Source of the DNA: Acidobacteriota bacterium
Lineage (GTDB): Bacteria; Acidobacteriota; Thermoanaerobaculia; Gp7-AA8
DNA length: 64,000 nucleotides
NCBI GenBank assembly: GCA_003223645.1
Contig: QHVT01000006.1
Span: 124,001 to 188,000 of the forward strand
Direction of reading: 5' to 3'
The notes under the pieces are model-generated. The model was not told the DNA's origin, searched no databases, and was given only the letters and a program-made list of their open reading frames with translations. Position numbers and translations under genes: made by a program. Each line of letters starts with the position of its first letter. The stretch's first letter is position 1. Shown one piece after another: positions 1 to 64,000 of the stretch.

Positions 1-56
1 CGGTGCCGAAGAAAGAAGAAGCGAAGGCGAAGCAGATTCGCATCAACGTTCAGTAA
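1..56 (+). CDS. 3' end of an unidentified gene (partial)
   Basis: An open frame enters from the left edge and ends at TAA 54-56. Only about 18 codons are visible. They encode a lysine- and glutamate-rich tail that finishes IRINVQ. The next gene starts 10 bp downstream on the same strand, so the two may be co-transcribed. Too little is visible to name a family. Confidence 0.5.
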   Translation, partial: VPKKEEAKAKQIRINVQ

Positions 57-65
57 GATGACGGC

Positions 66-497
66 GTGAGCCGTCCGAATTTCCCACTCGCCTTCCCTCT
101 CGCAATTGCCGCGGGCGCCGCGACGGCGTTCTTCGTTTCGATCCTCATGATTCCGATCATGGGCAACGAAAACGAGAAGACGTTCGCCGGCGCGGCGACC
201 GCGGCGTCGCTCATCGCGTGGTACGCCGCGATCATCTGCACGTTCTACGTGCTCGTCATCGGCATCGGCGTCGTCATCTACGTGCGCAACACGCGCCGCG
301 TGCCGTCGCTCGCAACCGCGCTGGTCGTGGCCGTGCTCGCGGGAGGTCTCCCCTTCATCGCGACGCCGTTGATGCAGACTCGCCCCGTGTCGAAGTTCGA
401 CATCGTGCTCTTGCCCGTGCTCGCGGTGGCGTCGGGGATCGCGACGGCGTGGACGTTCTGGCGCGTGGGATTGAAGGGGCGGACGGTCACCGCTTGA
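66..497 (+). CDS. Hypothetical four-helix membrane protein
   Basis: A 143-residue protein starts at GTG 66. It has four hydrophobic stretches at about residues 10-31, 47-73, 81-102 and 111-133, so it is probably an inner-membrane protein. No catalytic motif is visible and I do not recognise the family. It follows the partial gene by 10 bp. Its 3' end overlaps the 3' end of the convergent rapZ gene by 11 bp, which leaves no room for a separate terminator. ATG alternatives inside the first helix would truncate it. Confidence 0.6.
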   Translation: MSRPNFPLAFPLAIAAGAATAFFVSILMIPIMGNENEKTFAGAATAASLIAWYAAIICTFYVLVIGIGVVIYVRNTRRVPSLATALVVAVLAGGLPFIATPLMQTRPVSKFDIVLLPVLAVASGIATAWTFWRVGLKGRTVTA

Positions 498-1353
498 AAT
501 CACGGTGCACGATCTCGACGCTGTAGCCGAGCGCAGCGAGATCCTCGCCTAACCGCTGCCCGATCGCGACGGAGCGATGTTTCCCGCCCGTGCAGCCGAT
601 GCCGATCGTGAGATAGCTCTTCATCTCTTTCCGATATCCCGGCAGCGTGTACGTGACAAAGTCGAGAAGCTTTCGATAGAACTCTTCGTATCCCGGCTGC
701 GCCTTCAGGTATTCGACGATCTCCGGATCGAGTCCGGTCTTCGGACGCAGCGCTTCGACAAAGTGCGGGTTCGGAAGGAATCGCACGTCGAACAGCAGGT
801 CGAGGTTATAGGGCAGGCTGTATTTGAATCCGAACGTGATGATCGTGACGAGCAGCGACTGTTCCGCGCCGGAGATCTTGAACCGCCGCATGACCTCGGC
901 CTTCAGCTCGTGCACGGAAAACTGCGACGTGTCGAGCGTCAGGTTCGCGAGCGACTTCACTTCGGTGAGCGCTTCTTTTTCTTCCTGGATCGCCTCGATC
1001 AGCGGCTTGTCTTTTTCCAGCGGATGCGGACGCCGTGTTTCTGAGTAGCGGCGCGCGATCACTTCTTCGCTGGCTTCGAGAAAGATGAGCACCGTGTTCG
1101 GCACGAGCTTCTGCAGGCGCTCGCGATAGAACTTCGGGAAGCGCGTCGCGAAGTCGTGCGTGCGGACGTCGACGACGATGCCGACGCGGTTCGCGTGCTC
1201 GTGCGCCGTCACTTCCTCGAGATACGGCTCGATCAACTCGATCGGCAGGTTGTCGGTGCAGTAGAAGCCGAGGTCCTCGAGCGTCGATTGGACGTAGCTC
1301 TTGCCGGAGCCGGAGAGGCCGGTGATGACGACGAGGTACTCGGGCGCTTTCAT
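487..1353 (-). CDS. rapZ: RNase adapter / nucleotide-binding protein RapZ
   Basis: This 288-residue protein has the RapZ (YvcJ) layout. A P-loop GLSGSGKS lies at residues 12-19, and the conserved C-terminal domain carries CTGGKHRSV near residue 254. In enterobacteria RapZ presents small RNAs to RNase E and senses glucosamine-6-phosphate; elsewhere it is a GTPase/ATPase of less certain role. It lies 1 bp after hprK, with hpf and rpoN upstream. That is the classic rpoN-linked regulatory cluster of diderm bacteria and supports a link to PTS or cell-envelope signalling. Length is normal for the family. Confidence 0.95.
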   Translation of the reverse strand: MKAPEYLVVITGLSGSGKSYVQSTLEDLGFYCTDNLPIELIEPYLEEVTAHEHANRVGIVVDVRTHDFATRFPKFYRERLQKLVPNTVLIFLEASEEVIARRYSETRRPHPLEKDKPLIEAIQEEKEALTEVKSLANLTLDTSQFSVHELKAEVMRRFKISGAEQSLLVTIITFGFKYSLPYNLDLLFDVRFLPNPHFVEALRPKTGLDPEIVEYLKAQPGYEEFYRKLLDFVTYTLPGYRKEMKSYLTIGIGCTGGKHRSVAIGQRLGEDLAALGYSVEIVHRDFKR

Positions 1354-1354
1354 G

Positions 1355-2329
1355 CTACTTGAGGGTGTTGGTGAGCGCTTCGCCCTGCCGCGCGATCTGC
1401 TCGTCGATGCGCCGCGTGAACTCGCGCGCGGAGTCGTAGCCCTGCAGCTTCATCAGATGATTGCGCGCCGCGACTTCGACGAGCAGCGCGAGGTTGCGTC
1501 CCGACGCGACCGGCAACCGCACGTACGGCTTCGACACGCCGAGAACTTCGTAGGTCTCGCCGGTGATGCCGAGGCGGTCGTACTGCGTGCCTTCGACCCA
1601 CTTCTCCAGTTTCACCACCATGTCGATCGGCTTCACGTCACGCGTCGACGCGACGCCGAAGAGGTCCTTGATGTCGATGATGCCGATGCCGCGCAGCTCC
1701 ATGTGATGGCGCAGCATGTCGTTCGAATATCCGAGCAGGACATCGTTGGGATGGCGTTTGACGATCACGAGATCGTCCGCGATCAGGCGATGGCCGCGAT
1801 AGACGAGATCGAGCGCGCATTCGCTCTTGCCGATGCCGCTGTCGCCGAGGAGCAGCACGCCGATGCCGTAGACGTCGAGAAGGCCGGAGTGCATCGTGAC
1901 GCGCGGCGCCATCGTCTCTTCGAGGAAGTACGTCGTGCGCGTGATCGTCGTCGACGACATCGCCGTCGTCGAGAACAGCGGCACGCTGCGCTTCTCGCAT
2001 TCGACGCGGAACTCGTCGAGCGGAGTGATGCCTTTCGTGACGATGAAGCAGGAGATGTCGAGGCCGGAGACGTCGCGGATGCGCTTCTCGCGCAGCCGCG
2101 GCGGAAGGCTCTCGAGGTACTTCGTCTCCGACGCGCCGATGATCTGCACGCGCCACGGCTTGATGTACTCGTAGTAGCCGGCGAACGCGAGCCCCGGCTT
2201 CTGCACGCGCGGCCGCGCGATCACGCGACTCAACCCGTCGTCGCCGGTGACGAGCTTGAGCAGAAGGTCATCCAGCTCGCCCAACCGGAGCGAAGCGACG
2301 GTGGTAGGGATGAAGTCTTCGTCGCGCAC
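1355..2329 (-). CDS. hprK: HPr kinase/phosphorylase
   Basis: The 324-residue product has the N-terminal HprK domain followed by the kinase domain. The P-loop GDSGIGKS is at residues 162-169, followed by the RGHRLIADDLV stretch typical of HprK. The enzyme phosphorylates and dephosphorylates HPr on serine in response to metabolite state. The start is GTG 2329. It directly precedes rapZ (1-bp gap) and follows hpf after a 158-bp gap filled by a palindromic repeat. No HPr or EIIA gene is visible in the window, so its partner must be encoded elsewhere. Confidence 0.95.
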   Translation of the reverse strand: MRDEDFIPTTVASLRLGELDDLLLKLVTGDDGLSRVIARPRVQKPGLAFAGYYEYIKPWRVQIIGASETKYLESLPPRLREKRIRDVSGLDISCFIVTKGITPLDEFRVECEKRSVPLFSTTAMSSTTITRTTYFLEETMAPRVTMHSGLLDVYGIGVLLLGDSGIGKSECALDLVYRGHRLIADDLVIVKRHPNDVLLGYSNDMLRHHMELRGIGIIDIKDLFGVASTRDVKPIDMVVKLEKWVEGTQYDRLGITGETYEVLGVSKPYVRLPVASGRNLALLVEVAARNHLMKLQGYDSAREFTRRIDEQIARQGEALTNTLK

Positions 2330-2362
2330 CCAACAATACTAACCCGTGCTCGCGTCGAACAA

Positions 2363-2466
2363 CCCGCGCCCGTGCCCGCGCCCGCTTCCGCGCCCGGGTG
2401 GGTGGCGAGCGAAGCGACCGTTCCGCCACCCCGGGCGCGGGAGCGGGCACGGGCGCGGGCGCGGGA
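2363..2466. repeat. Palindromic GC-rich repeat, family E copy 1
   Basis: A long imperfect inverted repeat built from GCGCCCG words fills the gap between hpf and hprK. The left arm (2363-2395) pairs with the right arm (about 2432-2466) around a central segment that contains GAGCGAAGCGACCG. A second, shorter copy with the same core lies at 58272-58341 upstream of uvrB, so this is a dispersed element and not just a local terminator. Confidence 0.75.
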
Positions 2467-2487
2467 GTTTGGGTTGGTGCGCGCGGG

Positions 2488-3054
2488 TCAGAACTCCGGC
2501 GCGATCAATCCGAGGTTGTTGTCGCGCCGCTTGTAGATCACCGAGACCTTATCCGTGTCGATGTCGCGAAAAACGATGAACTCGTTCTTCGAGTCGTCCA
2601 GCCGCAGCGCGGCTTCTTCGATCGACATCGGGCGGATGGCGAGGTTGTTGGTCTTGATGATGCGCGGGCGGTTGTGATCGCCGGTCTCGCGGAGGTTGCC
2701 GGGCTCGAGGACCTGCACGGCCCACTCGGTCACGTTCTGGCGGCCGTTGCCGTCGCGGCGGTGATGGTCGCGGATTTTCTTGCGGTTCTTCTGCGCCTGG
2801 CGCTTGAGGTGATCGATCGTGAGATTGATCGCGTCCTGCATCGAGTCGCCGGATTCCTGCACGGCCTTCACGTCGTGCTCTTTGCCGACGATGATCACTT
2901 CGCAGATGTTGCGGTACTTCTCGACCTGCAGCACGACGCGGACGTCGATGACGTCGTCGAAGAGGCGCTCCTGGATCTTCGCCAGCTTCTTCTCGACCAG
3001 GTCGCGCACATTGGCGGGAATCTCGTAGTTGCGCCCGGAAATCTCGGTTGCCAT
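2488..3054 (-). CDS. hpf: Long-form ribosome hibernation promoting factor
   Basis: A 188-residue protein with the N-terminal YfiA/HPF fold (residues 1 to about 100, including the ISGRNYEIP opening). A linker and the C-terminal dimerisation domain of the long form follow, with the stretch FIVFRDIDTDKVSVIYKRR. Long HPF dimerises 70S ribosomes into inactive 100S particles in stationary phase. It sits between rpoN and hprK, the same neighbourhood as in many proteobacterial rpoN operons. Start at ATG 3054. Confidence 0.93.
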   Translation of the reverse strand: MATEISGRNYEIPANVRDLVEKKLAKIQERLFDDVIDVRVVLQVEKYRNICEVIIVGKEHDVKAVQESGDSMQDAINLTIDHLKRQAQKNRKKIRDHHRRDGNGRQNVTEWAVQVLEPGNLRETGDHNRPRIIKTNNLAIRPMSIEEAALRLDDSKNEFIVFRDIDTDKVSVIYKRRDNNLGLIAPEF

Positions 3055-3094
3055 AGAACCTCGCTTTCACGTCGTTCTGAGCGGACTCAGAAGG

Positions 3095-3153
3095 GTGCTG
3101 AGTGCTGAGTGCTGGGTGCTCAGGGTCTTCTCAGCACCCAGCACCCAGCACCA
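3095..3153. repeat. Inverted repeat of GTGCTGA/GTGCTGG words, family C
   Basis: Three tandem heptamer-like words (GTGCTGA, GTGCTGA, GTGCTGG) run into their inverted copies (CAGCACC) across a short AGGGTCTTCT spacer. They form a strong hairpin in the gap between rpoN and hpf. Only one copy of this family was found in the window. The architecture, tandem words plus inverted tandem words, matches families A, B, D and G. Confidence 0.7.
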
Positions 3154-3168
3154 CGTGTTTGCAACGAA

Positions 3169-4629
3169 TCAAAAAATCTGTTTGCGATCCGTGGATGACG
3201 GAATGTTCAGCTCGTCGCGATACTTCGCCACGGTTCGTCGTGCGATGTTGATGCCTTCGTCGTTCAGGATCTTCATGATCTTGGAATCGGAGAGCGGTTT
3301 GCGCGGGTCCTCGTTCTCGATGAAGCCCTGAATCTTCTTCTTCACCGTCAGGCTGGAGATGTCTTCTCCGGTATCGGAATCGATTCCGCTGTGGAAGAAG
3401 TACTTCATCAGGAAGAGGCCGCGCGGCGTGTGCATGTATTTGTTGGAGACGACGCGCGAGACGGTCGACTCGTGCATCTGGATGTCGTCGGCGACGTCGC
3501 GCAGGACGAGCGGCCGCAGATAGTCGATGCCGCGCTCCAGAAACTCGCGCTGATGTTTGACGATCGACTCGGCGACTTTGTAGATCGTCCGCTGCCGCTG
3601 ATCCAATGATTTGATCAGCCACACGGCGGAGCGGATCTTGTCCTTGATGTAGTTGACGGTCTCGCCGTCCTGCTTCGAATCCATCGAGTGCAGCATCGAC
3701 CGGTAGCCGCTGTTGATGCGCAGCTTCGGCATGCCGTCCTCGTTGAGCACGATCACGTATTCGTCGCCGACCTTGTGCACGTAGACGTCGGGCTCGACGT
3801 AGATCGCTCGCTCATTGGAGTATTTCCTCCCTGGTTTCGGATCGAGGTGCTTGATGATCTCGACGATGCCCTCGAGCGTCTTGAGATCGATGCCGAGGAC
3901 TTTGGCCAGCGGGACGAATTTCCGCTGCATGAACTCTTCCCAGTGGTCGCGGATGATGATCTCGACGAGCGGATCGTCGATCTCCATGAAGGCGAGTTGC
4001 AGCAGGAGGCATTCGCGTAGGTCGCGCGCGCCGACGCCGATCGGATCGAGCGACTGCACCGCATTGACCGCGGTCTCGACTTCTTCGATCTCCGCGCCGA
4101 CCGCGGCCGCGATCTCTTCGTTCGTCGCGCGGAGGTATCCGTCTTCGTCGATGTTGCCGATGATGAAGTTCGCGATCTCTTTCGTGCGCGGCGACGCGTC
4201 GGACATCGACAGCTGCCAGGTCAGGTGATCGGAGAGGTTCGGCGGACGCGTGAGCGTGTTCTCGATGGGGAACTCTTCGTGCTCCTCCCCCATCCCGCGC
4301 GGGTTGTAGCCGTATTCGATGTAGTCCTGGAAGTACGCGTCGTAGTCGATTTCTTCGAAGGAGTCTTTCTTCTCCTCCTCGGTCTTCGTCTCGACTTTCG
4401 GCGGCTCTTCGGTGTTGTTCTTCGCCGCGTCCGACTCCTCGGCCGGCGTCTCTTCGGCTTTCGCCTCTTCGGCCGTCTCTTCGAGGAGCGGATTCTCGAG
4501 CAGCTCCTGGTTCAGCACTTCCGAGAGCTCGAGCTTGGACAGCTGCAGCAGCTTGATCGCCTGCTGCAGCGACGGAGTCATGATCAGCTTTTGGCTGAGC
4601 TTGAGATGAAGCTTTTGTTCGAGTGCCAT
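3169..4629 (-). CDS. rpoN: RNA polymerase sigma-54 factor
   Basis: The 486-residue protein has all three sigma-54 regions. Region I at the N-terminus (MALEQKLHLKLSQKLIM and following, glutamine- and leucine-rich) contacts activators. A strongly acidic region II spans roughly residues 50-110. The core/DNA-binding region ends with the RpoN box ARRTVAKYR starting near residue 463. It directs transcription from -24/-12 promoters and requires AAA+ activators, none of which is in the window. It lies 2 bp downstream of lptB and is probably co-transcribed with it. Confidence 0.97.
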   Translation of the reverse strand: MALEQKLHLKLSQKLIMTPSLQQAIKLLQLSKLELSEVLNQELLENPLLEETAEEAKAEETPAEESDAAKNNTEEPPKVETKTEEEKKDSFEEIDYDAYFQDYIEYGYNPRGMGEEHEEFPIENTLTRPPNLSDHLTWQLSMSDASPRTKEIANFIIGNIDEDGYLRATNEEIAAAVGAEIEEVETAVNAVQSLDPIGVGARDLRECLLLQLAFMEIDDPLVEIIIRDHWEEFMQRKFVPLAKVLGIDLKTLEGIVEIIKHLDPKPGRKYSNERAIYVEPDVYVHKVGDEYVIVLNEDGMPKLRINSGYRSMLHSMDSKQDGETVNYIKDKIRSAVWLIKSLDQRQRTIYKVAESIVKHQREFLERGIDYLRPLVLRDVADDIQMHESTVSRVVSNKYMHTPRGLFLMKYFFHSGIDSDTGEDISSLTVKKKIQGFIENEDPRKPLSDSKIMKILNDEGINIARRTVAKYRDELNIPSSTDRKQIF

Positions 4630-4631
4630 AG

Positions 4632-5372
4632 TCAGTTCAGGTTGAACGTCTCTCCGAGGTAAATTCGCCGCACCTCCGCGTCGGCCGAGAGACTTTCCGG
4701 CACTCCCTGCCGGAAGATTTCGCCCTCTTTGATGATATAGGCGCGATCGGTGATCTTCAATGTTTCCCGCACGTTATGATCCGTGATCAGGATTCCGATT
4801 CCTCGGGAGCGAAGCTGCGAAACAATACGTTGAATTTCGAACACTGCAATTGGATCGATTCCTGCAAACGGCTCATCTAGCAATATGAATGCCGGGTTGA
4901 TGGCGAGGCTTCTGGCGATCTCGACGCGCCGTCTTTCACCCCCCGAAAGCGCGTAAGCGCGGCTCCGCGCGATGTGCGTGATTCCGAATTCTTCGAGCAG
5001 TTGCTGCGTCCTTCGCTCGCGCTCCGCGCGCGGAAGGCTCATCGTCTCGAAGACCGAGAGTAAATTTTCTTCGACGGTGAGCTTGCGGAACACCGACGGC
5101 TCCTGCGGCAGGTAGCTGATGCCGCGTTGCGCGCGCAGATACATCGGCAGCTCGGTGATGTCTTCGTCGCCGAACATCACCGTGCCGCCGTCCGGCCGCA
5201 CGAGGCCGACCATCATGTAGAACGTCGTGGTCTTGCCCGCGCCGTTCGGACCGAGCAGTCCGACGATCTCGCCCTGCAGGATCTCGATCGAAACGTCGCG
5301 CACGACTTTACGACGCTTGTAAACCTTGAGGAGATGCGAGGCGGAAAGGCGCAGACGCGCCGGGTCGGTCAT
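4632..5372 (-). CDS. lptB: LPS export ABC transporter ATPase LptB
   Basis: A 246-residue ABC ATPase. The Walker A motif GPNGAGKTT is at residues 41-49, the signature [15 protein letters not shown] starts at about 142, and Walker [12 protein letters not shown] at about 163. LptB powers extraction of lipopolysaccharide from the inner membrane by LptFG. The family identity is supported by its position between the LptC/LptA-like gene upstream and rpoN downstream, which is the standard order. Start at ATG 5372. Confidence 0.96.
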
Positions 5373-5404
5373 TCGATGCGGGAGCGTATCAGAACGCGAG
5401 CGAG

Positions 5405-5505
5405 TGGAACGCAGAACGCGGGCGGGTGGAACGCAGAACGCAGAATGCAGAATTTAGAACGAAGAAGTTTCTAACTCTTCATTCTGCGTTCTGCGTTCTG
5501 CGTTC
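5405..5505. repeat. Inverted repeat of CGCAGAA words, family B copy 1
   Basis: Tandem CGCAGAACGCAGAA words and their inverted copies (TTCTGCGTTCTGCG) flank an AT-richer centre with GAAGAAGTTTCTAACTCTTC. The element fills the 131-bp gap between the LptC/A-like gene and lptB. A second copy with the same words and a similar centre is at 46000-46078 downstream of the esterase gene. Confidence 0.75.
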
Positions 5506-7483
5506 ACCCACTATGCTTGTACGTTCCCTTCGTCTCCTCGCTGGGACTCACGACCTGCACGCGGTTGCGCGTCAAATCGAAAACGATCTGCTGTCCGGCG
5601 ATCGATCCGCTCGGATCGGTCATCGTCGCCGGTGAGCCGCTGACGTAGATCATTTTCTTGTCGACCTGGTACACGGCTTTGTCGCCGGTTCCCTTGCGCT
5701 GCGTCGTCCCATCGGCGACGTTGACGTTGTTCTCCGCTTCGATGCGCTGGATCTTTTTGTTGTCGTCGAAGAAGAACGCGGCCTTCTCCGATTTCAGCGT
5801 GCGCGGCGTGTCGACGATGGAGACGTTGCCGGTGAGGTCGATGCGGCGATCGTTCTTGCGCGCGATCATCTGGTCGCTCGTCGACTTCACCGGCACGGTG
5901 CGTTTCGGATCGCCGGTGTTGTACAGCAGCGTGCGCACGTTGCCTTTCGCCGTGATCTGATCGCCGCCGCCCGTCACCTGCATTTCGTTCGCGAGCAGCG
6001 TGTTCGACTCCTGCCACGCGCGCACGTTGCCGGTGAAGACCGCGACGCGATTGGCCTGCCGCATCATCAGCTCGTCGGAGTTGACGTAGACCGGCTTGCC
6101 GGCGGGAAAGAGATTCGTCGCGTCGGCGGAAACCGTCGGCTGCTTCCCTTTCGACGCGAGCTCCGCGATGACGGAGCCGGTCGCGCGCGCGGTCTGCGCA
6201 CGCGGCGAGAACTCGATCTGTTTCGCCTTCAGCACGTTTCCGTCGGAGACGACCGTCGCCTGCCAGCCGGGATCGGTGGTGAGCAGAATGCGATCGCCGT
6301 CGATGTCGTAGTTCGCGCGGAATGCGGAGGCGGTGTTCTTCGGATCGGTGTAGTGGAATCCGCCTTCGAGATACGCGGAGCTCGCGCGATGCGTCGCCGG
6401 ATTGAAGTTGACGGTCACGTGCTCGGCCTTCACATCGCGCGGCGCGGGACCGAGCTCTTTCATCACGACTTGCGTGTCGGCTTTCAGTTCGTGCACGGCG
6501 CGATTCGCGAGCGCGACGCGGAACGTCCACGCGACGATGTCGCGTTTCGGCGGACCGTCGAGGATCGCGTGCGCCTGCGTCGCCGCGCCGCGCGCATTGA
6601 TCGCGGCGATTTGCCCGTCCGGCCCGACCTCGGTGTTGAAGTTGTCGCAGAAAATCTCTTTGCGTCCGCCGAGGTCTTCGCCGGGCGCGGGATTTCCCGA
6701 CATCACGATGTTCACGTTGCCGTTGCCGTCGAGTCCGATCAGGCGGCTGTGGTCCTGCGTGAAGCGGCCGATCACGAAGTCGGCTTTCACATGTTCCGGT
6801 CCGCGATTCATCTCGACGGCATTGTTGAACGTGACGGTGTTCTCGCGCCGATGGAAGATGCTCTCCGCTCCCTGGAGCGTCATCGGCACTTCGTTCGGCT
6901 GCGCGGGCGTCATCGCCGCGGTGACTTGCTTGGAGAGCTTCAGCGTCTCGCCCGCGACGTCGAGGTCGAGCGCGCCGGCGTTTCCGTTCCAGCGATCGAT
7001 GCGGAACTGGACGGGGATGTCGTTCGTGAGCCGGTTGCCGTCGAAGTGAATCTCCGCGGTGTGAATCTCGACGCCGTCGCTCGACACGAGCTTCACGCCC
7101 CCTTTCGCATTCGATTCTTTCGTGTCGCTGTTGAACTCCGCGTTCGGACACGACAGCTGGTACGTGAGTCCGTTCGCGCGATAGATCGTCATGCTCACGC
7201 CTTCGAGCGTGTTCCATCGCGACTCGAACGCCACGACGCGCGTCGCCGCGATCTCCATCACCACGCGGCCGCCGATCGTCTGCACGTCGTGAAACTTCTC
7301 GGACTTCGCCACGCTCTTGTCGCCCGGCCGCGCCGACGTCTCGCCGTCGGCCGGCTCTTTGCGGTGCGGCGTCTTCGCGTGATTGAAGCTCAGGTAGATG
7401 TAGCCGAGGAACGCGACGATGAGAATCGGCAGCACGACCTTTAAAATCTTGACGACGCGCTGCATGCCGATGCGACGTAACAC
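5504..7483 (-). CDS. LptC/LptA-like periplasmic LPS transport protein
   Basis: The 659-residue protein begins with an LptC-like arrangement: a short basic N-terminus and one membrane helix at about residues 13-31. A beta-rich periplasmic region follows. The remainder is a long series of beta-jellyroll OstA/LptA-type repeats, including segments such as ELMMRQANRVAVFTGNVRAW. LptC and LptA together form the periplasmic bridge for lipopolysaccharide. This protein appears to fuse an anchored LptC head to LptA-like repeats, far longer than either alone (about 190 residues). It lies upstream of lptB. No separate lptA or lptC is visible, which supports the fusion reading. Confidence 0.8.
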   Translation of the reverse strand: MLRRIGMQRVVKILKVVLPILIVAFLGYIYLSFNHAKTPHRKEPADGETSARPGDKSVAKSEKFHDVQTIGGRVVMEIAATRVVAFESRWNTLEGVSMTIYRANGLTYQLSCPNAEFNSDTKESNAKGGVKLVSSDGVEIHTAEIHFDGNRLTNDIPVQFRIDRWNGNAGALDLDVAGETLKLSKQVTAAMTPAQPNEVPMTLQGAESIFHRRENTVTFNNAVEMNRGPEHVKADFVIGRFTQDHSRLIGLDGNGNVNIVMSGNPAPGEDLGGRKEIFCDNFNTEVGPDGQIAAINARGAATQAHAILDGPPKRDIVAWTFRVALANRAVHELKADTQVVMKELGPAPRDVKAEHVTVNFNPATHRASSAYLEGGFHYTDPKNTASAFRANYDIDGDRILLTTDPGWQATVVSDGNVLKAKQIEFSPRAQTARATGSVIAELASKGKQPTVSADATNLFPAGKPVYVNSDELMMRQANRVAVFTGNVRAWQESNTLLANEMQVTGGGDQITAKGNVRTLLYNTGDPKRTVPVKSTSDQMIARKNDRRIDLTGNVSIVDTPRTLKSEKAAFFFDDNKKIQRIEAENNVNVADGTTQRKGTGDKAVYQVDKKMIYVSGSPATMTDPSGSIAGQQIVFDLTRNRVQVVSPSEETKGTYKHSG

Positions 7484-7526
7484 GTTTGTTTTCCGTTTCG
7501 TTCCGGCAGCATCGTAGGATCACGCT

Positions 7527-7955
7527 ATGACCACGCGCTTCCTCGTTGCTTCACTCCTCGTGCTCTTCGCGACCGGTGCCATCTCCGAAACGCCGAAGGA
7601 GAATCCCAAAGTCACGGAACTGCTCGCCTCGATCAAAGGGAAAGAAAACCTGCCCGCCGGAGAGGTCTTCAAGAACGTCAAACTGCTGAAGGACGTCCCC
7701 GCCGCGCGCCTGCTGCGCATCATGGACATGGGCTACAGCCGCGCCCTCGGCGTCGACTGCGATCACTGCCACGTCGAGGACCGCTGGGAAGCCGACGAGA
7801 AACGCCCCAAACTCGCCGCGCGCGAGATGATGAACATGACGGGACAGATCAACGACATGCTCGTGAAGATGCAAAACATCGACAACACGGAACCGGCGGT
7901 GAACTGCACGACGTGTCATCGCGGGTATGTGAAGCCGGCGCTGCAGATGAAGTGA
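7527..7955 (+). CDS. Secreted di-heme c-type cytochrome (reaction-centre cytochrome subunit type)
   Basis: A 142-residue protein with a signal peptide (residues 1-20, cleavage near AIS/ET) and two heme-binding CxxCH motifs, CDHCH at 78-82 and CTTCH at 127-131. The spacing, and the words MDMGYSRALGVDC before the first heme and HRGYVKP after the second, match the small photosynthetic-reaction-centre cytochrome c subunit family. That family is widespread in Acidobacteriota that do not photosynthesise. It probably carries electrons in the periplasm. It is divergent from the LptC/A-like gene and overlaps the next gene by 4 bp. Confidence 0.85.
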   Translation: MTTRFLVASLLVLFATGAISETPKENPKVTELLASIKGKENLPAGEVFKNVKLLKDVPAARLLRIMDMGYSRALGVDCDHCHVEDRWEADEKRPKLAAREMMNMTGQINDMLVKMQNIDNTEPAVNCTTCHRGYVKPALQMK

Positions 7956-8416
7956 GACGCTCCTCGATTGCAGTCGGCGTGCTCGCGGCGCTCAGCCCGA
8001 TTCTCGTGCTGGCGGCGTTAGTGCTCACCAATGTGACCGACATGCAGGCGGCGTGGAAGGCATCTTCGCCGTATCCAGTCACGGACCGGCCGATCGCACT
8101 CGCTAGAAGTTTTCGCGCGGCGCTCGCCGGACGATCGGAAGCGCGGCGCGACATCCGTGACGGACACCTCGGGCTGAAGGCATGGGGATTGCCGATGCCG
8201 GCGGTGAGGGTGTATCGCGACATCCTCGCGAAGCGATATGCGATCGATTACCACGGCGTCGCAGGTTGCGTCGTCGACGCAACGGAGGAAGCAGGCTGGA
8301 TCACGTACAACGAAGTGATGGAAACCGAGATCGCGCGACGCTTCGGTCCCGATCTGCTCGAGCGGACGTGGAGAGAATCGGAGCAAACGTACGCAGCGCA
8401 GCGGCGGGCCAAGTGA
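7952..8416 (+). CDS. Membrane-anchored hypothetical protein
   Basis: I chose the GTG start at 7952, which overlaps the cytochrome stop codon (GTGA) and suggests translational coupling. The 154-residue product has an N-terminal hydrophobic helix at about residues 5-25 and a soluble remainder rich in charged residues. It has no motif I recognise. A longer frame opens at 7913, but that part lies entirely within the cytochrome gene. Coupling to a periplasmic cytochrome hints at a membrane-anchored accessory role, which is inference only. Confidence 0.6.
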   Translation: MRRSSIAVGVLAALSPILVLAALVLTNVTDMQAAWKASSPYPVTDRPIALARSFRAALAGRSEARRDIRDGHLGLKAWGLPMPAVRVYRDILAKRYAIDYHGVAGCVVDATEEAGWITYNEVMETEIARRFGPDLLERTWRESEQTYAAQRRAK

Positions 8417-8450
8417 AGAGACCGTGACGCGGCGGCGGGACGCCACCGGA

Positions 8451-9338
8451 TCAGCCGGCGCTTCGATTCACGTCGCTCTGGAGAAAATCCCGCAGTTCCG
8501 CATGCCCGCCCTGATCCGCCCACCCCGCCGGCGTTGCGCTCACCTTCGGATCGCGGATGGTCGGGTCCGCGCCGTTCGCGAGCAGGAACTCCACCATCGC
8601 GCGGTGTCCATTCAGCGCGGCGTAGTGCAACGCCGTGCCTGAGAAGTCGAAGCCGTCCGCGATCGCATTGATGTGCGCGCCTTTCTTCAGAAGGTACTCC
8701 GCCGCGGCGATGTGATCGTGCATGCAGGCGTAGAGCAGTGCATTGTCGATGACGCTCTGACGGTCGTGCGTCCAGGCACTGACCTTCGATGCGAGCTGCC
8801 GCCGGACGTCGCTGTCGAGATTGCTGTGCTCGATCTCGCGCGCTCCTTGCCAGGGCCAGTTGATCCCGCCCGCTTCGGGTTTCAGCGAGCCGTCGGCATT
8901 GAAAAACGTTTCCATCACATCGACGCGGCCGAGTCCCGCGGCGATGCGGAGATTGTGCAGCGACGCTCCGCGGCGCAGCAGGAGATCGGCGGCGCGCAGG
9001 TTGCGCCAGTAGAGCGCCTCTTCGAGCGGCGACCAGCCGCCGGTGCCGTCGATCGCGGCGCCGGCGTCCAACAGCATTTCGGCGGCGTCGACGTTGTCCA
9101 TGCTGCAGCTTGCGACGAGAGGCTCGTCGATCTCCGCGCCGGCATCGATGAGCGCGGCGACCATCTCGCGCAGCGCGGGAGAATCGATCGCGTCCAGCAC
9201 GACGCACTGGAGCAGCGTGGGATGGCTTTTCGAGGATCGCGACGTCGCCAGCTTCGGATCGCGACGCAGGATCTCGCGAAAGCGGGCGGCGTCGCTCGCC
9301 TTCATCGCAACGATCGCTTCTTCGAATTTTTTGTCCAT
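8451..9338 (-). CDS. Ankyrin-repeat protein
   Basis: A 295-residue soluble protein made of ankyrin repeats. Several units are visible, for example GTALHYAALNGHRAMVEFLL with the following NGADPTIRD turn, and NALLYACMHDHIAAAEYLL. Ankyrin repeats mediate protein-protein contacts, and no catalytic domain is attached. It follows recJ by 3 bp and may be co-transcribed. The last repeat (WADQGGHAELRDFL) ends close to the C-terminus. Confidence 0.85.
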   Translation of the reverse strand: MDKKFEEAIVAMKASDAARFREILRRDPKLATSRSSKSHPTLLQCVVLDAIDSPALREMVAALIDAGAEIDEPLVASCSMDNVDAAEMLLDAGAAIDGTGGWSPLEEALYWRNLRAADLLLRRGASLHNLRIAAGLGRVDVMETFFNADGSLKPEAGGINWPWQGAREIEHSNLDSDVRRQLASKVSAWTHDRQSVIDNALLYACMHDHIAAAEYLLKKGAHINAIADGFDFSGTALHYAALNGHRAMVEFLLANGADPTIRDPKVSATPAGWADQGGHAELRDFLQSDVNRSAG

Positions 9339-9341
9339 CGG

Positions 9342-11030
9342 TCAGATACCCTCCACCGCCCGCACGTCCACCACCTCCACCCGCCCTCCCCCGTTCCACT
9401 TGTCGGGCTCGACGCGCACAAGCAAATCGACGGCGCGCACGAGCTGCGGCGCGAGCTCTTTTGCGCTCGGCCACAACACGCCCACTCCGCGGCCGGTCGC
9501 GTCTTCCAGCGACAGCTCGCTGCAGTCCTCGGCGAACATGCGCGTGCCGGTGATCGTGACGTCGCGGATCATGAACAGCGGCTGCGGATTGCCCGCGCCG
9601 AACGGCTGGAGCAGTTCGTGCGCGGCGATGAAATTGTGATCGATGCCGGCGAGCGTGAGGACTGCGTCGACGCGCGCCTCGCGGCGGAACAGTGACTCGT
9701 CGAGCAACTCGAAGCGCGCGTGGAGACGCTCGCGCAATGCGGAGAGATTGCTCGTGGCGAGCGAGAAGCCGCAGGCGAATTCATGGCCGCCGAAGTGGAG
9801 GAAGAGATCGTCGACATTCGACAGCTCTTCATGAAGATTGATCGTCGGAATGCTGCGTCCCGATCCGATGCAGAGATCGCCTTCGATCGTCATCGCCAGC
9901 GTCGGACGGTGATAACGCTGCGCGATGCGGCCTGCGGTCAATCCAAGGACGCCGCGATGCCACCCTTCGCCGGCGAGAACCAGAATGCGCTCGACATCGT
10001 TGGCGACCTCCCGGTCGCGCGCAATCTGCTGCTCCGCGCATTCGCGCACCTGGAGCTCGATCGCCTGCCGTTCGGAGTTCATCCGATCGAGCTCCGCGCA
10101 GAGTTGCCACGCTGCGTCTTCGTCCGTCGCCGCGAACAAATCGATCGCCGTGTTCGCGGAGGCGAGACGTCCCGCCGCGTTGATGCGCGGTCCGATTTTG
10201 AATCCGACATCTACCGCTCGTAGAGCACGGCCGTTGAGTCCAAGGCGCTTCAGCAGCGCGCGAAGGCCGGGGTTGCGGACGTCGGCGAGCGCGTGCAGTC
10301 CGAGGGAAGCGATCGTGCGGTTCTCGCCGACGAGCGGCGCGACGTCGGCGATCGTACCGATCGCGGCGATCTTGAGCAGCGACTCGATCGAGATCTTCTT
10401 GCCGCCGCGCTTGATCAACTCGCAGCACAGTTTGAACGCCACGCCGACGCCCGCCAGCTCTTTGAACGGATACTCGCAGCCGGGCTGCTTCGGATTCAGC
10501 ACCGCGGCCGCCTCGGGCAGCACGCCCGGCGGCAGATGATGATCGGTGATGATGACGTCGATGCCGCGCTCGATCGCGCGCTGCACCGGCTCGACGCTGG
10601 TGATGCCGCAGTCGACCGTGATCACGAGCCGCACGTTGCGCTCGTGCAGCACGCGGTCGAGCACTTCCATCTTGAGACCGTAGCCGTCGACGAGGCGATG
10701 CGGCACGACGAAGTCGACGTCGGCGCCGAGCGTGCGCAACACCGTGCGCAGCATCACGATCGACGTCACGCCGTCGACGTCGTAGTCGCCGTAGATGACG
10801 ATCGCTTCCTTGTCGCGAATTGCACGCGTGATGCGCTCGCACGCGTGATCCATTCCGTGAATCGAAGACGGATCGTGCAAATCGCCGAGCGCCGGCGCGG
10901 TGAAGCGGCGGAACGAATCGTCATCGACGATGCCGCGTCGAATTAGCAGCGCGCGCAGCGTCGGATTCGTAACGGGGATGTGAGCAGTGTCGGGCGGTGG
11001 CGGGAGGACGCTCCAGAGGTCGTGGATCAA
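9342..11030 (-). CDS. recJ: Single-stranded-DNA-specific exonuclease RecJ
   Basis: The 562-residue protein has the DHH-phosphoesterase core. Motif I IYGDYDVDGVTS lies at about residues 79-90 and the DHH triad at 163-165. The DHHA1 region contains FGGHEFACGF, and an OB-type C-terminus follows. RecJ degrades 5' single-stranded ends during recombination and mismatch or base-excision repair. Start ATG 11030. It is 137 bp downstream of accA, and that gap is filled by an ATGAGCC-type repeat. Confidence 0.95.
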   Translation of the reverse strand: MIHDLWSVLPPPPDTAHIPVTNPTLRALLIRRGIVDDDSFRRFTAPALGDLHDPSSIHGMDHACERITRAIRDKEAIVIYGDYDVDGVTSIVMLRTVLRTLGADVDFVVPHRLVDGYGLKMEVLDRVLHERNVRLVITVDCGITSVEPVQRAIERGIDVIITDHHLPPGVLPEAAAVLNPKQPGCEYPFKELAGVGVAFKLCCELIKRGGKKISIESLLKIAAIGTIADVAPLVGENRTIASLGLHALADVRNPGLRALLKRLGLNGRALRAVDVGFKIGPRINAAGRLASANTAIDLFAATDEDAAWQLCAELDRMNSERQAIELQVRECAEQQIARDREVANDVERILVLAGEGWHRGVLGLTAGRIAQRYHRPTLAMTIEGDLCIGSGRSIPTINLHEELSNVDDLFLHFGGHEFACGFSLATSNLSALRERLHARFELLDESLFRREARVDAVLTLAGIDHNFIAAHELLQPFGAGNPQPLFMIRDVTITGTRMFAEDCSELSLEDATGRGVGVLWPSAKELAPQLVRAVDLLVRVEPDKWNGGGRVEVVDVRAVEGI

Positions 11031-11087
11031 CGTGACACGAGCTTAGCGCAGCATGCCGGTTCCACGAAGAGAAGAGGCTCCCGGGCG

Positions 11088-11177
11088 CCTAGGCTCACGG
11101 GCTCACAGCACCTCTATGAGCCTATGCGCCTATGAGCCTATGCGCCTATGAGCCCATGAGCCTATGCGCCCATGAGC
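11088..11177. repeat. ATGAGCC/TATGCGCC tandem words, family D copy 1
   Basis: The gap between accA and recJ consists of alternating words ATGAGCC and TATGCGCC repeated about eight times. A partly complementary GGCTCACGGGCTCA block precedes them. Copy 2 at 44061-44165 lies in the gap between the DUF4388 gene and uvrC and shows the complementary arm more completely. The words even run up to the stop codon of accA. Confidence 0.7.
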
Positions 11178-12128
11178 CTATTTCTCAAACACGCCCATCT
11201 TCCGAAACTTCTTGTACCGCTCGTCCACCAACTGCGCGGGCTTGAGCTTCTGCAGTTCTTTCAGCGCGCGCTCGAGGTACGGTCCGAGCGTGTCCGCGGC
11301 CGCGGCGGGATCGGCGTGTGCGCCGCCGTCGGGCTCCGCGACGATCTCGTCGATCACGCCGAGCTTCTTCAAATCCTCGGCCGTGATCTTCATCGCTTGC
11401 GCAGCGTCCGGCGCCGCCGACGAGTTCTTCCACAAAATTGCCGCGCATCCCTCGGGTGAGATGACGGAGTAGACCGCGTGCTGCAGCATGAGCACGCGAT
11501 CGCCAACTCCAAGAGCGAGAGCCCCGCCGCTGCCGCCCTCACCGATCACGACGATGATCAACGGCACGGTGAGCCCCGCCATCTCGCGCAGGTTGACGGC
11601 GATCGCTTCGGCTTGTCCGCGCTCTTCCGCGCCGAGGCCGGGATATGCGCCCTGCGTGTCGATGAAACTGAAGATCGGCAGCTTGAACTTCTCCGCGAGC
11701 TTCATCACGCGAAGTGCTTTACGAAAACCCTCGGGGCGCGGCTGTCCGAAGTTGCGGAAGATCTTTTCCTTCGTATTGCGGCCCTTCTGATGACCGACGA
11801 CGCAGCAGGGATGTCCGCGGAAGCGCGCGAACCCGGCCACGATCGCCGCGTCGTCGCCGAATTTGCGGTCGCCGTGAATCTCCGTCCAGTCCTCGAACAG
11901 CAGCGCGATGAAGTCGAGCGTATACGGCCGCTGCGGGTGGCGCGCGACGAGCGTCTTCTGCCACGGCGTAAGGTTCGAATAGATTTCGTGGGCGACTTTG
12001 GTAAGCTTCGTCTCGAGCTCGGCAATCTCCGCATCGCGCGCAGGCTCTGGTTCGATTGCGGAGAGCTCCTCGATTCGACGGCGGATCCGAAGGATCGGCT
12101 CGTCGAATTGCGTGGGGTCGGCGCTCAT
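11178..12128 (-). CDS. accA: Acetyl-CoA carboxylase carboxyltransferase subunit alpha
   Basis: The 316-residue protein starts at ATG 12128; the open frame extends further upstream, but that part is antisense to the next gene. Family landmarks are LTPWQKTLVARHPQRPYTLD, the DTQGAYPGLGAEERGQ loop and GEGGSGGALALG of the crotonase-fold carboxyltransferase. AccA with AccD transfers carboxyl from biotin to acetyl-CoA for fatty-acid synthesis. It is divergent from the 12153 gene, with only 24 bp between start codons, so the promoters must overlap coding DNA. Confidence 0.96.
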   Translation of the reverse strand: MSADPTQFDEPILRIRRRIEELSAIEPEPARDAEIAELETKLTKVAHEIYSNLTPWQKTLVARHPQRPYTLDFIALLFEDWTEIHGDRKFGDDAAIVAGFARFRGHPCCVVGHQKGRNTKEKIFRNFGQPRPEGFRKALRVMKLAEKFKLPIFSFIDTQGAYPGLGAEERGQAEAIAVNLREMAGLTVPLIIVVIGEGGSGGALALGVGDRVLMLQHAVYSVISPEGCAAILWKNSSAAPDAAQAMKITAEDLKKLGVIDEIVAEPDGGAHADPAAAADTLGPYLERALKELQKLKPAQLVDERYKKFRKMGVFEK

Positions 12129-12152
12129 TGGGCGTGACCCTAACAAAGAACG

Positions 12153-12725
12153 ATGACGCTGGCAACTGAACCACCCGACACCCCCGCAACCGAAGAACAC
12201 GCGCACGCTTCTCCGCACGAACGATGGGCGGAGAACGAGCGGATGCGCCACGTCCCGGCGCTGTCGTGGATCGTGCCGAAGCTCGACTCCGATCTGCGAC
12301 GGCGCATCGATCTGTTGTGGAACGCGTGCGCGAACGTCGCGCCCGAGCATCCGCTGCACAACACGATCGATCACGAATTTCGTGGACTCTGCCGCTCGAT
12401 CGAGCGCATCGGCGACGTCGTGCGCCGCGCGCGCTTGAACCATCATCATCCACCCGCCGAGATCGGCGCGCGCCTGCGCTGGACGATGAATCACACGATC
12501 TCGATGCTGAGCTCCGTCGACAGCGCGACGTTCGGACATCGCTTCCCGTTCCAGACGTTCGAGCGCTCGAATGCGGAGCCGTTGTGGGCGTCCGTGCTCG
12601 CGGTCATCGATCACGTGCATCGCCTGACCGATCTGGTGCGCCCGATCGATCCGTCGATCGACGAGCGGATGTACGAGGGCCTGGTGACGCTGCAAACACC
12701 GCTCGACGCGCGGCCGATGGCGTAG
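12153..12725 (+). CDS. Hypothetical protein, histidine-rich segments
   Basis: A 190-residue, mostly helical soluble protein without signal peptide or membrane segment. It contains an ARLNHHHPPAE stretch and a second histidine pair near its centre. I do not recognise the family. It is followed after 2 bp by a thioesterase gene on the same strand and is divergent from accA. The genomic pairing suggests a link to acyl-CoA metabolism, but only by neighbourhood. Confidence 0.6.
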   Translation: MTLATEPPDTPATEEHAHASPHERWAENERMRHVPALSWIVPKLDSDLRRRIDLLWNACANVAPEHPLHNTIDHEFRGLCRSIERIGDVVRRARLNHHHPPAEIGARLRWTMNHTISMLSSVDSATFGHRFPFQTFERSNAEPLWASVLAVIDHVHRLTDLVRPIDPSIDERMYEGLVTLQTPLDARPMA

Positions 12726-12727
12726 CG

Positions 12728-13177
12728 ATGTCCGAGCCGTTTTCGAAGACGCTGTACGCGCGTTGGGGCGACATGGACTTCAACGGTCACATGAAGAACA
12801 CCGCGTACCTCGACGCGTCGGCGGACGTGCGGATGTTCTTCTTCGAGGAGTACGGCTTCTCGATGCGCGAGTTCGAGTCGCGACGATTCGGTCCCGTCAT
12901 CCTGCGCGACGATCTCGAATACTTTCGCGAGCTGCGCCTCCTCGAGCCCGTGCGCGTGACGCTCGAGTCATCCGGATTCTCGGAGGACTACGGCCGCTAC
13001 CGCCTCGTCAATCAATTCTTCAAACTCGACGGCACGCGCGTCGCGCGCGTGACGACGCACGGGCTGTGGCTGAACCTCGACACGCGCAAGCCGCTGGTGC
13101 CGCCCGACGATCTGCGGAAAGTGATCGAGCAGATTTTCCGGACGGAGGATTACGAAGTGTTGTCGCAGCGGCGCTAG
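12728..13177 (+). CDS. Acyl-CoA thioesterase of the 4HBT hotdog family
   Basis: A 149-residue hotdog-fold protein; the start ATG 12728 lies 2 bp after the previous stop codon. The opening RWGDMDFNGHMKNTAYLD is the 4-hydroxybenzoyl-CoA thioesterase/FadM motif, with the catalytic aspartate in the D-x-N-GH context. The family hydrolyses acyl-CoA thioesters. Proximity to accA and the 12153 gene fits a lipid-metabolism setting. A longer open frame upstream overlaps the 12153 gene and is rejected. Confidence 0.85.
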   Translation: MSEPFSKTLYARWGDMDFNGHMKNTAYLDASADVRMFFFEEYGFSMREFESRRFGPVILRDDLEYFRELRLLEPVRVTLESSGFSEDYGRYRLVNQFFKLDGTRVARVTTHGLWLNLDTRKPLVPPDDLRKVIEQIFRTEDYEVLSQRR

Positions 13178-13240
13178 CCGCCACGGGCGGCTGCGTGGAT
13201 CTGAAGCTCAAGAACGCTAGTTCTCTTCAACTGCGAGTCT

Positions 13241-13312
13241 GTGGAGCGGCGGCCGCTCTCGGCCGCCGGATTCTCGCGAGAGCTCGGCGGCCGAAGCGGC
13301 CGCCGCTCCACC
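13241..13312. repeat. GTGGAGCGGCGGCC palindromic element, family P copy 1
   Basis: A perfect or near-perfect inverted repeat about 72 bp long. The arms are GTGGAGCGGCGGCCGC and its complement, with inner GGCCGCCGGATTCTCGCGAG words. It lies in the convergent gap between the thioesterase and VWFA genes. Full copies are at 19644-19714, 39411-39482 and 63107-63178, and a half copy is at 62017-62043. A second palindrome, GAGCGCGGGCGAGACGCCC type, follows at about 13330-13384. Confidence 0.85.
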
Positions 13313-13423
13313 AGTCGTCCCTCGTCGCCTGAGGAGCGCGGGCGAGACGCCCGACGCGTGCGGCCGGGACGGCCGCTCTCCTCCGTCGAAGGATCTCAAA
13401 CGACGAGCATCGTATTTTGAGCG

Positions 13424-14662
13424 CTAACGCGCGCACGCCACCGGCTTGGCCTTCAACGCGTCGAGCGGCTCGAGCGGCAGCCACGCGATGCGCTGTTCCT
13501 CGAGCATCCTCCGCAACTCCTCGGTCGCCGTGATCAGTTTCGGAATCGAGGTGATTTCCGTGATCTTGCCCCACGCCGCCGTCATTTCCGGTGTGATGTC
13601 GACGAGCGACCAGACGCGGAGCGGGACGCCGATGCGCTCGAGGTAGCGGCGCACGACACCGGAATCGTGGCGGCTGTCATCGTGCTCGCCGTTGAGGACG
13701 AGCACGACCGCGCGCCGCTTGGCGTCGACCAATGCCGTCACCGCGGCGACGGAGACGGCGTCGGCGTAGCGCTGATCGGTTCGCGTCGGACCGCCGACGT
13801 TCGCGAGGATCCGATGCGTGCCGAACAATCCGTCGAACGCCTCGGAGCGGTCGAAGAGATTCACCGTCGTCGCCATGTCGCCTTCGATCTGCCGCGACGT
13901 CGGCCAGAAGATGCGCAGGCTTGCGTTGGGCAGCATGAACGGTTTGTGCAGCGCGTTCGTTGCTTCGCGGCTCGCGCCGGTCGCCATCGGCAGCTTCGAT
14001 CGCGCCATCGCGGCGCTGCTGTCGCGAACGAAAATCACCGTCGCCTGCGGATTCTCGATCGCCGCGGCGCGCACCCTCGCGTCTCCGCTTTGAAAGCACT
14101 GATCGTGCTCGGTCGCGATCACGCCGGTCAGCTCCGCCGGCATCTGTTCGCTGTACATCCCGCCGAAGACCATTTCTTTCGTCGCGGTAAACCCGTCGAA
14201 TTTCACGTCGGCGTGCAGCATGTGCAATGTGTACGGCTCGAGCGCGGGCAGCAGCGTCGTCGCCTTTTTGCCGATCACTTTTCCGTCGAGCCGCAACTCG
14301 ATCTTGTTCGGCTTCTCGAATGCGATGTGCTGCCATCGCACCGTCGCGCGCAGTCGCCCGCTATCCGGATCGCGCACCAGCGCAATCGCCGCCTCGGCCG
14401 CCGGCCGGGCGAGATTCACCAGCTGCGTGTCCTTCCCCACTTCGTTCCCGTGCTCGTCGTAAGCGATCGCGGTGATCTCGTGCGGAATCAACTCGCCGCC
14501 GAAGCTGACGTTGAGCCGCCACGGCGCGCGTAGCGTGGCCTTGCGCTCGCCGTCGATGAGAATGCCGACAGCCTTCACGCTGGGATCGACCTGCACTGCG
14601 ACTTGCTGCTGACCGGTGACGAGTCCGAGGAGGCGGGTGACGAAGACGAGCTCGGGGAGCAT
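13424..14662 (-). CDS. VWFA-related domain protein
   Basis: A 412-residue protein whose central part resembles the VWFA-related domain common in Acidobacteriota secreted proteins. A metal-site-like DSSAAM stretch lies near residue 205, and a later strand VVLVLNGEHDDSRHDS occupies the position of the second metal-contacting loop. The N-terminus is moderately hydrophobic (LVFVTRLLGLVTG) and may be a weak signal peptide. The function is unknown; VWA domains usually bind proteins through a metal. The match is by recall and not a strong motif hit. Confidence 0.65.
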   Translation of the reverse strand: MLPELVFVTRLLGLVTGQQQVAVQVDPSVKAVGILIDGERKATLRAPWRLNVSFGGELIPHEITAIAYDEHGNEVGKDTQLVNLARPAAEAAIALVRDPDSGRLRATVRWQHIAFEKPNKIELRLDGKVIGKKATTLLPALEPYTLHMLHADVKFDGFTATKEMVFGGMYSEQMPAELTGVIATEHDQCFQSGDARVRAAAIENPQATVIFVRDSSAAMARSKLPMATGASREATNALHKPFMLPNASLRIFWPTSRQIEGDMATTVNLFDRSEAFDGLFGTHRILANVGGPTRTDQRYADAVSVAAVTALVDAKRRAVVLVLNGEHDDSRHDSGVVRRYLERIGVPLRVWSLVDITPEMTAAWGKITEITSIPKLITATEELRRMLEEQRIAWLPLEPLDALKAKPVACAR

Positions 14663-14697
14663 GGGCTTTTCAATAGTAGGCGTTCGCGGTGTTGGAG

Positions 14698-14768
14698 CGT
14701 GATGGCGGATGGCGGATGGCAGAGAACGAGGCTAAATCACGCCATCCGCCATCTGCCATCCGCCATCG
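14698..14768. repeat. GATGGCGGATGGCAGATGGC inverted repeat, family A copy 1
   Basis: Heptamer words (GGATGGC, AGATGGC) in tandem are followed after about 20 bp by their inverted copies (GCCATCC, GCCATCT). They fill the gap between priA and the VWFA gene. Other copies of this family lie at 26902-26980, 34091-34157, 42202-42280 and 54243-54294. Confidence 0.8.
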
Positions 14769-17177
14769 TTAAAGAATATTCAACGGGTCCACATCGACCG
14801 CGATATCCACACCTTTCCACTTCCGCGGCAGCATGACGGCTTCGACGGCGCGACGCAATGCCGTTCGCTGCGCGGAGCGCAAAAGAATTTGAAAACGCCA
14901 CACGCCTTTGATGCGCGCGAGCGGCGCGGGCGCGGGTCCCTGGATGCGCGTGCCGGCGACCGGCTGCACGGCTTCTTCGAGCATGCGTCCGCATTCGGTG
15001 GCTGCACGCTCGACGGCGTCGAGTTGTTCGCCGCGAAAGAGGATCGCGATCATCGACGTGACGGGCGGATAGTGAAACGTCTTGCGGAAGCCGATCTCCT
15101 CTTCGTAGAACGCTTCGTAGTCGTGTTGGAGCGCGTGCTGGATCGCGTAGTGCGTCGGAAAGGCGGTCTGGATCATCACCTTTCCGCGCAGTTCGCCACG
15201 GCCCGCGCGACCGGCGACTTGCGTCAGAAGGTAGAACGTTTTTTCGGCGGAGCGGAAGTCGGGATAGCCGAGGATCGAGTCGGCGTTGAGGACGCCGGTG
15301 AGCGTGACGTTCGGGAAGTGATGCCCCTTGCTGAGCATCTGCGTGCCGATGAGCGCGCGCGTCTCTCCGCGGCGAAAGCGATCGAGGATCGCAACGAGCG
15401 CGCCTTTCTTGCGCGTCGAGTCGCGGTCTAGCACTTCCACGGAAACATCAGGAAATTCGCGAAAAAAGCGCTCTTCGACTTTCTCCGTGCCGAAGCCGAT
15501 CGGCTGCAGGACTTCGCCGCCGCAGAGCGGACACTTCGATGGGATCGGCTTGCGCAGTCCGCAGTAGTGGCAGATGAGCTGTCCCGCGCGGCGATGTACG
15601 GTGAGCGTGACGCTGCAGTCGCGGCAGCGGAATTCATGTCCGCATTCGCGGCAGAGAAGATACGGCGCATACCCACGTCGATTGATGAGCAGGATCGCCT
15701 GCTCGCCGGCGTCAAACGTCGCGCGCAGCGCGCTCTTCAACGTTTGGCTGAAGATGACGAATCCTTTGTCGTCTTTCTCCCCGCGCTCCTGCCGCAAGTC
15801 AACGATTTCCACGTCGGGCAGCGGACGCGCTTCGACGCGCTTGGTCATGCGCAGCAGCGTGTACTTGCCGCGCGCGGCGTTCTCGCGCGACTCGAGCGAC
15901 GGCGTGGCCGATCCGAGGACGATCGGGATTTTGCGGAGCTGCGCGCGCACGACGGCGAGGTCGCGCGCGTTGTAGCGCGGCGACTCTTCCTGCTTGTACG
16001 CGCCGTCGCCTTCTTCGTCGACGACGAGGAGTCCGAGGCGCTGGAACGGAGTGAAGAGCGCGGAGCGCGGACCGATCGCCACGTCGACTTCACCGCGTCG
16101 CGCGCGCCACCACTGATCGAAGCGCTCACTCGCCGACAAATTGCTGTGCAGGATCGCGATGCGATCGCCGAAGCGTTGCTTCAATCGCGCCGCAAACACC
16201 GGCGTGAGCGAGATCTCCGGCACGAGCAGAATCGCCTGCTCTCCCCGCTTCACCACGTCTCTCATCAGCTCGATGTACACCTCGGTCTTCCCGCTGCCGG
16301 TGACTCCTTCGAGCAGAAACGGCGCGAACGTGCCGAGCGTCGCGCGCACCGCTTCGATCGCGGCGCGCTGTTCCGCGGAATAGCGGATCTCCCCTGCTGC
16401 GGCATCGTCGAGTCCCGCGAGAAATGCATCGAGTGTGTGTCGTCGCGCGCGGCGCTCGATGCGGATCACGCCTTTCTTCGCCAGCGCGGAGAGCACCGCG
16501 GCACTCGCGCCGGCGTGCTCCATCGCGCGCACCGACAACTCACCGCCGCGCGACTGCAGCACGTCGACCGCGGCCTGCTGCCTCGGCGTCAATCCGCCCG
16601 GCATCGTTTCGAGCACGACGAAGCGGTCGTAGCGCACGCCTTCGGCGTCGCGAAATCGTTCATGCAGAGCGATCACGCCTGCATCGCGCAGGCGCGCGAC
16701 AGCAGATCGCGAGATGTTCAAATCGTCGAAGATCGCGGAGAGCGGAAGCGGACGGCGTTGCAGTTCTTCGATGAGCGTGCGATCGGAGTCGAGGATCTGA
16801 TCGGAATCCGGATCGACGAGGACGGCCTGCCGTTTTCCGCGCGAGGCCATGTTTGCTGGAAGCGAGACACGCAGCATCTCGCCGAGCGGCGCGATGTAGT
16901 ACTCCGCGGCCCAGCGGCACAGCTCGATGATCTCGGGAATGAGCGCGGGCTCTTCGTCATCGAGCACCGCGCGGATATTTTTGAGTTTGGATTGTTCGAC
17001 CGTGACTTCGTCGAGCAGGCCGACGACGAAACCGGTCGTCAGCTTCGATGCGAGCGGAACTTCGACGCGCGAGCCGAGGCGGACCGAGTCGCGCAGCGCG
17101 TCCGGAATGCGATACGTGAGCGTTTCCTGAATCGCGACGGGAAGCGCGATTTGCGCGAATTCGGAGAGGCCGGGCAT
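14769..17177 (-). CDS. priA: Primosomal replication restart helicase PriA
   Basis: An 802-residue superfamily-2 helicase. The P-loop [11 protein letters not shown], the DEEGD box followed by KQEESPRYN, and the zinc-binding cysteine series (CRECG, CRDC, CHYCG, CPLCG) are all present, as is QVAGRAGR motif VI. PriA reloads the replisome at collapsed forks. The N-terminal 3'-end-binding domain is also present. The gene is flanked on both sides by palindromic repeats (families A and F). Start ATG 17177. Confidence 0.96.
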   Translation of the reverse strand: MPGLSEFAQIALPVAIQETLTYRIPDALRDSVRLGSRVEVPLASKLTTGFVVGLLDEVTVEQSKLKNIRAVLDDEEPALIPEIIELCRWAAEYYIAPLGEMLRVSLPANMASRGKRQAVLVDPDSDQILDSDRTLIEELQRRPLPLSAIFDDLNISRSAVARLRDAGVIALHERFRDAEGVRYDRFVVLETMPGGLTPRQQAAVDVLQSRGGELSVRAMEHAGASAAVLSALAKKGVIRIERRARRHTLDAFLAGLDDAAAGEIRYSAEQRAAIEAVRATLGTFAPFLLEGVTGSGKTEVYIELMRDVVKRGEQAILLVPEISLTPVFAARLKQRFGDRIAILHSNLSASERFDQWWRARRGEVDVAIGPRSALFTPFQRLGLLVVDEEGDGAYKQEESPRYNARDLAVVRAQLRKIPIVLGSATPSLESRENAARGKYTLLRMTKRVEARPLPDVEIVDLRQERGEKDDKGFVIFSQTLKSALRATFDAGEQAILLINRRGYAPYLLCRECGHEFRCRDCSVTLTVHRRAGQLICHYCGLRKPIPSKCPLCGGEVLQPIGFGTEKVEERFFREFPDVSVEVLDRDSTRKKGALVAILDRFRRGETRALIGTQMLSKGHHFPNVTLTGVLNADSILGYPDFRSAEKTFYLLTQVAGRAGRGELRGKVMIQTAFPTHYAIQHALQHDYEAFYEEEIGFRKTFHYPPVTSMIAILFRGEQLDAVERAATECGRMLEEAVQPVAGTRIQGPAPAPLARIKGVWRFQILLRSAQRTALRRAVEAVMLPRKWKGVDIAVDVDPLNIL

Positions 17178-17178
17178 T

Positions 17179-17263
17179 GCGGTTACGCGGTTGCGCAGTC
17201 GCGCGGTTGCGCGGCTTCGAGAAATTGCTGCGAGACCGCGCGACCGCGTAACCGCGCAACCAT
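17179..17263. repeat. GGTTGCGCAGTCGCGCGG inverted repeat, family F copy 1
   Basis: Words such as GGTTACGCGG, TTGCGCAGTCGCGCGG and GGTTGCGCGG are followed by the inverted forms CCGCGCGACCGCG and TAACCGCGCAACC. They fill the gap between the uracil-DNA glycosylase gene and priA. Copy 2 sits in frame inside the glycosylase gene itself at 17809-17875. Confidence 0.75.
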
Positions 17264-17943
17264 CACAACCCCAGCTCCGCCATCACCTTCTTCATGTCCG
17301 CCCACACTTCTTTTTTCGCGGCGGGATTGCGAAGGAGATACGCGGGGTGATACGTCGGCATCACCTTCACGCCGTTGTACTCGAGCCACTGCCCGCGCAC
17401 GGCGGTGATGCCGTACGCCTTTTCGGTGAGGCTCTGCAGCGCGAAACGGCCGAGGGTGACGATCACTTTCGGCTGGATCAACTCGACTTGCCGGCGAATG
17501 AACGGACGACACGCGTCGAGCTCGTCGGGCTCGGGATTGCGATTCTCCGGCGGACGGCACTTGATCACGTTCGCGATGTAGACGTCGTCGCGCGTCAGCT
17601 TCATCGCCTTGACGATGTCGGTGAGCAACTGCCCCGCGCGACCGACGAACGGCTCGCCTTGAATGTCTTCATCGCGACCGGGAGCCTCGCCGATGAACAT
17701 CAAGTCTGCATTCGGATTGCCGACGCCGAAGACGACGTTCGTGCGCGTGCCGGCGAGGCGGCATTTCGTGCAGTCGTGCGCGAGCGTGCGCAGTTCGTCG
17801 AACGTTTGCTCGGTCGCGCGGTCGCTCGGTTGTGCGGCGTCCGCGGCTGCGAAACCGCGCGACTGCGCAACCGGGGAACCCTGCAGATCCAGATGCGTGT
17901 ACCCAAACTCCCTCAACAACGCGAGCTCGCCGCGGACGTCCAT
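17263..17943 (-). CDS. Type-4 (Fe-S) uracil-DNA glycosylase with a repeat-derived insert
   Basis: The 226-residue protein has the family-4 uracil-DNA glycosylase pattern. A CTKCRL cysteine pair starts near residue 58, followed by GEAPGRDED, IKCRPPENRNP and the HPAYLL motif near the C-terminus. The four cysteines hold a 4Fe-4S cluster. The enzyme removes uracil from DNA. Residues about 23-46 (between LDLQG and TFDEL) are encoded by a palindromic family F element inserted in frame, in a part that is normally a short variable linker. Start ATG 17943. Confidence 0.9.
   Translation of the reverse strand: MDVRGELALLREFGYTHLDLQGSPVAQSRGFAAADAAQPSDRATEQTFDELRTLAHDCTKCRLAGTRTNVVFGVGNPNADLMFIGEAPGRDEDIQGEPFVGRAGQLLTDIVKAMKLTRDDVYIANVIKCRPPENRNPEPDELDACRPFIRRQVELIQPKVIVTLGRFALQSLTEKAYGITAVRGQWLEYNGVKVMPTYHPAYLLRNPAAKKEVWADMKKVMAELGL
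17809..17875. repeat. Family F palindrome inside the uracil-DNA glycosylase gene
   Basis: A shortened inverted repeat with the same words as 17179-17263 (GGTCGCGCGGTCGCTCGGTTG against CGAAACCGCGCGACTGCG) is embedded in the coding sequence without breaking the frame. It encodes about 24 alanine-, serine- and arginine-rich residues. Confidence 0.7.
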
Positions 17944-17959
17944 GCGCGTGATTATCCTC

Positions 17960-17965
17960 TATACT
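17960..17965 (+). promoter_or_regulatory. Putative -10 element of the 18005 gene
   Basis: TATACT lies 39 bp upstream of the start codon of the small secreted protein gene and just upstream of the divergent glycosylase gene. No convincing -35 hexamer is visible at the right distance. Confidence 0.35.
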
Positions 17966-18004
17966 CGAACGGGTCCAGGGGTTCAGCAGAGAAAGGAAGT
18001 ACCT

Positions 18005-18364
18005 ATGAAACGACTGCCGCTTTTTGCGCTCGCGCTCCTCGTGTCTCTTCCGCTCGTCGCAGCTCCAAAGTCGTCCGTGAAGATCATCAACGGAAGCAAG
18101 TGGGACATCCATCATCTCTTCGTCTCGGCGGCTTCCGAGAATCACTGGGGAAAGGATCAGCTGGGCGACAACATCATTCAGGCGGGAGAGTCGTTCACGC
18201 TGAACAACATCCCGTGCGACGACTACGACGTCAAAGTCGTCGATGAAGACGGCGACGAGTGCGTCGTCGAGAACGTGCACCTCTGCTCGGACCACTACTG
18301 GAAGCTGACGGACGACGAGCTGCTGAACTGCGAAGGCTACGGCGACGACGACAACAACAACTGA
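18005..18364 (+). CDS. Small secreted acidic protein, unknown function
   Basis: A 119-residue protein starting at ATG 18005, preceded by a good ribosome-binding site (AAAGGAAG, 5-bp spacing). A signal peptide spans residues 1-20 (LPLVAAP). The mature part holds four cysteines, which could form two disulfides, and ends in a very acidic, asparagine-rich tail (GYGDDDNNN). It is transcribed divergently from the glycosylase. I do not recognise the family. Confidence 0.7.
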   Translation: MKRLPLFALALLVSLPLVAAPKSSVKIINGSKWDIHHLFVSAASENHWGKDQLGDNIIQAGESFTLNNIPCDDYDVKVVDEDGDECVVENVHLCSDHYWKLTDDELLNCEGYGDDDNNN

Positions 18365-18440
18365 GCCGGCACGGCCGGCAGCGCTGGTTGGCCCAGCCTT
18401 CTTGTGAGGTAGTCGCAGCTCGGCGCGCGTCCCGCGAAAG

Positions 18441-19634
18441 CTAAATCGGCGTGAGCTGACGCACCACGAGATCCAGGACGCGGTTGGCGATGACGCTCTT
18501 CGGTGCTTTCGCCAGCCGCGTCACCGTTCCGTCGCGCGCGATCACGAGCACTTCGTTCTGATCGGAGTCGAAGCCGATCGACTCATTCGCGACGTCGTTC
18601 GCGACGATGAGGTCCGCGCCCTTCCGCTGCATTTTGTCGCGAGCATTCGCTTCGACGTCGTTCGTCTCCGCCGCGAAGGCGACGATGAACGGACGCGGCG
18701 AGAGTTTCGCGACGTCGGCGAGGATGTCGGGCGTCCTGCGCAGCTTGATCGTCAGCTCGTCGACGCCTTCGCGTTTCTTGATCTTGCGATCGGCGACTTC
18801 CGCCGGCGCGAAGTCGGCAACCGCCGCGGCCTTGATCACGATTTGATGTTGCGCCGCTGCGGCCATCACCGCTGCATGCATTTCATCGGCGGTGCGCACG
18901 CGCGTGATCGCGACACCCGGCGGCTCCTGACGCGCAGTCGGTCCCGAGATCAGCGTCACCGTCGCGCCGCGACGTCGTGCCGCGTCCGCGATCGCGTATC
19001 CCATTTTTCCTGACGAGCGATTCGAAAGGTAACGCACCGGATCGAGCGGCTCGCGCGTCGGTCCCGCGGTGACGAGCACGCTCTTGCCGCTGAGGTCGCG
19101 CTGCGCGAAATGCGACTTCACGATCTCGACGAGCTCGGGTACGTCGGGCATGCGTCCCGATCCTTCGTCGCCGCACGCGAGGAGTCCGCTGTCGGGATCG
19201 AGCACTTCCACTCCGCGCGCGCGCAGCGTGGCCATGCTCTGCTGCACGGTCGGGTGCTGCAGCATGAACGTGTTCATCGCCGGCGCGACGATCATCGCCG
19301 CGCGATGCGCGAGCGCGTACGTCGTCAGCGCGTCGTCGGCGATACCGATGGCGAGCTTCGCGAGAATGTTCGCCGTTGCGGGCGCGATGAGCAGCAGCTC
19401 CGCCCAGCGCGCGAGCTCGATGTGATCGACGCCGCCGGTGGACGCGTCGCCCCACTGATCGATGATCACGCCGTGGTTCGAAACCGCCGCAAGCGAAAGC
19501 GGCGAGACGAATCTCGCCGCGTTGGGTGTGAGCACGACGCGAACATCGGCGCCGGCGTCCTGCAATCGACGGACGAGCTCCGGCGCTTTGTACGCCGCGA
19601 TCCCGCCGGAAACGCCGAGTACGATGTTCATCAC
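18441..19634 (-). CDS. coaBC: Bifunctional phosphopantothenoylcysteine decarboxylase/synthase
   Basis: The 397-residue protein contains CoaC (N-terminal flavoprotein, GVSGGIAAYKAPELVR, the PAMNTFML motif and ACGDEGSGRM) and CoaB (AGPTREPLDPVRYLSN and SSGKMGYAIA). It makes phosphopantetheine from phosphopantothenate for coenzyme A. It follows rpoZ and gmk, the usual gmk-rpoZ-coaBC order that precedes priA in many bacteria. Here priA is about 1.3 kb away, with the glycosylase in between. Confidence 0.96.
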   Translation of the reverse strand: MMNIVLGVSGGIAAYKAPELVRRLQDAGADVRVVLTPNAARFVSPLSLAAVSNHGVIIDQWGDASTGGVDHIELARWAELLLIAPATANILAKLAIGIADDALTTYALAHRAAMIVAPAMNTFMLQHPTVQQSMATLRARGVEVLDPDSGLLACGDEGSGRMPDVPELVEIVKSHFAQRDLSGKSVLVTAGPTREPLDPVRYLSNRSSGKMGYAIADAARRRGATVTLISGPTARQEPPGVAITRVRTADEMHAAVMAAAAQHQIVIKAAAVADFAPAEVADRKIKKREGVDELTIKLRRTPDILADVAKLSPRPFIVAFAAETNDVEANARDKMQRKGADLIVANDVANESIGFDSDQNEVLVIARDGTVTRLAKAPKSVIANRVLDLVVRQLTPI

Positions 19635-19643
19635 GTCTCTCTA

Positions 19644-19714
19644 GTGGAGCGGCGGCCGCCCTCGGCCGCCGGATTTTCGCGAGGGGTCGGCGGCCGAGGC
19701 GGCCGCCGCTTCAC
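19644..19714. repeat. GTGGAGCGGCGGCC palindromic element, family P copy 2
   Basis: A near-identical copy of the 13241 element (GTGGAGCGGCGGCCGCC, centre GGATTTTCGCGAGGGG) fills the gap between rpoZ and coaBC. Confidence 0.85.
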
Positions 19715-19716
19715 AG

Positions 19717-19929
19717 CTATTCGTTATCCAGCGACGTCGTCTCTTCCACCGGCGCGGAGAGCTGCCACTTGATCACGTTCTTCTCGACTTCTTCCATCGC
19801 CACGCGCGTCGGCTTGGCGTGGCGGCTCCTGATGCGCGCCTGCGCTCCCTGAATCAGCTGTTCCGCGCGCTTCGACACCAGCAGCACGTAGCGGAACTTG
19901 CTGTCAATTCCTTCGGGCATTCCTTCCAT
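19717..19929 (-). CDS. rpoZ: RNA polymerase omega subunit
   Basis: A 70-residue protein with the omega pattern: SKFRYVLLVSKRAEQLI, then RSRHAKPTRVAMEEV. Omega helps assemble the beta-prime subunit and can mediate ppGpp binding. The start overlaps the end of gmk by 26 bp; the in-frame ATG at 19920 would reduce the overlap. Neighbours gmk and coaBC support the call. Confidence 0.93.
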   Translation of the reverse strand: MEGMPEGIDSKFRYVLLVSKRAEQLIQGAQARIRSRHAKPTRVAMEEVEKNVIKWQLSAPVEETTSLDNE

Positions 19930-20590
19930 TGCGGTCCTCTTCTTTCAATCGCTCGGCCATTTCGTGAATGGCTTCGAGCGCGGTTTTGGTCTGCAACTTT
20001 TTCGCGATGATCGCCGCCTTCAAACACTCCGTGGCGACGTCGAGATTGTCGTTGATGATGATGTAGTCGTAGAAGTCCTTGCCTTCGTCGATCTCGTCGA
20101 TCGCTTTGCGCAGCCGCAGCTGGATCTCCTCTTCGCTGTTGAGGCCGCGCTGCCGCAGCCGCTGTTCGAGAATCTCCAGCGACGGCGGAAAGATGAAGAT
20201 GTTCAACGATCGCGGCTCTAAATCAGGATCGTTCGCGATCTGCTTCGCACCCTGATAGTCGATATCGAGGATGACATCCTGACCGTCCTGGAGCCGTCCC
20301 AGCACCTCGGTTCGCGAAGTACCGTATTCGTGCGCGTGAACGTGGGCATGTTCCAGAAATTCCCCGCCCTGCACCATCGCCTCGAAGGCTTCGTTCGAGA
20401 CGAAGTAGTAACTCTTCCCCTCGGCCTCGCCGATGCGAATCTTTCGCGTGGTGTGCGAAACGGAAAAATAAAGCTCAATGCCGATCGGCAGGAGCGCCTC
20501 GCGCGCATGATTGATGAGCGTCGTCTTGCCCGCGCCCGAGGGACCAGAGACGATGAATAACGTCCCGTCGGGATGAAAATTACTCGACAT
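19904..20590 (-). CDS. gmk: Guanylate kinase
   Basis: A 228-residue P-loop kinase with SGPSGAGKTTL at residues 15-25. The GMP-binding region is present (SHTTRKIRIGEAEGKSYYFV and FLEHAHVHAHEYGT), as is FPPSLEILEQRL in the lid/core. It converts GMP to GDP. It overlaps the end of yicC by 11 bp and the start of rpoZ. Length is normal. Confidence 0.95.
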   Translation of the reverse strand: MSSNFHPDGTLFIVSGPSGAGKTTLINHAREALLPIGIELYFSVSHTTRKIRIGEAEGKSYYFVSNEAFEAMVQGGEFLEHAHVHAHEYGTSRTEVLGRLQDGQDVILDIDYQGAKQIANDPDLEPRSLNIFIFPPSLEILEQRLRQRGLNSEEEIQLRLRKAIDEIDEGKDFYDYIIINDNLDVATECLKAAIIAKKLQTKTALEAIHEMAERLKEEDRNGRNARRN

Positions 20591-21470
20591 TCTGGACCTG
20601 TTCGCGGATGCGCTCGACCTCGGTTTTCAATTCTACAACCACGGTCCGGATGGCCGCCGAGCGCGACTTCGAGCCCATCGTGTTGATCTCGCGCAGCATT
20701 TCCTGCGAGAGAAAATCGAGCTTCTTCCCCGCCGCTTCTTTTCCGCCGATCGCCTTCTCGATCTGATCGAGGTGATGCGCGAGCCGCGTCAGCTCCTCGG
20801 CGATGTCGCCCTTCTCGACCATGATCACGACTTCCTGCGCGATGCGGTCCTGCGCGACGTCGACGCCGGCCGCGGACGCGAGCTCCTGCACGCGCTGTTG
20901 ATACGTCGCGAGCACTTCCGCGCGGACTTCGTCGCGATGCGCGGCGATCTCTTCGCGCAGCTTGCGAATCGACGCGGCCCGGGCGGCGATGTCGTTCCGC
21001 AGCGAGACGCCTTCGCGCTCGCGCATCGTCGTCATCTGCGTGAATGCTTCGCGCACGAGCGCGGTCAGCGCGTCGCGTTCTTCATCGATGATCTCCGCGT
21101 CGATCGCTTCGACTTGCAGGAAATCAGGGACGCGCATCAGGTCGCTGCCGGTGAGCGACGCGCCGAGGCCGAGCTCTTCGGCGATCGAGCGGAGCTGCGG
21201 GATCACGGTGTTGGCGATCTGCGTGTTGATGCGAACGTTGTACTCGGGCTGTTGCGTGCGTTGGATGCGGATGGAGAGATCGAGCTTGCCGCGCGAGAAA
21301 AACTCGGACGCGAGCGCGCGCAGCGGCGCCTCCATGTCCCACATGTACTCGGGCAGCCGCACGCTCGCTTCGAGGAAGCGATGGTTGACACTCTTCGCGG
21401 TGACGGTCGCGAAGTAGCGCGGCGAGAGCGCGCCGGACGCGCGGCCGAAACCGGTCATTGACTGAATCAT
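20580..21470 (-). CDS. yicC: YicC-family endoribonuclease-like protein
   Basis: I place the start at ATG 21470, giving 296 residues beginning MIQSMTGFGRA, the hallmark N-terminus of YicC. The C-terminal DUF1732 helix region ends with FLSQEMLREINTMGSKS. YicC has been described as an endoribonuclease, and its role in most phyla is unclear. Gene order yicC-gmk-rpoZ is conserved. The start overlaps the acyltransferase stop by 4 bp (ATGA). Confidence 0.94.
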   Translation of the reverse strand: MIQSMTGFGRASGALSPRYFATVTAKSVNHRFLEASVRLPEYMWDMEAPLRALASEFFSRGKLDLSIRIQRTQQPEYNVRINTQIANTVIPQLRSIAEELGLGASLTGSDLMRVPDFLQVEAIDAEIIDEERDALTALVREAFTQMTTMREREGVSLRNDIAARAASIRKLREEIAAHRDEVRAEVLATYQQRVQELASAAGVDVAQDRIAQEVVIMVEKGDIAEELTRLAHHLDQIEKAIGGKEAAGKKLDFLSQEMLREINTMGSKSRSAAIRTVVVELKTEVERIREQVQNVE

Positions 21471-22084
21471 TCGTTCACCATCTTCTCCGCTTCGTCCACC
21501 AGCGTGTTCAACGCGTCTTCGAGACGCTTCCGCCATTCTTCCACGTCTCCGTCGCGCGGAACCGTGATCGGCGCACCATACACGTACGTCAGCTTCGAGA
21601 ACGGCAGTGGAATCAGCGTCCCGTCCCACGATCGCAGACGCTTCTTCCGCTTCCCATCGAGGGCCATCGGCACGATCGGCAGACCGGTCATTTTCGCGGC
21701 GTAGATCACGCCGTCCTTTGCGATGAGCGGCGGGCCCTTCGGGCCGTCGGGCGTGAATGTGAAGTTCGTTCCACGGCTGGCTTCGCGGATGACCGCCCTG
21801 ATCGCGCTGCTTCCGCCGCGCGTCGACGATCCGCGCACCGAAGTCGCGCCGAACCAGCGAACGCAGCGCGCGATCAGCTCGCCGTCCTTCGACCTCGAGA
21901 GCAACACCGTCATCGGGTTCCGCCAGTACGAGAAAAACGCGGAAATGATGTGCATGTGCCAGAACGCGAGGATGTACTGCTTCGTGTCGAGGATGTGTTC
22001 GGGGTTCACGTGGCGCTTGCGAACCGTTACGTGAAGAGCCTTGATGAACATCGCGCCTAAGAATGCGATCAGGCCTTCCTTCAT
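21467..22084 (-). CDS. DUF374-type lysophospholipid acyltransferase-like protein
   Basis: A 205-residue protein of the DUF374 family. It has the HMHIISAFFSYWRN region with a histidine in place of the usual H-x4-D context, SRSKDGELIARCVRWFG, and TPDGPKGPP, all typical of this family. It probably acylates a lipid A or phospholipid intermediate at the inner membrane. It is coupled by 4-bp overlaps to the MsbA-like gene upstream and yicC downstream, and lies near lpxB, which supports a lipid A role. Confidence 0.85.
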   Translation of the reverse strand: MKEGLIAFLGAMFIKALHVTVRKRHVNPEHILDTKQYILAFWHMHIISAFFSYWRNPMTVLLSRSKDGELIARCVRWFGATSVRGSSTRGGSSAIRAVIREASRGTNFTFTPDGPKGPPLIAKDGVIYAAKMTGLPIVPMALDGKRKKRLRSWDGTLIPLPFSKLTYVYGAPITVPRDGDVEEWRKRLEDALNTLVDEAEKMVNE

Positions 22085-24009
22085 ACGGCGGCCCCCGCGG
22101 GCCGCTCATCATCGACGAACTGAAGGTCGTACAGTTTCCGATAGACACCGCGCCGCGCCAGCAGCTCTTCGTGTTTTCCCGACTCGACGATCTCGCCGCG
22201 ATCGAGGACGACGATCTTGTGCGCGCTGCGGATCGTCGAGAGACGATGTGCGATGACGAGCGTCGTGCGGCCGCGCATCAGGTTGTTGAGCGCCTGCTGC
22301 ACGAGCCGCTCGGACTCCGTGTCGAGTGCGGACGTCGCCTCGTCGAGGATCAGGATCGGCGGATCCTTGAACAACGCGCGCGCGATCGCGAGGCGCTGGC
22401 GCTGGCCGCCGGAGAGCAGCACGCCGCTCTCGCCGATCACGCTGTCGTAGCCGCGCGGCAGATTCGTGATGAAGTCGTGGGCGTTCGCGGCTTTCGCGGC
22501 GTCGATGACCTGCTGCTCGTCGACGTCGGAGCGGCCATAGGCGATGTTGTTGCGGACGGTGTCGTTGAAGAGGATCACTTCCTGCGTCACGAATCCCATC
22601 AAACTGCGGACGGACTTCAACGTCGCGTCGCGGAGATCGACGTTGTCGATCGTGACGCGGCCTTCGTTCACGTCGTAGAAGCGCGGCAGCAAATTGACGA
22701 GCGTCGATTTGCCAGCGCCGCTGCCGCCGACGATCGCGACGATCTCGCCGGGCGCGACATCGAGCTTCACATGGTGGAGGACCGGCAATCTTGCCTGTCC
22801 CGAGGAAGATGAGACAGGCAGGATTGCCTGTGCTCCACTGTCGTACCTGAACGTCACGTCGTCGTAGCGAATCCCGCTGCCGACCGACGTCAGCGCGACG
22901 GCGTCCGGCTTCTCCTGCACTTCATTCGGGACGTCGAGCATCGAGAACACGCGCTCGGCCGCCGACAGCGCGGTGTTCAGCGACAAGTTCACTTTGTTCA
23001 GCTTCTTGATCGGCGCGTACATCAGCGCGAGCGCGGTGAGGAAGCTCGCGAACTCGCCGCCGGTCAAGCGTCCCGCGGCGATGCGCGACTGCGCGTAGAC
23101 GAACAGCGCGACCATGCACACGCCGGCGAGCAATTCCATCACCGGCGACGTCAGCGCCTGCACGCGTTGCGCGCGCAGGTTCCAGCGCAGATGTTTGCGC
23201 GATGCCTCGTGAAAGCGCCCGATCTCGAACGGCTCCATCGTGAACGCCTTCACGATGCGCACGCCGCGGATCGTTTCCTCGAGCAGCGTCGCGATCTCGG
23301 CCATCCGTTCCTGCGACTTGTGCGTCGTCTTGCGCAAACGCTTTCCGAACTGCACGACCGGCGCGATGATGAGCGGCGCGCCGACGAAGCTGACCAGCGC
23401 GAGCACCGGGTTCTTGATGAAGACGTAGATGATCAGGCTGAGGAGCGTGATCGATTCCTGAAGGAGATCGCCCATGCGCGTCGATACCGCGGCCTGGATC
23501 GCGTCGGCGTCCGACACCACGCGGCTCACCATTTCGCCGGTCGAGCGCTCGGAAAAAAAGCGATGGCTCTGATGGATGATGCGCTCGTACAACTGATTGC
23601 GCAGATCGCGCACCGTCGAGAGTCCGACTTTCTGAAACGAGTACTCCGACAGAAATGACGTGAACGCGCGGACGACGAAGACGAGCAGCAGGATGGTCAG
23701 GACGCGCCGCCACTTCTTCGCGGGATTGCCGCTCCACCACGCAGTAAAATTTTTCTTCGCGCGAAGGACCGGCTCAGGAATCGGAAGTGGTGCGCGCCTC
23801 AGGCGCGCCTCTGCGTCTCCCGAAGGCGCGCCGGAGGCGCGCACCACTCGATGCACGCCCGGCGGCGTGAGCACGTCGTCGACGATCGGCTGCACGAGCG
23901 CCGCGAGCACGGTCTGCGTCAGCGCGAAGATGATCATCGAGCCGAAGGCGAGAAACGCCCACGCTTTGTATTGGTTCAGATAGCGGTAGAGCCGCCGCAG
24001 GACCTTCAT
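22081..24009 (-). CDS. MsbA-like lipid flippase ABC transporter with two repeat-derived inserts
   Basis: A 642-residue half-transporter with an N-terminal six-helix ABC transmembrane domain and a C-terminal ATPase: Walker A GGSGAGKST, signature LSGGQRQRLAIARALF, Walker B ILILDEATSALD. Neighbours (DUF374 acyltransferase, lpxB) point to lipid A-core flipping. Two segments look foreign. Residues about 55-75 (first periplasmic loop) and about 391-409 (start of the ATPase domain, between FRYD and VLHHVKL) are encoded by palindromic repeats that keep the frame. The family is normally about 580-600 residues. Confidence 0.92.
   Translation of the reverse strand: MKVLRRLYRYLNQYKAWAFLAFGSMIIFALTQTVLAALVQPIVDDVLTPPGVHRVVRASGAPSGDAEARLRRAPLPIPEPVLRAKKNFTAWWSGNPAKKWRRVLTILLLVFVVRAFTSFLSEYSFQKVGLSTVRDLRNQLYERIIHQSHRFFSERSTGEMVSRVVSDADAIQAAVSTRMGDLLQESITLLSLIIYVFIKNPVLALVSFVGAPLIIAPVVQFGKRLRKTTHKSQERMAEIATLLEETIRGVRIVKAFTMEPFEIGRFHEASRKHLRWNLRAQRVQALTSPVMELLAGVCMVALFVYAQSRIAAGRLTGGEFASFLTALALMYAPIKKLNKVNLSLNTALSAAERVFSMLDVPNEVQEKPDAVALTSVGSGIRYDDVTFRYDSGAQAILPVSSSSGQARLPVLHHVKLDVAPGEIVAIVGGSGAGKSTLVNLLPRFYDVNEGRVTIDNVDLRDATLKSVRSLMGFVTQEVILFNDTVRNNIAYGRSDVDEQQVIDAAKAANAHDFITNLPRGYDSVIGESGVLLSGGQRQRLAIARALFKDPPILILDEATSALDTESERLVQQALNNLMRGRTTLVIAHRLSTIRSAHKIVVLDRGEIVESGKHEELLARRGVYRKLYDLQFVDDERPAGAAV
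22776..22836. repeat. Palindrome family M inside the MsbA-like gene
   Basis: An inverted repeat of CGGCAATCTTGCCTGTC against GACAGGCAGGATTGCCTG encodes the stretch around SGAQAILPVSSSSGQARLPV without a frame break. It lies at a surface-exposed junction at the start of the ATPase domain. Confidence 0.75.
23787..23847. repeat. Palindrome family L copy 1 inside the MsbA-like gene
   Basis: The inverted repeat GTGGTGCGCGCCTCAGGCGC against GCGCCGGAGGCGCGCACCAC encodes the periplasmic-loop stretch VVRASGAPSGDAEARLRRAP. A second copy lies in the pseudouridine synthase gene (30596-30652), and both are read in the same phase (VVRA-GA). Confidence 0.75.
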
Positions 24010-24027
24010 CGTTCGACCGTTCGCGCG

Positions 24028-24120
24028 TCATCCTGAGCGCAGCGAAGGATCCCCCGCCGACCGAGCGAGCAGCGCCCGGACGCCGGGGATCCTTCGCCGT
24101 CTACGCGGCTCAGGATGACA
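24028..24120. repeat. TCATCCTGAGC...GCTCAGGATGACA element, family I copy 1
   Basis: A 93-bp inverted repeat (TCATCCTGAGCGCAGCGAAGG and GGGGATCCTTCGCC arms) between lpxB and the MsbA-like gene. Copy 2 is at 48896-48995. From memory, elements starting TCATCCTGAG and reading GCGAAGGATC occur in several phyla as REP-like sequences. Confidence 0.8.
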
Positions 24121-24130
24121 CTGTGGCAAT

Positions 24131-25231
24131 TCATCCCGCCACCATCTTATGAATTTCCTCGGCGACTCGCCTGCTCGCTCCCGGCTCGCCGAGTTTCTCG
24201 CGCACTTTCGCGAGCTCCGCGCGAATGCGCTCGTAGTTTTCCGGCGCCACGATTCTCCGCACCTCGGACGCGATGCGCTCGCCGTTCACTTCGCTCTGCA
24301 TCAGTTCCGGTACGACTTCTTTTTCGGCGACGATGTTGACGAGGCTGAAGTTCGGTAGCTTCACCACAGCTTTGCCGAGGAGATATGTGGCGCGGCTGAG
24401 GCGATACATCACGACAACGGGCGTGCCGAGGACCGCCGACTCGAGCGTGGCGGTGCCGGAGGCGGAGAGCGCGACGTCGGCGGCGGCAACGCCTTCGCCC
24501 CGATCGTGCGGAAGGATCGGCACGTCGATGTCCTTCGTCTTCACGATCGCGAGCAGCTCGTCGTAATCGATCGTCGGCGCTTGGATGATGTACGCGTTCA
24601 CTTTGCGCTCGCGCCGCAGAATCGCCACCGCATCGAGCATCGCGGGAAGCAGTCCGTTGATCTCCTGCCGCCGCGATCCAGGCAACAACGCGAGGCGCAG
24701 CTCATCGCCGCGCGACGGACGCTTCACGTGCGCGAGCTGTTCGATGAGCGGATGTCCGACGTACGTCACCGGCACTTCGTGCTCGCGATAGAACTGTTCC
24801 TCGAACGGAAAGAGGACGATCATGCGGTCGACGTACTTTGCGATGTGCCGCACGCGTCCCTTCCGCCACGCCCACACCTGCGGAGAGATGTAGTAGACGA
24901 CACGCAGGCCGAGCTCTTTCGCACGTTTCGCGACGCGGAGATTGAACCCCGGGTAGTCGACGAGCAGCACCGCGTCCGGCTTCTCGATCTCGAGGCGCTC
25001 GATCAGCTCGCGAAAAATGCGGCGGAACATCGGCAGATGGCGCAGGACGTTGAAAATCCCGATGAATCCGAGCTCGCTGGCGTGATGCATCAGCTGCATC
25101 CCTTCGCGCGCGAGGAGATCGCCGCCAATGCCGAACATCTCCAGCGCCGGACCGAGTTGCTTCAGCTCGCGCACGACCTCGGACGCATGCAGATCGCCGG
25201 ATGCTTCGCCGGCGACAATGGCGAGTTTCAT
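24131..25231 (-). CDS. lpxB: Lipid-A-disaccharide synthase
   Basis: A 366-residue GT-B glycosyltransferase of family 19. Conserved stretches are AGEASGDLHASEVVRELK at the N-terminus, LVDYPGFNLRVA, YYISPQVWAWRKGRV and LLPGSRRQEI. LpxB joins UDP-diacylglucosamine and lipid X to make the lipid A disaccharide, so the organism makes canonical lipid A. It lies upstream of the MsbA-like flippase in the same direction, separated by a family I palindrome. Confidence 0.96.
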   Translation of the reverse strand: MKLAIVAGEASGDLHASEVVRELKQLGPALEMFGIGGDLLAREGMQLMHHASELGFIGIFNVLRHLPMFRRIFRELIERLEIEKPDAVLLVDYPGFNLRVAKRAKELGLRVVYYISPQVWAWRKGRVRHIAKYVDRMIVLFPFEEQFYREHEVPVTYVGHPLIEQLAHVKRPSRGDELRLALLPGSRRQEINGLLPAMLDAVAILRRERKVNAYIIQAPTIDYDELLAIVKTKDIDVPILPHDRGEGVAAADVALSASGTATLESAVLGTPVVVMYRLSRATYLLGKAVVKLPNFSLVNIVAEKEVVPELMQSEVNGERIASEVRRIVAPENYERIRAELAKVREKLGEPGASRRVAEEIHKMVAG

Positions 25232-25240
25232 CGCATCTCC

Positions 25241-25342
25241 TTGTCATCCCGAGCGGAGCGAGGGACCTGGGCGGGCGGGGCGCCAGGATCATGCCTCCCT
25301 GCCCCGCCCGCCCAGGTCCCTCGCTCACGCTCGGGATGACAA
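25241..25342. repeat. TTGTCATCCCGAGC palindromic element, family J
   Basis: A 102-bp near-perfect inverted repeat (TGTCATCCCGAGCGGAGCGA against TCGCTCACGCTCGGGATGACA) in the gap between the small membrane protein gene and lpxB. It is similar in outer words to family I (GTCATCC-GAGC) but differs in the centre. Confidence 0.8.
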
Positions 25343-25352
25343 GGGGCGAGTT

Positions 25353-25538
25353 TCATTTGTACGGCGCCGGGAACATCAGCCAACCGATGAGGATCCCGCC
25401 GAAGAAGAGCGAGCAGAAGATGATGAGGAAGAGTCGGACGCGCTCGCGTTTTTCGTGGCGCCATAAGAGCGCGAAGAAGAGGCCGGCCAGCACGGCGTAG
25501 AGGAACATCAGCACCATGTGGCTGCGCAGGAGGCTCAC
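25353..25538 (-). CDS. Small two-helix membrane protein
   Basis: A 61-residue protein with two membrane helices (about residues 8-25 and 35-55) joined by a basic loop WRHEKRERVR. It overlaps the upstream gene by 4 bp (ATGA), strong support for real translation. I do not recognise a family. Confidence 0.65.
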   Translation of the reverse strand: MSLLRSHMVLMFLYAVLAGLFFALLWRHEKRERVRLFLIIFCSLFFGGILIGWLMFPAPYK

Positions 25539-25906
25539 TCTTTCCTCCCCCTCGCGATGTCGTAGCAGTCGAGGACGAGCAGGAGGTTCATCAAACCCGC
25601 GGTGAGCGTGAACGCGGTGCCGTATTCGTAGGTCGACGAGGTGATGTCGCCGTGCGGGCCTTTTGCGCGGGCGATGAAGTACATCGCGCCGCCGCCCATC
25701 GAGCCGATGCTCGCGAGCTTGCGCAGCACGGAATCATGCGCCTCGGCGAGCGTGTAGATCGTGCCGTCGATGGAGAGGCCGAGGACGAAGAGGACGACGA
25801 CGATGGCGAAGAAGGCGATGGCGCGCTCGCGTTTGCCGAGATAGAAATGGCCGGCGCCCGGGACGACGTAGGCCAGCAGCATCGACGTGATCGCGCGCGC
25901 GTTCAT
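25535..25906 (-). CDS. TM2-like multi-helix membrane protein
   Basis: A 123-residue protein with an N-terminal TM2-like hairpin (AYVVPGAGHFYLGKRERAIA) and three further hydrophobic segments. TM2-type proteins are common, of unknown function, and often sit in envelope operons. 4-bp overlaps link it to the HIT gene upstream and the 61-residue protein downstream. Confidence 0.7.
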   Translation of the reverse strand: MNARAITSMLLAYVVPGAGHFYLGKRERAIAFFAIVVVLFVLGLSIDGTIYTLAEAHDSVLRKLASIGSMGGGAMYFIARAKGPHGDITSSTYEYGTAFTLTAGLMNLLLVLDCYDIARGRKE

Positions 25907-26400
25907 TCGGGAAGCGCGATCTCCTGAAAGCGCGGCGTTAGCTTGTCGAACGTCACGTCGAGGTCTTCGGGAACGAGTCGCGTCTGCGCGGTGACGGTCA
26001 TGAAATTCGAGTCGCCGTTCCAGCGCGGCACGATGTGCACGTGATAGTGATCGGCGACGCCCGCGCCCGCGACCTGTCCGAAATTCATCCCGACGTTGAA
26101 GCCGTGCGGCGCATACACGTCCGACAAAATCCGCTGCGCTTCCGCCGTAAGACGAATGAGCGCGCGCAGCGACGCATCCGTGCTGTCGAACAATCGCGCC
26201 TCATGCGCGATCGGCGCGACCATCACGTGGCCGTTGGTGTAGGGATAGCGATTCAACATCACGAGCGCCGTCGCATTGCGGAACAGCGTGAGCGTGTCCC
26301 GCGGATTCGCCGAGACGGCAGCGTTACAGAAAATGCAACCGGACTCGGATTTGGGTGCCGTCAAGTAGGGGTATCTCCAGGGGGTGAAGAGGATGTGCAT
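25903..26400 (-). CDS. HIT-family nucleotide hydrolase/phosphorylase
   Basis: A 165-residue HIT protein. The histidine triad HYHVHIVPRW lies near residue 125. An N-terminal SGCIFCNA cysteine pair may bind metal, as in bacterial AP4A-phosphorylase-like HIT proteins. It probably cleaves diadenosine or related nucleotides. Length and the N-terminal FTPWRYPYL motif match the ATP adenylyltransferase-like subgroup. Start ATG 26400. Confidence 0.88.
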   Translation of the reverse strand: MHILFTPWRYPYLTAPKSESGCIFCNAAVSANPRDTLTLFRNATALVMLNRYPYTNGHVMVAPIAHEARLFDSTDASLRALIRLTAEAQRILSDVYAPHGFNVGMNFGQVAGAGVADHYHVHIVPRWNGDSNFMTVTAQTRLVPEDLDVTFDKLTPRFQEIALPE

Positions 26401-26407
26401 GAGAAGC

Positions 26408-26491
26408 GAATTGAGAATTGGGAATTGAAATTGTGAGTTGAGACCGGGCCGCGAAGCCCATTCCCAATTCTCAATTCACAATTCTCAATTA
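26408..26491. repeat. AATTGAGAATTG inverted repeat, family G copy 1
   Basis: AT-rich tandem words (GAATTGAGAATTGGGAATTG) and their inverted copies (CAATTCTCAATTCACAATTC) flank GGGCCGCGAAGCCC. The element fills the gap between the HU-like gene and the HIT gene and touches the HU stop codon. Copy 2 is at 41184-41271. Confidence 0.75.
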
Positions 26492-26884
26492 ATCGCTCGC
26501 ACCAACAGCGCCGGGCGCCTCCCCTTCCCCCAACGTCTTGTTGATCAACTCCTTCAACTCTTTCCCCGGCTTGAAGTACGGAATCTTCTTCGACGGCACT
26601 TCTACTTTCTCGCCGGTCTTGGGGTTGCGGCCGGTGCGGGATTTGCGGCTGCGGAGGCGGAAGCTGCCGAAGCCGCGGAGCTCGATTTTCTGGCCGGAGC
26701 GGAGGGAGTCGACGATGGAGTCGAACACGATGTTGACGATCGTCTCGGCCTGCTTCTTCGTCAGCTGGACGACGCGCGCGACTTCGTCGACCAGCTCGGC
26801 CTTGGTCATCACGCCGGCGCCGGGATGCTCTTCTTCGCCGTCTTCCGGTTCGAGCTCATGGTCGTTGTCGAGTTGTTCGTCCAA
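26489..26884 (-). CDS. HU/IHF-family DNA-binding protein with acidic N-terminal extension
   Basis: The conserved HU domain starts at the internal MTKAELVDEVARV (ATG 26809) and includes ELRGFGSFRLRSRKSRTGRNP of the DNA-binding arm. I place the start further upstream at TTG 26884 because an ideal AGGAGG lies 6 bp before it and the 25 added codons are strongly acidic (EPEDGEEEHPG). The result is a 131-residue protein. HU/IHF proteins bend DNA and organise the nucleoid. A family A repeat lies directly upstream. If the ATG start is used the protein has 106 residues. Confidence 0.85.
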   Translation of the reverse strand: MDEQLDNDHELEPEDGEEEHPGAGVMTKAELVDEVARVVQLTKKQAETIVNIVFDSIVDSLRSGQKIELRGFGSFRLRSRKSRTGRNPKTGEKVEVPSKKIPYFKPGKELKELINKTLGEGEAPGAVGASD

Positions 26885-26901
26885 GTTGTGCCTCCTAGAA
26901 C

Positions 26902-26980
26902 AGATAGCGGATGGCGGACGGCGGATGGCGGAGCATGAGCCCCGTTTCTTCCGCCATCCGCCATCTGTCATCTGCCATCT
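26902..26980. repeat. Family A GATGGC inverted repeat copy 2
   Basis: Tandem GGATGGCGGACGGC words and inverted GCCATCCGCCATCTG words flank CATGAGCCCCG. The element sits between sppA and the HU-like gene. Confidence 0.8.
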
Positions 26981-26986
26981 TCAATT

Positions 26987-27940
26987 TCACCACCTGTACA
27001 GGAACTGCGGCAGTCTGCGGCTGACGACTTTCTGGATCAGGCTCTCGGCGTCGCTGCTGCCGGTCAGGAGATCGAACAGAGATGCTTCGCGGCGCTTCGG
27101 CCAGATCTTCGCCGGCTCGCCTTTGATGCCCGCGGACTTTGCGGCGTCGTGCACCGCGTCATCGATGGTTCCAAGCTCGTCGATCAGTTTCAGCTCGAGC
27201 GCTTCTTCGCCGGTGAACACGCGGCCGTCGGCAATTTTGCTGACGTCCGCGACCGTCAACTTTCCGCTGCGTCCTTCGGCCACCGCGCGAATGAATTGCG
27301 AGTGCAGCTGCGTGACGATGTGCTGAAAGTACGCGCGCTCCTGATCGGTGAGATCGCGGTACGGCGAGCCCGCGGCTTTCATCGCGCCGCTGGTGATCGT
27401 CTCCGGCTTCAACTTCGCCCACTGCACGAGGTCCTTCGTGTTGAACCACTGCATGATCACGCCAATCGAGCCGGTGATCGATCCCGGATTCGCGACGATG
27501 CGATCGCACGCCGCGGCGATGTAGAAGCCGCCCGACGCGGCGACGCTGTCCATCGACGCCACGATCGGCTTCCTGCTCTTCGCGCGAATGGCGCGAATCG
27601 CCGCGTAGATCTCCTGCGACGGCGCGATCGCGCCGCCGGGGCTGTTGATGCGGACGACGATCGCCTTCACCGTCGAGTTGTTCGCGTATTTGTGCAGGAG
27701 GTCGAGCGTCTCGCGCGCGTCGAGGATCTCGCCCTCGATCGGCACGATCGCGATTTTCTCGTTGCCGAACGAGAAGTCGCCTTCGTCCTTCGCGTAGACG
27801 GCGATCATCACGAAGAGGAACACGAATGCCGCGACGACGACCGCGCAGCCGGTCAACGCACCGGCAAAGAACATCGGCGCTCGCGATTTCCGCGGCGGCG
27901 GTGGCGGTGCGGCGGGCGTCGGCGTGGAAGGCTCGGACAT
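26987..27940 (-). CDS. sppA: Signal peptide peptidase SppA (S49 family)
   Basis: The start ATG 27940 gives 317 residues: a proline-rich cytoplasmic N-terminus, one membrane helix at about residues 22-45, then a single S49 domain. The nucleophile serine lies in DSVAASGGFY and the general-base lysine probably in TSGAMKAAG. Short-form SppA (36K type) digests signal peptides left in the membrane. It starts 7 bp after rpsA, which suggests co-transcription. The open frame extends upstream into rpsA, but that part is out of phase with any sensible protein. Confidence 0.9.
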   Translation of the reverse strand: MSEPSTPTPAAPPPPPRKSRAPMFFAGALTGCAVVVAAFVFLFVMIAVYAKDEGDFSFGNEKIAIVPIEGEILDARETLDLLHKYANNSTVKAIVVRINSPGGAIAPSQEIYAAIRAIRAKSRKPIVASMDSVAASGGFYIAAACDRIVANPGSITGSIGVIMQWFNTKDLVQWAKLKPETITSGAMKAAGSPYRDLTDQERAYFQHIVTQLHSQFIRAVAEGRSGKLTVADVSKIADGRVFTGEEALELKLIDELGTIDDAVHDAAKSAGIKGEPAKIWPKRREASLFDLLTGSSDAESLIQKVVSRRLPQFLYRW

Positions 27941-27947
27941 CCGTGGC

Positions 27948-29759
27948 TCAGCTCTGTTGCGGTTCCGAGGAGTCCGGCGCGGGCTCGTCGTGAGGTTCTT
28001 CGGGATGCTCTTTGGAAGGCTCTTCGTGAGGTTCTTCGGGATGCTCTTTGGGATGCTCTTCGAGAGGCTCTTCGAGAGGCTCTTCGTGCCCTTCGTCGTG
28101 ATGCGGCTGTTCTTCCGGCGACAACGGCTCGACGTCACGTGTGGTGAGGCCGATCTTCCGCTCCGTCGAATCGATCTTGATGATCCGCGAGCGGATTCCG
28201 TCGCCGGGATGGAACAGCTTGTCGAGCTTCTGCCGCGCGTCGCGCTGCACTTCGGAAACGTGCGCGAGTCCTTCGACGCCGTCGGCGAGACGGATGAACA
28301 AACCGAAGTCGGTGATCTTCGAGATCTGTCCCACGACTTCGTCGCCGACGTTGTGGATCTTCGCGAAGTTGTCCCATTCGTTCGGCAGGAACTCGCGGAT
28401 CGAGAGCGACAGCCGCTGGTTCTCGCCGTCGACGTTGATCACGCGCGCCTTCACGACGTCGCCCTTCTTCAGCACCTCGCTCGGATGTTTGAGCCGGCGG
28501 TGCCACGACATGTCGGAGATGTGAATCAGTCCGTCGATGCCTTCCTCGACTTCGACGAACGCGCCGAAGTCCGTCAGGTTGCGCACGCGTCCGTCGATCA
28601 CGCTGCCGACCGGAAAGCGCTGCGAGATCGTGTCCCACGGATTCTGCTCGAGCGCTTTCAACGAAAGCGAGATGCGGCGATTCGGAATGTTGACGTCGGA
28701 GACGACGGCTTCGACTTCGTCGCCGATGTTGAGCATCTTCGCGGGATGGCGAATCTTTTTCGTCCACGACATCTCGCTGACGTGGATCAACCCTTCGACG
28801 CCTTCTTCGAGCTCGAGGAACGCGCCGTAGTCGGTCAGCGAAACGACGCGCCCTTTCACGCGGCTGCCGAGCGGATAGCGATCGGCGACGTCGGACCACG
28901 GATCGGGAGACTTCTGTTTGTATCCGAGGGAGACGCGCTCCGAGTCGGCATCGAACTTGAGGACGACGACTTCGATCTCGTCGCCGACGTTGAAGTATTC
29001 GGAGGGATGAGCGACGCGGCCCCAGGAAATGTCGGTGATGTGCAGCAAGCCGTCGACGCCGCCGAGGTCGACGAAGACGCCGTACTCGGTGATGTTCTTC
29101 ACGACGCCGTGCGTGAGCTCCCCTTCTTTGAGGCGGCCGAACGTCGTCTTCTTGGCCGCGGCCTGCTCGACTTCGAGGATCGCGCGGCGCGACAGCACGA
29201 CGTTGCTGCGCTTCTTGTCGAACGAGACGATCTTGAACTGCATCTCGTGTCCGCGCAGCGCATCGAGATTTTTGACCGGCTTGGTGTCGATCAATGAGCC
29301 CGGCAGAAATGCCTTGATGCCGCCGACATCGACCTGCAGTCCGCCTTTCACGCGATCGATCACGCGTCCGCTGATCGCCTGGTCGGCTTTGAACGCGGCC
29401 TCGATGTCGTCCCACACGCGCATGCGCGCGGCTTTCTCGCGCGACAGTGCGACGTAGCCGGACGAGTCTTCGAAGCGCTCGATGAAGACTTCGATCTCAT
29501 CGCCGCGCTTGACGCGCACCTGGCCGTCGTAGCCGGTCACTTCATTGACCGGAAGGAGGCCTTCGGACTTGTAGCCGATGTCGACGACGACATCGGAGGG
29601 GGTGATCTTGATGACCCGCCCTTTGACGATCTCGCCTTCTGCCAGAGTCGGCCTTGTGTAAAGGTCGAGAAGCTCGTCCATGCCGAGATTCTCCAGATTG
29701 GTGCTGCTGTCCGCCTGGCGCGGCTGGAGTGGTTTCGTTTTCTCGTCATTGGACGCCAT
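27948..29759 (-). CDS. rpsA: 30S ribosomal protein S1 with acidic Pro/His tail
   Basis: A 603-residue protein with six S1 RNA-binding domains (for example GVFVDLGGVDGLLHITDISW and GAFVEVEEGIDGLIHISDMSW). It binds mRNA on the small subunit. The last 55 residues are a low-complexity tail made of EEP, EHP and EEPH repeats, encoded by tandem 12-bp DNA repeats, and unlike the usual S1 C-terminus. It follows cmk, the standard cmk-rpsA order. A consensus promoter lies upstream at 29857-29885. Confidence 0.95.
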   Translation of the reverse strand: MASNDEKTKPLQPRQADSSTNLENLGMDELLDLYTRPTLAEGEIVKGRVIKITPSDVVVDIGYKSEGLLPVNEVTGYDGQVRVKRGDEIEVFIERFEDSSGYVALSREKAARMRVWDDIEAAFKADQAISGRVIDRVKGGLQVDVGGIKAFLPGSLIDTKPVKNLDALRGHEMQFKIVSFDKKRSNVVLSRRAILEVEQAAAKKTTFGRLKEGELTHGVVKNITEYGVFVDLGGVDGLLHITDISWGRVAHPSEYFNVGDEIEVVVLKFDADSERVSLGYKQKSPDPWSDVADRYPLGSRVKGRVVSLTDYGAFLELEEGVEGLIHVSEMSWTKKIRHPAKMLNIGDEVEAVVSDVNIPNRRISLSLKALEQNPWDTISQRFPVGSVIDGRVRNLTDFGAFVEVEEGIDGLIHISDMSWHRRLKHPSEVLKKGDVVKARVINVDGENQRLSLSIREFLPNEWDNFAKIHNVGDEVVGQISKITDFGLFIRLADGVEGLAHVSEVQRDARQKLDKLFHPGDGIRSRIIKIDSTERKIGLTTRDVEPLSPEEQPHHDEGHEEPLEEPLEEHPKEHPEEPHEEPSKEHPEEPHDEPAPDSSEPQQS

Positions 29760-29818
29760 TGAGCGGGGAACCCCCTGTTAAATAATTCCGGGTTGCGCGG
29801 CATCGCGCAGCCGAGCCT

Positions 29819-29835
29819 AACTTCGTCGCTAAGTT
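29819..29835 (-). promoter_or_regulatory. Hairpin in the rpsA leader
   Basis: AACTTCGTCGCTAAGTT forms a small stem in the roughly 90-nt untranslated leader of rpsA, followed by a second GC stem (GCTGCGCGATGCCGCGC on the transcript). S1 genes are often autoregulated through their leaders, so this is a candidate site. Confidence 0.35.
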
Positions 29836-29856
29836 GTTATGCACGCCGGATTTGGC

Positions 29857-29885
29857 AGTGTAGCGGGGGGCTATAAGGGAGTCAA
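29857..29885 (-). promoter_or_regulatory. Sigma-70-type promoter of rpsA
   Basis: On the minus strand TTGACT is followed after exactly 17 bp by TACACT. Transcription would start near 29850 and give a leader of about 90 nt before the rpsA ATG. The -35 hexamer overlaps the last codons of cmk, so rpsA has its own promoter besides any read-through. Confidence 0.7.
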
Positions 29886-30535
29886 GAAATGGCCGCCACA
29901 ATTCGTGCCACAACCTCAGAGATTGTCAGGTCCGAAGTGTCGATGACTTTGTAGGACTCGTCGTACATGAGCGGCGAATCGGCGCGCGTCGAGTCCTGCT
30001 CGTCGCGCTTCACGCTCTCGGCGAGCACGGCATTGAAGTCGACATTCTCCCCCCTGGAGATCAGCTCGTCATAGCGCCGCCGCGCCCGCACCTCGGCGCG
30101 CGCAGTCAGAAAAAACTTGTGCGGCGTTTCGGGAAAAACCTTCGTGCCGATGTCTCGCCCCTCCAGCACGCCGCCGTGTTTCCGCCCTAACGCCTGTTGT
30201 AATCGGACGAGCACGCGGCGCACGGCGGGAATCGCGGAGACGTGACTCGCGGCCATGCTGATCTCGGGCGTGCGAATGAGGCCGGTGATGTCGTCGCCGT
30301 CGAGCAGCACGCGCGGCGGATCGCCGGGGAGGAACTCGATCTGCGCGTTGCCGGCGAGCTGTTCGAGTTTGTCCGCGTCGCGAACATCAATGTTGTTGCG
30401 CAGCGCGGCGAGTCCGATCGCGCGATACATCGCGCCGGTGTCGATGTGCGGAAGGTTGAGCGCGCGCGCGACGAGTTTGCTGACCGTGCTCTTGCCGACG
30501 CCGGACGGGCCGTCGATGGCAACGATGGTCGTCAT
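29882..30535 (-). CDS. cmk: Cytidylate kinase
   Basis: A 217-residue protein with IDGPSGVGKSTVSK at residues 7-20, the HIDTGAMYRAIG CMP-binding stretch and LEGRDIGTKVFP. It phosphorylates CMP and dCMP. It overlaps the upstream pseudouridine synthase gene by 4 bp and precedes rpsA. Confidence 0.95.
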   Translation of the reverse strand: MTTIVAIDGPSGVGKSTVSKLVARALNLPHIDTGAMYRAIGLAALRNNIDVRDADKLEQLAGNAQIEFLPGDPPRVLLDGDDITGLIRTPEISMAASHVSAIPAVRRVLVRLQQALGRKHGGVLEGRDIGTKVFPETPHKFFLTARAEVRARRRYDELISRGENVDFNAVLAESVKRDEQDSTRADSPLMYDESYKVIDTSDLTISEVVARIVAAIS

Positions 30536-31431
30536 CGCGCGCGGCGGGCCTGACGCTTCGGAGGAGCAGCTTTCTTGCGCGTGGTCTTGCCGCGCGTGGT
30601 GCGCGCCTCCGGCGCGCCTTTTTTCCGGGACGCGCCGGCAGCGCGTACCACTCGCTTCGGTTTCGGCTTCGCCTTCGGCGCCTCCTGCATCGTCGCGAGC
30701 ATCTTCACTTCATGCTTCGTGAGCTCGCGCCAGGACCCGGGCGTCAGCTTCGGATCGGAGATCGGTCCGATGGCGACGCGGCGCAGTTTCGAGACCGGAT
30801 GTCCGACGGCCTTGAACATTTTTCGGATCTGCTGATTGCGCCCTTCGCGCAGCCGCACTTCGTACCAGCTGTTGCCTTCGTCCTCGCCCCGGCCTGTCGA
30901 GCGTCCGGTCGTCTTCATGCGCTGGATCTCGCACGGCACGGTGCGCTTGCCGTCGATGGTGATGCCGCGCTCCAGCTTGCCGACGATGCGCTCGTCGGGG
31001 ATGCCGCGCACCTTCACGTGATACGTCTTCACCGATCCATGCTTCGGATGCGAGACCTTGAACGCGAGGTCGCCGTCGTTGGTGAGCAGCAGCAATCCTT
31101 CCGATTGATAGTCGAGACGGCCGACCGGATAGATGCGCTCGCGCACGCCTTTGACGAGATCGACGACGGTCTTGCGTCCTTCCGGATCGTTGACCGTCGA
31201 CGTCACTTCTCTCGGTTTGTACAGGAGGATGTAGCGATGGGTCTCGGCGCGCGTGATCAGCTTGCCGTCGACTTTGATGTGATCGCGATCGGCATCCGCT
31301 TTCGTTCCAAGCGCGGTCACGACACGGCCATTCACCGTGACCCGTCCCTCCCGAATCATCGCCTCGGCTTCACGGCGGGACGCGAAACCCGCATGGGCGA
31401 TGATCTTCTGCAGCCTGTCGAGTTGCATCAC
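30532..31431 (-). CDS. RluB/RsuA-family pseudouridine synthase with a repeat-derived tail
   Basis: A 299-residue protein with an N-terminal S4 domain (RLQKIIAHAGFASRREAE) and a catalytic domain with the GRLDYQSEGLLLLTNDG motif, whose aspartate is catalytic. It modifies a ribosomal RNA uridine, probably of the large subunit given its location next to scpAB, as for rluB. The basic C-terminal tail (about residues 250-299) includes a stretch VVRAAGASRKKGAPEARTT encoded by a family L palindrome. Confidence 0.9.
   Translation of the reverse strand: MMQLDRLQKIIAHAGFASRREAEAMIREGRVTVNGRVVTALGTKADADRDHIKVDGKLITRAETHRYILLYKPREVTSTVNDPEGRKTVVDLVKGVRERIYPVGRLDYQSEGLLLLTNDGDLAFKVSHPKHGSVKTYHVKVRGIPDERIVGKLERGITIDGKRTVPCEIQRMKTTGRSTGRGEDEGNSWYEVRLREGRNQQIRKMFKAVGHPVSKLRRVAIGPISDPKLTPGSWRELTKHEVKMLATMQEAPKAKPKPKRVVRAAGASRKKGAPEARTTRGKTTRKKAAPPKRQARRAR
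30596..30652. repeat. Palindrome family L copy 2 inside the pseudouridine synthase gene
   Basis: GTGGTGCGCGCCTCCGGCGC pairs with GCGCCGGCAGCGCGTACCAC. The element encodes part of the basic tail, in the same reading phase as copy 1 in the MsbA-like gene. Confidence 0.7.
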
Positions 31432-32141
31432 TCTTCTTCTGCTGAGTCGCTCGCAAAAGATTCTAACTGAGTTTCTTCGACTGCAACGGCGATCGGTTGT
31501 TCTTCTTCGACTCTTTCTTCGACCGCCTCTTCAACATTCTCCTCCACGATCTCCGCGTTCTCGATGTTCGTCTCCGCGGTTTGAATCGCGGTCACGAGAT
31601 CTTCGTTGATGTTCTCGCCGATGAGATCTCCGAATTCTTCGAGGCGCGGCAGATCGCGAATGTCGTTGAGTCCGAAATGCACGAGGAACTCTTTCGTCGT
31701 GCGATAGAGAAACGGACTGCCGACGACGTTCTTGCGTCCGGACACGCGAATCATGCGGCGCTCGAGCAGCGTGCGAATGACAGCCGTCGAGTTCACTCCG
31801 CGGATCTCCGAGACTTCCGGCGCGGTGATCGGCTGCCGGTACGCGACGATCGCCAATGTTTCCAGCGCAGCGATCGACATCCGGTTCTCGCCTTTTTTCG
31901 CGAAGTGCTTCTTCAGAATCGAATCGTGCTCCGGTCGCGTGGCGAGACGCCATCCACCGGCTGTCTGCTCGAGCATGAATCCGCCGGCATGCTCGTCGAG
32001 AAATCGCTTGATCTCATCGAGCTGCGTCGCGACGGCGTCCTTGCTTTCGTCGAAAGAGTCCGCGAGCTCGTCAATCTTGATCGGATCGGAGCTGATAAAG
32101 AGCACAGCTTCGATCGCAGCTCGTAGTTCGTTGGGTTCCAT
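31428..32141 (-). CDS. scpB: Segregation and condensation protein ScpB
   Basis: A 237-residue protein with tandem winged-helix domains. It has the RPEHDSILKKHF and ALETLAIVAYRQPITAPEVSEIRGV motifs typical of ScpB and an acidic tail. ScpB bridges ScpA to Smc in the bacterial condensin complex. 4-bp overlap with the pseudouridine synthase gene, and scpA lies upstream. Confidence 0.95.
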   Translation of the reverse strand: MEPNELRAAIEAVLFISSDPIKIDELADSFDESKDAVATQLDEIKRFLDEHAGGFMLEQTAGGWRLATRPEHDSILKKHFAKKGENRMSIAALETLAIVAYRQPITAPEVSEIRGVNSTAVIRTLLERRMIRVSGRKNVVGSPFLYRTTKEFLVHFGLNDIRDLPRLEEFGDLIGENINEDLVTAIQTAETNIENAEIVEENVEEAVEERVEEEQPIAVAVEETQLESFASDSAEEE

Positions 32142-32173
32142 CGTTTCCTTTGCTTTCGCTCTCCGCCGACCTT

Positions 32174-32228
32174 GTAGGACGTCCTAGAAGTCCTATACGT
32201 CCTATCTGTCCTAAGCCGTCCTAGTCGT
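32174..32228. repeat. GTCCTA word repeat, family H
   Basis: Six or seven GTCCTA/GTCCTAT words occur in the 79-bp gap between scpA and scpB, with partial inversion (TAGGACGTCCTA). It reaches the stop codon of scpA. Single copy in the window. Confidence 0.65.
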
Positions 32229-33069
32229 ACATCTTGAACGCCTCTTCATCGATCTCGCGCTCCATCCGCGACACCACGATCTCCGAAAACGTTCCTTTCT
32301 GTTGCAGCGAGATGCCGCCGAGGCGGACCAGCTCGAGCATGCCGAGAAATATGGCGATCAGTTCGTCGCGGTCGCGGCCTTCGAGAAACCACTGCAGGCG
32401 GATCGGCGATTTTTCTTTCAGCTTCGCGTAGAGCTCGGACATCTTCTCCGAGACTTTGTGAACCGTCCGCTGCAGCGAGATCGACTGCGGATGGTTTTGT
32501 TTGTAGCGGACGAGCGCGGTGCGGAACGCGTCGATGAGGTCGAAGAGACCGACCTCGCTCATGTCCATCTCCTGCGGCTCTTCGCCGGGCAGCGGCACGC
32601 GCGGGCGCGACCACATTCCCATCCGCACGAGATCGAGTTCCGCGAACGTCTCCGCGACGGCTTTGAAGCGCTGATATTCGAGGAGCCGGTCGACGAGCTC
32701 TTTGCGCGGATCCTCGATCTGATCGTCCGCGCTCTCGTCGCGCGGCAGCAACATGCGCGACTTGATGTTGATCAGGAGCGCCGCCATGTAGATGTAGTCC
32801 GCGGCGATGTCGAGATCGAGCTCCGTCATCGCGTCGAGGTACGCGTTGTACTGCTCGACGACGAGCATGATCGGAATGTCGTAGATGTCGATCTCGTGCT
32901 TCCTGATGAGATGCAGCAGAAGATCGAGCGGTCCGTGAAAGGACGGCAGCGTGACCTGGTACGACGACTCGTCCTGCTCTTCTTCTTCGTGGAGCGGCGC
33001 ACTCTTAGTGCGCCGTTCGTCTTCGGCGGGCTGAGAGCCCGCCGCTCCACTCATTTCTTCTTCGCTCAT
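32221..33069 (-). CDS. scpA: Segregation and condensation protein ScpA with repeat-derived N-terminus
   Basis: Start ATG 33069 overlaps the trpS stop by 4 bp and gives 282 residues. The kleisin signature starts at YQVTLPSFHGPLDLLLHLI and continues with DIYDIPIMLVVEQYNAYLD; the C-terminal winged helix is present. The first 35 or so residues before this signature are not conserved in the family, and residues about 6-26 are encoded by a palindromic element (32989-33052). The open frame continues upstream into trpS in a different phase and is rejected. Confidence 0.93.
   Translation of the reverse strand: MSEEEMSGAAGSQPAEDERRTKSAPLHEEEEQDESSYQVTLPSFHGPLDLLLHLIRKHEIDIYDIPIMLVVEQYNAYLDAMTELDLDIAADYIYMAALLINIKSRMLLPRDESADDQIEDPRKELVDRLLEYQRFKAVAETFAELDLVRMGMWSRPRVPLPGEEPQEMDMSEVGLFDLIDAFRTALVRYKQNHPQSISLQRTVHKVSEKMSELYAKLKEKSPIRLQWFLEGRDRDELIAIFLGMLELVRLGGISLQQKGTFSEIVVSRMEREIDEEAFKMYD
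32989..33052. repeat. Palindrome family N inside scpA
   Basis: GTGGAGCGGCGCACTCTTAGTGCGCCG lies opposite CGGCGGGCTGAGAGCCCGCCGCTCCAC. The outer words GTGGAGCGGCG and CGCCGCTCCAC are the same as in family P, but the centre consists of two smaller hairpins (CACTCTTAGTG and GGGCTGAGAGCCC). It is read in frame. Confidence 0.75.
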
Positions 33070-34073
33070 CGAAGCTCCGGGTAATCGATCTTCATCGCCT
33101 TGCGCACCAGCTCCAGCGTCTCGCCCGTGCGCTCGCGCGCCTTGCGATTTCCGTCGCGCAGCACGTCCCACACGATCGACGGATCGCGGTCGATCTCTTC
33201 GCGGCGCGCGCGGATCGGGCGCAGCGCCTCGATGATGATGTCGGCGAGCAATTTCTTGTCCTGCACGCAGCCGATCTGTGCCGTGCGGCATTCGTGATCG
33301 ACGCGCGCGATCGTCTCCGCGTTGGAGAAGAGTTTGTGGAACTGGAAGAGATTGCAGATGTCGGGATTGCCGGGATCGCTGCGGCGCACGCGATTCGGAT
33401 CGGTGAACATCGTCATCACCAGCGCGCGTACTTCATCGGCCGATGCCGTCAACGGAATCGTGTTGTTGTACGACTTCGACATCTTGCGGCCGTCGAGTCC
33501 CGGCACTTTCGGCGTCGGCGTGAAGAGCGCCTGCGGCTCGGGGAAAACGGGGCCGTAGAAGTTGTTGAAGCGCCGCACGATCTCGCGCGACAGTTCGAGG
33601 TGCGAGGCTTGGTCTTCGCCGACCGGCACGAACGCCGCGCGATAGACGATGATGTCCGCGGTCTGCAACAGCGGATACCCGAGGAAGCCGTAGGTGTTGA
33701 GATCCTTGTCTTCGAGCTGCTGCTGCTGGTCCTTGAACGTCGGCACGCGCTCGAGCCAGCCGAGCGGCGTGATCATCGACAGCAAGAGATGCAGCTCCGC
33801 GTGCTCTTTCACTTCCGACTGCAGAAAGAGAACGCTGCGCTGCGGATCGATGCCCGCGGCGAGGAGATCGGCGGTCGCCTCGAACGTCGACGTGCGCACG
33901 CGCGACGTGTCGGCGTAGTCGGACGTCAGCGCGTGCCAGTCGGCGATGAAGATGTTGCAGGGATAACGGTCCTGCAGCTCCACCCAGTTTTTGACTGCGC
34001 CGAAATAGTTGCCGAGGTGCACGCGGCCCGTCGGACGGAGTCCGCTGAGGACAAGTTGGGGTGATGAAGTCAA
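33066..34073 (-). CDS. trpS: Tryptophanyl-tRNA synthetase
   Basis: A class I synthetase of about 335 residues. The HIGH-like motif is PTGRVHLGNYFGAV and the KMSKS motif is KMSKSYNN. The start is uncertain. I chose TTG 34073, just before SSPQLVLSGLRPTG, because upstream codons are translated family A repeat (ADRGWRRASAIRH). No strong Shine-Dalgarno is visible. It charges tRNA-Trp. ScpA follows with a 4-bp overlap. Confidence 0.92.
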   Translation of the reverse strand: MTSSPQLVLSGLRPTGRVHLGNYFGAVKNWVELQDRYPCNIFIADWHALTSDYADTSRVRTSTFEATADLLAAGIDPQRSVLFLQSEVKEHAELHLLLSMITPLGWLERVPTFKDQQQQLEDKDLNTYGFLGYPLLQTADIIVYRAAFVPVGEDQASHLELSREIVRRFNNFYGPVFPEPQALFTPTPKVPGLDGRKMSKSYNNTIPLTASADEVRALVMTMFTDPNRVRRSDPGNPDICNLFQFHKLFSNAETIARVDHECRTAQIGCVQDKKLLADIIIEALRPIRARREEIDRDPSIVWDVLRDGNRKARERTGETLELVRKAMKIDYPELR

Positions 34074-34090
34074 AGGAAACTCTCGGGTTT

Positions 34091-34157
34091 GGATGGCGGA
34101 TGGCAGATGGCGGATGGCAGAAGCTCTACGCCATCCGCGATCTGCCATCCGCCATCG
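34091..34157. repeat. Family A GATGGC inverted repeat copy 3
   Basis: GGATGGCGGATGGCAGATGG words and inverted GCCATCCGCGATCTGCC words lie upstream of trpS. The element forms the whole 5' region of trpS, so any promoter or ribosome-binding site must be inside or beyond it. Confidence 0.8.
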
Positions 34158-34187
34158 GCTTCAAAATGACGGCGCAGTGTAGCAAAT

Positions 34188-35582
34188 TCACCGGATCGCG
34201 AACGCGGGTCTTTTCTCCTCCTTCGCGCACGCCGTGTCGAGACTCTTCGTCGAGCCGGAGAGCACGAACTTCGTGACGACGTCGCGCACGCATCGCGGGC
34301 GTCCCGAATGCGCCATCCCTTCGACGATCATGTGCACGCTGCCGGGAAACAGACGCTGCATTTCCGCGCCCCATCGCGGCGGCGTGTCTGGGTCGAGCGT
34401 TCCGGAGATGATCAGCGCCGGCACATTCGCTTTCTTCTCCATGTCACGCGGAATCCGCGCGGATGGCCATTGCCTGCACACGCGCGACAGCGAGAGCGGC
34501 AAGGTCGCGCCGCTGAACGTTCCGCGCGCCGCTTCGATCGCCTCGGCGTCAGTGAAGCGCGCGACGTCTTCCGCGCAGGTGACGCTGAGGAACAAACCTA
34601 CATTGAGCACGCGATCGATCGCCTCGCCTGCCGACAGCAGCGGTTGCAGCGGCGCGAAGTCGCCGCGCGCCGCCGATGCGATCACGAACGGAAGCGAACG
34701 TTGCGTGTCGACGCTGTAGAGCATGCGGCGAATCGCGCCTGCGAAGATGTCGCGCGTCAATTCGATCGGTCCGCTCTTTAAGGTCAACGTGACGGGCTGC
34801 TTCGCAAGAGCATCGAGCACGCTCGCGAACTGTGCCGCGAGGTCGGGATACTTCTCGCGGCACGCGGCCTCGGCCGCGCAGTCTGCGAAGACGCGATCGA
34901 GTGATGCCTGCGCCGCCTCCGCGACGTGCAGCGGATTGCGAATCGCGAACGGCGTGACGGCTTTCATCGTGACCGTGCGCACGTGTTTCGAATAGCGCCG
35001 CGCATACACCATCGCCAGCCGCGCGGTGTACGAGCTGCCGTAGATGTGAATGCGCTCGTATCCGAGCCAGCGGCGCACGGCGTCCATGTCGTCGGCGGCC
35101 GCGGCGGTGGTGTACGCCGTGAGATCGGCGCGCTGCGCGAGTTGCTCGCGACAGGCCGTGATCACGTCCGCGGGCAAGTCGCCGCCGAGAAATCCGCGGA
35201 TGGCCGCGTTCGCGCTTCCGAGCGGACAGTCGAGCGCGTTCGAGTCGCCGGTTCCGCGCATGTCGAAGAAGACGACGTCGCGCGTCGCCGCGATCTCCGG
35301 AAAGTCGGCGATCCACGAGCTCGCCTCCGGGATCGCCGCGATGCCCGGTCCGCCGCCGGTCAGAGCGAACATCGGTTCCGCTGCTGCTTTGTCATCGCTC
35401 GCCGGAATCACCATCACCCGAATTGGAATCGTCCGGCCGTTTTTCCGCGCGCGATTTTCGGGGACTTCGATCGTGCCGCAGAGCGCTGGCTTGTTCGCCT
35501 CGCACGGCTGCAGCATCGGCAGGCGCGCGGCGTTCGCACTACACGCGAGTAATAGACAGATGAAGAGAATGAGTCGTTGCAT
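34188..35582 (-). CDS. Secreted alpha/beta hydrolase, TAP-like peptidase family
   Basis: Start ATG 35582 follows GGAGG at 5-bp spacing and gives 464 residues with a signal peptide (LILFICLLLACSANA). The hydrolase core has GGGPG in the oxyanion region, FFDMRGTG, the nucleophile serine in GSSYTARLA and a C-terminal TAP-like domain with DPDTPP and the histidine in GMAHSG. Related enzymes release N-terminal residues (proline iminopeptidase or tripeptidyl aminopeptidase type). It probably acts in the periplasm. Confidence 0.85.
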   Translation of the reverse strand: MQRLILFICLLLACSANAARLPMLQPCEANKPALCGTIEVPENRARKNGRTIPIRVMVIPASDDKAAAEPMFALTGGGPGIAAIPEASSWIADFPEIAATRDVVFFDMRGTGDSNALDCPLGSANAAIRGFLGGDLPADVITACREQLAQRADLTAYTTAAAADDMDAVRRWLGYERIHIYGSSYTARLAMVYARRYSKHVRTVTMKAVTPFAIRNPLHVAEAAQASLDRVFADCAAEAACREKYPDLAAQFASVLDALAKQPVTLTLKSGPIELTRDIFAGAIRRMLYSVDTQRSLPFVIASAARGDFAPLQPLLSAGEAIDRVLNVGLFLSVTCAEDVARFTDAEAIEAARGTFSGATLPLSLSRVCRQWPSARIPRDMEKKANVPALIISGTLDPDTPPRWGAEMQRLFPGSVHMIVEGMAHSGRPRCVRDVVTKFVLSGSTKSLDTACAKEEKRPAFAIR

Positions 35583-35657
35583 CGTTTCCTCCGCCACCTC
35601 ATCACGGAAGAACGACGCGAGAGTTGCCCGGAATCGCGATTCCGGACGTCTTCGCCG

Positions 35658-36608
35658 TCAATCCGGACGACGGCGGCGGTACGCGGACGGCGTCATCGAC
35701 GTTTCTTTGCGAAACGCGGAGTTGAACGTCGATTTCGAGCGAAAGCCTGCCGCCTCGCCGATCGCGACGATCGACAAGTGACTCGACTTCCGGTCGATGA
35801 GCCGCCGCTTCACCTCTTCGATGCGCCAGGTGTTGATCCAGTCGTTGAAGTTGCGGCCGAGCTGCTGATTGATGATCTGCGAGAGGTGCTTCGACGGAAT
35901 CGCCAGCTGCTGCGCGAGCGCGTCGAGCGACAGCTCGGGATCGAGATACGGTTTCTCGCGCTCGATGTGCTCGAGCAGCTTCCGCAGCATCGAGCCGGCG
36001 CGCTCATCGGTCAGCGTCGAGCGCACGTACCGACGCTCCGCGAGCCGGCCGCGAAGCAGCGCGCCGGTGACGAGCACCGCGCCGCACGCGAGCAGCGACG
36101 GAATCACGCGCGGCGAGATCGCGCCGGTGAGCCGCGCCGCCGCGCCGATCCAGATCGCCGCAAACGTCCACGCGGCAATCCAGAGCGTGCGATCGGCGCG
36201 ATCGTGGAGCATCAGCATCCGGAACATGAGGAAGAGATACGCGCCGCCTTGAATGACGAGCGCGACGAGCAGCAGCATGCGTGACGGGTGCGAAGCAGCG
36301 AGAGCGACCGCGCACGCGGCGGCGGGAATCGCGTGCATCCACGCGTGCCGGCCCGCTTCTCCCGTGAGCGTCGCTCGCACGAAGAGAAACAACAACGGAC
36401 CGACGAGATAGTTGAACGGAACGTGCGTGCGCGAGAGCTGCGGCACCGAGTCCATCAACGTCGAGCCGGCGATGATCACGCCGAGGTTGGCGGCGAATGC
36501 GGCGAAGAAGCGTTGCGAAAGAGAGTGCGACGGCGAGAAAACGACCGCCATCACGAACAGTTGCGCGGCTCCGATGATGCAAAGCAACGTCAGCACGTCG
36601 ACCGTCAT
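35658..36608 (-). CDS. Membrane-bound AraC-type regulator
   Basis: Start ATG 36608 with GGAGG upstream gives 316 residues. The first roughly 200 residues form seven hydrophobic helices (a 7TM-type sensor). The last 100 form a double helix-turn-helix AraC DNA-binding domain (LSLDALAQQLAIPSKHLSQ, then RSKSTFNSAFRKETSMTPS). Such one-component membrane regulators sense a lipid-soluble or membrane signal. Candidate targets are the neighbouring hydrolase and the Yip1 gene 14 bp upstream. Confidence 0.85.
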   Translation of the reverse strand: MTVDVLTLLCIIGAAQLFVMAVVFSPSHSLSQRFFAAFAANLGVIIAGSTLMDSVPQLSRTHVPFNYLVGPLLFLFVRATLTGEAGRHAWMHAIPAAACAVALAASHPSRMLLLVALVIQGGAYLFLMFRMLMLHDRADRTLWIAAWTFAAIWIGAAARLTGAISPRVIPSLLACGAVLVTGALLRGRLAERRYVRSTLTDERAGSMLRKLLEHIEREKPYLDPELSLDALAQQLAIPSKHLSQIINQQLGRNFNDWINTWRIEEVKRRLIDRKSSHLSIVAIGEAAGFRSKSTFNSAFRKETSMTPSAYRRRRPD

Positions 36609-36622
36609 CACGTTTCCTCCCG

Positions 36623-37261
36623 TCAGCGGATCGCCAGCACCGCCGCGATGATGATCACCAGCGGCGTGATCCCGACGATCACGAGCGTCCCAAATCCCTT
36701 CCACGCCGAAAATCGATGCGCCTCGGCCAACGTCCTGCTGCTGACCACGACATACGCGACTATCATCGCCAGCTCGAGCAATCCGAAAATCAGCGCCAGC
36801 GCGCAGCTGCCGCCGATCAGTGCCGGACGGAGGCGGAACGCGACGTCGCCCGCTTTGATCACTTCGGTCTCGGGCGAAGCGAAGAGCGCGATCGGAATCC
36901 GATAGAGCATCGCCCAGATGATCGGCGCGAATCCCCACGCCAGCGCGGAGCGGACCGCGGATTGACTCCCCTGCCCGTCGAGAAATCGTCCGGCCATGTA
37001 CGCGATCCAGGAGAAGAGATAGAACGCGAGAAACACCACCAGCGCGGAGACGATCAGCGCGCAGATGACGATGAGCCACGCGTACGGTGTCGCGGCGAGG
37101 CCTTTGCGCACATTGTTGTTCGGGTCGCCGGCGAACGCGGCGAGCGTCGCGAGCAGAAGCAGCGGCACGATCATCCGATCGCGCGGCTCGTCGAGAATCT
37201 CGCGCATCGTCGTGCGCGGCCGGATCACCACGCGAGCGAGTCGACGGAAAAACGTGAGCAT
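36623..37261 (-). CDS. Yip1-family membrane protein
   Basis: A protein of 212 residues from ATG 37261 (MLTFFRRLARVVIRPRTT, then MREILDEPRDR), matching the usual Yip1 N-terminus. It has five or six membrane helices. A TTG at 37300 overlapping the recG stop by 4 bp is an alternative start. The function of bacterial Yip1 proteins is unknown. It precedes the membrane AraC regulator. Confidence 0.78.
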   Translation of the reverse strand: MLTFFRRLARVVIRPRTTMREILDEPRDRMIVPLLLLATLAAFAGDPNNNVRKGLAATPYAWLIVICALIVSALVVFLAFYLFSWIAYMAGRFLDGQGSQSAVRSALAWGFAPIIWAMLYRIPIALFASPETEVIKAGDVAFRLRPALIGGSCALALIFGLLELAMIVAYVVVSSRTLAEAHRFSAWKGFGTLVIVGITPLVIIIAAVLAIR

Positions 37262-37296
37262 CCTGACATTGTGATACGGCAAAGGCGCGCGCGAGT

Positions 37297-39372
37297 TCAA
37301 TCCTTCGCGGTCGCGGCCGGCACGGGGACGCCGAGGAGCTTCTGCGCGATATCTTCGGCGCGCGGTAATCCTTCGTCGATCGTTGTGATCGCGAGGTCGC
37401 GCGCCTTTTCCATCAGGTCGTAGTCGCGGAGGATGTTGCCCATGCGGAAGCGCAGCGCGCCCGACTGCCGCGTGCCGAGAAATTCGCCGGGACCGCGGAT
37501 CTGCAGATCGTGCTCGGCGACTTCGAAGCCGTCGCGCGATCGTTCGAAGAGTCGCAGACGATCGAGCGCGTCCGCCGCGGCACGCTCGTCGTGCAGAAGG
37601 ATGCAGTACGACTTGCGCGTGCCGCGTCCGACGCGTCCGCGCAGCTGATGCAGTTGCGAGAGGCCGAAGCGGTCGGCGTCGACGATCAGCATGATCGACG
37701 CGTTCGCCACGTCGATGCCGACTTCGATCACGGTCGTGGCGACGAGGATGTCGATCTCGCCGCGCTTGAAGCGCTGCATCGTCTCTTCTTTTTCGTCCGA
37801 CTTCATCCGGCCGTGCATCATCGCGACGCGGCGTTTCGGAAAACGCTCGCGCGTCTTCTCGAAGCCCAACGTCAGCGGTTTGAGGTTCGACTTCTCCGAC
37901 TCCTCGATGATCGGATAGACGATGTAGATCTGCGCGCCTTTCGCGATCTCGCCGTCGATGAAGTCGTACACGCGATCGACTTCGTGCGCGGCGCGGATGG
38001 CGGTCTTGATGCGCTGGCGACCAGGCGGCAGCTCGTCGATCACCGACAGCTCGAGGTCGCCGTAGATCGCGAGCGCGAGCGAGCGCGGGATCGGCGTGGC
38101 GGTCATGACCAGGATGTCCGGCATTTCGCCTTTGGCAAAAAGCTTCTGCCGCTGCTCGACGCCGAAGCGATGCTGCTCGTCGACGATCGCCAGTCCGAGG
38201 GATTGAAACTTCACACGCTCTTCGAGCAGCGCGTGCGTGCCGATGACGAGTTGGATGTAGCCCTCGCGCAAACCGGAAATCAGCGTGCGCCGCTCGCCGG
38301 CGCCCATCGAGCCGGTGGCGCGCGCGACCGCGACGGAGTGGTCAAGTAGTTGACGGATGCGCTGGTAATGCTGCTCGACGAGGATCTCCGTCGGCGCGAG
38401 CAGCGCGACCTGCTGCTTGTTGCGGATCATCAGCATCGCCGCGATCAACGCCACGATCGTCTTTCCCGATCCGACGTCGCCCTGCAGCAGGCGGTACATC
38501 GGCTTCGATGACTGCAGGTCGGTCGCGATTTCGCGTAGCACACGTTTCTGTGCAGTCGTCAGCTTGAACGGAAGGATGCGTTTGACTTCGTCGCGCATGC
38601 GGTCGTCGATCACGATCGTGCGCGTCTTCGCCTGCACTTCGTCGTTCGCGCGGCGGACGCGCAGCGCGAGTTGGAGCGTGAAGAACTCCTGCAGGATCAC
38701 GCGCAGGTGCGCGGGCGACCGCTGCCGGAGAAATTCGTCGTTCAATTCCGTCGGCTGATGAATCGCGCGAATGGCGGTGTGCAGATCGATCACCCCCAGT
38801 TTTTCGCGAAGGTCGTCGGGCAGCGGATCGTCGACGAGCGGCAGGGCGTCGAGTGAGGTGAAGATCAGCCGCCGCAGCGCCTTCGGCGCGATGTTGCCGA
38901 TCTTCGAATAGATCGGGACGATCGACCCTTCCTCCTCCTCCGCGCCTTCGAATTTTTCCCAGTCCGGACTCTCGATCGTCAGCGCGCCGCCGTAGCCGGT
39001 GACCCGCGGGATGCCGTAGACCGCGAGCTTGTCGCCGCGCTTGATTTGATCGGCGAGGAACCGCTGGTTGAACCAGATCAACTTGACGGAGCCGCTGCCG
39101 TCGTCGAGCACGGCCTCGAAGAGCTGCATGTGCTTGCGCGGCGAGACGCGCGCCTGCGCGGAGTTGACGCGGCCGCGCAGCAGCACCGGCGTGTCGATCA
39201 GCTTGCCGAGGTCCTGGACGCGGGAGGGATGGCGGCGATCTTCGTAGCGGAAGGGAAAGAAGAAGATGAGATCGCGAACGGTCTCGATACCGGCGCCGGC
39301 GAGGAGCTGCGCGCGGCCTTCGCCGACGCCTTTGAGAAACTGGACGTGGGTGTCTGGTTGGATGGGCGCCAC
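37297..39372 (-). CDS. recG: ATP-dependent DNA helicase RecG
   Basis: A 691-residue protein with the wedge/OB domain (RGRVNSAQARVS and QLFEAVLDDGSGSVKLIWFN) and the helicase core (LLQGDVGSGKTIVA, VDEQHRFG, TATPIPRSLAL, QLRGRVGRGT). RecG remodels stalled forks and R-loops. A family P palindrome separates it from the upstream cNMP/FHA gene. Confidence 0.96.
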   Translation of the reverse strand: MAPIQPDTHVQFLKGVGEGRAQLLAGAGIETVRDLIFFFPFRYEDRRHPSRVQDLGKLIDTPVLLRGRVNSAQARVSPRKHMQLFEAVLDDGSGSVKLIWFNQRFLADQIKRGDKLAVYGIPRVTGYGGALTIESPDWEKFEGAEEEEGSIVPIYSKIGNIAPKALRRLIFTSLDALPLVDDPLPDDLREKLGVIDLHTAIRAIHQPTELNDEFLRQRSPAHLRVILQEFFTLQLALRVRRANDEVQAKTRTIVIDDRMRDEVKRILPFKLTTAQKRVLREIATDLQSSKPMYRLLQGDVGSGKTIVALIAAMLMIRNKQQVALLAPTEILVEQHYQRIRQLLDHSVAVARATGSMGAGERRTLISGLREGYIQLVIGTHALLEERVKFQSLGLAIVDEQHRFGVEQRQKLFAKGEMPDILVMTATPIPRSLALAIYGDLELSVIDELPPGRQRIKTAIRAAHEVDRVYDFIDGEIAKGAQIYIVYPIIEESEKSNLKPLTLGFEKTRERFPKRRVAMMHGRMKSDEKEETMQRFKRGEIDILVATTVIEVGIDVANASIMLIVDADRFGLSQLHQLRGRVGRGTRKSYCILLHDERAAADALDRLRLFERSRDGFEVAEHDLQIRGPGEFLGTRQSGALRFRMGNILRDYDLMEKARDLAITTIDEGLPRAEDIAQKLLGVPVPAATAKD

Positions 39373-39410
39373 GATCTCAATTGTGCGCGAACTTCAACGT
39401 TCTACGTCTT

Positions 39411-39482
39411 GTGGAGCGGCGGCCGCCCTCGGCCGCCGGATTTTCGCGAGGGGTCGGCGGCCGAGAGCGGCCGCCGCTCCAC
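39411..39482. repeat. GTGGAGCGGCGGCC palindromic element, family P copy 3
   Basis: A 72-bp near-perfect palindrome, centre GGATTTTCGCGAGGGG as in copy 2. It fills the gap between the cNMP/FHA gene and recG and ends at the stop codon of the former. Confidence 0.85.
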
Positions 39483-40277
39483 CTAGTCGAAAACGACCTT
39501 CATGGCGATCAATCCGATCTTCAACAGATCGCCGTTGTGCAACATGACCGGCACGCCGGTCGGGATGCGCTGGTCATTCACGTAGGTGCCGTTCACGGTG
39601 CCGACTTCCTCGAGCACGTGATAGTCGTCGCCGGTCTTGACGATCTTGGCGTGGCGGCGGGAGACCGAGCGGTTCGTGTCGACCGAAGTGAGATCGATGT
39701 CGGGAAGGATGCCGGTGACAGGATCGGCGCGGCCGATGGTCGTCTCGTCGCCGTTGCTGAAGTGGAACGCCGTGCCCGACGCCTCGTCGATGACGCGGTG
39801 CCGTTTCGCCTTCGGCTGCGGCGCCATCCGCGTCGCGTCCATCGAGACGTGGTCGACGTCGACTTCGCGTCCGGCGAGTTTCTCGAGCAGCGTGTTCGCC
39901 TCGCGGAGCCGCTTCGAGTATTTGCGGATGATGCGTACCGCGACTTCGGGATTCTTGCGGAGCATCTCGTCGAAGCGGGAGCCGTTGATGGCGACGACTT
40001 TGACGTCGGTGACGGCGACGGCGTCCGCGCTCCGCGGCAGCGCCTCGAGCAGCGCCATCTCGCCGAAGAAGTCGCCCTTCTCCAGATGGGAGAGGAGATG
40101 CGACTCGCCGCCGATGTGTTTGATGATGTCGACGGCGCCTTCCTGGATGATGAACATCTCCGTGCCGAGGTCGCCCTGCTGGAAGATGTACTCCCCGGAG
40201 GCGAAGGCCAGCTGAGAATCCCTGACCGGATCCTTGCCGCCGCCACCGCCGCCCGTCGTTTTGAAGACCGCTTTCAT
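39483..40277 (-). CDS. Cyclic-nucleotide-binding plus FHA domain protein
   Basis: A 264-residue protein. Residues about 25-140 form a cNMP-binding domain (phosphate-binding cassette GEMALLEALPRSADAVA). Residues about 170-264 form an FHA domain (TIGRADP, RSVSRRHAKI, NGTYVND). No catalytic or DNA-binding domain is present, so it probably links a second messenger to a phosphothreonine-bearing partner such as a Ser/Thr kinase target. A GGGGGG-type glycine run lies near the N-terminus. It starts 3 bp after the LD-carboxypeptidase gene ends. Confidence 0.88.
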   Translation of the reverse strand: MKAVFKTTGGGGGGKDPVRDSQLAFASGEYIFQQGDLGTEMFIIQEGAVDIIKHIGGESHLLSHLEKGDFFGEMALLEALPRSADAVAVTDVKVVAINGSRFDEMLRKNPEVAVRIIRKYSKRLREANTLLEKLAGREVDVDHVSMDATRMAPQPKAKRHRVIDEASGTAFHFSNGDETTIGRADPVTGILPDIDLTSVDTNRSVSRRHAKIVKTGDDYHVLEEVGTVNGTYVNDQRIPTGVPVMLHNGDLLKIGLIAMKVVFD

Positions 40278-40280
40278 CGG

Positions 40281-41231
40281 TTACCGAACAGCTTTCTCCA
40301 TTACCGAGAATGTGCGATCGCCGGTACTCACGCGCACGCGCGTACCAATGGGCATCAGGAGATTGTTGCCATGATGGCCAAAGGGCAGGTTCTGCACGAC
40401 CGGAATGTCGAAGGGCTGGAAAAATTCGCGCAGAAGAGTACGAGTTTCCCCGCCGTCTCCGCAGTTTTTCAGCGCTCCAATGATCACACCTCGGATTTTT
40501 TTCATTCTGCCAGACAGCCGTAGGTGGGTCAACATGCGGTCGATGCGATAGGCCGGCTCGTCGACGTCTTCCCAGAACCAGATTCCATCTTCGATCCAGA
40601 AGTCGTACGGCGTTCCGGTGAGCGCCGTCGTGAGCGAGAGGCAGCCGCCGAAGAGAGCTCCTTCGGCCTCGCCTTCCTGCACAACATCTTGTGCATCGAA
40701 GACGCGGGTCAGCGGTGCTGCGCCGGCGAGCATCGACCAGAACCACTCTTCATTTTCGGGCGACAGCCCGTCGTGAAAATCGAGATTGAGCATCGGTCCG
40801 TGAAATCCGCCGACGCCGGCGTGAATCGCGATCGCCTGATGAAGGGCGGTGACGTCGCTGAATCCGACGACCGGGCGCGGGTCATTCGCAATCGCGGAGT
40901 AGTCGATGCGGTCGAGAATCCGCATCGCGCCGTATCCGCCGCGCGCGAAGAAGAATGCATCGAATTCGGAAGACCTAAAGAAACGGTTTAACTCTTCGGC
41001 GCGCTCGTCGTCATCGCCGGCGAGATAGCCGCGATAGCGATGGTCGATGTTCGGCGCAAAGGTGACGCGATGGCCGCGCTGCTCGATCGACCGCGCGGCG
41101 TCACGGATGCGCGACAGCTCGCTCGGACCGGAGGCGGCGAGGACGGCGATGTGGGCATGCGACGGCAGCGCGCGAGGCTTGGTCAGTTGAATTGTGAATT
41201 GTGAATTGAGGATTGTGGATTGAGAGCTCAC
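40281..41231 (-). CDS. LD-carboxypeptidase (S66 family)
   Basis: The protein has about 300 conserved residues of the S66 muramoyltetrapeptide carboxypeptidase family. ARGGYGAMRILDRIDY and the nucleophile serine in GFSDVTALH are visible, and the C-terminal part carries VIIGALKNCGDGG. It trims cell-wall tetrapeptides in recycling. The start is unclear because the 5' end is a family G repeat. GTG 41231 is my choice, TTG 41252 is possible, and conserved sequence begins only near PRALPSHAHIAVLAASGP. Confidence 0.85.
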   Translation of the reverse strand: MSSQSTILNSQFTIQLTKPRALPSHAHIAVLAASGPSELSRIRDAARSIEQRGHRVTFAPNIDHRYRGYLAGDDDERAEELNRFFRSSEFDAFFFARGGYGAMRILDRIDYSAIANDPRPVVGFSDVTALHQAIAIHAGVGGFHGPMLNLDFHDGLSPENEEWFWSMLAGAAPLTRVFDAQDVVQEGEAEGALFGGCLSLTTALTGTPYDFWIEDGIWFWEDVDEPAYRIDRMLTHLRLSGRMKKIRGVIIGALKNCGDGGETRTLLREFFQPFDIPVVQNLPFGHHGNNLLMPIGTRVRVSTGDRTFSVMEKAVR

Positions 41232-41271
41232 TCGAACATTCTCAATCCTCAATTCACAATTCTCAATTCAA
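41184..41271. repeat. Family G AATTG inverted repeat copy 2
   Basis: GTGAATTGTGAATTGAGGATTG words and the inverted CAATCCTCAATTCACAATTC words flank GAGCTCACTCGAAC. The left arm lies in the 5' end of the LD-carboxypeptidase gene, and the right arm reaches the rnpB 3' end. Confidence 0.75.
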
Positions 41272-41275
41272 AATG

Positions 41276-41670
<395 letters not shown>

Positions 41671-41675
41671 CGGGC

Positions 41676-41681
41676 AGAATA
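41676..41681 (-). promoter_or_regulatory. Putative -10 box of rnpB
   Basis: TATTCT on the minus strand lies 6 bp before the P1 5' strand, a suitable position for an rnpB start near 41670. No consensus -35 is seen at 17 bp. Confidence 0.35.
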
Positions 41682-41744
41682 ACATCGCCTGCCGCGCCGA
41701 AATTCTTTCAGCTAAATCACTGCTGATTTAAATAGTTAGAATGA

Positions 41745-41762
41745 ATGTCGGCGCGCCGACAT
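41745..41762. terminator. 18-bp perfect palindrome at the end of the NYN gene
   Basis: ATGTCGGCGCGCCGACAT overlaps the stop codon region of the NYN-domain gene. As a hairpin it could end that transcript before rnpB, although only a weak T-rich stretch follows (TTCATTCTAACT on the minus strand). Confidence 0.4.
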
Positions 41763-42190
41763 CAAAAATCGATGCGGTTTTTCGGATCGGAAAAGTACGC
41801 CGCCCAGTCATCCTCCCCCGCTTCGCTCCCGCTCGCCGCGAGCTCCATCTCTCGAATGAGTGTTGCGGGCTGAACGACACGCACCTGACGCCGTTCGACG
41901 CGCGATGCGAGCGCGCGATCGGACGTCACGACATTCCAGCCGCGCCCGCTCGACGCGCGCTCGATGATCAGCTCATCCGCAGTGCGCGGCGCGCTGAACA
42001 CGGTCATGACTGATCCGAGGTGACGCGCGAAGCTCGGCGGCTCGGGACCGTCGAAGATGCAGGTGACGCGCGTTTGCTTCGCACGCGCGAATGCGCCGAG
42101 GAGACGGATGAGGCCGCGCTTCGCCTCGTCGCTGTGGCGATCGACGCGCATCGCTCCAAGAACGTTGCTCCCGTCAATCAGCCAGGGCAT
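41762..42190 (-). CDS. NYN-domain (YacP/PIN-like) ribonuclease
   Basis: A 142-residue protein with the NYN/PIN-like metal-binding acidic residues: LIDGSNVLGA at the N-terminus, CIFDGPEPP, TADELIIERA and VVTSDRALA. YacP-type proteins act as ribosome-associated mRNA endonucleases in Firmicutes (Rae1); the role here is inferred only from fold. It lies upstream of rnpB in the same direction. Confidence 0.82.
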   Translation of the reverse strand: MPWLIDGSNVLGAMRVDRHSDEAKRGLIRLLGAFARAKQTRVTCIFDGPEPPSFARHLGSVMTVFSAPRTADELIIERASSGRGWNVVTSDRALASRVERRQVRVVQPATLIREMELAASGSEAGEDDWAAYFSDPKNRIDF

Positions 42191-42201
42191 GGGCGCTACG
42201 C

Positions 42202-42280
42202 GGATGGCGGATGGCAGATGGCGGATGGCGATTCAGCACGTCGCCGCTTCTGCCATCTGCCGTCCGCCATCTGCCATCAC
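42202..42280. repeat. Family A GATGGC inverted repeat copy 4
   Basis: GGATGGCGGATGGCAGATGG words and inverted GCCATCTGCCGTCCGCC words flank GATTCAGCACGTCGCC. The element fills the gap between the DUF4388 gene and the NYN gene and touches the former's stop codon. Confidence 0.8.
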
Positions 42281-44037
42281 CCTTTCGGCACCGGCTTCAC
42301 CGCTGCGCTCGGATCGCGCAACGTGGCGGGAATCGCCGACATCGCGCGCTGCGCTTCATCGCGCGTGTTGTAGTGGCCCCAGAACACGCGGTAGCAGGAG
42401 CGCGTTTTGATCTGCTGCGGGACGAACCAGATGTTGCTGCCTCCCGCGCTCAACACCTTCGCGATGTTCGACGGCTCGCAGAGGATTTGGATCTGCACCG
42501 TGAAGTTGCCCGATGCATTCGCCGCGAAGTCGCGCGCCATCGCGTCGTAACGCGTGCGCACGGCGTCCGTTGATACGGCGGTGGTCGACGCGATGACGGG
42601 AGCCGGCTTCGGAATGATGCGCGGCAATGCCGCGGTCTCGGGCGGTGGTGCGGGAGCCGGTGCCGGCGCGGGTGCCTGCGTAGTCGTCGTCGGTTGCGTC
42701 GCGGTCGCCATGGTTTCGACTACTGCGGTCGTCGTAGTGACCGGCGGCGTCACGGGAGCGGGCGTCACCACGGGCCCGCGCGCCGGACGCCGCATCACGA
42801 CCTCAGTCGGCGGCTCTTGCTGCTTCTGCCAATACACGAAGCCCGCGTATCCCGCTCCCGCGAGAATGAAGATCGCGAGCAACGCGACGATCAAGCCGTA
42901 CCGCCGGCCGCTCTTCGCCGGCGCACTCGGCTTCGGCGTCGATGTCGTCGTCGACGCACGCCGCACGGTCTCGAGCTGCGCCTCGTCGAATCCCCACTGC
43001 TCTTCTTCCGCTTCCGCCGCCGGCGGCACGGGAGCCGGAATCGGCGCGGGCGCCGGAGTGCGCGGCGGCACATCCCACGCCGGCATCTTCTCCACCGAAA
43101 TCGGTGCAGGTGCAGGCGTCGCCACCACATGCGTCGCTTCTTCTTCTTCATCCCACGCCGAGGCACCGCTCGCCTGCTCCGCTTCCGGCGGCGCCTGGAT
43201 CTCGAGCGTCGGCTGATGCAGTGCTTCCGCTTCGTCGAGCTCGAACGTCGGCGACGGCTGCGCCTCCGCGGGTTCGCTCCAGCTGAAACTCGCGCCGCTC
43301 TCTTCGTCGTCGAGCGTGAAGTCGGGCTGTGCGGCCGCGCTGTCGACGCGATTCAACACGCGCAGCGTCGCCAGCGCGTTCAGCAGTTTGTAGACGTTGA
43401 ACGAATCGCCGCCCGACGCCGTCGCAACCTGCGCGACGGACTTCTCTCCATCGATGTGTTTGACGATCCCCTCGGCCTGCTCATTCAGTCCGAGCTTGCG
43501 GAAGACGTCGTCGAATTCCGCGGTCTTCGCGAACACCGCGTCGCCGCCGTCCATCGCGCGCTCGAACTTCTGCCGGTCCTGATCCGTGACGATCAACTCG
43601 ACGAGCACCTGCGGCAGCGGGAACAGCGTGCCCTCGTCGCGCTTCGGCAGATAGTCCGCGACGATCGTGAACTGGCCGGCCGGCCACGCGGTGATCGAGC
43701 GGATCACGCCGACGACCTGGACGCGCCGCGCCCACGTCAGCTCCTTGCGCGTGATGAAGCCGAGGTTCAGGAGCGCGTCGCCGAGCGTCTCGTTTTCTTT
43801 GCGCTTCGCGAGCGCCTGCTTCACGTGCTCGCGCGACACCTTGCCGGCGCGCATCAGAATCTCGTCGACGGAATCGGCGCGATCGTTCGTACTCGCGGAC
43901 AGCACGTCGCCGCCTTTGAAGTAGAGGATCTTGATGATCCCGTCGTTCTCGAAGCGGATCGCGCCGGTGAACTGCTCGCGCCACAACTCCACGAGCCGCT
44001 CGACTAAGTTGATTTCGTTGATTTCGCCTTCCAGCAT
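42277..44037 (-). CDS. DUF4388 signalling protein with SPOR-like C-terminus
   Basis: A 586-residue protein. Residues 1-110 resemble the DUF4388 (PATAN-like) domain (FTGAIRFENDGIIKILYFKGGDVLSA, quoted as two parts: FTGAIRFENDG and IIKILYFKGG). A helical region, a proline/alanine-rich acidic linker (about 250-370), one membrane helix near residues 380-400 (GLIVALLAIFILAGAGYAG), another Pro/Ala/Thr linker and a SPOR-like domain at the C-terminus follow. SPOR domains bind denuded peptidoglycan at division sites. The topology suggests a cytoplasmic sensor tied to the cell wall. Confidence 0.75.
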   Translation of the reverse strand: MLEGEINEINLVERLVELWREQFTGAIRFENDGIIKILYFKGGDVLSASTNDRADSVDEILMRAGKVSREHVKQALAKRKENETLGDALLNLGFITRKELTWARRVQVVGVIRSITAWPAGQFTIVADYLPKRDEGTLFPLPQVLVELIVTDQDRQKFERAMDGGDAVFAKTAEFDDVFRKLGLNEQAEGIVKHIDGEKSVAQVATASGGDSFNVYKLLNALATLRVLNRVDSAAAQPDFTLDDEESGASFSWSEPAEAQPSPTFELDEAEALHQPTLEIQAPPEAEQASGASAWDEEEEATHVVATPAPAPISVEKMPAWDVPPRTPAPAPIPAPVPPAAEAEEEQWGFDEAQLETVRRASTTTSTPKPSAPAKSGRRYGLIVALLAIFILAGAGYAGFVYWQKQQEPPTEVVMRRPARGPVVTPAPVTPPVTTTTAVVETMATATQPTTTTQAPAPAPAPAPPPETAALPRIIPKPAPVIASTTAVSTDAVRTRYDAMARDFAANASGNFTVQIQILCEPSNIAKVLSAGGSNIWFVPQQIKTRSCYRVFWGHYNTRDEAQRAMSAIPATLRDPSAAVKPVPKG

Positions 44038-44060
44038 TGCGGCGGGATTATCGCACGTGG

Positions 44061-44165
44061 TACAGGCTCAAAGGCGCACAGGCGCAAAGGCTCAAAGAAA
44101 AGCTATGAGCCCATGCCTGTGCGCCCATGCGCCCGTGCGCCTATGAGCCCATGAGCCTATGCGCC
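44061..44165. repeat. Family D ATGAGCC/GGCGCA words copy 2
   Basis: One arm reads GGCTCAAAGGCGCACAGGCG and the other ATGAGCCCATGCCTGTGCGC with more such words. Together they form an imperfect hairpin in the gap between uvrC and the DUF4388 gene. The right arm runs into the uvrC stop codon. Confidence 0.7.
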
Positions 44166-45991
44166 TCCCCATGCAGTTCGTCCCACAACGTCTGCCCCAC
44201 CTTCCGCCCCAGCACATTCATCAAGTCCTGCGCCGACGCCTGGCGGATCGCCGACACGCTGCCGAATCGCTCGAACAGCAATCGCTTGCGTTTCTCGCCG
44301 ATGCCCGGCAGATCATCGAGCTCGCTGTGCAGCGTGCGTTTCGCGCGGCGGCGACGGTGGGACGACACCGCAAAACGATGTGTTTCGTCGCGCACCATCT
44401 GCAGGAGCTGCAGTGCCGGATCGTGGCGATCGAGGCGGATCGTGTCCACGCGATCGGGAACGTAAATCTCTTCCTCGCGTTTCGCCAGTCCCGCGATCGG
44501 CAGCTCTTCGATGCCGAGTTTCGTGAGCGCCGCACGCGCGGCGTTGAGCTGTCCGCGGCCGCCGTCGATCAGGATCATGTCCGGCAGCGGCTTCGCCTCA
44601 TCGACCAGGCGTCGATACCGCCGATCGACCGCCTCGGCCATGGATCGGAAGTCGTCCGCGCCGACGACCGTGCGGATGTTGAAGACGCGATACTGGTTCT
44701 TGTCGAACTTCCCGCGGTCGAGAACGACCATTCCGGCGACCGAGTCGCTGCCCTGAATGTTCGAAATGTCGAACGACTCGATCTTCTGGATGTCGCGATC
44801 CTGATAGCCGAGGATCTGCGCGAGCCGCGAGGCGGCGATCTGCAGACGATCCTGCTGCGATTTTCGAAAACGCGACTCGTGCGAGAGGCGCGCGTTGCGA
44901 TTCGCGAGCTCGACGCGGTCCACGCCCCTGCCGCGCTGCGGCACGCGCACGGAAATCTTGCGGCGCGACTGCGTCGACAGCCAGTCGGTGATCAGTTCCT
45001 TCTCCTCGACGTCGAACGGAAGCAGGATCTCGGGCGGGATGAAGAGATTGTCCTGATAGTAGCGCTGCAGGATCTCGCTGAGAAAATATCCCGGCCGGTA
45101 GTCGGCGACTTTCTCCCAGAACAGCTCGCGGCGATCGACGACGTTGCCGTCGCGGATGACGAAGAGCTGCACCGCGACGTCGCCGCCTTCTTCGTACAGT
45201 CCCCACACATCCATCTCTTCGTCTTGCGCCGACGCGACCTGCTGCTCGGCCTGGATGCGCTCGACCGTGCGAATGATGTCGCGATAGTACGTCGCCAGCT
45301 CGAAGCTCTCCTCCTCGGCCGCGCGATACATGCGCGCGCTGAGCCGGTCCTGCAGCTCCTTCGACTTGCCGCTGAGGAACAGCACGACGTCGTCGACCAT
45401 CTCGTGGTACTCCTCCGAGGTCGTGAGGCCGACGATGCACGGACCGAGGCATTGGTGCATGTCGTAGTAGAGACAGGGACGCGTGAGCGCGCTCTTCCCT
45501 TCGGCGATGTCGAGGTCGCAGCTGCGTAGCTTGAACTGATCGGCGACCAATTTGAGGATGCGCCGTGCGGTGCCGGCGAAAAACGGACCGAAAAAGAGAT
45601 CGCCTTTCTTCCGATCGACGCGCCGCGTGAAGACGACGCGCGGGTAGTCCTCGGACATCGTGACTTTGATGTACGGGTACGTTTTGTCGTCGCGAAGCAG
45701 GACGTTGTAACGCGGCTGGTGCGTCTTGATGAGATTGTTCTCGAGGAGGATCGCTTCCAGCTCGTTGTTCGTCGTGACGAAGTCGATGTCGTCGATCTCC
45801 GGGATCAGCGCGTTCGTCAGCGGATGCGCGCGCGTGCCTTTCCCAACCACGTACGAAGTGACGCGGTTCTTCAGATTGCGCGCTTTCCCGACGTAAATGA
45901 CCTGCCCCTCGGCGTTCTTGTGCAGGTAGACGCCGGGGCGGTCGGGGATCTCCTTGAGGCGCGCTTTCAGGCGGTCCAGGCGGGACGACAT
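44141..45991 (-). CDS. uvrC: Excinuclease ABC subunit C
   Basis: A 616-residue protein with an N-terminal GIY-YIG nuclease (RPGVYLHKNAEGQVIYVGKA), a UVR motif (about residues 200-235), the RNase H-like C-terminal nuclease (FDISNIQGSDSVAGMVV and DLILIDGGRGQL-like MILIDGGRGQLNAARAAL) and a helix-hairpin-helix end (LDDLPGIGEKRKRLLFERFG). UvrC makes both cuts in nucleotide excision repair. uvrB lies 10 kb away. Confidence 0.96.
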   Translation of the reverse strand: MSSRLDRLKARLKEIPDRPGVYLHKNAEGQVIYVGKARNLKNRVTSYVVGKGTRAHPLTNALIPEIDDIDFVTTNNELEAILLENNLIKTHQPRYNVLLRDDKTYPYIKVTMSEDYPRVVFTRRVDRKKGDLFFGPFFAGTARRILKLVADQFKLRSCDLDIAEGKSALTRPCLYYDMHQCLGPCIVGLTTSEEYHEMVDDVVLFLSGKSKELQDRLSARMYRAAEEESFELATYYRDIIRTVERIQAEQQVASAQDEEMDVWGLYEEGGDVAVQLFVIRDGNVVDRRELFWEKVADYRPGYFLSEILQRYYQDNLFIPPEILLPFDVEEKELITDWLSTQSRRKISVRVPQRGRGVDRVELANRNARLSHESRFRKSQQDRLQIAASRLAQILGYQDRDIQKIESFDISNIQGSDSVAGMVVLDRGKFDKNQYRVFNIRTVVGADDFRSMAEAVDRRYRRLVDEAKPLPDMILIDGGRGQLNAARAALTKLGIEELPIAGLAKREEEIYVPDRVDTIRLDRHDPALQLLQMVRDETHRFAVSSHRRRRAKRTLHSELDDLPGIGEKRKRLLFERFGSVSAIRQASAQDLMNVLGRKVGQTLWDELHGEAHRLMGS

Positions 45992-45999
45992 TCGGAGAC

Positions 46000-46078
46000 A
46001 GAGAACGCAGAACGCAGAGCGAAGAATTCAGAACGAAGAACTTCTACCTCTTCATCCTGCGCTCTGCGTTCTGCGTTC
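46000..46078. repeat. Family B CGCAGA inverted repeat copy 2
   Basis: AGAACGCAGAACGCAGAGCG pairs with CGCTCTGCGTTCTGCGTTC around GAACGAAGAACTTCTACCTCTTC. It lies between the esterase gene and uvrC and extends into the esterase 3' end. Confidence 0.75.
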
Positions 46079-46678
46079 CTCGATCCCGCGAAGAAACTCG
46101 GTGGCCGCGGCGCGAAACGCGTCACTCCACTCGTGTCCACCTTCGAAGACGAGCGGCTGCGCCCGGTTACCGACAAAGCTCAAGTCTTTCTTGAACTTTT
46201 CGTCCGTGTACCAGTCGTCCCTCGTGCCGCGCGAGAGAAGCATCGGCGGCAACTCCTCGGCATTCACGTCGGGAGGGACGTCGCCGCCGAGCATCATCAA
46301 TCCATCGCATCTCATCGCCGCCGCCGCACGGGCGGCCATCGACGCACCCTGCGAGAACCCGATGAACACGAGCGTCTTCGCCGGCGGCAGCGCAGCGATC
46401 ACGCGATGCACATATTCAATGTTGTCGGAGACCGCCTGCTCGCGATCGAGCTTTGTCATCCAGTTCCCCACCACCTCACCCGCCCGCGTGTAGAAGCGAT
46501 TCAGCGACTGCACGGCCGCGAGCGACCAAGTCGAAGAGCCCTCGATCTTGTGCAGTTCGGCAATGTGCGTTTCCGCCAGTTCGGCATAGCCATGGAAGCC
46601 GACGAGCAGGCGCTCCGGCGCGCGCGGCTCGTACAAGACTCGGCCATGGGTGGGTGTCTCGATCGAGAGAACGTTCAT
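46052..46678 (-). CDS. Phospholipase/carboxylesterase-like serine hydrolase
   Basis: A 208-residue alpha/beta hydrolase with the nucleophile motif GFSQGASMAARAA, a likely catalytic aspartate in RGTRDDWY and the histidine in FEGGHEWSDAF. It resembles the carboxylesterase/phospholipase subfamily and is probably cytoplasmic (no signal peptide). Its last roughly 25 bp overlap the family B repeat, so its C-terminus (GIEERRTQSAG) is repeat-derived. Confidence 0.82.
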   Translation of the reverse strand: MNVLSIETPTHGRVLYEPRAPERLLVGFHGYAELAETHIAELHKIEGSSTWSLAAVQSLNRFYTRAGEVVGNWMTKLDREQAVSDNIEYVHRVIAALPPAKTLVFIGFSQGASMAARAAAAMRCDGLMMLGGDVPPDVNAEELPPMLLSRGTRDDWYTDEKFKKDLSFVGNRAQPLVFEGGHEWSDAFRAAATEFLRGIEERRTQSAG

Positions 46679-46730
46679 GAGTCAGCGCGGTGACTGGTCA
46701 AGTTGTTGACGAGTCAGTGCTCTATAGTTT

Positions 46731-46843
46731 ATCCCGCGCGAAGACGCGGGATCTATGGTTATCCCGACAGGGTTTGTCCCTACAACGCAACCACGCGCGG
46801 TGCCGCCGGAGATCCCGCGTCTGCGCGCGGGATAAACTGCAAG
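46731..46843. repeat. TTTATCCCGCGCG palindromic element, family K
   Basis: A 113-bp inverted repeat: TTTATCCCGCGCGAAGACGCG against CGCGTCTGCGCGCGGGATAAA, with GGGATCT/AGATCCC inner arms and a TTATCCCGACAGGG-type centre. It lies between the divergent esterase and glycosyltransferase genes, where their promoters should be. Confidence 0.75.
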
Positions 46844-46853
46844 CCCGACTAGA

Positions 46854-47612
46854 ATGCGCGCCGTGCATTTGATCCTGGTCGTTCCCTGCTACAACGAAGA
46901 GCATCGTCTGCCGGTCGACGCGCTGCGCAACTTCGATGTCGCCGCGCATCGCATCGAGATGCTCCTCGTCAACGACGGAAGCCGCGACCACACGCTTCGT
47001 CTTCTCGAGTCGCTGCGCGACCAGAATCCGTCGCGGTTCTCCATTCTCGATCTCGATCGCAATCGCGGCAAAGCGGAAGCGGTGCGGCTCGGCATCCTCG
47101 CTGCGCTCGACCGCAAGCCCGACTTCGTCGGGTTCTGGGACGCCGATCTCGCGACGCCGCTCGGCGAGCTGCCCGAGTTTCTCGACGTGTTCGCGACCAG
47201 GCCGGAGATCGAGATGGTCTTCGCTGCGCGCGTCCGTCTTCTCGGCCGCTCGATCAGCCGCAATCCGTCGCGTCACTACTTCGGCCGCGTCGGCGCCACG
47301 CTCATCTCCTCCTCCCTCGGACTCGCCGTGTACGACACCCAATGCGGCGCGAAGCTCTTTCGCGCGAGCGTGCCGATGCGCGAGATCTTCGGCGAGCCGT
47401 TTCTCTCGCGCTGGATCTTCGACGTCGAGATCATTGCCCGCTTCGTGCGGCAGCGCGGCCGCGACGCCGCCGCGAAGGCGATTTACGAGCTGCCGATCAA
47501 GACGTGGCACGACGTCAAGGGATCGAAGGTGAAATCAACCGACTTCCTCCGCGCGTTGCGCGACCTCTGGAAGATTCATCGCGCGTACAATCGCGGCCGA
47601 GGTAATCGATGA
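46854..47612 (+). CDS. Family 2 glycosyltransferase (dolichyl-phosphate glucose synthase-like)
   Basis: A 252-residue GT-A enzyme with VVPCYNEEHRLPV near the N-terminus, LLVNDGSRDHTL, GKAEAVRLGI, the metal-binding WDADLATPL and FLSRWIFDVEII. It resembles polyprenyl-phosphate glycosyltransferases. The C-terminal YELPIKTWHDVKGSKV motif is also typical. It is followed by an aminotransferase with a 4-bp overlap. Substrate unknown. Confidence 0.85.
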   Translation: MRAVHLILVVPCYNEEHRLPVDALRNFDVAAHRIEMLLVNDGSRDHTLRLLESLRDQNPSRFSILDLDRNRGKAEAVRLGILAALDRKPDFVGFWDADLATPLGELPEFLDVFATRPEIEMVFAARVRLLGRSISRNPSRHYFGRVGATLISSSLGLAVYDTQCGAKLFRASVPMREIFGEPFLSRWIFDVEIIARFVRQRGRDAAAKAIYELPIKTWHDVKGSKVKSTDFLRALRDLWKIHRAYNRGRGNR

Positions 47613-48877
47613 CTGACACGTTGACCCAGGCGACCGTCGGATCGCTCTCCAGCCTCGCGCAGGGACTGATCGGATCCGAAGTGTTGAAGATCGCGAGCGA
47701 AGTGCGCGCGCTGACCGCGGCCGGACGCTCCGTCGTCAACCTCACCGTCGGCGACTTCTCGCCGAGCGAGTTTCGCATCCCTCGCCTGCTCGAGTCGCTG
47801 ATCGGCGACGCGCTCGCGAGCGGACAGACGAACTACCCGCCGTCGGACGGCACGCTCGAATTGCGAAAAGCAGTCATCGATTTGTACCGCGAGGAATTGC
47901 ATCTCGAGTATCCGCTCGAGTCGACGCTCATCGCCGGCGGCTCGCGTCCCGTCATCTACGCCGCGTACGCCTCGGTCGTCGATCCCGGCGACAAAGTCAT
48001 CTATCCGACGCCGTCGTGGAACAACAATCACTACACCTACCTGATGCGCGGCGTGCCGGTGGAGCTGGTCGTCGGCGCCGACACGAACTTCATGCCGACC
48101 GCGGAGATGATCCGCCCGCACGTGAAGGACGCGCGCCTCATCGCCGTCTGCACGCCGCTCAATCCGACCGGCACGGTGATGGCGAAGCACGAAGTCGAAG
48201 CGATCGCGCGTCTCGTCGTCGAAGAAAACGAGCGCCGCGCGACGACCGGCCAGCGCCCGCTGTTTCTGATGTGGGACCAGGTCTACTGGATGCTGACCTT
48301 CGGCGACAACCATCACTACACACCGCCGCAGCTCGTCCCCGAGTCGGCAGCGTGGACCATCTTCATCGACGGAATCTCGAAGGCCTTCGCCGCGACCGGA
48401 CTCCGCGTCGGCTGGACCGTCGCGCCGCCCGCCGTCGCATCGCGCATGCGCGACATCATCGGCCACATGGGAGCGTGGGCACCGAAGCCCGAACAGATCG
48501 CCGTCGCCGCGTTCCTCAAACAGAAAGACGAGATCGCAGCCTTTCACGACCACATGATCCGCGAGCTGCGACTCCGCCTCGACGCCCTCTACGACGGCCT
48601 CCTGGCCATGCGCCGCGAAGGACTGCCCGTCAACGCGATCGAGCCGCAAGGCGCGATCTACCTCTCCGCGCAGTTCGACCTCATTGATCGATTCGGCACG
48701 AACGAAGCGATCCGCAAATTCCTCCTCGAGAAAGCCGGCTTCGCCGTCGTTCCCTTCCAGGCCTTCGGCAACAAGGAAGAGGACGGCTGGTTCCGCCTCA
48801 GCGCGGGAGCAGTGTCGCTGCGCGATATTGAAGAAGGACTGACGCGCGTGCGGGAAGCGCTGCGCGACGTGCACTAA
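47609..48877 (+). CDS. Class I/II PLP-dependent aminotransferase
   Basis: A 422-residue fold-type I aminotransferase with NPTGTVM, the aspartate in LMWDQVYW, the PLP lysine in DGISKAFAATGLRVGW and the C-terminal WFRLSAGA arginine region. It is aspartate aminotransferase-like, and the exact amino acid is not deducible. The 4-bp overlap with the glycosyltransferase suggests an operon. Confidence 0.9.
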   Translation: MTDTLTQATVGSLSSLAQGLIGSEVLKIASEVRALTAAGRSVVNLTVGDFSPSEFRIPRLLESLIGDALASGQTNYPPSDGTLELRKAVIDLYREELHLEYPLESTLIAGGSRPVIYAAYASVVDPGDKVIYPTPSWNNNHYTYLMRGVPVELVVGADTNFMPTAEMIRPHVKDARLIAVCTPLNPTGTVMAKHEVEAIARLVVEENERRATTGQRPLFLMWDQVYWMLTFGDNHHYTPPQLVPESAAWTIFIDGISKAFAATGLRVGWTVAPPAVASRMRDIIGHMGAWAPKPEQIAVAAFLKQKDEIAAFHDHMIRELRLRLDALYDGLLAMRREGLPVNAIEPQGAIYLSAQFDLIDRFGTNEAIRKFLLEKAGFAVVPFQAFGNKEEDGWFRLSAGAVSLRDIEEGLTRVREALRDVH

Positions 48878-48895
48878 GGGAGACTCTGCACAAGT

Positions 48896-48995
48896 GTCAT
48901 CCTGAGCCGCGAAGACGGCGAAGGATCCCCCGCCGACGGAGCGCTGGTCGTGCTTCGCCGGGGATTCCTCGCCGTCTTCGCGGCTCGGAATGACA
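48896..48995. repeat. Family I TCATCCTGAGC element copy 2
   Basis: TGTCATCCTGAGCCGCGAAG pairs with CTTCGCGGCTCGGAATGACA. It shares GGCGAAGGATCCCCCGCCGA with copy 1 at 24028. It lies just after the aminotransferase stop codon. Confidence 0.8.
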
Positions 48996-49087
48996 CGAGA
49001 CAATTGTGTAGAGCTTCACTTAGTGGTGCGTCATTGTGCGGACTTGCCGCGCTCGTCCGAACGCAAGTCATTGAGCAACCGAATACA

Positions 49088-49114
49088 AAAAGAGCGAGCT
49101 TATAGCCCGCTCTT
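49088..49114. terminator. Putative bidirectional terminator
   Basis: AAGAGCGAGCTTATAGCCCGCTCTT forms a hairpin flanked by A-rich (TACAAAA) and T-ending sequence, between the convergent aminotransferase and 49138 genes. It would serve both transcripts. Confidence 0.65.
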
Positions 49115-49137
49115 TGCTGACGGTATAAAAAATATGT

Positions 49138-49914
49138 TCAGGGCTGCGGCGTAATCAGCGTGACGTGCTGCGTCACATTATGCGTGATGCTCACAAATGC
49201 CCAGTATTCCTGTGCTCCGTCCAGCGGCTCGACTTCTATCCGGATGCGGTTATGCTTCAGAAGTTCCTGATCAAGCCATAGAGGTATTTCCGCCGACGCC
49301 GGGAACGCCTCGATCTGTCCCGGCAACGGCATCGAAAATGATGGCTCCACCTCGGCGACCAGTTCATCCGCCACCGCCGCCGTACCGAGCGGATGTACTT
49401 CATAGTAACGAACCCGAACCCGCGGCGGCGTGGCCGCGTTCACGTCGTAAATTCTGAGAGTCGCGCGGAACTGCGTTTCCATCGGGATGTCCGAGAGACC
49501 GAAGGTTCGCGAAAAGAGATCGTTCGGTGCGACGACCGGAATCGAAGTGCCCCACGTTTCCGACTGCCGGGAAGTGTCCCGCGATCGTAGCGTCATCGCG
49601 ACGTCGGCGAGCCGCCCTTTTTCAACCATTGCGAGCTGACCGATGAGGTTCGACGCCGGCACCAGATTCGGGACGAATACCGTCGCCTTCCCGGGGAGCG
49701 GGTCGGGTACGCAGATCGGAAAACAGTTCGGCAATCGCGACACTCGGATTGGAGTGGTGCTCAGGTTGGTGATTGCGAGCTCTGTGACCCACGCCGATCC
49801 GAACGCGCCTTCCACGCGCTGCGGAGCGATCGGTAGAAGCACTTTGTCGAATTCCTGCGCACCGGCGTGCAGTGCGACGGCGGCGAGCAGGCTCAACGCA
49901 ATTCGAATGTTCAT
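49138..49914 (-). CDS. Secreted hypothetical protein
   Basis: A 258-residue protein with a signal peptide (RIALSLLAAVALHAGAQ). The mature part is beta-rich with WVTELAITNLSTTPIRVS, which resembles fibronectin-like extracellular folds. It has one close cysteine pair (NCFPICVPD). It lies 18 bp downstream of the subtilisin-like protease gene in the same direction and may be secreted with it. Function unknown. Confidence 0.7.
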   Translation of the reverse strand: MNIRIALSLLAAVALHAGAQEFDKVLLPIAPQRVEGAFGSAWVTELAITNLSTTPIRVSRLPNCFPICVPDPLPGKATVFVPNLVPASNLIGQLAMVEKGRLADVAMTLRSRDTSRQSETWGTSIPVVAPNDLFSRTFGLSDIPMETQFRATLRIYDVNAATPPRVRVRYYEVHPLGTAAVADELVAEVEPSFSMPLPGQIEAFPASAEIPLWLDQELLKHNRIRIEVEPLDGAQEYWAFVSITHNVTQHVTLITPQP

Positions 49915-49932
49915 GGCAGTTTCCTGTAGTCG

Positions 49933-51591
49933 TTATTCAAACGGAGACATATAGAGCAGCTTATTGTTGAAGACGGTACTCAAGGGATCGAAGTCCGGCG
50001 GATTGACGCGTTGATTCGCACGATTCACGAGCTCGGTCCAGATCTGTTGAGGGGTTAGCGTCGGATACCACTGCAGCAACCTGGCCACCGCACCCGTGAC
50101 GAGCGGTGTCGCGAAAGAAGTTCCCGTACTCGGCTTACCCGGGCTGCGGTAGCTCGTCGAACTGCCTGCGCCTGCAACTTTCACCTTCCAGCCGGGCGCC
50201 CAGATGCTCACGCAGCGGCCGTAGTTCGATCCCGGATCCGAGGACGTATCCCACGGTTGGGGACATTGCGCGGGCGTATCGATGCAACTCCACCGCTGGT
50301 CGGTGTTCGTTGACGGATCGAACGCGGTTGCGCCTACCGTGATCGTGCGGTACGTGCTCGCGATGCCAGCGACGAGATTGCCGTTCTGGTCATAGACCGG
50401 TTCGTTGCCATACCCGAGGCGCGACGGCGTCATAGTACAGTTGTGATCATTCTGGTTGCCGACCGCAACCACGACCGGGATGTTTCCTCCGATAAGCGTA
50501 TTCACCTCATGCTCGATCGAAGAGATACACAAGCTGTACCCTATCGGGCTGTTGGTTGTATTGTGAGGATCTTCACAATAGATATTCGCGAGATTCGAAG
50601 TGAAAAGCACGCTCATATTCACTACAGCGCGGTTGCTGCGTGCTTGGCATTGCGAGTCACTGTCGGGATCGTCATTCACGGGCGTCTTGTTGGGACACTT
50701 CATGTCCTTGTAGATCCAATCGAGGCCGCGCGCCATCGCAAGCATAGATCCCGCGCCCGCACAGTTCACGACTTTGACCGGAACGATGGTCACATTCTTC
50801 GCCACACCGGTCGTATTGCCGCCGATTACAGACGCCACCGCCGTTCCATGTCCGATTCCCGCGTCATCGCCACCCGCCACCCAACCGCCGCACGGGTTCG
50901 TCTCTAGCGCATAATCGAGGGCGATCGCGCTTTCTTCAGAATCGCCGAGCTCTGGACTATCAGCGATATCGGGATCGACCATCATGTTCGCACCCGAAAC
51001 CACACGGCCCTCGAACTCCTGGTGTGCGGCGTAGACGCCCGAATCGACGACATACGCTCGGACACTCGTACCCATCGAGTTATACGCGTACGCCTTCGTT
51101 CCGTAGAGCTGCCCCGTGTTGTCGATCCGGTCCAGATTCCAGTAAACATCGTTTGCATACCCGTTCATGCAGACGTAATAGCCTGCCGCATTCCACGGGC
51201 AGCTTGACGTTGACGTCTCGATGGGTTTCCGCGGCACCATCGTGCCCCTGAAGTCGAACTGCCGCCTCTCGTGCTCACGCGGCGCCGTGGGAGTCTCTCC
51301 CGCGCTCATTTCGAGAAACTGATCTTCCTCGATGAGCTTGATGAGCGGGTTGTGACTCAACCCGAAGACCGCACCCTCCGGCAGTTCCACGCCGAAGCCT
51401 CGTACGGCGTACTTCATCGTCGCCAGAAGTCGCCCGCCGTGCTGATGCGAAAGTGCTTTCGCGAGCTGATCAACCTGCTTTGCGGAAACATCATCCTTGA
51501 ATGTTACGACGTAGCGATTTCTGAGCGGCTTCGCGCCGTGGTGACCGGCGCTTCCGCGAACGCCGGGAGAACGCCGGCGCTCATAAAACAC
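49933..51591 (-). CDS. Subtilisin-like S8 serine protease (apparent 5' frameshift)
   Basis: The frame encodes an inhibitor I9 propeptide (RNRYVVTFKDDVSAKQVDQL and following) and an S8 catalytic domain with the triad Asp in VVDSGVY, His in GHGTAVASVIGG and Ser in GTSFATPLVTGAV. An oxyanion asparagine lies in VAVGNQNDH. Several cysteine pairs suggest disulfides. The first residues from the GTG at 51591 (FYERRRSPGVRG) do not look like a signal peptide. A perfect signal peptide is encoded in another phase at 51504-51617, so a 1-nt frame difference separates the export signal from the enzyme. Confidence 0.85.
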   Translation of the reverse strand: MFYERRRSPGVRGSAGHHGAKPLRNRYVVTFKDDVSAKQVDQLAKALSHQHGGRLLATMKYAVRGFGVELPEGAVFGLSHNPLIKLIEEDQFLEMSAGETPTAPREHERRQFDFRGTMVPRKPIETSTSSCPWNAAGYYVCMNGYANDVYWNLDRIDNTGQLYGTKAYAYNSMGTSVRAYVVDSGVYAAHQEFEGRVVSGANMMVDPDIADSPELGDSEESAIALDYALETNPCGGWVAGGDDAGIGHGTAVASVIGGNTTGVAKNVTIVPVKVVNCAGAGSMLAMARGLDWIYKDMKCPNKTPVNDDPDSDSQCQARSNRAVVNMSVLFTSNLANIYCEDPHNTTNSPIGYSLCISSIEHEVNTLIGGNIPVVVAVGNQNDHNCTMTPSRLGYGNEPVYDQNGNLVAGIASTYRTITVGATAFDPSTNTDQRWSCIDTPAQCPQPWDTSSDPGSNYGRCVSIWAPGWKVKVAGAGSSTSYRSPGKPSTGTSFATPLVTGAVARLLQWYPTLTPQQIWTELVNRANQRVNPPDFDPLSTVFNNKLLYMSPFE

Positions 51592-51617
51592 AGTAGTATC
51601 ATGAGGTTACGAACCAT
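51504..51617 (-). other. Out-of-frame signal peptide of the S8 protease
   Basis: A 37-codon frame from ATG 51617 encodes VRNLMILLCFMSAGVLPAFA followed by EAPVTTAR, a textbook signal peptide with AFA/EA cleavage. It stops at TAA 51504-51506. It is preceded by the purine run AAAAGAAAAGG. It should join the propeptide frame through a single-base shift somewhere between about 51520 and 51560. Confidence 0.75.
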
Positions 51618-51697
51618 TTAGGAGGCCTTTTCTTTTAGGTGATTAGTGTTGCGCGACGGTGTGGAAATCCGCCTGAGCGCATGGTACGGGAAAGAAC

Positions 51698-52087
51698 TTA
51701 TTTGCGTCTAGTTACATTATTTGCAGTTCCGCTCGCGTCCTCATGCCCTCTCCGATATGCCACCGGAGTAACGCCCTTCGCGCGCCTGAAGGCCCGGAAA
51801 AACGTGGTGCGTGTACCGAACCCCGAGCGATACCCGACTGCGTTCAGCGGGAGATCCGTGGTCCTCAGCAGGTGTTCAGCACGGGCAATGGTCGCCGCCT
51901 TCAGGTACGCGGACGGGGCGAGGCCCGTTTGCCGGGCGAACGCTCTACTGAACTGAGGTGCCGTCATGCCAAGGCGTGCAGCGAGCTCGTTCACATGCGG
52001 CGCCGTTTCCTTCGAAAAGCATTCGTCAAGATACGCGTCCGCCGCGCGTTCTAACGGGTGTTCCGACGCGAGTTCTTTGCGGCCCAT
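51698..52087 (-). CDS. AraC-type DNA-binding protein (helix-turn-helix only)
   Basis: A 129-residue protein that consists almost only of the AraC double helix-turn-helix: VNELAARLGMTAPQFSRAFA and LNAVGYRSGFGTRTTFFRAF, then KGVTPVAYRR. No sensor domain is attached. Similar in kind to the regulator at 59020. It lies upstream of the protease gene by about 80 bp, so it may control it. Confidence 0.82.
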   Translation of the reverse strand: MGRKELASEHPLERAADAYLDECFSKETAPHVNELAARLGMTAPQFSRAFARQTGLAPSAYLKAATIARAEHLLRTTDLPLNAVGYRSGFGTRTTFFRAFRRAKGVTPVAYRRGHEDASGTANNVTRRK

Positions 52088-52327
52088 ACTTAAGGAGAGG
52101 TCGCCGCCTGAAAAGCCCTACCTCTCCATGAGAAGGCCCTATCTGTCACCGGCCGACGTGGCGGCCCATCGCTGCTCCTGATGTATCTGTTTCTGCGAGC
52201 GAACGAAGCGAGATGAACGTCGTGGACCGCGCATCCATCCGCGCTCTTGGTCAGCCCGTCGAGCTGGGTGCATGCTGAGATCCGTTCCAGTTGATCGCTG
52301 CAATCCAGCCGGTCGGTCTGCCGCTCC

Positions 52328-53425
52328 TCAATCCCCCGCCGCCCTCTCCCCCGGCTGCCGCGGCTTCCCGATGTCGGCATAGTCGCGCATGAACACCTTC
52401 AGCCCGTAGTCCGGCTGGTTGCGCACGAAGCCTTCGACGAGTTGGTTGTTGTAGTAGTCGACGAAGAAGTCGAACGGGTCGCGCGGGTCGGTGTCGACGA
52501 CTTGCATGTCGGCGCGGACGAAATACAGCTTGCCCATGCGCAGCGTGCCGCCCTCGTAGAACATCCAATTCTTTTCCTGCGGGTCGGGTGGGTCGAGGGC
52601 GGCGGCGTGGACGTTGCTGTCGAAGAGTTGCACGAGCTCGCCTTCGTGCAGTTCGATGTCGCGCAGTTGTCCCTGGATCACCGGCGGCGGGAGGATCGCG
52701 GTGGCGTTGATGAGCAAGTCGTTCTTCTCGACCTTCACTCCGTTCGGCAGTTTCTTGAGGATCTTGTCGAGCGAGATGCCGAAGGCTTTCATCAGCAGCT
52801 CGCCGTTGAGATTGCAGATCTTGATGTCGATCGGGTGGATGCGCATCCAGCCGTCGTCCGTCACCGACACGTCGGCCGTCATCTCGAACGGGATGTCGAG
52901 GATCTTGTGCATGATCCCGCGCTGCACGAGCCTCCCCTCGTGCACCTCGATGAACAGCTGTTTGAGCGGCGTGCCTTCGTAGTTGAAGACGTAGTGATTC
53001 AGAAGATCGGTGAGTGCGCGTCCGCTCACGCCGATGCGCGCCTTGAAGATCTTGACGATGAACGACTTCTTGTCGTCGAAGTTCAGCGGCTGGCCTTCGA
53101 CCTTGTCGAAGAATTCGCCGCGCAGCGAATGGATGTTGAGGACGATCGTGCGGTCGACGTGAAAGAGGACGTTGTGCATTTCCGCCTGCGTGTGCGCGGC
53201 GGGAAGGGCGTCCTTCGGCACATCGAAATGCGCGACGCCGATGGGCGGCGACGGCACCGGCTCCGCCCCCTGATCGCGCGCCAGTTTTCCGGGACAGCAG
53301 CACGCGAACAGAGTGAGCGCGACCACGACGCCCGTGATGAACGGGATCAGGACCACGCCGGTCCGCCGGGCGATTGCCTTCCAATGCACAGCCAACGAAC
53401 TGTGCGGAAGCAAGTGCTTCGCCAT
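52328..53425 (-). CDS. Large hypothetical membrane-anchored protein
   Basis: From ATG 53425 the product has 365 residues: one N-terminal helix (VVLIPFITGVVVALTLFACC) followed by a periplasmic beta-rich domain. Repeated amphipathic strands (FHVDRTIVLNIHSLRGEF, LFIEVHEGRLVQRG, IELHEGELVQLFD) look like AsmA-like or DUF748-like barrel-lipid-transport sheets, but I cannot assign a family firmly. It is divergent from the MerB-like gene with 16 bp between start codons. Confidence 0.75.
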   Translation of the reverse strand: MAKHLLPHSSLAVHWKAIARRTGVVLIPFITGVVVALTLFACCCPGKLARDQGAEPVPSPPIGVAHFDVPKDALPAAHTQAEMHNVLFHVDRTIVLNIHSLRGEFFDKVEGQPLNFDDKKSFIVKIFKARIGVSGRALTDLLNHYVFNYEGTPLKQLFIEVHEGRLVQRGIMHKILDIPFEMTADVSVTDDGWMRIHPIDIKICNLNGELLMKAFGISLDKILKKLPNGVKVEKNDLLINATAILPPPVIQGQLRDIELHEGELVQLFDSNVHAAALDPPDPQEKNWMFYEGGTLRMGKLYFVRADMQVVDTDPRDPFDFFVDYYNNQLVEGFVRNQPDYGLKVFMRDYADIGKPRQPGERAAGD

Positions 53426-53441
53426 GTGCGATAATCTGCCG

Positions 53442-54113
53442 GTGAACAACGAGGAAATCGACCGCCGCGTCCGCGCCGCCGTCTACGACGTCACGATGCG
53501 CGAGGGCTTCCCTCCGCTATCCACGCGCGTCGCGAACGAGCTGCAGATCGACGCGTCCGAGTCTCTCGCGTCGTTCCGCCGCCTCGCCGATGCGCGCATG
53601 CTCGTCGTGCAGCGCGACAGCGGCGAGATCCTGATGGCGAATCCGTTCTCGGCCGTTCCGACGCCGTTCGCCGTCAACGCGAATGGTCTCTCCTGCTACG
53701 GCAACTGCATCTGGGACGCCCTCGGCATCCCCGCGATGTTGAACTGCGACGCCGACGTCGACACGAGCTGCGCCGACTGCGGCACGTCCGCGCGCGTCCG
53801 CGTCCAGGACGGCCGCGTGATCGGCGAAGGGCTCATGCACTTCGCGATTCCCGCGCGCTCGTGGTGGAAAGACATCGTCTTCAACTGAAAGACGATGCTC
53901 TTCTTCCGGTCGGAAGAACACGTCGATCGATGGTGCGAGTCGTGGCAGATGCCGCGCGGCGAGATCATTTCGCTCGACAAAGGATGGGAGCTCGCGCGCA
54001 TCTGGTACGGCGAAGACCGCCGCGCACCGGATTGGCGCCGGCGCACGCTCGAGGAAACCGAAGCGGTGTTCGCGTCGCTCGGGTTCACCTCCGAGTTCTG
54101 GAACTTGCGCTGA
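53442..54113 (+). CDS. MerB-like organomercurial lyase with in-frame TGA, candidate selenoprotein
   Basis: From GTG 53442 the frame reads through a single TGA (53886-53888) to the stop at 54111-54113, 223 residues in all. The N-terminal helical domain is followed by the MerB catalytic motif C89-I-W-D92 (the family Cys96/Asp99 pair) and SCADCG. The TGA at codon 149 falls 60 residues after Cys89, where the family has its second catalytic cysteine (Cys159, 63 residues after Cys96). Reading resumes with KTMLFFRSEEHVDRW, the family's C-terminal motif. It is therefore either a Sec-containing protein or a point-mutated pseudogene. Without read-through the two pieces are 53442-53888 and 53895-54113. 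Confidence 0.75.
53889..53918 (+). promoter_or_regulatory. Candidate bacterial SECIS hairpin
   Basis: The seven-base stem TTCTTCC/GGAAGAA (53901-53907 with 53912-53918) closes a GGTC loop that begins 19 nt after the TGA. Placement and a G at the loop start agree with the bacterial SECIS model, and the loop matches E. coli fdhF. The stem could also arise by chance from the encoded FFRSEE motif. Confidence 0.45.
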
Positions 54114-54140
54114 TGTGGTTCGGCCACCGGATCGATCTGG

Positions 54141-54240
54141 TCGCCCCACTGGAAAGATGTAATCGCCCGACTAGATCGAGCTCGTCACCCGACTAGAAAA
54201 ATCCCGTCGCTCTCCTGGAAAGATTCAGTCACCCGACTAC
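54141..54240 (+). repeat. Tandem repeat with exact 22-bp period
   Basis: Five units start their core (ACTGGA, ACTAGA, ACTAGA, CCTGGA, ACTACG) at 54148, 54170, 54192, 54214 and 54236, all 22 bp apart. Each is preceded by TCGCCC or TCACCC. The array lies 30 bp after the MerB-like gene and before a family A repeat. Confidence 0.75.
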
Positions 54241-54242
54241 GG

Positions 54243-54294
54243 CGATGGCAGAACGCGGGTGGCGAGGCCATCTGCCATCCGCCATCTGCCATCG
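54243..54294. repeat. Family A GATGGC repeat copy 5 (shortened)
   Basis: CGATGGCAGAACGCGGGTGG lies opposite CCATCTGCCATCCGCCATC. A reduced form of the family, directly after the 22-bp repeat. Confidence 0.65.
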
Positions 54295-54321
54295 GGCGAA
54301 AGCCCGCGCGGCGCAGCCGCC

Positions 54322-55011
54322 CTACGCCGTCGCCTGCAGCTCCGCGAGCGCCATCTCCAGCGCTGCGGTCTTGAGCTGTTCCTGCTCCTGCAGCTCTTCG
54401 ACTTCGGCCTGCCGTGTCGATGACGCGTCGATCTCACGCAGGCTCATGAGGCACATCCAGACGAGGAACACGTCCTCGAATGCGACCCACCCCGCGTGCT
54501 CGAGGAAGCGCCACCACTCCGGATTGGCGATGCCGTACACCGACTCCGGCCAGAGGATTCCGCGCGCGAAGTGATCGGCGGCGACGACGGTCGTCGCGGT
54601 GAGCAGTACTTTCCAGTCGAGATAGAACGCCAGGAACGCGAGCGACCCGAAGACGTGAAAGTGCGTCTCGATGCGGCCGCCGGTGAGATGAATCAGCAGC
54701 GCCGACATGAGCATCTGCGACGCGGCGATGACGTGACGGGTGACTGCTTTGCCGGGCTCGAAGAACGCGAGCAGGATCGGCAGAACGACGATGCCGGCGC
54801 CGGCGAGGACCGCGATCAGCACGTGGATGTGCAGCACGCGCTCCTTCCCCGCCCACGCGTACGGCGATACGACGAACGCCGCGACGATCCCGGCGACATA
54901 TTGAATCGCGAGGAGCATCGCAAACATCTTGTCGACTTTTTTTCGACGCTCGCTGACTTGCAGGTCACGCAAACTCACCGCACGCGCTGCGACTCGCTCG
55001 TTGCCGTTCAT
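54322..55011 (-). CDS. Multi-helix histidine-rich membrane sensor-like protein
   Basis: A 229-residue protein from ATG 55011. It has five or six helices with conserved histidines (HIHVLIAV, THFHVFGSLAFLAFYLDW and VAADHFARGILWPESVYG). This module is known as the N-terminal membrane part of sensor kinases and cyclases in Planctomycetes and Acidobacteriota. Here it ends after a short coiled coil (QAEVEELQEQEQLKTAALEM) without an output domain. It overlaps the RedB-like gene by 4 bp. Confidence 0.7.
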   Translation of the reverse strand: MNGNERVAARAVSLRDLQVSERRKKVDKMFAMLLAIQYVAGIVAAFVVSPYAWAGKERVLHIHVLIAVLAGAGIVVLPILLAFFEPGKAVTRHVIAASQMLMSALLIHLTGGRIETHFHVFGSLAFLAFYLDWKVLLTATTVVAADHFARGILWPESVYGIANPEWWRFLEHAGWVAFEDVFLVWMCLMSLREIDASSTRQAEVEELQEQEQLKTAALEMALAELQATA

Positions 55012-55613
55012 TTCGTCTCCTTCGCGGTAGTGCTCGTGATCGCGCAGCCGAACACGGGATGCGTGGCGCGCGCGGAACGCGAGCGGATGAGATCGATGAC
55101 GCCGGTGCGGCCGCGGTTGATGCCCGCGTGTCCGCGCAGCGACGTGATGCCGCCCGAAAAGCGCAGCTTCCCGTCGCGGTCGTACAGAAAGGTTTGCCCC
55201 GAGGTGAACCCGCCGAAGAGACGCGCCTCGCGGCCGTCGTCGTCGATCAGAACGCGCGTGCGCTGCAGATGCGACGCGGCCTTCACCACTTCGGTCTGTT
55301 CCCATCCGCGAGGGAAATCGCTCGGGCGATAAACGAGAACCGTCGGCCGCAACGCCGGCACGCTCTCGATCACCGCCTCGAGCTCCTCGACGCTGGCCCG
55401 GCTGCACGAGCAGTGCGGATGGATGAGCATCACCAGCGTCCAGCCGGATGCGCGCTGCACGCGGCTCGACGTCGGCCAGGCCCGCGGCGCGATCGCCGCG
55501 CGTCCCGGCGTCGTCTCGAAATTGCGGATCGCCTGGAACGCCGCGCCGATCGTCGCGATCCAGATCAACGCGGCGGCGAACAGCGCAGCGAGGATGAACG
55601 ACCGGCGCTTCAT
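55008..55613 (-). CDS. RedB-like thioredoxin-fold membrane protein
   Basis: Start ATG 55613 gives 201 residues: an N-terminal helix, then a thioredoxin-like domain with the redox-type motif HPHCSCSRAS. FGGFTSGQTFLYDRDGKLRFSGGI follows, a pattern I recall from proteins annotated RedB in Planctomycetes. The cysteine pair suggests thiol-disulfide chemistry at the outer face of the membrane. 4-bp overlaps link it to both flanking genes, so the three form one translational unit. Confidence 0.75.
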   Translation of the reverse strand: MKRRSFILAALFAAALIWIATIGAAFQAIRNFETTPGRAAIAPRAWPTSSRVQRASGWTLVMLIHPHCSCSRASVEELEAVIESVPALRPTVLVYRPSDFPRGWEQTEVVKAASHLQRTRVLIDDDGREARLFGGFTSGQTFLYDRDGKLRFSGGITSLRGHAGINRGRTGVIDLIRSRSARATHPVFGCAITSTTAKETK

Positions 55614-55789
55614 GCTTTTTTCCTGAGCGCGTCGAGCGGCGAGATCAGTTGATTGTCGCGCTCGAACTTGATGCGGCTCGAGGTCAACAGCTCGATCCGC
55701 TCGCCCAGCGGGATCGAGTAGAACTCGTTCGGCGGCAGGCGCGCAACGCGGCCGTCCGGATAGTTGATCATTGCCCAGTGGAAATTCAT
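55610..55789 (-). CDS. 59-residue protein at the head of the RedB-like operon
   Basis: ATG 55789 opens a 59-codon frame that encodes NFHWAMINYPDGRVARLP, then PNEFYSIPLGERIELL, and ends LRKKA. It stops within the ATGA that starts the RedB-like gene. Coupling and a sensible protein sequence support translation. No family is recognised. Confidence 0.65.
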   Translation of the reverse strand: MNFHWAMINYPDGRVARLPPNEFYSIPLGERIELLTSSRIKFERDNQLISPLDALRKKA

Positions 55790-55847
55790 CCGGGCACCTC
55801 TCTCTCAAATTTTTTGGCGGGTTTGGGGTCTGCGCGAAAAGTGTACG

Positions 55848-56234
55848 CTAAGTTTTCCGCTCAGAGAACACAATTGCGTAACCGTTCGGGTCGCGGACGA
55901 CGAACTCCACCTGCCCGTACGGCTGCTCGCACAACGGCTCGAGCAACGTGACGCCGGGACGCTGCGAGACCTGCTCGTACAGCTCGCGCACGCCTTCCAT
56001 CCGCACGTACACGTGCCACACGCCGCCCTCGCGCTTTTCGTAGACGTCGGGCTTCTCGTAGCCGTCGAGCTGCTGCAGCATGATCTCGACGTCGTCGCGC
56101 GTCATGATCCCGAAGAAGTGCGGCGGATGTTCGGGAAACGGCAAGCCGTCGAAGCCGAGGTTCTCGCGATACCAGGAGATCGTCGCGGCGACGTCGGCGA
56201 CGAGAAACACCGGTGAGGTGGTGTGCAGTCTCAT
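55848..56234 (-). CDS. Glyoxalase/VOC-superfamily protein
   Basis: A 128-residue VOC protein with two beta-alpha-beta-beta modules ([34 protein letters not shown]). A likely metal-ligand glutamate lies near the end of the first half ([10 protein letters not shown] context). Substrate is not deducible. It overlaps uvrB by 4 bp (ATGA), although no functional link is obvious. Confidence 0.82.
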
Positions 56235-58225
56235 ACGAAGATCCTGACTTCCTTCAGCTCCCGGACCTTGTCGCGAATCTCCGCTGCGCGCTCGAAGTCA
56301 AGGTTCTTCGCCGCCTCTTTCATCTCTTTCGTCAGACGGCTGATCGCCTTGTCGATGTCTTCGTTCTCTTCGAGGCCGAGCTTCGCGCGGTGTCCCGGCA
56401 GCGGCACGTCGTAGTAGTCGAGATTCGCCATCCGCACGAGATCGGAGTCGATCGACTTGATGATCGTCGCCGGCTCGATGCCGTGCTCCTCGTTGTATTT
56501 CCGCTGCAATGCGCGGCGGCGATTCGTCTCGTCGATCGCCCAGCGCAACGAATCCGTGATCTTGTCGGCGTAGAGGATCGCCACGCCGTTGACGTTGCGC
56601 GCGGCGCGTCCGATCGTCTGGATGAGCGACGTCTGCGAGCGGAGAAATCCTTCCTTGTCCGCATCGAGGATCGCGACGCATGAACATTCCGGAATGTCGA
56701 GGCCTTCCCGCAAGAGGTTGATGCCGACCAGCACGTCGAACGTGCCGATGCGGAAGTCGCGGATGATCGCGATGCGCTCCAGCGTCTCGACGTCGGAGTG
56801 CAGGTAGTTCACCTTGATGCCCAGCTCCATCAAGTACCGCGTCAGGTCCTCGGACATCCGCTTCGTCAGCGTCGTCACCATCACGCGCTCGCCCTTGGTG
56901 GTGCGCTCGCGGATCACGCCGATCAGATCGTCGACCTGCCCCTTCACCGGCCGGATGATCACTTCCGGATCGAGGAGGCCCGTCGGACGAATCACCTGCT
57001 CCGCGAACAGTCCGCCCGTTTTCTCCAGCTCGTACGCAGCGGGAGTCGCGGAGACGTAGATGATCTGCTGCAGCTTGCCGTCGAATTCGTCGAACGACAG
57101 CGGACGGTTGTCGATCGCGCTCGGCAGACGGAACCCGTACTCGACCAGCGTCGTTTTTCGCGAGCGGTCACCGCCCCACATGCCGCGGACCTGGGGCATC
57201 GTCTGATGCGACTCATCTACGACGAGTAGAAAGTCATCCGGGAAGTAATCGATCAGTGTAGGAGGCGGCTCGCCCGGCTTTCGGCCGCTCAAATGGCGCG
57301 AGTAATTCTCGATTCCGTTGCAGTATCCGAGCTCCGCGATCATTTCCAGATCGAACATCGTCCGCTGCGAGAGCCGCTGCGCTTCGAGCAGCCGATCGTT
57401 CGCGCGCAGCTCCGTGACGCGCTGATCGAGCTCGACGCGGATGTTCTCCATCGCCTCCATCAGCCGCTCGCGCGGCGTGACGTAGTGCGTGCGCGGATAA
57501 ATCGCCAGTCGATCGTAGGTGCGATCCGACGTGCGGCCGGTGACCGGATCGATGCGCGTGATCTTGTCGATCTCGTCGCCGAAAAACTCGATGCGCACGG
57601 CGTCGTCCTCGTACGCCGGCCAGAGCTCGAGCACGTCGCCGCGCACGCGGAAGTTGCCGCGCGCGAGATCGTACGGCGTCCGTTCGTACTGCATTTCCGT
57701 GAGCCGCCGCAGGTACTGCGTCATCGGCTTTTCCACGCCGCGCTCGAAGAAAAGCAGCATTCCGAAGTAGAGATCCGGATCGCCGATGCCGTAGATGCAC
57801 GACACCGAGGCGACGATGATCACGTCGCGCCGCTCGAACAGCGACTTCGTCGCCGCGAGCCGCAGCTTGTCGATCTCGTCGTTCTTCGTCATCTCTTTTT
57901 CGATGTAGAGATCGGTCTGCGGGATGTACGCCTCGGGCTGGTAATAGTCGTAGTACGAGACGAAATACTCGACCGCGTTGTCGGGAAAGAAATTGCGGAA
58001 CTCCTGGTACAGCTGCGCGGCGAGCGTCTTGTTGTGACTGAGAACCAGCGTCGGCCGATTGATCGCCTCGATCACCTTCGCGACCGTGAATGTTTTTCCG
58101 GAGCCGGTGACGCCGAGGAGGACCTGGTGTCGTTCGTTGGCCCGGATCGACTCGATGAGCTGGCGGATCGCCTCGGGTTGATCGCCCTGCGGCTCGAAGG
58201 GAGAAATGAGACGGAACTCGGACAT
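56231..58225 (-). CDS. uvrB: Excinuclease ABC subunit B
   Basis: A 664-residue helicase-like protein with the P-loop [15 protein letters not shown], the damage-probing beta-hairpin ([16 protein letters not shown]), DESHQTMPQ, the TIGRAARN motif and a C-terminal UVR domain ([20 protein letters not shown]). It hands DNA damage from UvrA to UvrC. Its 5' end, including the start codon, is part of a duplicated 31-bp sequence (see 58220 and 58341). Confidence 0.97.
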
Positions 58226-58250
58226 GCGGTCGTTATCTTATCGAGTTGCA
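58220..58250. repeat. 31-bp direct repeat, copy at the uvrB start
   Basis: GGACATGCGGTCGTTATCTTATCGAGTTGC and the next base include the uvrB ATG on the minus strand. Repeated with one mismatch at 58341-58371, on the other side of a family E palindrome. Confidence 0.8.
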
Positions 58251-58271
58251 CGCAAGCGGGCCGAGAGGCCA

Positions 58272-58341
58272 CCGCTCCCGCGCCCGAGCCCGCTTCCGCG
58301 CCCGGGGTGGGGGAACCAAGCGACTGTGTTCCCTCACCCCG
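58272..58341. repeat. Family E palindrome copy 2
   Basis: CACCGCTCCCGCGCCCGAGCC words, CGCTTCCGCGCCCGGGGTGG and the centre GAACCAAGCGACTGTGTTCC mirror copy 1 at 2363. It is flanked by the 31-bp direct repeats, as if inserted with a duplication. Confidence 0.7.
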
Positions 58342-58371
58342 GACATGCGGTCGTTATCTGATCGAGTTGCA
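58341..58371. repeat. 31-bp direct repeat, distal copy
   Basis: Matches 58220-58250 except TTATCTG for TTATCTT. A third, looser copy is at 58786-58827 (GGTCGTTATCTTATCGATTTGC and then TTCCATT). Confidence 0.75.
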
Positions 58372-58476
58372 ACCCCATTTCCATTTTTCATCACTAGGCG
58401 CCTTTCTTCTGTCTAGGTATCGTTGCGTGATAGATCTGCAGCGCGCTGCGGTCTGCGGCGCCCGTCGAAGGATGCG

Positions 58477-58770
58477 ATGCTTTGTACGTTCTGCCGCCGT
58501 GAACGCAATTCAGTGGCTTTGGGACCCGACGTCTCCATCTGCGACGTCTGTCTTTCGGAAATTCGTTCGACGACCACGAGTTCAGCGGCTGGAAATTGCT
58601 CGTTTTGTGGAAAGCCGGAACGCCGATCGCGATTTTCATTTCGGAACAGAGCGATCGTTGCGACGAGCGCCGATCAACACGCACGTATCTGTTCGCGTTG
58701 CATACCGATCGCTTTGGAAGTGATCGAGTACCACCGCCGCCAAGCCCGCGAAGACAGCCGCGTCGTGTGA
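58477..58770 (+). CDS. Small protein with two zinc-finger-like CxxC pairs (ClpX-type)
   Basis: Start ATG 58477 follows GAAGGA by 4 bp. The 97-residue product has two modules: CTFCRRERN with CDVCLSEIR, and CSFCGKPERRS with CSRC. Each resembles the ClpX N-terminal zinc-binding domain, but no AAA+ domain follows. It may act as an adaptor or decoy for a ClpX-like partner, which is speculation. The 5' region has the uvrB-type repeats. Confidence 0.65.
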   Translation: MLCTFCRRERNSVALGPDVSICDVCLSEIRSTTTSSAAGNCSFCGKPERRSRFSFRNRAIVATSADQHARICSRCIPIALEVIEYHRRQAREDSRVV

Positions 58771-58785
58771 TCGGAGAAGGAGGCG

Positions 58786-58827
58786 CGCGGTCGTTATCTT
58801 ATCGATTTGCAACCGCGCTTCCATTCC
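58786..58827. repeat. Third copy of the TTATCTTATCGA sequence
   Basis: GCGGTCGTTATCTTATCGAT and TTGCAACCGCGCTTCCATT match 58345-58385 closely. Located after the 58477 gene, next to the stop codon of the 58829 gene. Confidence 0.6.
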
Positions 58828-58828
58828 G

Positions 58829-59023
58829 CTACGCACATCTTTCTGTGGACCGCATTGCGTCGCGTGCCCGGTAGAAACCCTCCATGGCAAGGTAGCCCGC
58901 AAGAAACTCTTGCCATGCCTCCTTCGAACCGACGATCAAGCGCGAACGAACGAGCCAACGGTAGCCGGCTCGCGCCTCGGCGAACAGGCGCGCGTCCGCG
59001 GCCGCTTGATTCATGCTTCTCAT
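58829..59023 (-). CDS. Small hypothetical protein coupled to an AraC regulator
   Basis: A 64-residue, alanine- and arginine-rich helical protein (EARAGYRWLVRSRLIVGSKE, then WQEFLAGYLAMEGFY). It starts in a 4-bp overlap with the AraC-type gene (ATGA), which favours real translation. No family recognised. Confidence 0.55.
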   Translation of the reverse strand: MRSMNQAAADARLFAEARAGYRWLVRSRLIVGSKEAWQEFLAGYLAMEGFYRARDAMRSTERCA

Positions 59024-59487
59024 TTTCTGACCTCACGAAAGACTCCCGGCGGCATGCCGTACGCCTCTTTGAAGCAGCGATAGAAGGTCGAAGTGGTCCC
59101 GAATCCGGCATGGAGGGCAATCTCGCGCATCGGGAGCGGCGTCTCGAGGATCAGGCGCTCCGCCTCTTCGAGTTGCTTGCGGCGCAGGTATTCGCGCAGC
59201 GTCATGCCCGCGATCGAGGCCGTCGTGCGCGTCAGGTACTCGGGGCTCCGCTTGAGGAAGGCCGCGAGCTCGGAGACCCGCGCGGCGGTCTTCTTCACGT
59301 AACAGTCCTCGAGATAATGAGTTACCGCGCGATCGAGCCTCTGGCGGTGGACGTGGGTGAAGGTTCGCGGTTTCCGCTGCTTGCGCCTGGTCGTCATCGC
59401 TGAACGGACAGACGTGACGACGGCCCGGAGAACCGGCCGGCGTGAGAGAGTGCCGGTGCGCTGTTGCGGCGCGGCGGCAGGAGCCAT
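59020..59487 (-). CDS. AraC-type DNA-binding protein
   Basis: Start ATG 59487 has a GAGGAGG site 8 bp upstream; the protein is 155 residues. A disordered N-terminus (APAAAPQQRTGTLSRRP) is followed by the AraC double helix-turn-helix (VSELAAFLKRSPEYLTRTTA and MREIALHAGFGTTSTFYRCF, then KEAYGMPPGVFRE). The N-terminal coding region and upstream DNA are duplicated as a remnant at 61816-62005. Confidence 0.82.
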   Translation of the reverse strand: MAPAAAPQQRTGTLSRRPVLRAVVTSVRSAMTTRRKQRKPRTFTHVHRQRLDRAVTHYLEDCYVKKTAARVSELAAFLKRSPEYLTRTTASIAGMTLREYLRRKQLEEAERLILETPLPMREIALHAGFGTTSTFYRCFKEAYGMPPGVFREVRK

Positions 59488-59594
59488 CGTCACTTCCTCC
59501 TCATTTGGGAGTGACGAGGGCAAAGCTCCCCCTACCGTCGACTTGACGGGGAAAGACGGCTTTTTCGCGTGGCGGGTTCAGGTTGGACCCACCC
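59398..59594. repeat. Duplicated AraC 5' region, functional copy
   Basis: 59398-59462 is identical over 65 bp to 61816-61880, and similarity continues with mismatches to about 59594 (matching 62005). It covers the first codons and promoter region of the 59020 gene. Confidence 0.85.
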
Positions 59595-59641
59595 ATTGGC
59601 GGTCGTATCCGCACGCTCGGCTGCCACCGGCATGTTCACTC

Positions 59642-59908
59642 TTATTTTCGAACCGGTGGCAGTTCTTTGCTCATACGGCTACGCATTTCGATATCCTGGC
59701 GCCGCTTCTCAGTGAGCATTCGGGCCAGATATCTCTGACGCGCAACGATGGAGATCCCAAACGCCGCGCAAAGGACAAGGGCTCCGAGAAGCCAATAGCC
59801 TCGTCCGGTTAATCTACCCGTGGTCGTACTACGGAAATTGCCCAACAGTCCGATGACGCCAAGCATGGCGGTGATCAGCAGTAGGACGAGAGAGGTGCCG
59901 GCCATCAC
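59642..59908 (-). CDS. Small two-helix membrane protein
   Basis: An 88-residue protein with two membrane helices (LVLLLITAMLGVIGLLG and GYWLLGALVLCAAFGISIV) and a basic C-terminus. The start is one of two adjacent methionines. It lies between the AraC regulator and the EF-hand protein, with no overlap. Function unknown. Confidence 0.55.
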   Translation of the reverse strand: MMAGTSLVLLLITAMLGVIGLLGNFRSTTTGRLTGRGYWLLGALVLCAAFGISIVARQRYLARMLTEKRRQDIEMRSRMSKELPPVRK

Positions 59909-59941
59909 GGATCGAGTGTAGCAATTCCCGCAGCAAAGATT

Positions 59942-60892
59942 TCAACGTTCCACGAAAAATACGTCGTAGTAAGGCTGCTTACCGTTTTTCATGGAAACGA
60001 CGCCCATGTAGCGAAGCAGGTTTCCACTCTGATCGTGCCGCCGAATGCTTCTATATCGAACCCCGAGGCCGACGATGTCGGTCGAACTGACGGCGCTCAG
60101 CTCCGCAGCCTGGGACCTCCCATCGTGATTGGCGTCAATCCAAAGCAGGAGACGCGGCCACGCAGCGTCCGATTGGTCGATCACCGCATCATTGTTCGAG
60201 TCGTACTGCTCCAAAGCCACAAAGCCGTCAGGAGCTTCGGAGTGATTCGGCAGCAGCGTATGGTTGCCAAAAAGCTCACGTGCGTCGTCGATTCTGCCGT
60301 TCCCGTTGAGGTCAAGCGCGATAAAAGCAAGCCGTGAGCCCCGAGCAGTCCAACCGATCGTGTCGGGATTCCCATCCGCGTCGATATCGAAAGCAACCGG
60401 ATTCTCGAGGCCCGTGAGCCTCCATGGTCCTTTGTCGAGGTTAACGATGAGCGGGCAATTCTCCGGTGGCCCATCACAGTCTGACCATTCGCACGGAGGC
60501 TCGACATCGACATCAATGCATCTTCTCGGGCTGCCCATGCCTTGTTCCACGTCGGGATCGTCCGTTGCATAGGCCGTATCCTGTGCACGGTAGCAGAAAC
60601 CGGACTGGCCGCCACACGTAAGATCACCTGCCCATTCCGTCGTTGTGCGCCATGTTGTATAGGAACAAGCAGGATACGGCCAGGGCGAAATGATGATGTG
60701 GTCGCCGTCCATTTCATGATTCACGTAATTACCGGAGCCGTTCATGTATCTCGCCGTGCCGTGCGAATTCAAAAAATCGTGGCTGCTCTTCGTCAGAGTA
60801 CAAGTCATCGAAATGCTGGCGGCGTATGACGGAATACCGGCAAGAGCGACGGTGGCGACAACGAACCTCGCAAATGTGCGGAGCGGCTTCAT
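59942..60892 (-). CDS. Secreted calcium-binding (EF-hand-like repeat) protein
   Basis: Start ATG 60892 overlaps the upstream gene stop by 4 bp. A signal peptide (FVVATVALAGIPSYA) precedes a 316-residue product. Four aspartate-rich loops of the DxDxDG type are visible: DIDADGNPD, DLNGNGRIDD, DSNNDAVIDQSD and DANHDGRSQAAE. The EF-hand-like loops probably bind calcium in an extracellular protein. The N-terminal half is cysteine- and tryptophan-rich. It is translated together with the 60889 gene. Confidence 0.78.
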   Translation of the reverse strand: MKPLRTFARFVVATVALAGIPSYAASISMTCTLTKSSHDFLNSHGTARYMNGSGNYVNHEMDGDHIIISPWPYPACSYTTWRTTTEWAGDLTCGGQSGFCYRAQDTAYATDDPDVEQGMGSPRRCIDVDVEPPCEWSDCDGPPENCPLIVNLDKGPWRLTGLENPVAFDIDADGNPDTIGWTARGSRLAFIALDLNGNGRIDDARELFGNHTLLPNHSEAPDGFVALEQYDSNNDAVIDQSDAAWPRLLLWIDANHDGRSQAAELSAVSSTDIVGLGVRYRSIRRHDQSGNLLRYMGVVSMKNGKQPYYDVFFVER

Positions 60893-61560
60893 TTGCAACC
60901 GCCCTCGAGGAAGAGAAGATGCTGCGCAGACGATTCACCGGGCGTGTCGGAGCCAACGCGCAGCGTAGGCGCTACCACCGTGTAAAGAAATCGATCGAAT
61001 GCCTCCGTTCCGAAGTGCCGCCGCGCATCGGCTAATGCGGCAACGCGAGCTGCACACACGTCCTTATCCAGTTGTTCGACGTATTCTTTTGACACCGATG
61101 AGCTCTCGTCAGCCAGATTCGGCTCCGCCGGAAGGTCGACACGCTTTCGGGAAAGGGTGAGATAGGTCGAGCAGAGGGTCTCCAGCTCTCGCCAGAACCT
61201 CGCGTCATCCCAACCGAATGCGCGAATTCCCTCCTGCAGAATCAATCGCGAGGTTTCGCGGAAGTGGTCACTCCCCTCCAAACCACCCAATAGGGAGCTG
61301 AAAAGCTCATTGGGCATCAGCAATTCCGGTGTCTCGCTACCGTCAACCCCACCGAACAGCCGCTGACGGACTGATACAGAATGGCGCGCCGAGGTATCTT
61401 CAGCCGCCGCGCGCTTCGCATCAAAGCGGCGCGCGAGGCGCTCTTCGAGGGTCCACTGCCAAGCTGCTTTCTCTCTCGTTCCCGGCTGTTGGCGTAATTC
61501 CTCGCTCAATAGCGGAAGCGCAAACAGTCCGCAGAAGATCAATAGTGATACGGATCGCAT
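60889..61560 (-). CDS. Secreted hypothetical protein
   Basis: Start ATG 61560 has AGGAGAAGGAAC just before it; the product is 223 residues with a signal peptide (VSLLIFCGLFALPLLSEE). The mature part is helical and charged, with two cysteines (LCSTYL, DVCAAR) and a final cysteine. The start lies downstream of the longest open frame, whose extra N-terminus lacks a signal sequence. It forms an operon with the EF-hand protein. No family recognised. Confidence 0.7.
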   Translation of the reverse strand: MRSVSLLIFCGLFALPLLSEELRQQPGTREKAAWQWTLEERLARRFDAKRAAAEDTSARHSVSVRQRLFGGVDGSETPELLMPNELFSSLLGGLEGSDHFRETSRLILQEGIRAFGWDDARFWRELETLCSTYLTLSRKRVDLPAEPNLADESSSVSKEYVEQLDKDVCAARVAALADARRHFGTEAFDRFLYTVVAPTLRVGSDTPGESSAQHLLFLEGGCK

Positions 61561-61815
61561 GTTCCTTCTCCTGGGCCGTATAACCGGCGCTATGGTCTTA
61601 CGGGGACACGAATTGTAATCTAACTGGCCGACAAGTAGGTTGTCTAGTGACATTAAATTCAGTGATGATGGACCTGTTAGGCGTTAGTTCTCGCTTCCCA
61701 CGCCGGTCGCAGCGCTCGACGGCGAGGTTATGGACGAAGCGGCGATCTCACCACACCCCAAAGACGACAAAACTCGAGCTGAGCGCGTTTACGGCATTTG
61801 GACGATCGAGCGAGA

Positions 61816-62005
61816 CGCTGAACGGACAGACGTGACGACGGCCCGGAGAACCGGCCGGCGTGAGAGAGTGCCGGTGCGCTGGTGAATCGCGGCGGCAGGG
61901 GCCCATCGTCACGTCCTCCTGATCTGGGAGTGACCGAGGCAAAGCTGCCCCTACCGTCAACTTGAAAGGAAAAGATGCTTTTTCGGCAGTGGGTTCAGGC
62001 TGGAC
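61816..62005 (-). pseudogene. Remnant of the AraC regulator 5' end and its upstream region
   Basis: The segment matches 59398-59594. The ATG equivalent lies at 61906 (minus strand) behind AGGAGG-like sequence, but indels put the following codons in another phase. The frame ends after about 52 codons (VNALSSSFVVFGVW), with no helix-turn-helix. It is a partial duplication without function as a regulator. Confidence 0.7.
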
Positions 62006-62016
62006 CACGGCAATTT

Positions 62017-62043
62017 GTGGAGCGGCGGCCGCTTCGGCCGCCG
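62017..62043. repeat. Half copy of family P
   Basis: GTGGAGCGGCGGCCGCTTCG runs into GGCCGCC, then the similarity ends. It borders the 22-bp array. Confidence 0.7.
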
Positions 62044-62073
62044 GTATGTGGATCAGATGGGTCAATCGTTTTG

Positions 62074-62605
62074 AATCACCAATCAAAGCGTCTGCCTGCC
62101 GAGTGAACAGCTTTGATGGGCGAGACAAGACCCCTTGCCTCTCGTGACATAGGTGCTTGATTGTCGCGACATGATCTTTGATTGGCGCGGCAAGTCGTTT
62201 GATGCGCGAGACCAGCCCCATTGCCTCGTGAGACAAGATTCCTTGCCTGGCGTGACAAGAAGCCAGCCTCGCACGTCGAATTGCAAGGCGCGAGGGGCCA
62301 AACCTTTTGCCTCGCGAGGCAAGGGTGCTGTCGCGACAATCAATTGTCATTTCGCGACAATCAAGCCTCCATGTCGCGACAATCAAGCTCCATTGCCTCA
62401 CCAATCAAAGTCGATGGATCGCCGATCAAACTTGCTGTCGTGTGAATCAAGCCCCTTTGCCGTGCGAAGCGAGCTCGCTGCCGCGCCAAGCAGGCCTGTT
62501 GTCGCGCGGAGCGAGCTTGGTGTCGGGCGAATCAAGCACCTTGTTTCGCGGGGCAGGTCGTTTGACGCGTGAATCAAACCACTTGATTCGCGTGTCAAAG
62601 TCGAC
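62074..62605. repeat. Degenerate tandem array, period 21-22 bp, about 25 units
   Basis: Cores such as CGCGACAATCAAG, CGTGACAAGA, CGAGGCAAGG and CGTGAATCAAG recur at steps of 21 or 22 bp. Examples of core positions (AATCAA or equivalent): 62188, 62209, 62231, 62253, 62296, 62317, 62338, 62359, 62381, 62403, 62424, 62445, 62467, 62488, 62509, 62530, 62551, 62572 and 62593. A 10-bp variable part separates them. It lies in the 3' region of the minus-strand 62626 gene. Confidence 0.8.
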
Positions 62606-62625
62606 GCAGCGCAGCGATGTTCGTC

Positions 62626-62946
62626 TCAGCCGATCGGCGGCCCGATGCGCACCTGCAACCAGACCCAGAACAGCTCGAAGAAGTCCTGATCCATCAGGCC
62701 GCCCGGAGGCGCGATCCGCACGCTTGGCGGTTCTGGTGCAGGCGCCGCCGAGGTCACACCGGTCGGTGGCGTGATCCGCACACCCGGCGGATCGGGCACA
62801 GGCTCCGCCGAGGTCACGCCGGTTGGCGGTGCGATCCGCACGCCCGGCGGATCGTTCAGCGGGGGCGGGTCGTCCGCGTAGAGCGCGGGTGCCGCGAAGA
62901 TGACGATGAGCGCAAGGACAGCTCCGCCTTTGAAGACACGTCGCAT
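62626..62946 (-). CDS. Secreted proline-rich repeat protein
   Basis: From ATG 62946 (GGAGGG 4 bp upstream) the product has 106 residues: a signal peptide (VFKGGAVLALIVIFAAPALYA), then three imperfect 20-residue repeats with the words DPPGVRIAPPTGVTSA, and a hydrophobic end (FFELFWVWLQVRIGPPIG). The repeats are reflected in the DNA as direct repeats of about 66 bp. Function unknown; it could be a surface or lipid-interacting peptide. The 21-22-bp array follows its stop codon at about 20 bp. Confidence 0.7.
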   Translation of the reverse strand: MRRVFKGGAVLALIVIFAAPALYADDPPPLNDPPGVRIAPPTGVTSAEPVPDPPGVRITPPTGVTSAAPAPEPPSVRIAPPGGLMDQDFFELFWVWLQVRIGPPIG

Positions 62947-63106
62947 AAACCCTCCTTCGCCGGTCTGCCGGCCGGCCGTTCGGGAGGGCACCCTCGCAGG
63001 AGGAGTGGCCGAGGGAGGCGGACTTTATATGGAATCTTCGTCTGGGATTCGCCGCCGTCGCGCACTGGTGCTCGAGATAGCGTCGCTATGTGGCGACCGC
63101 AATCTG

Positions 63107-63178
63107 GTGGAGCGGCGGCCGCTCTCGGCCGCCGAATTCTCGCGAGAGGCCGGCGGCCGAAGCGGCCGCCGCTCCACC
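63107..63178. repeat. GTGGAGCGGCGGCC palindromic element, family P copy 4
   Basis: A 72-bp palindrome like copies 1-3 (centre GAATTCTCGCGAGAGG), in the gap between the TPR gene and the secreted proline-rich protein gene. Confidence 0.85.
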
Positions 63179-63201
63179 AGATTCATTGTTGAACCCTCGG
63201 A

Positions 63202-64000
63202 TTAGCTAGAGGGCGGACGGGGCGGAACGAACTGCAAGGAGGGTTGGAGCTCGACGCGGCGGAGGAACACGCGGACGTGCTCGATGCCGGCCTTCGTCAG
63301 CCGCTTCGCGGCGGCGGCCTCCTTCAAGTAGGCGATGGCGGCGAGCGCGCCCGTAAGCATTCCGGCGTTCGTGAAGACCGCGAACATATGCTGCGCGAGG
63401 ACCACGATCTCCTTATGGCGGTCGAGCGCGAGCAGCCCTTCGCAGATGTCGAGCCCGACGTACGCTGCGTACGTAACCATGCCTCCGGCTTCCAATTCGG
63501 CAGCGATGTCCCGCATGCGGCGGATCGCCTCTGCGAGCTTGCCTCCCTGAAAGACCACGCGAGCAATGCCCCACTCGGTTAAGAGCCGCTCACATTTCGG
63601 TCCGCGCTCGCGGAAGATGACGATCGCGCGGTGAAAAAGCAAGCTCGCTTCGGCGAGATTGCCGCGGTCCACTTCGCAGTTGCCCGCGGCGTAAGAGCCG
63701 AGGGCGATCCAGTGAGCGTTCTGCGTGTTCTCACCGTGCTCGATGAGGCGGCGGAAGACGGGGAGCGCGCCGTTGGGGTTTCCGGCCTCGAACATGATGC
63801 TGGCCCGCAGAAATATCGCGTCCATGCGCCGTTTCTCGTCGCCCGCGTGCGAAAACCCGAGTTCGGCATGCTCCGCGATCGCCATAGCTTCATCAAAGCG
63901 AAGTTGAGCGTACAAAACGCCTGCGCGCAGGAGCGCAATGATGGCGAGGCCGAGACCGTTGTGGGGCGTCTTCCGGTAGGCACGTTCGGCGCGGTCGAGG
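63202..64000 (-). CDS. TPR-repeat protein (partial, cut by the window end)
   Basis: The frame is open to the right edge; at least 266 residues are visible. Helical TPR-type repeats include ALPVFRRLIEHGENTQNAHW, EASLLFHRAIVIFRERG and LLALDRHKEIVVLAQHMF. Some frame lines start at internal TTG 63915, but the sequence upstream (LDRAERAYRKTPHNG) is also protein-like, so the true start lies beyond the window. Such TPR regions often follow an anti-sigma or zinc-finger N-terminus in this phylum, which cannot be tested here. Confidence 0.75.
   Translation of the reverse strand, partial: LDRAERAYRKTPHNGLGLAIIALLRAGVLYAQLRFDEAMAIAEHAELGFSHAGDEKRRMDAIFLRASIMFEAGNPNGALPVFRRLIEHGENTQNAHWIALGSYAAGNCEVDRGNLAEASLLFHRAIVIFRERGPKCERLLTEWGIARVVFQGGKLAEAIRRMRDIAAELEAGGMVTYAAYVGLDICEGLLALDRHKEIVVLAQHMFAVFTNAGMLTGALAAIAYLKEAAAAKRLTKAGIEHVRVFLRRVELQPSLQFVPPRPPSS

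Follow-up and report, generated by a model that had tools for sequence, protein, structure and literature searches.

The window, i.e. the whole 64,000-nt stretch of Acidobacteriota contig QHVT01000006.1 analysed here, carries a MerB-like reading frame on its forward strand (Table 1). Two start codons are equally possible, GTG at 53442 (223 aa) and ATG at 53424 (229 aa), and the frame contains exactly one internal stop, a TGA, before its terminal TGA at 54111-54113. The neighbours identified by Pfam are a subtilase, AraC-type regulators, a glyoxalase-family protein and UvrB. When the internal TGA is read through, the product matches the Pfam MerB family (PF03243) with 103.5 bits (E value 1e-29) over the complete profile (1-126 of 126), well above the gathering cut-off of 27 bits, and the part before the TGA gives 59 bits by itself over profile positions 1-79. 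The preliminary description, made from the letters alone, had noticed an open frame with MerB homology on either side of the TGA, and this is borne out. Because 74 downstream open codons occur at 38% of arbitrary positions in the 64-kb window (GC 62.6%), the open frame behind the TGA is weak evidence alone. What lifts it above chance is the two-sided homology together with an identical column in dozens of genomes and a conserved hairpin.

Table 1. Features of the MerB-like locus in the window, and related genes with two in-frame TGA codons in other genomes
Feature	Position or locus	Strand	Basis and remarks
Predicted MerB-like selenoprotein gene	53424..54113	+	Full-length Pfam MerB match on read-through; AlphaFold model
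Codons of the C-x-x-D catalytic pair	53706..53717	+	Cys89 (TGC, 53706-53708) and Asp92 (GAC, 53715-53717), counted from GTG, equivalent to R831b Cys96 and Asp99; profile alignment to 1s6l/3f0o/5c17
In-frame TGA, proposed Sec codon	53886..53888	+	Residue 149 from GTG, equivalent to R831b Cys159; TGA column in 39 aligned sequences
Bacterial SECIS-like hairpin UUCUUCC-GGUC-GGAAGAA	53901..53918	+	Loop 53908-53911, about 19 nt past the TGA; folding, covariation
Chloroflexota double-TGA genes	L108, L109, L110 (genome G545); L151 (G764); L111 (G419); L112 (G481)		
Actinomycetota double-TGA genes	L186 (G1019); L187 (G1029)		

The active site of MerB can be traced through the whole product. When the family profile was aligned with the sequences of solved MerB structures, the C-x-x-D pair matched R831b MerB residues Cys96 and Asp99, and the TGA matched Cys159. 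This agrees with the preliminary description, which had named the pair and had placed the TGA at the second catalytic cysteine by counting. The columns of the pair (C95 and D98 in the numbering of alignment A2) are nearly invariant. An AlphaFold model built from 35 homologues, in which Sec was replaced by Cys so that no selenium geometry is implied, reached a mean pLDDT of 95.9, and its best PDB matches were MerB2 (5c17, VIA-align Z 17.8) and MerB (3f2f, Z 14.7). A MerB fold is thus predicted with confidence, C, D and U taking the places of residues 96, 99 and 159.

The codon in the Cys159 column is TGA in 39 aligned sequences, which come from Acidobacteriota, Chloroflexota, Actinomycetota, Pseudomonadota and Eremiobacterota, and the TGA sequences of alignment A2 are 33-63% identical to the window protein. 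Among 396 sampled Acidobacteriota genomes, 19 contained a family match, and exactly one TGA lay inside the match in 14 of these 19. A scan of GTDB genomes added records labelled Acidobacteria, Chloroflexi, Eremiobacterota, Proteobacteria and Nocardioides; because most of these records are metagenome-assembled, single phylum placements may be wrong. Further genes of the TGA form came from searches of Chloroflexota and Actinomycetota. The frame downstream of the TGA and the C-terminal motif are intact in TGA homologues of several phyla. Meanwhile, the nearest TGA-free relatives, L183/L184 of Actinomycetota and L078/L079/L081 of Chloroflexota, have Cys at the TGA column. The two comparisons that the preliminary description had named as informative, with other Acidobacteriota and with cysteine homologues, thus both came out in favour of the Sec reading, and the former extends to four further phyla.

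In the maximum-likelihood tree, 43 single-Sec rows, one Trp row and six Cys rows form one supported group (98/96). Within it lies a weaker subgroup (80/71) of 42 single-Sec rows and the Trp row, and the Cys rows fall beside or outside this subgroup. Since phyla are mixed inside the single-Sec group, the tree suggests horizontal transfer of the gene. A scan of IMG/VR with the family profile found no viral relative. The Trp row (L030, genome G167) has TGG at the Sec codon although selA is present in that genome; hence the Sec residue can be lost, and Trp there means that the catalytic residue has gone or that the function has changed.

Two loci with broken frames, L057 of Rubrobacteraceae and a plasmid copy of R. 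radiotolerans, were left out of the counts. The latter (L106, plasmid 1 of Rubrobacter radiotolerans RSPS-4, 103195-103464) is the RefSeq 'organomercurial lyase' WP_041338655.1, a 90-codon stub that ends exactly at the family TGA, and the frame is shifted behind this codon; it is either a decayed copy or a sequencing error. The isolate assembly of Nocardioides sp. zg-1230 holds the gene twice (L059 on scaffold 5 and L060 on scaffold 3), by duplication or as an assembly artefact.

Downstream of the TGA, the consensus over the 39 aligned sequences is a hairpin CUCUUCC-GGUC-GGAAGAG with its loop at 19 nt. Its Arg and Ser codons hardly vary in their wobble positions between phyla, and 94.4% of the pair cells are kept over 38 distinct sequences. 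Two-sided changes were found at four of the seven pairs, including C-G to G-C in L027 and L056, and C-G to U-A at the loop-closing pair, where the protein also changes from Arg to Trp. The covariation score exceeded those of all 500 shuffles and of all slid controls. Two sequences (L028 and L029) have a six-base loop with G in second place. According to the 2026 prokaryotic selenoprotein inventory, bacterial SECIS elements have a loop of 3-9 nt with G in the first two positions and a stem of 4-16 bp, and lie 16-37 nt after the UGA (PMC13188914). The GGUC loop at 19 nt on a 7-bp stem falls within these bounds.

The hairpin becomes evident only from comparison across genomes, as folding the window region as a single sequence gave no greater stability than its shuffled versions had (z 0.69). 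When synonymous codons were shuffled, the mean stem was 2.2 bp versus 6.5 bp observed, with single sequences rarely significant (median p 0.15). No Rfam family scored above chance near the TGA, a result of little weight for so short an element. The GGUC hairpin was absent from the codon-matched region of the cysteine relatives.

The host genome carries the complete set of selenocysteine genes that the preliminary description had pointed to: selA (473.7 bits), selB (375 bits), selD and selC, the tRNA-Sec with anticodon UCA. An in-frame TGA is likewise present in the selD of the host. selA occurs in each of the 14 Acidobacteriota genomes that carry the TGA form, versus 252 of the 396 sampled; by simple arithmetic the chance of this is 0.636^14, or about 0.002, a figure to be read with the relatedness of the genomes in mind, as they are not independent. 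Among the 13 other carriers, selB scored over the cut-off in ten and below it in three. Diverged direct repeats with units like 'gatctttcgagatgagcgtct' lie just downstream of selC (L009, about 1740-2080, on host contig C12), and another run of short repeats adjoins selD (L018, about 2490-2700).

Eight MerB-like genes of Chloroflexota and Actinomycetota (Table 1) have TGA at both catalytic cysteines, giving a predicted active site of U-x-x-D/E plus a second Sec. The four representatives scanned scored 62-72 bits with Pfam MerB. Each TGA is followed by a SECIS-like hairpin. The second is the same as that of the window gene; the first is mostly GCUGGC-CGUGN-GCUGGC at 17 nt, and in G481 it is CUUGCUGCU-GGUC-AGCAGCGAG at 20 nt. 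selA was present in all six genomes with such genes. The copies of G419 and G481 are the most diverged of the eight, with long branches and unsure placement in the tree. One gene of this branch (L152, G505) has TGC (Cys) at the first position and Sec at the second, and its first hairpin has a loop lacking the GU dinucleotide. In its accessible text, the 2026 inventory lists no protein of the MerB fold in which Sec replaces both catalytic cysteines (PMC13188914).

From these comparisons of sequences, the window gene is almost certainly a real selenoprotein gene. The explanation that very probably accounts for the whole is a MerB-fold selenoprotein in which the UGA would be decoded as Sec by the host SelA, SelB, tRNA-Sec and SelD, with the hairpin 19 nt downstream directing the insertion; that Sec actually enters the protein is what we infer. 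In MerB, Cys96 and Cys159 bind the metal and Asp99 aids in transferring the proton, after which thiols take away the Hg(II) (PMC4525700). Because the equivalents of Cys96 and Asp99 are kept and Sec would stand in place of Cys159, MerB-type chemistry with one selenolate ligand is the most likely route. The Cys/Sec pair would capture R-Hg+, the Asp would pass a proton to the carbon so that R-H leaves, and Hg(II) would be handed on to cellular thiols. The selenolate may speed the capture of R-Hg+.

Judged from the residues kept, organomercurials are the probable physiological substrate, though with appreciable doubt. A less probable but serious alternative is that the MerB-fold selenoprotein acts on another organometal(loid) or on a small thiol- or selenol-reactive compound, as proposed for the SAO system. 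The surroundings of the gene speak for such a substrate: the Pfam scan of its neighbours in the window showed no mer genes and no neighbour family was conserved over 46 loci, by which linkage to a mer operon is ruled out, and no MerA scored over the NCBI cut-off of 454.45 bits in the host genome (about 97% complete). The literature, too, describes the related SaoL broadly as a general 'organometallic lyase'. Against this, the protein retains the catalytic Cys and Asp of MerB as well as its second chalcogen position, and genomes with MerB but without MerA are known (PMC8261052). The best match to the MerA model in the host (L142, C43:58495-59850) reached 376.5 bits; it is a flavin disulfide reductase that resembles MerA but lacks the C-terminal Cys pair. 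A broader proposal is that these genes represent a selenium-dependent branch of the MerB fold in environmental bacteria, so far unrecognised and scattered by horizontal transfer, diselenolate sites included, whose enzymes act outside mer operons on organometal(loid)s in addition to methylmercury or instead of it; this is speculative and on present evidence unlikely.

As the simpler reading, the preliminary description had put forward a TGC-to-TGA mutation. On this view the TGA would be of recent origin, or an error of sequencing, and the gene would be a pseudogene or make a truncated protein. Decayed copies do exist, as the R. radiotolerans homologue annotated up to its TGA illustrates. However, the TGA recurs at this codon in independent genomes of several phyla, where the frame behind it and the C-terminal motif are intact, and a conserved hairpin after the codon is not expected from a point mutation. 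Hence a point mutation does not explain the locus, and we regard this reading as highly improbable. Still weaker is decoding of the UGA as another amino acid (e.g. Trp, as in code 4) or plain read-through without selenium, to which the single TGG homologue lends some colour: TGA is a real stop in the window for the MerB-like gene itself, uvrB and an AraC-type gene, which rules out an alternative genetic code, homologues terminate at the same place with TAA or TAG, the other TGA-free relatives have Cys and not Trp at the column, and the genome has SelB and a tRNA-Sec with anticodon UCA alongside the conserved SECIS-like hairpin.

Mercury binds selenium far more tightly than sulfur. A Sec in the metal-binding pair of a mercury lyase thus raises the question of whether the selenolate would speed capture or trap the product. 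The family itself supplies a test set for it, as versions of the active site with Cys, one Sec or two Sec occur in nature, and the Nocardioides sp. zg-1230 isolate might serve as an experimental host. The TGA brings gene callers to a halt, as in R. radiotolerans. A large census of MerB used Cys159 as one signature and lists no MerB in Acidobacteria (PMC8261052); at this signature position the window gene has TGA, the proposed Sec codon. Since gene callers end such genes early and a census with Cys159 as one signature lists none in Acidobacteria, versus 14 of 396 genomes with the TGA form here, the organomercury-degrading potential of soils may be under-counted.

Compared with MerB (R831b; 3F0P/3F2F; PF03243) and MerB2 (5C17), the window protein has the same predicted fold (Z 14.7 to 17.8) and belongs to the same Pfam family, and it shares with MerB the equivalents of Cys96 and Asp99 and the second catalytic position. 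It differs in that the second catalytic residue is TGA-encoded, in a C-terminal extension and in having no mer operon. Its scores with the MerB equivalog models NF009710 and NF033555 are 47.5 and 37.3 bits, versus cut-offs of 193 and 200, and no NCBIfam model claims the family.

The other known system to be compared is SaoL (NF040728), a MerB-like organometallic lyase that belongs to the SAO system (Haft and Gwadz 2023, cited through PMC13188914). It is the one MerB-like entry in the accessible part of the 2026 inventory, with one Sec in a CU motif (PMC13188914), so that, like the window protein, it is MerB-like and predicted to contain Sec. L088 aligns with the SaoL profile up to position 157 of 159, where its own Cys pair is about to begin, and from such profile coordinates the Sec of SaoL probably occupies the same second catalytic position. 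Hence Sec in a MerB-like active site is not a new idea. The preliminary description knew of no established Sec-containing organomercurial lyase; this must be qualified, as SaoL was already known as a predicted Sec-containing MerB-like protein (PMC13188914), and it stands insofar as the window protein is not SaoL. The window protein is the longer of the two and scores 42.1 bits with the SaoL model versus a cut-off of 140. Its motif is NU; in the rows of alignment A1, Sec follows Asn or Thr, in rare cases Ala, and in no row Cys. Membership in SaoL is ruled out by score and motif, as compared through the NCBIfam model and the accessible part of the review. SaoL lies in the SAO operon with ABC-transporter selenoproteins; for the window gene, the neighbours identified by Pfam are those given above. 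A search of Chloroflexota found no sequence over the SaoL cut-off. The window family, its SECIS and the double-Sec cousins appear to be undescribed in the literature that was searched. The cysteine relatives L183/L184 and L078/L079/L081 differ from the window gene in having neither the TGA nor a GGUC hairpin after the codon; they are homologous to its product over the full length, C-terminal extension included, and carry Cys at the column in question.
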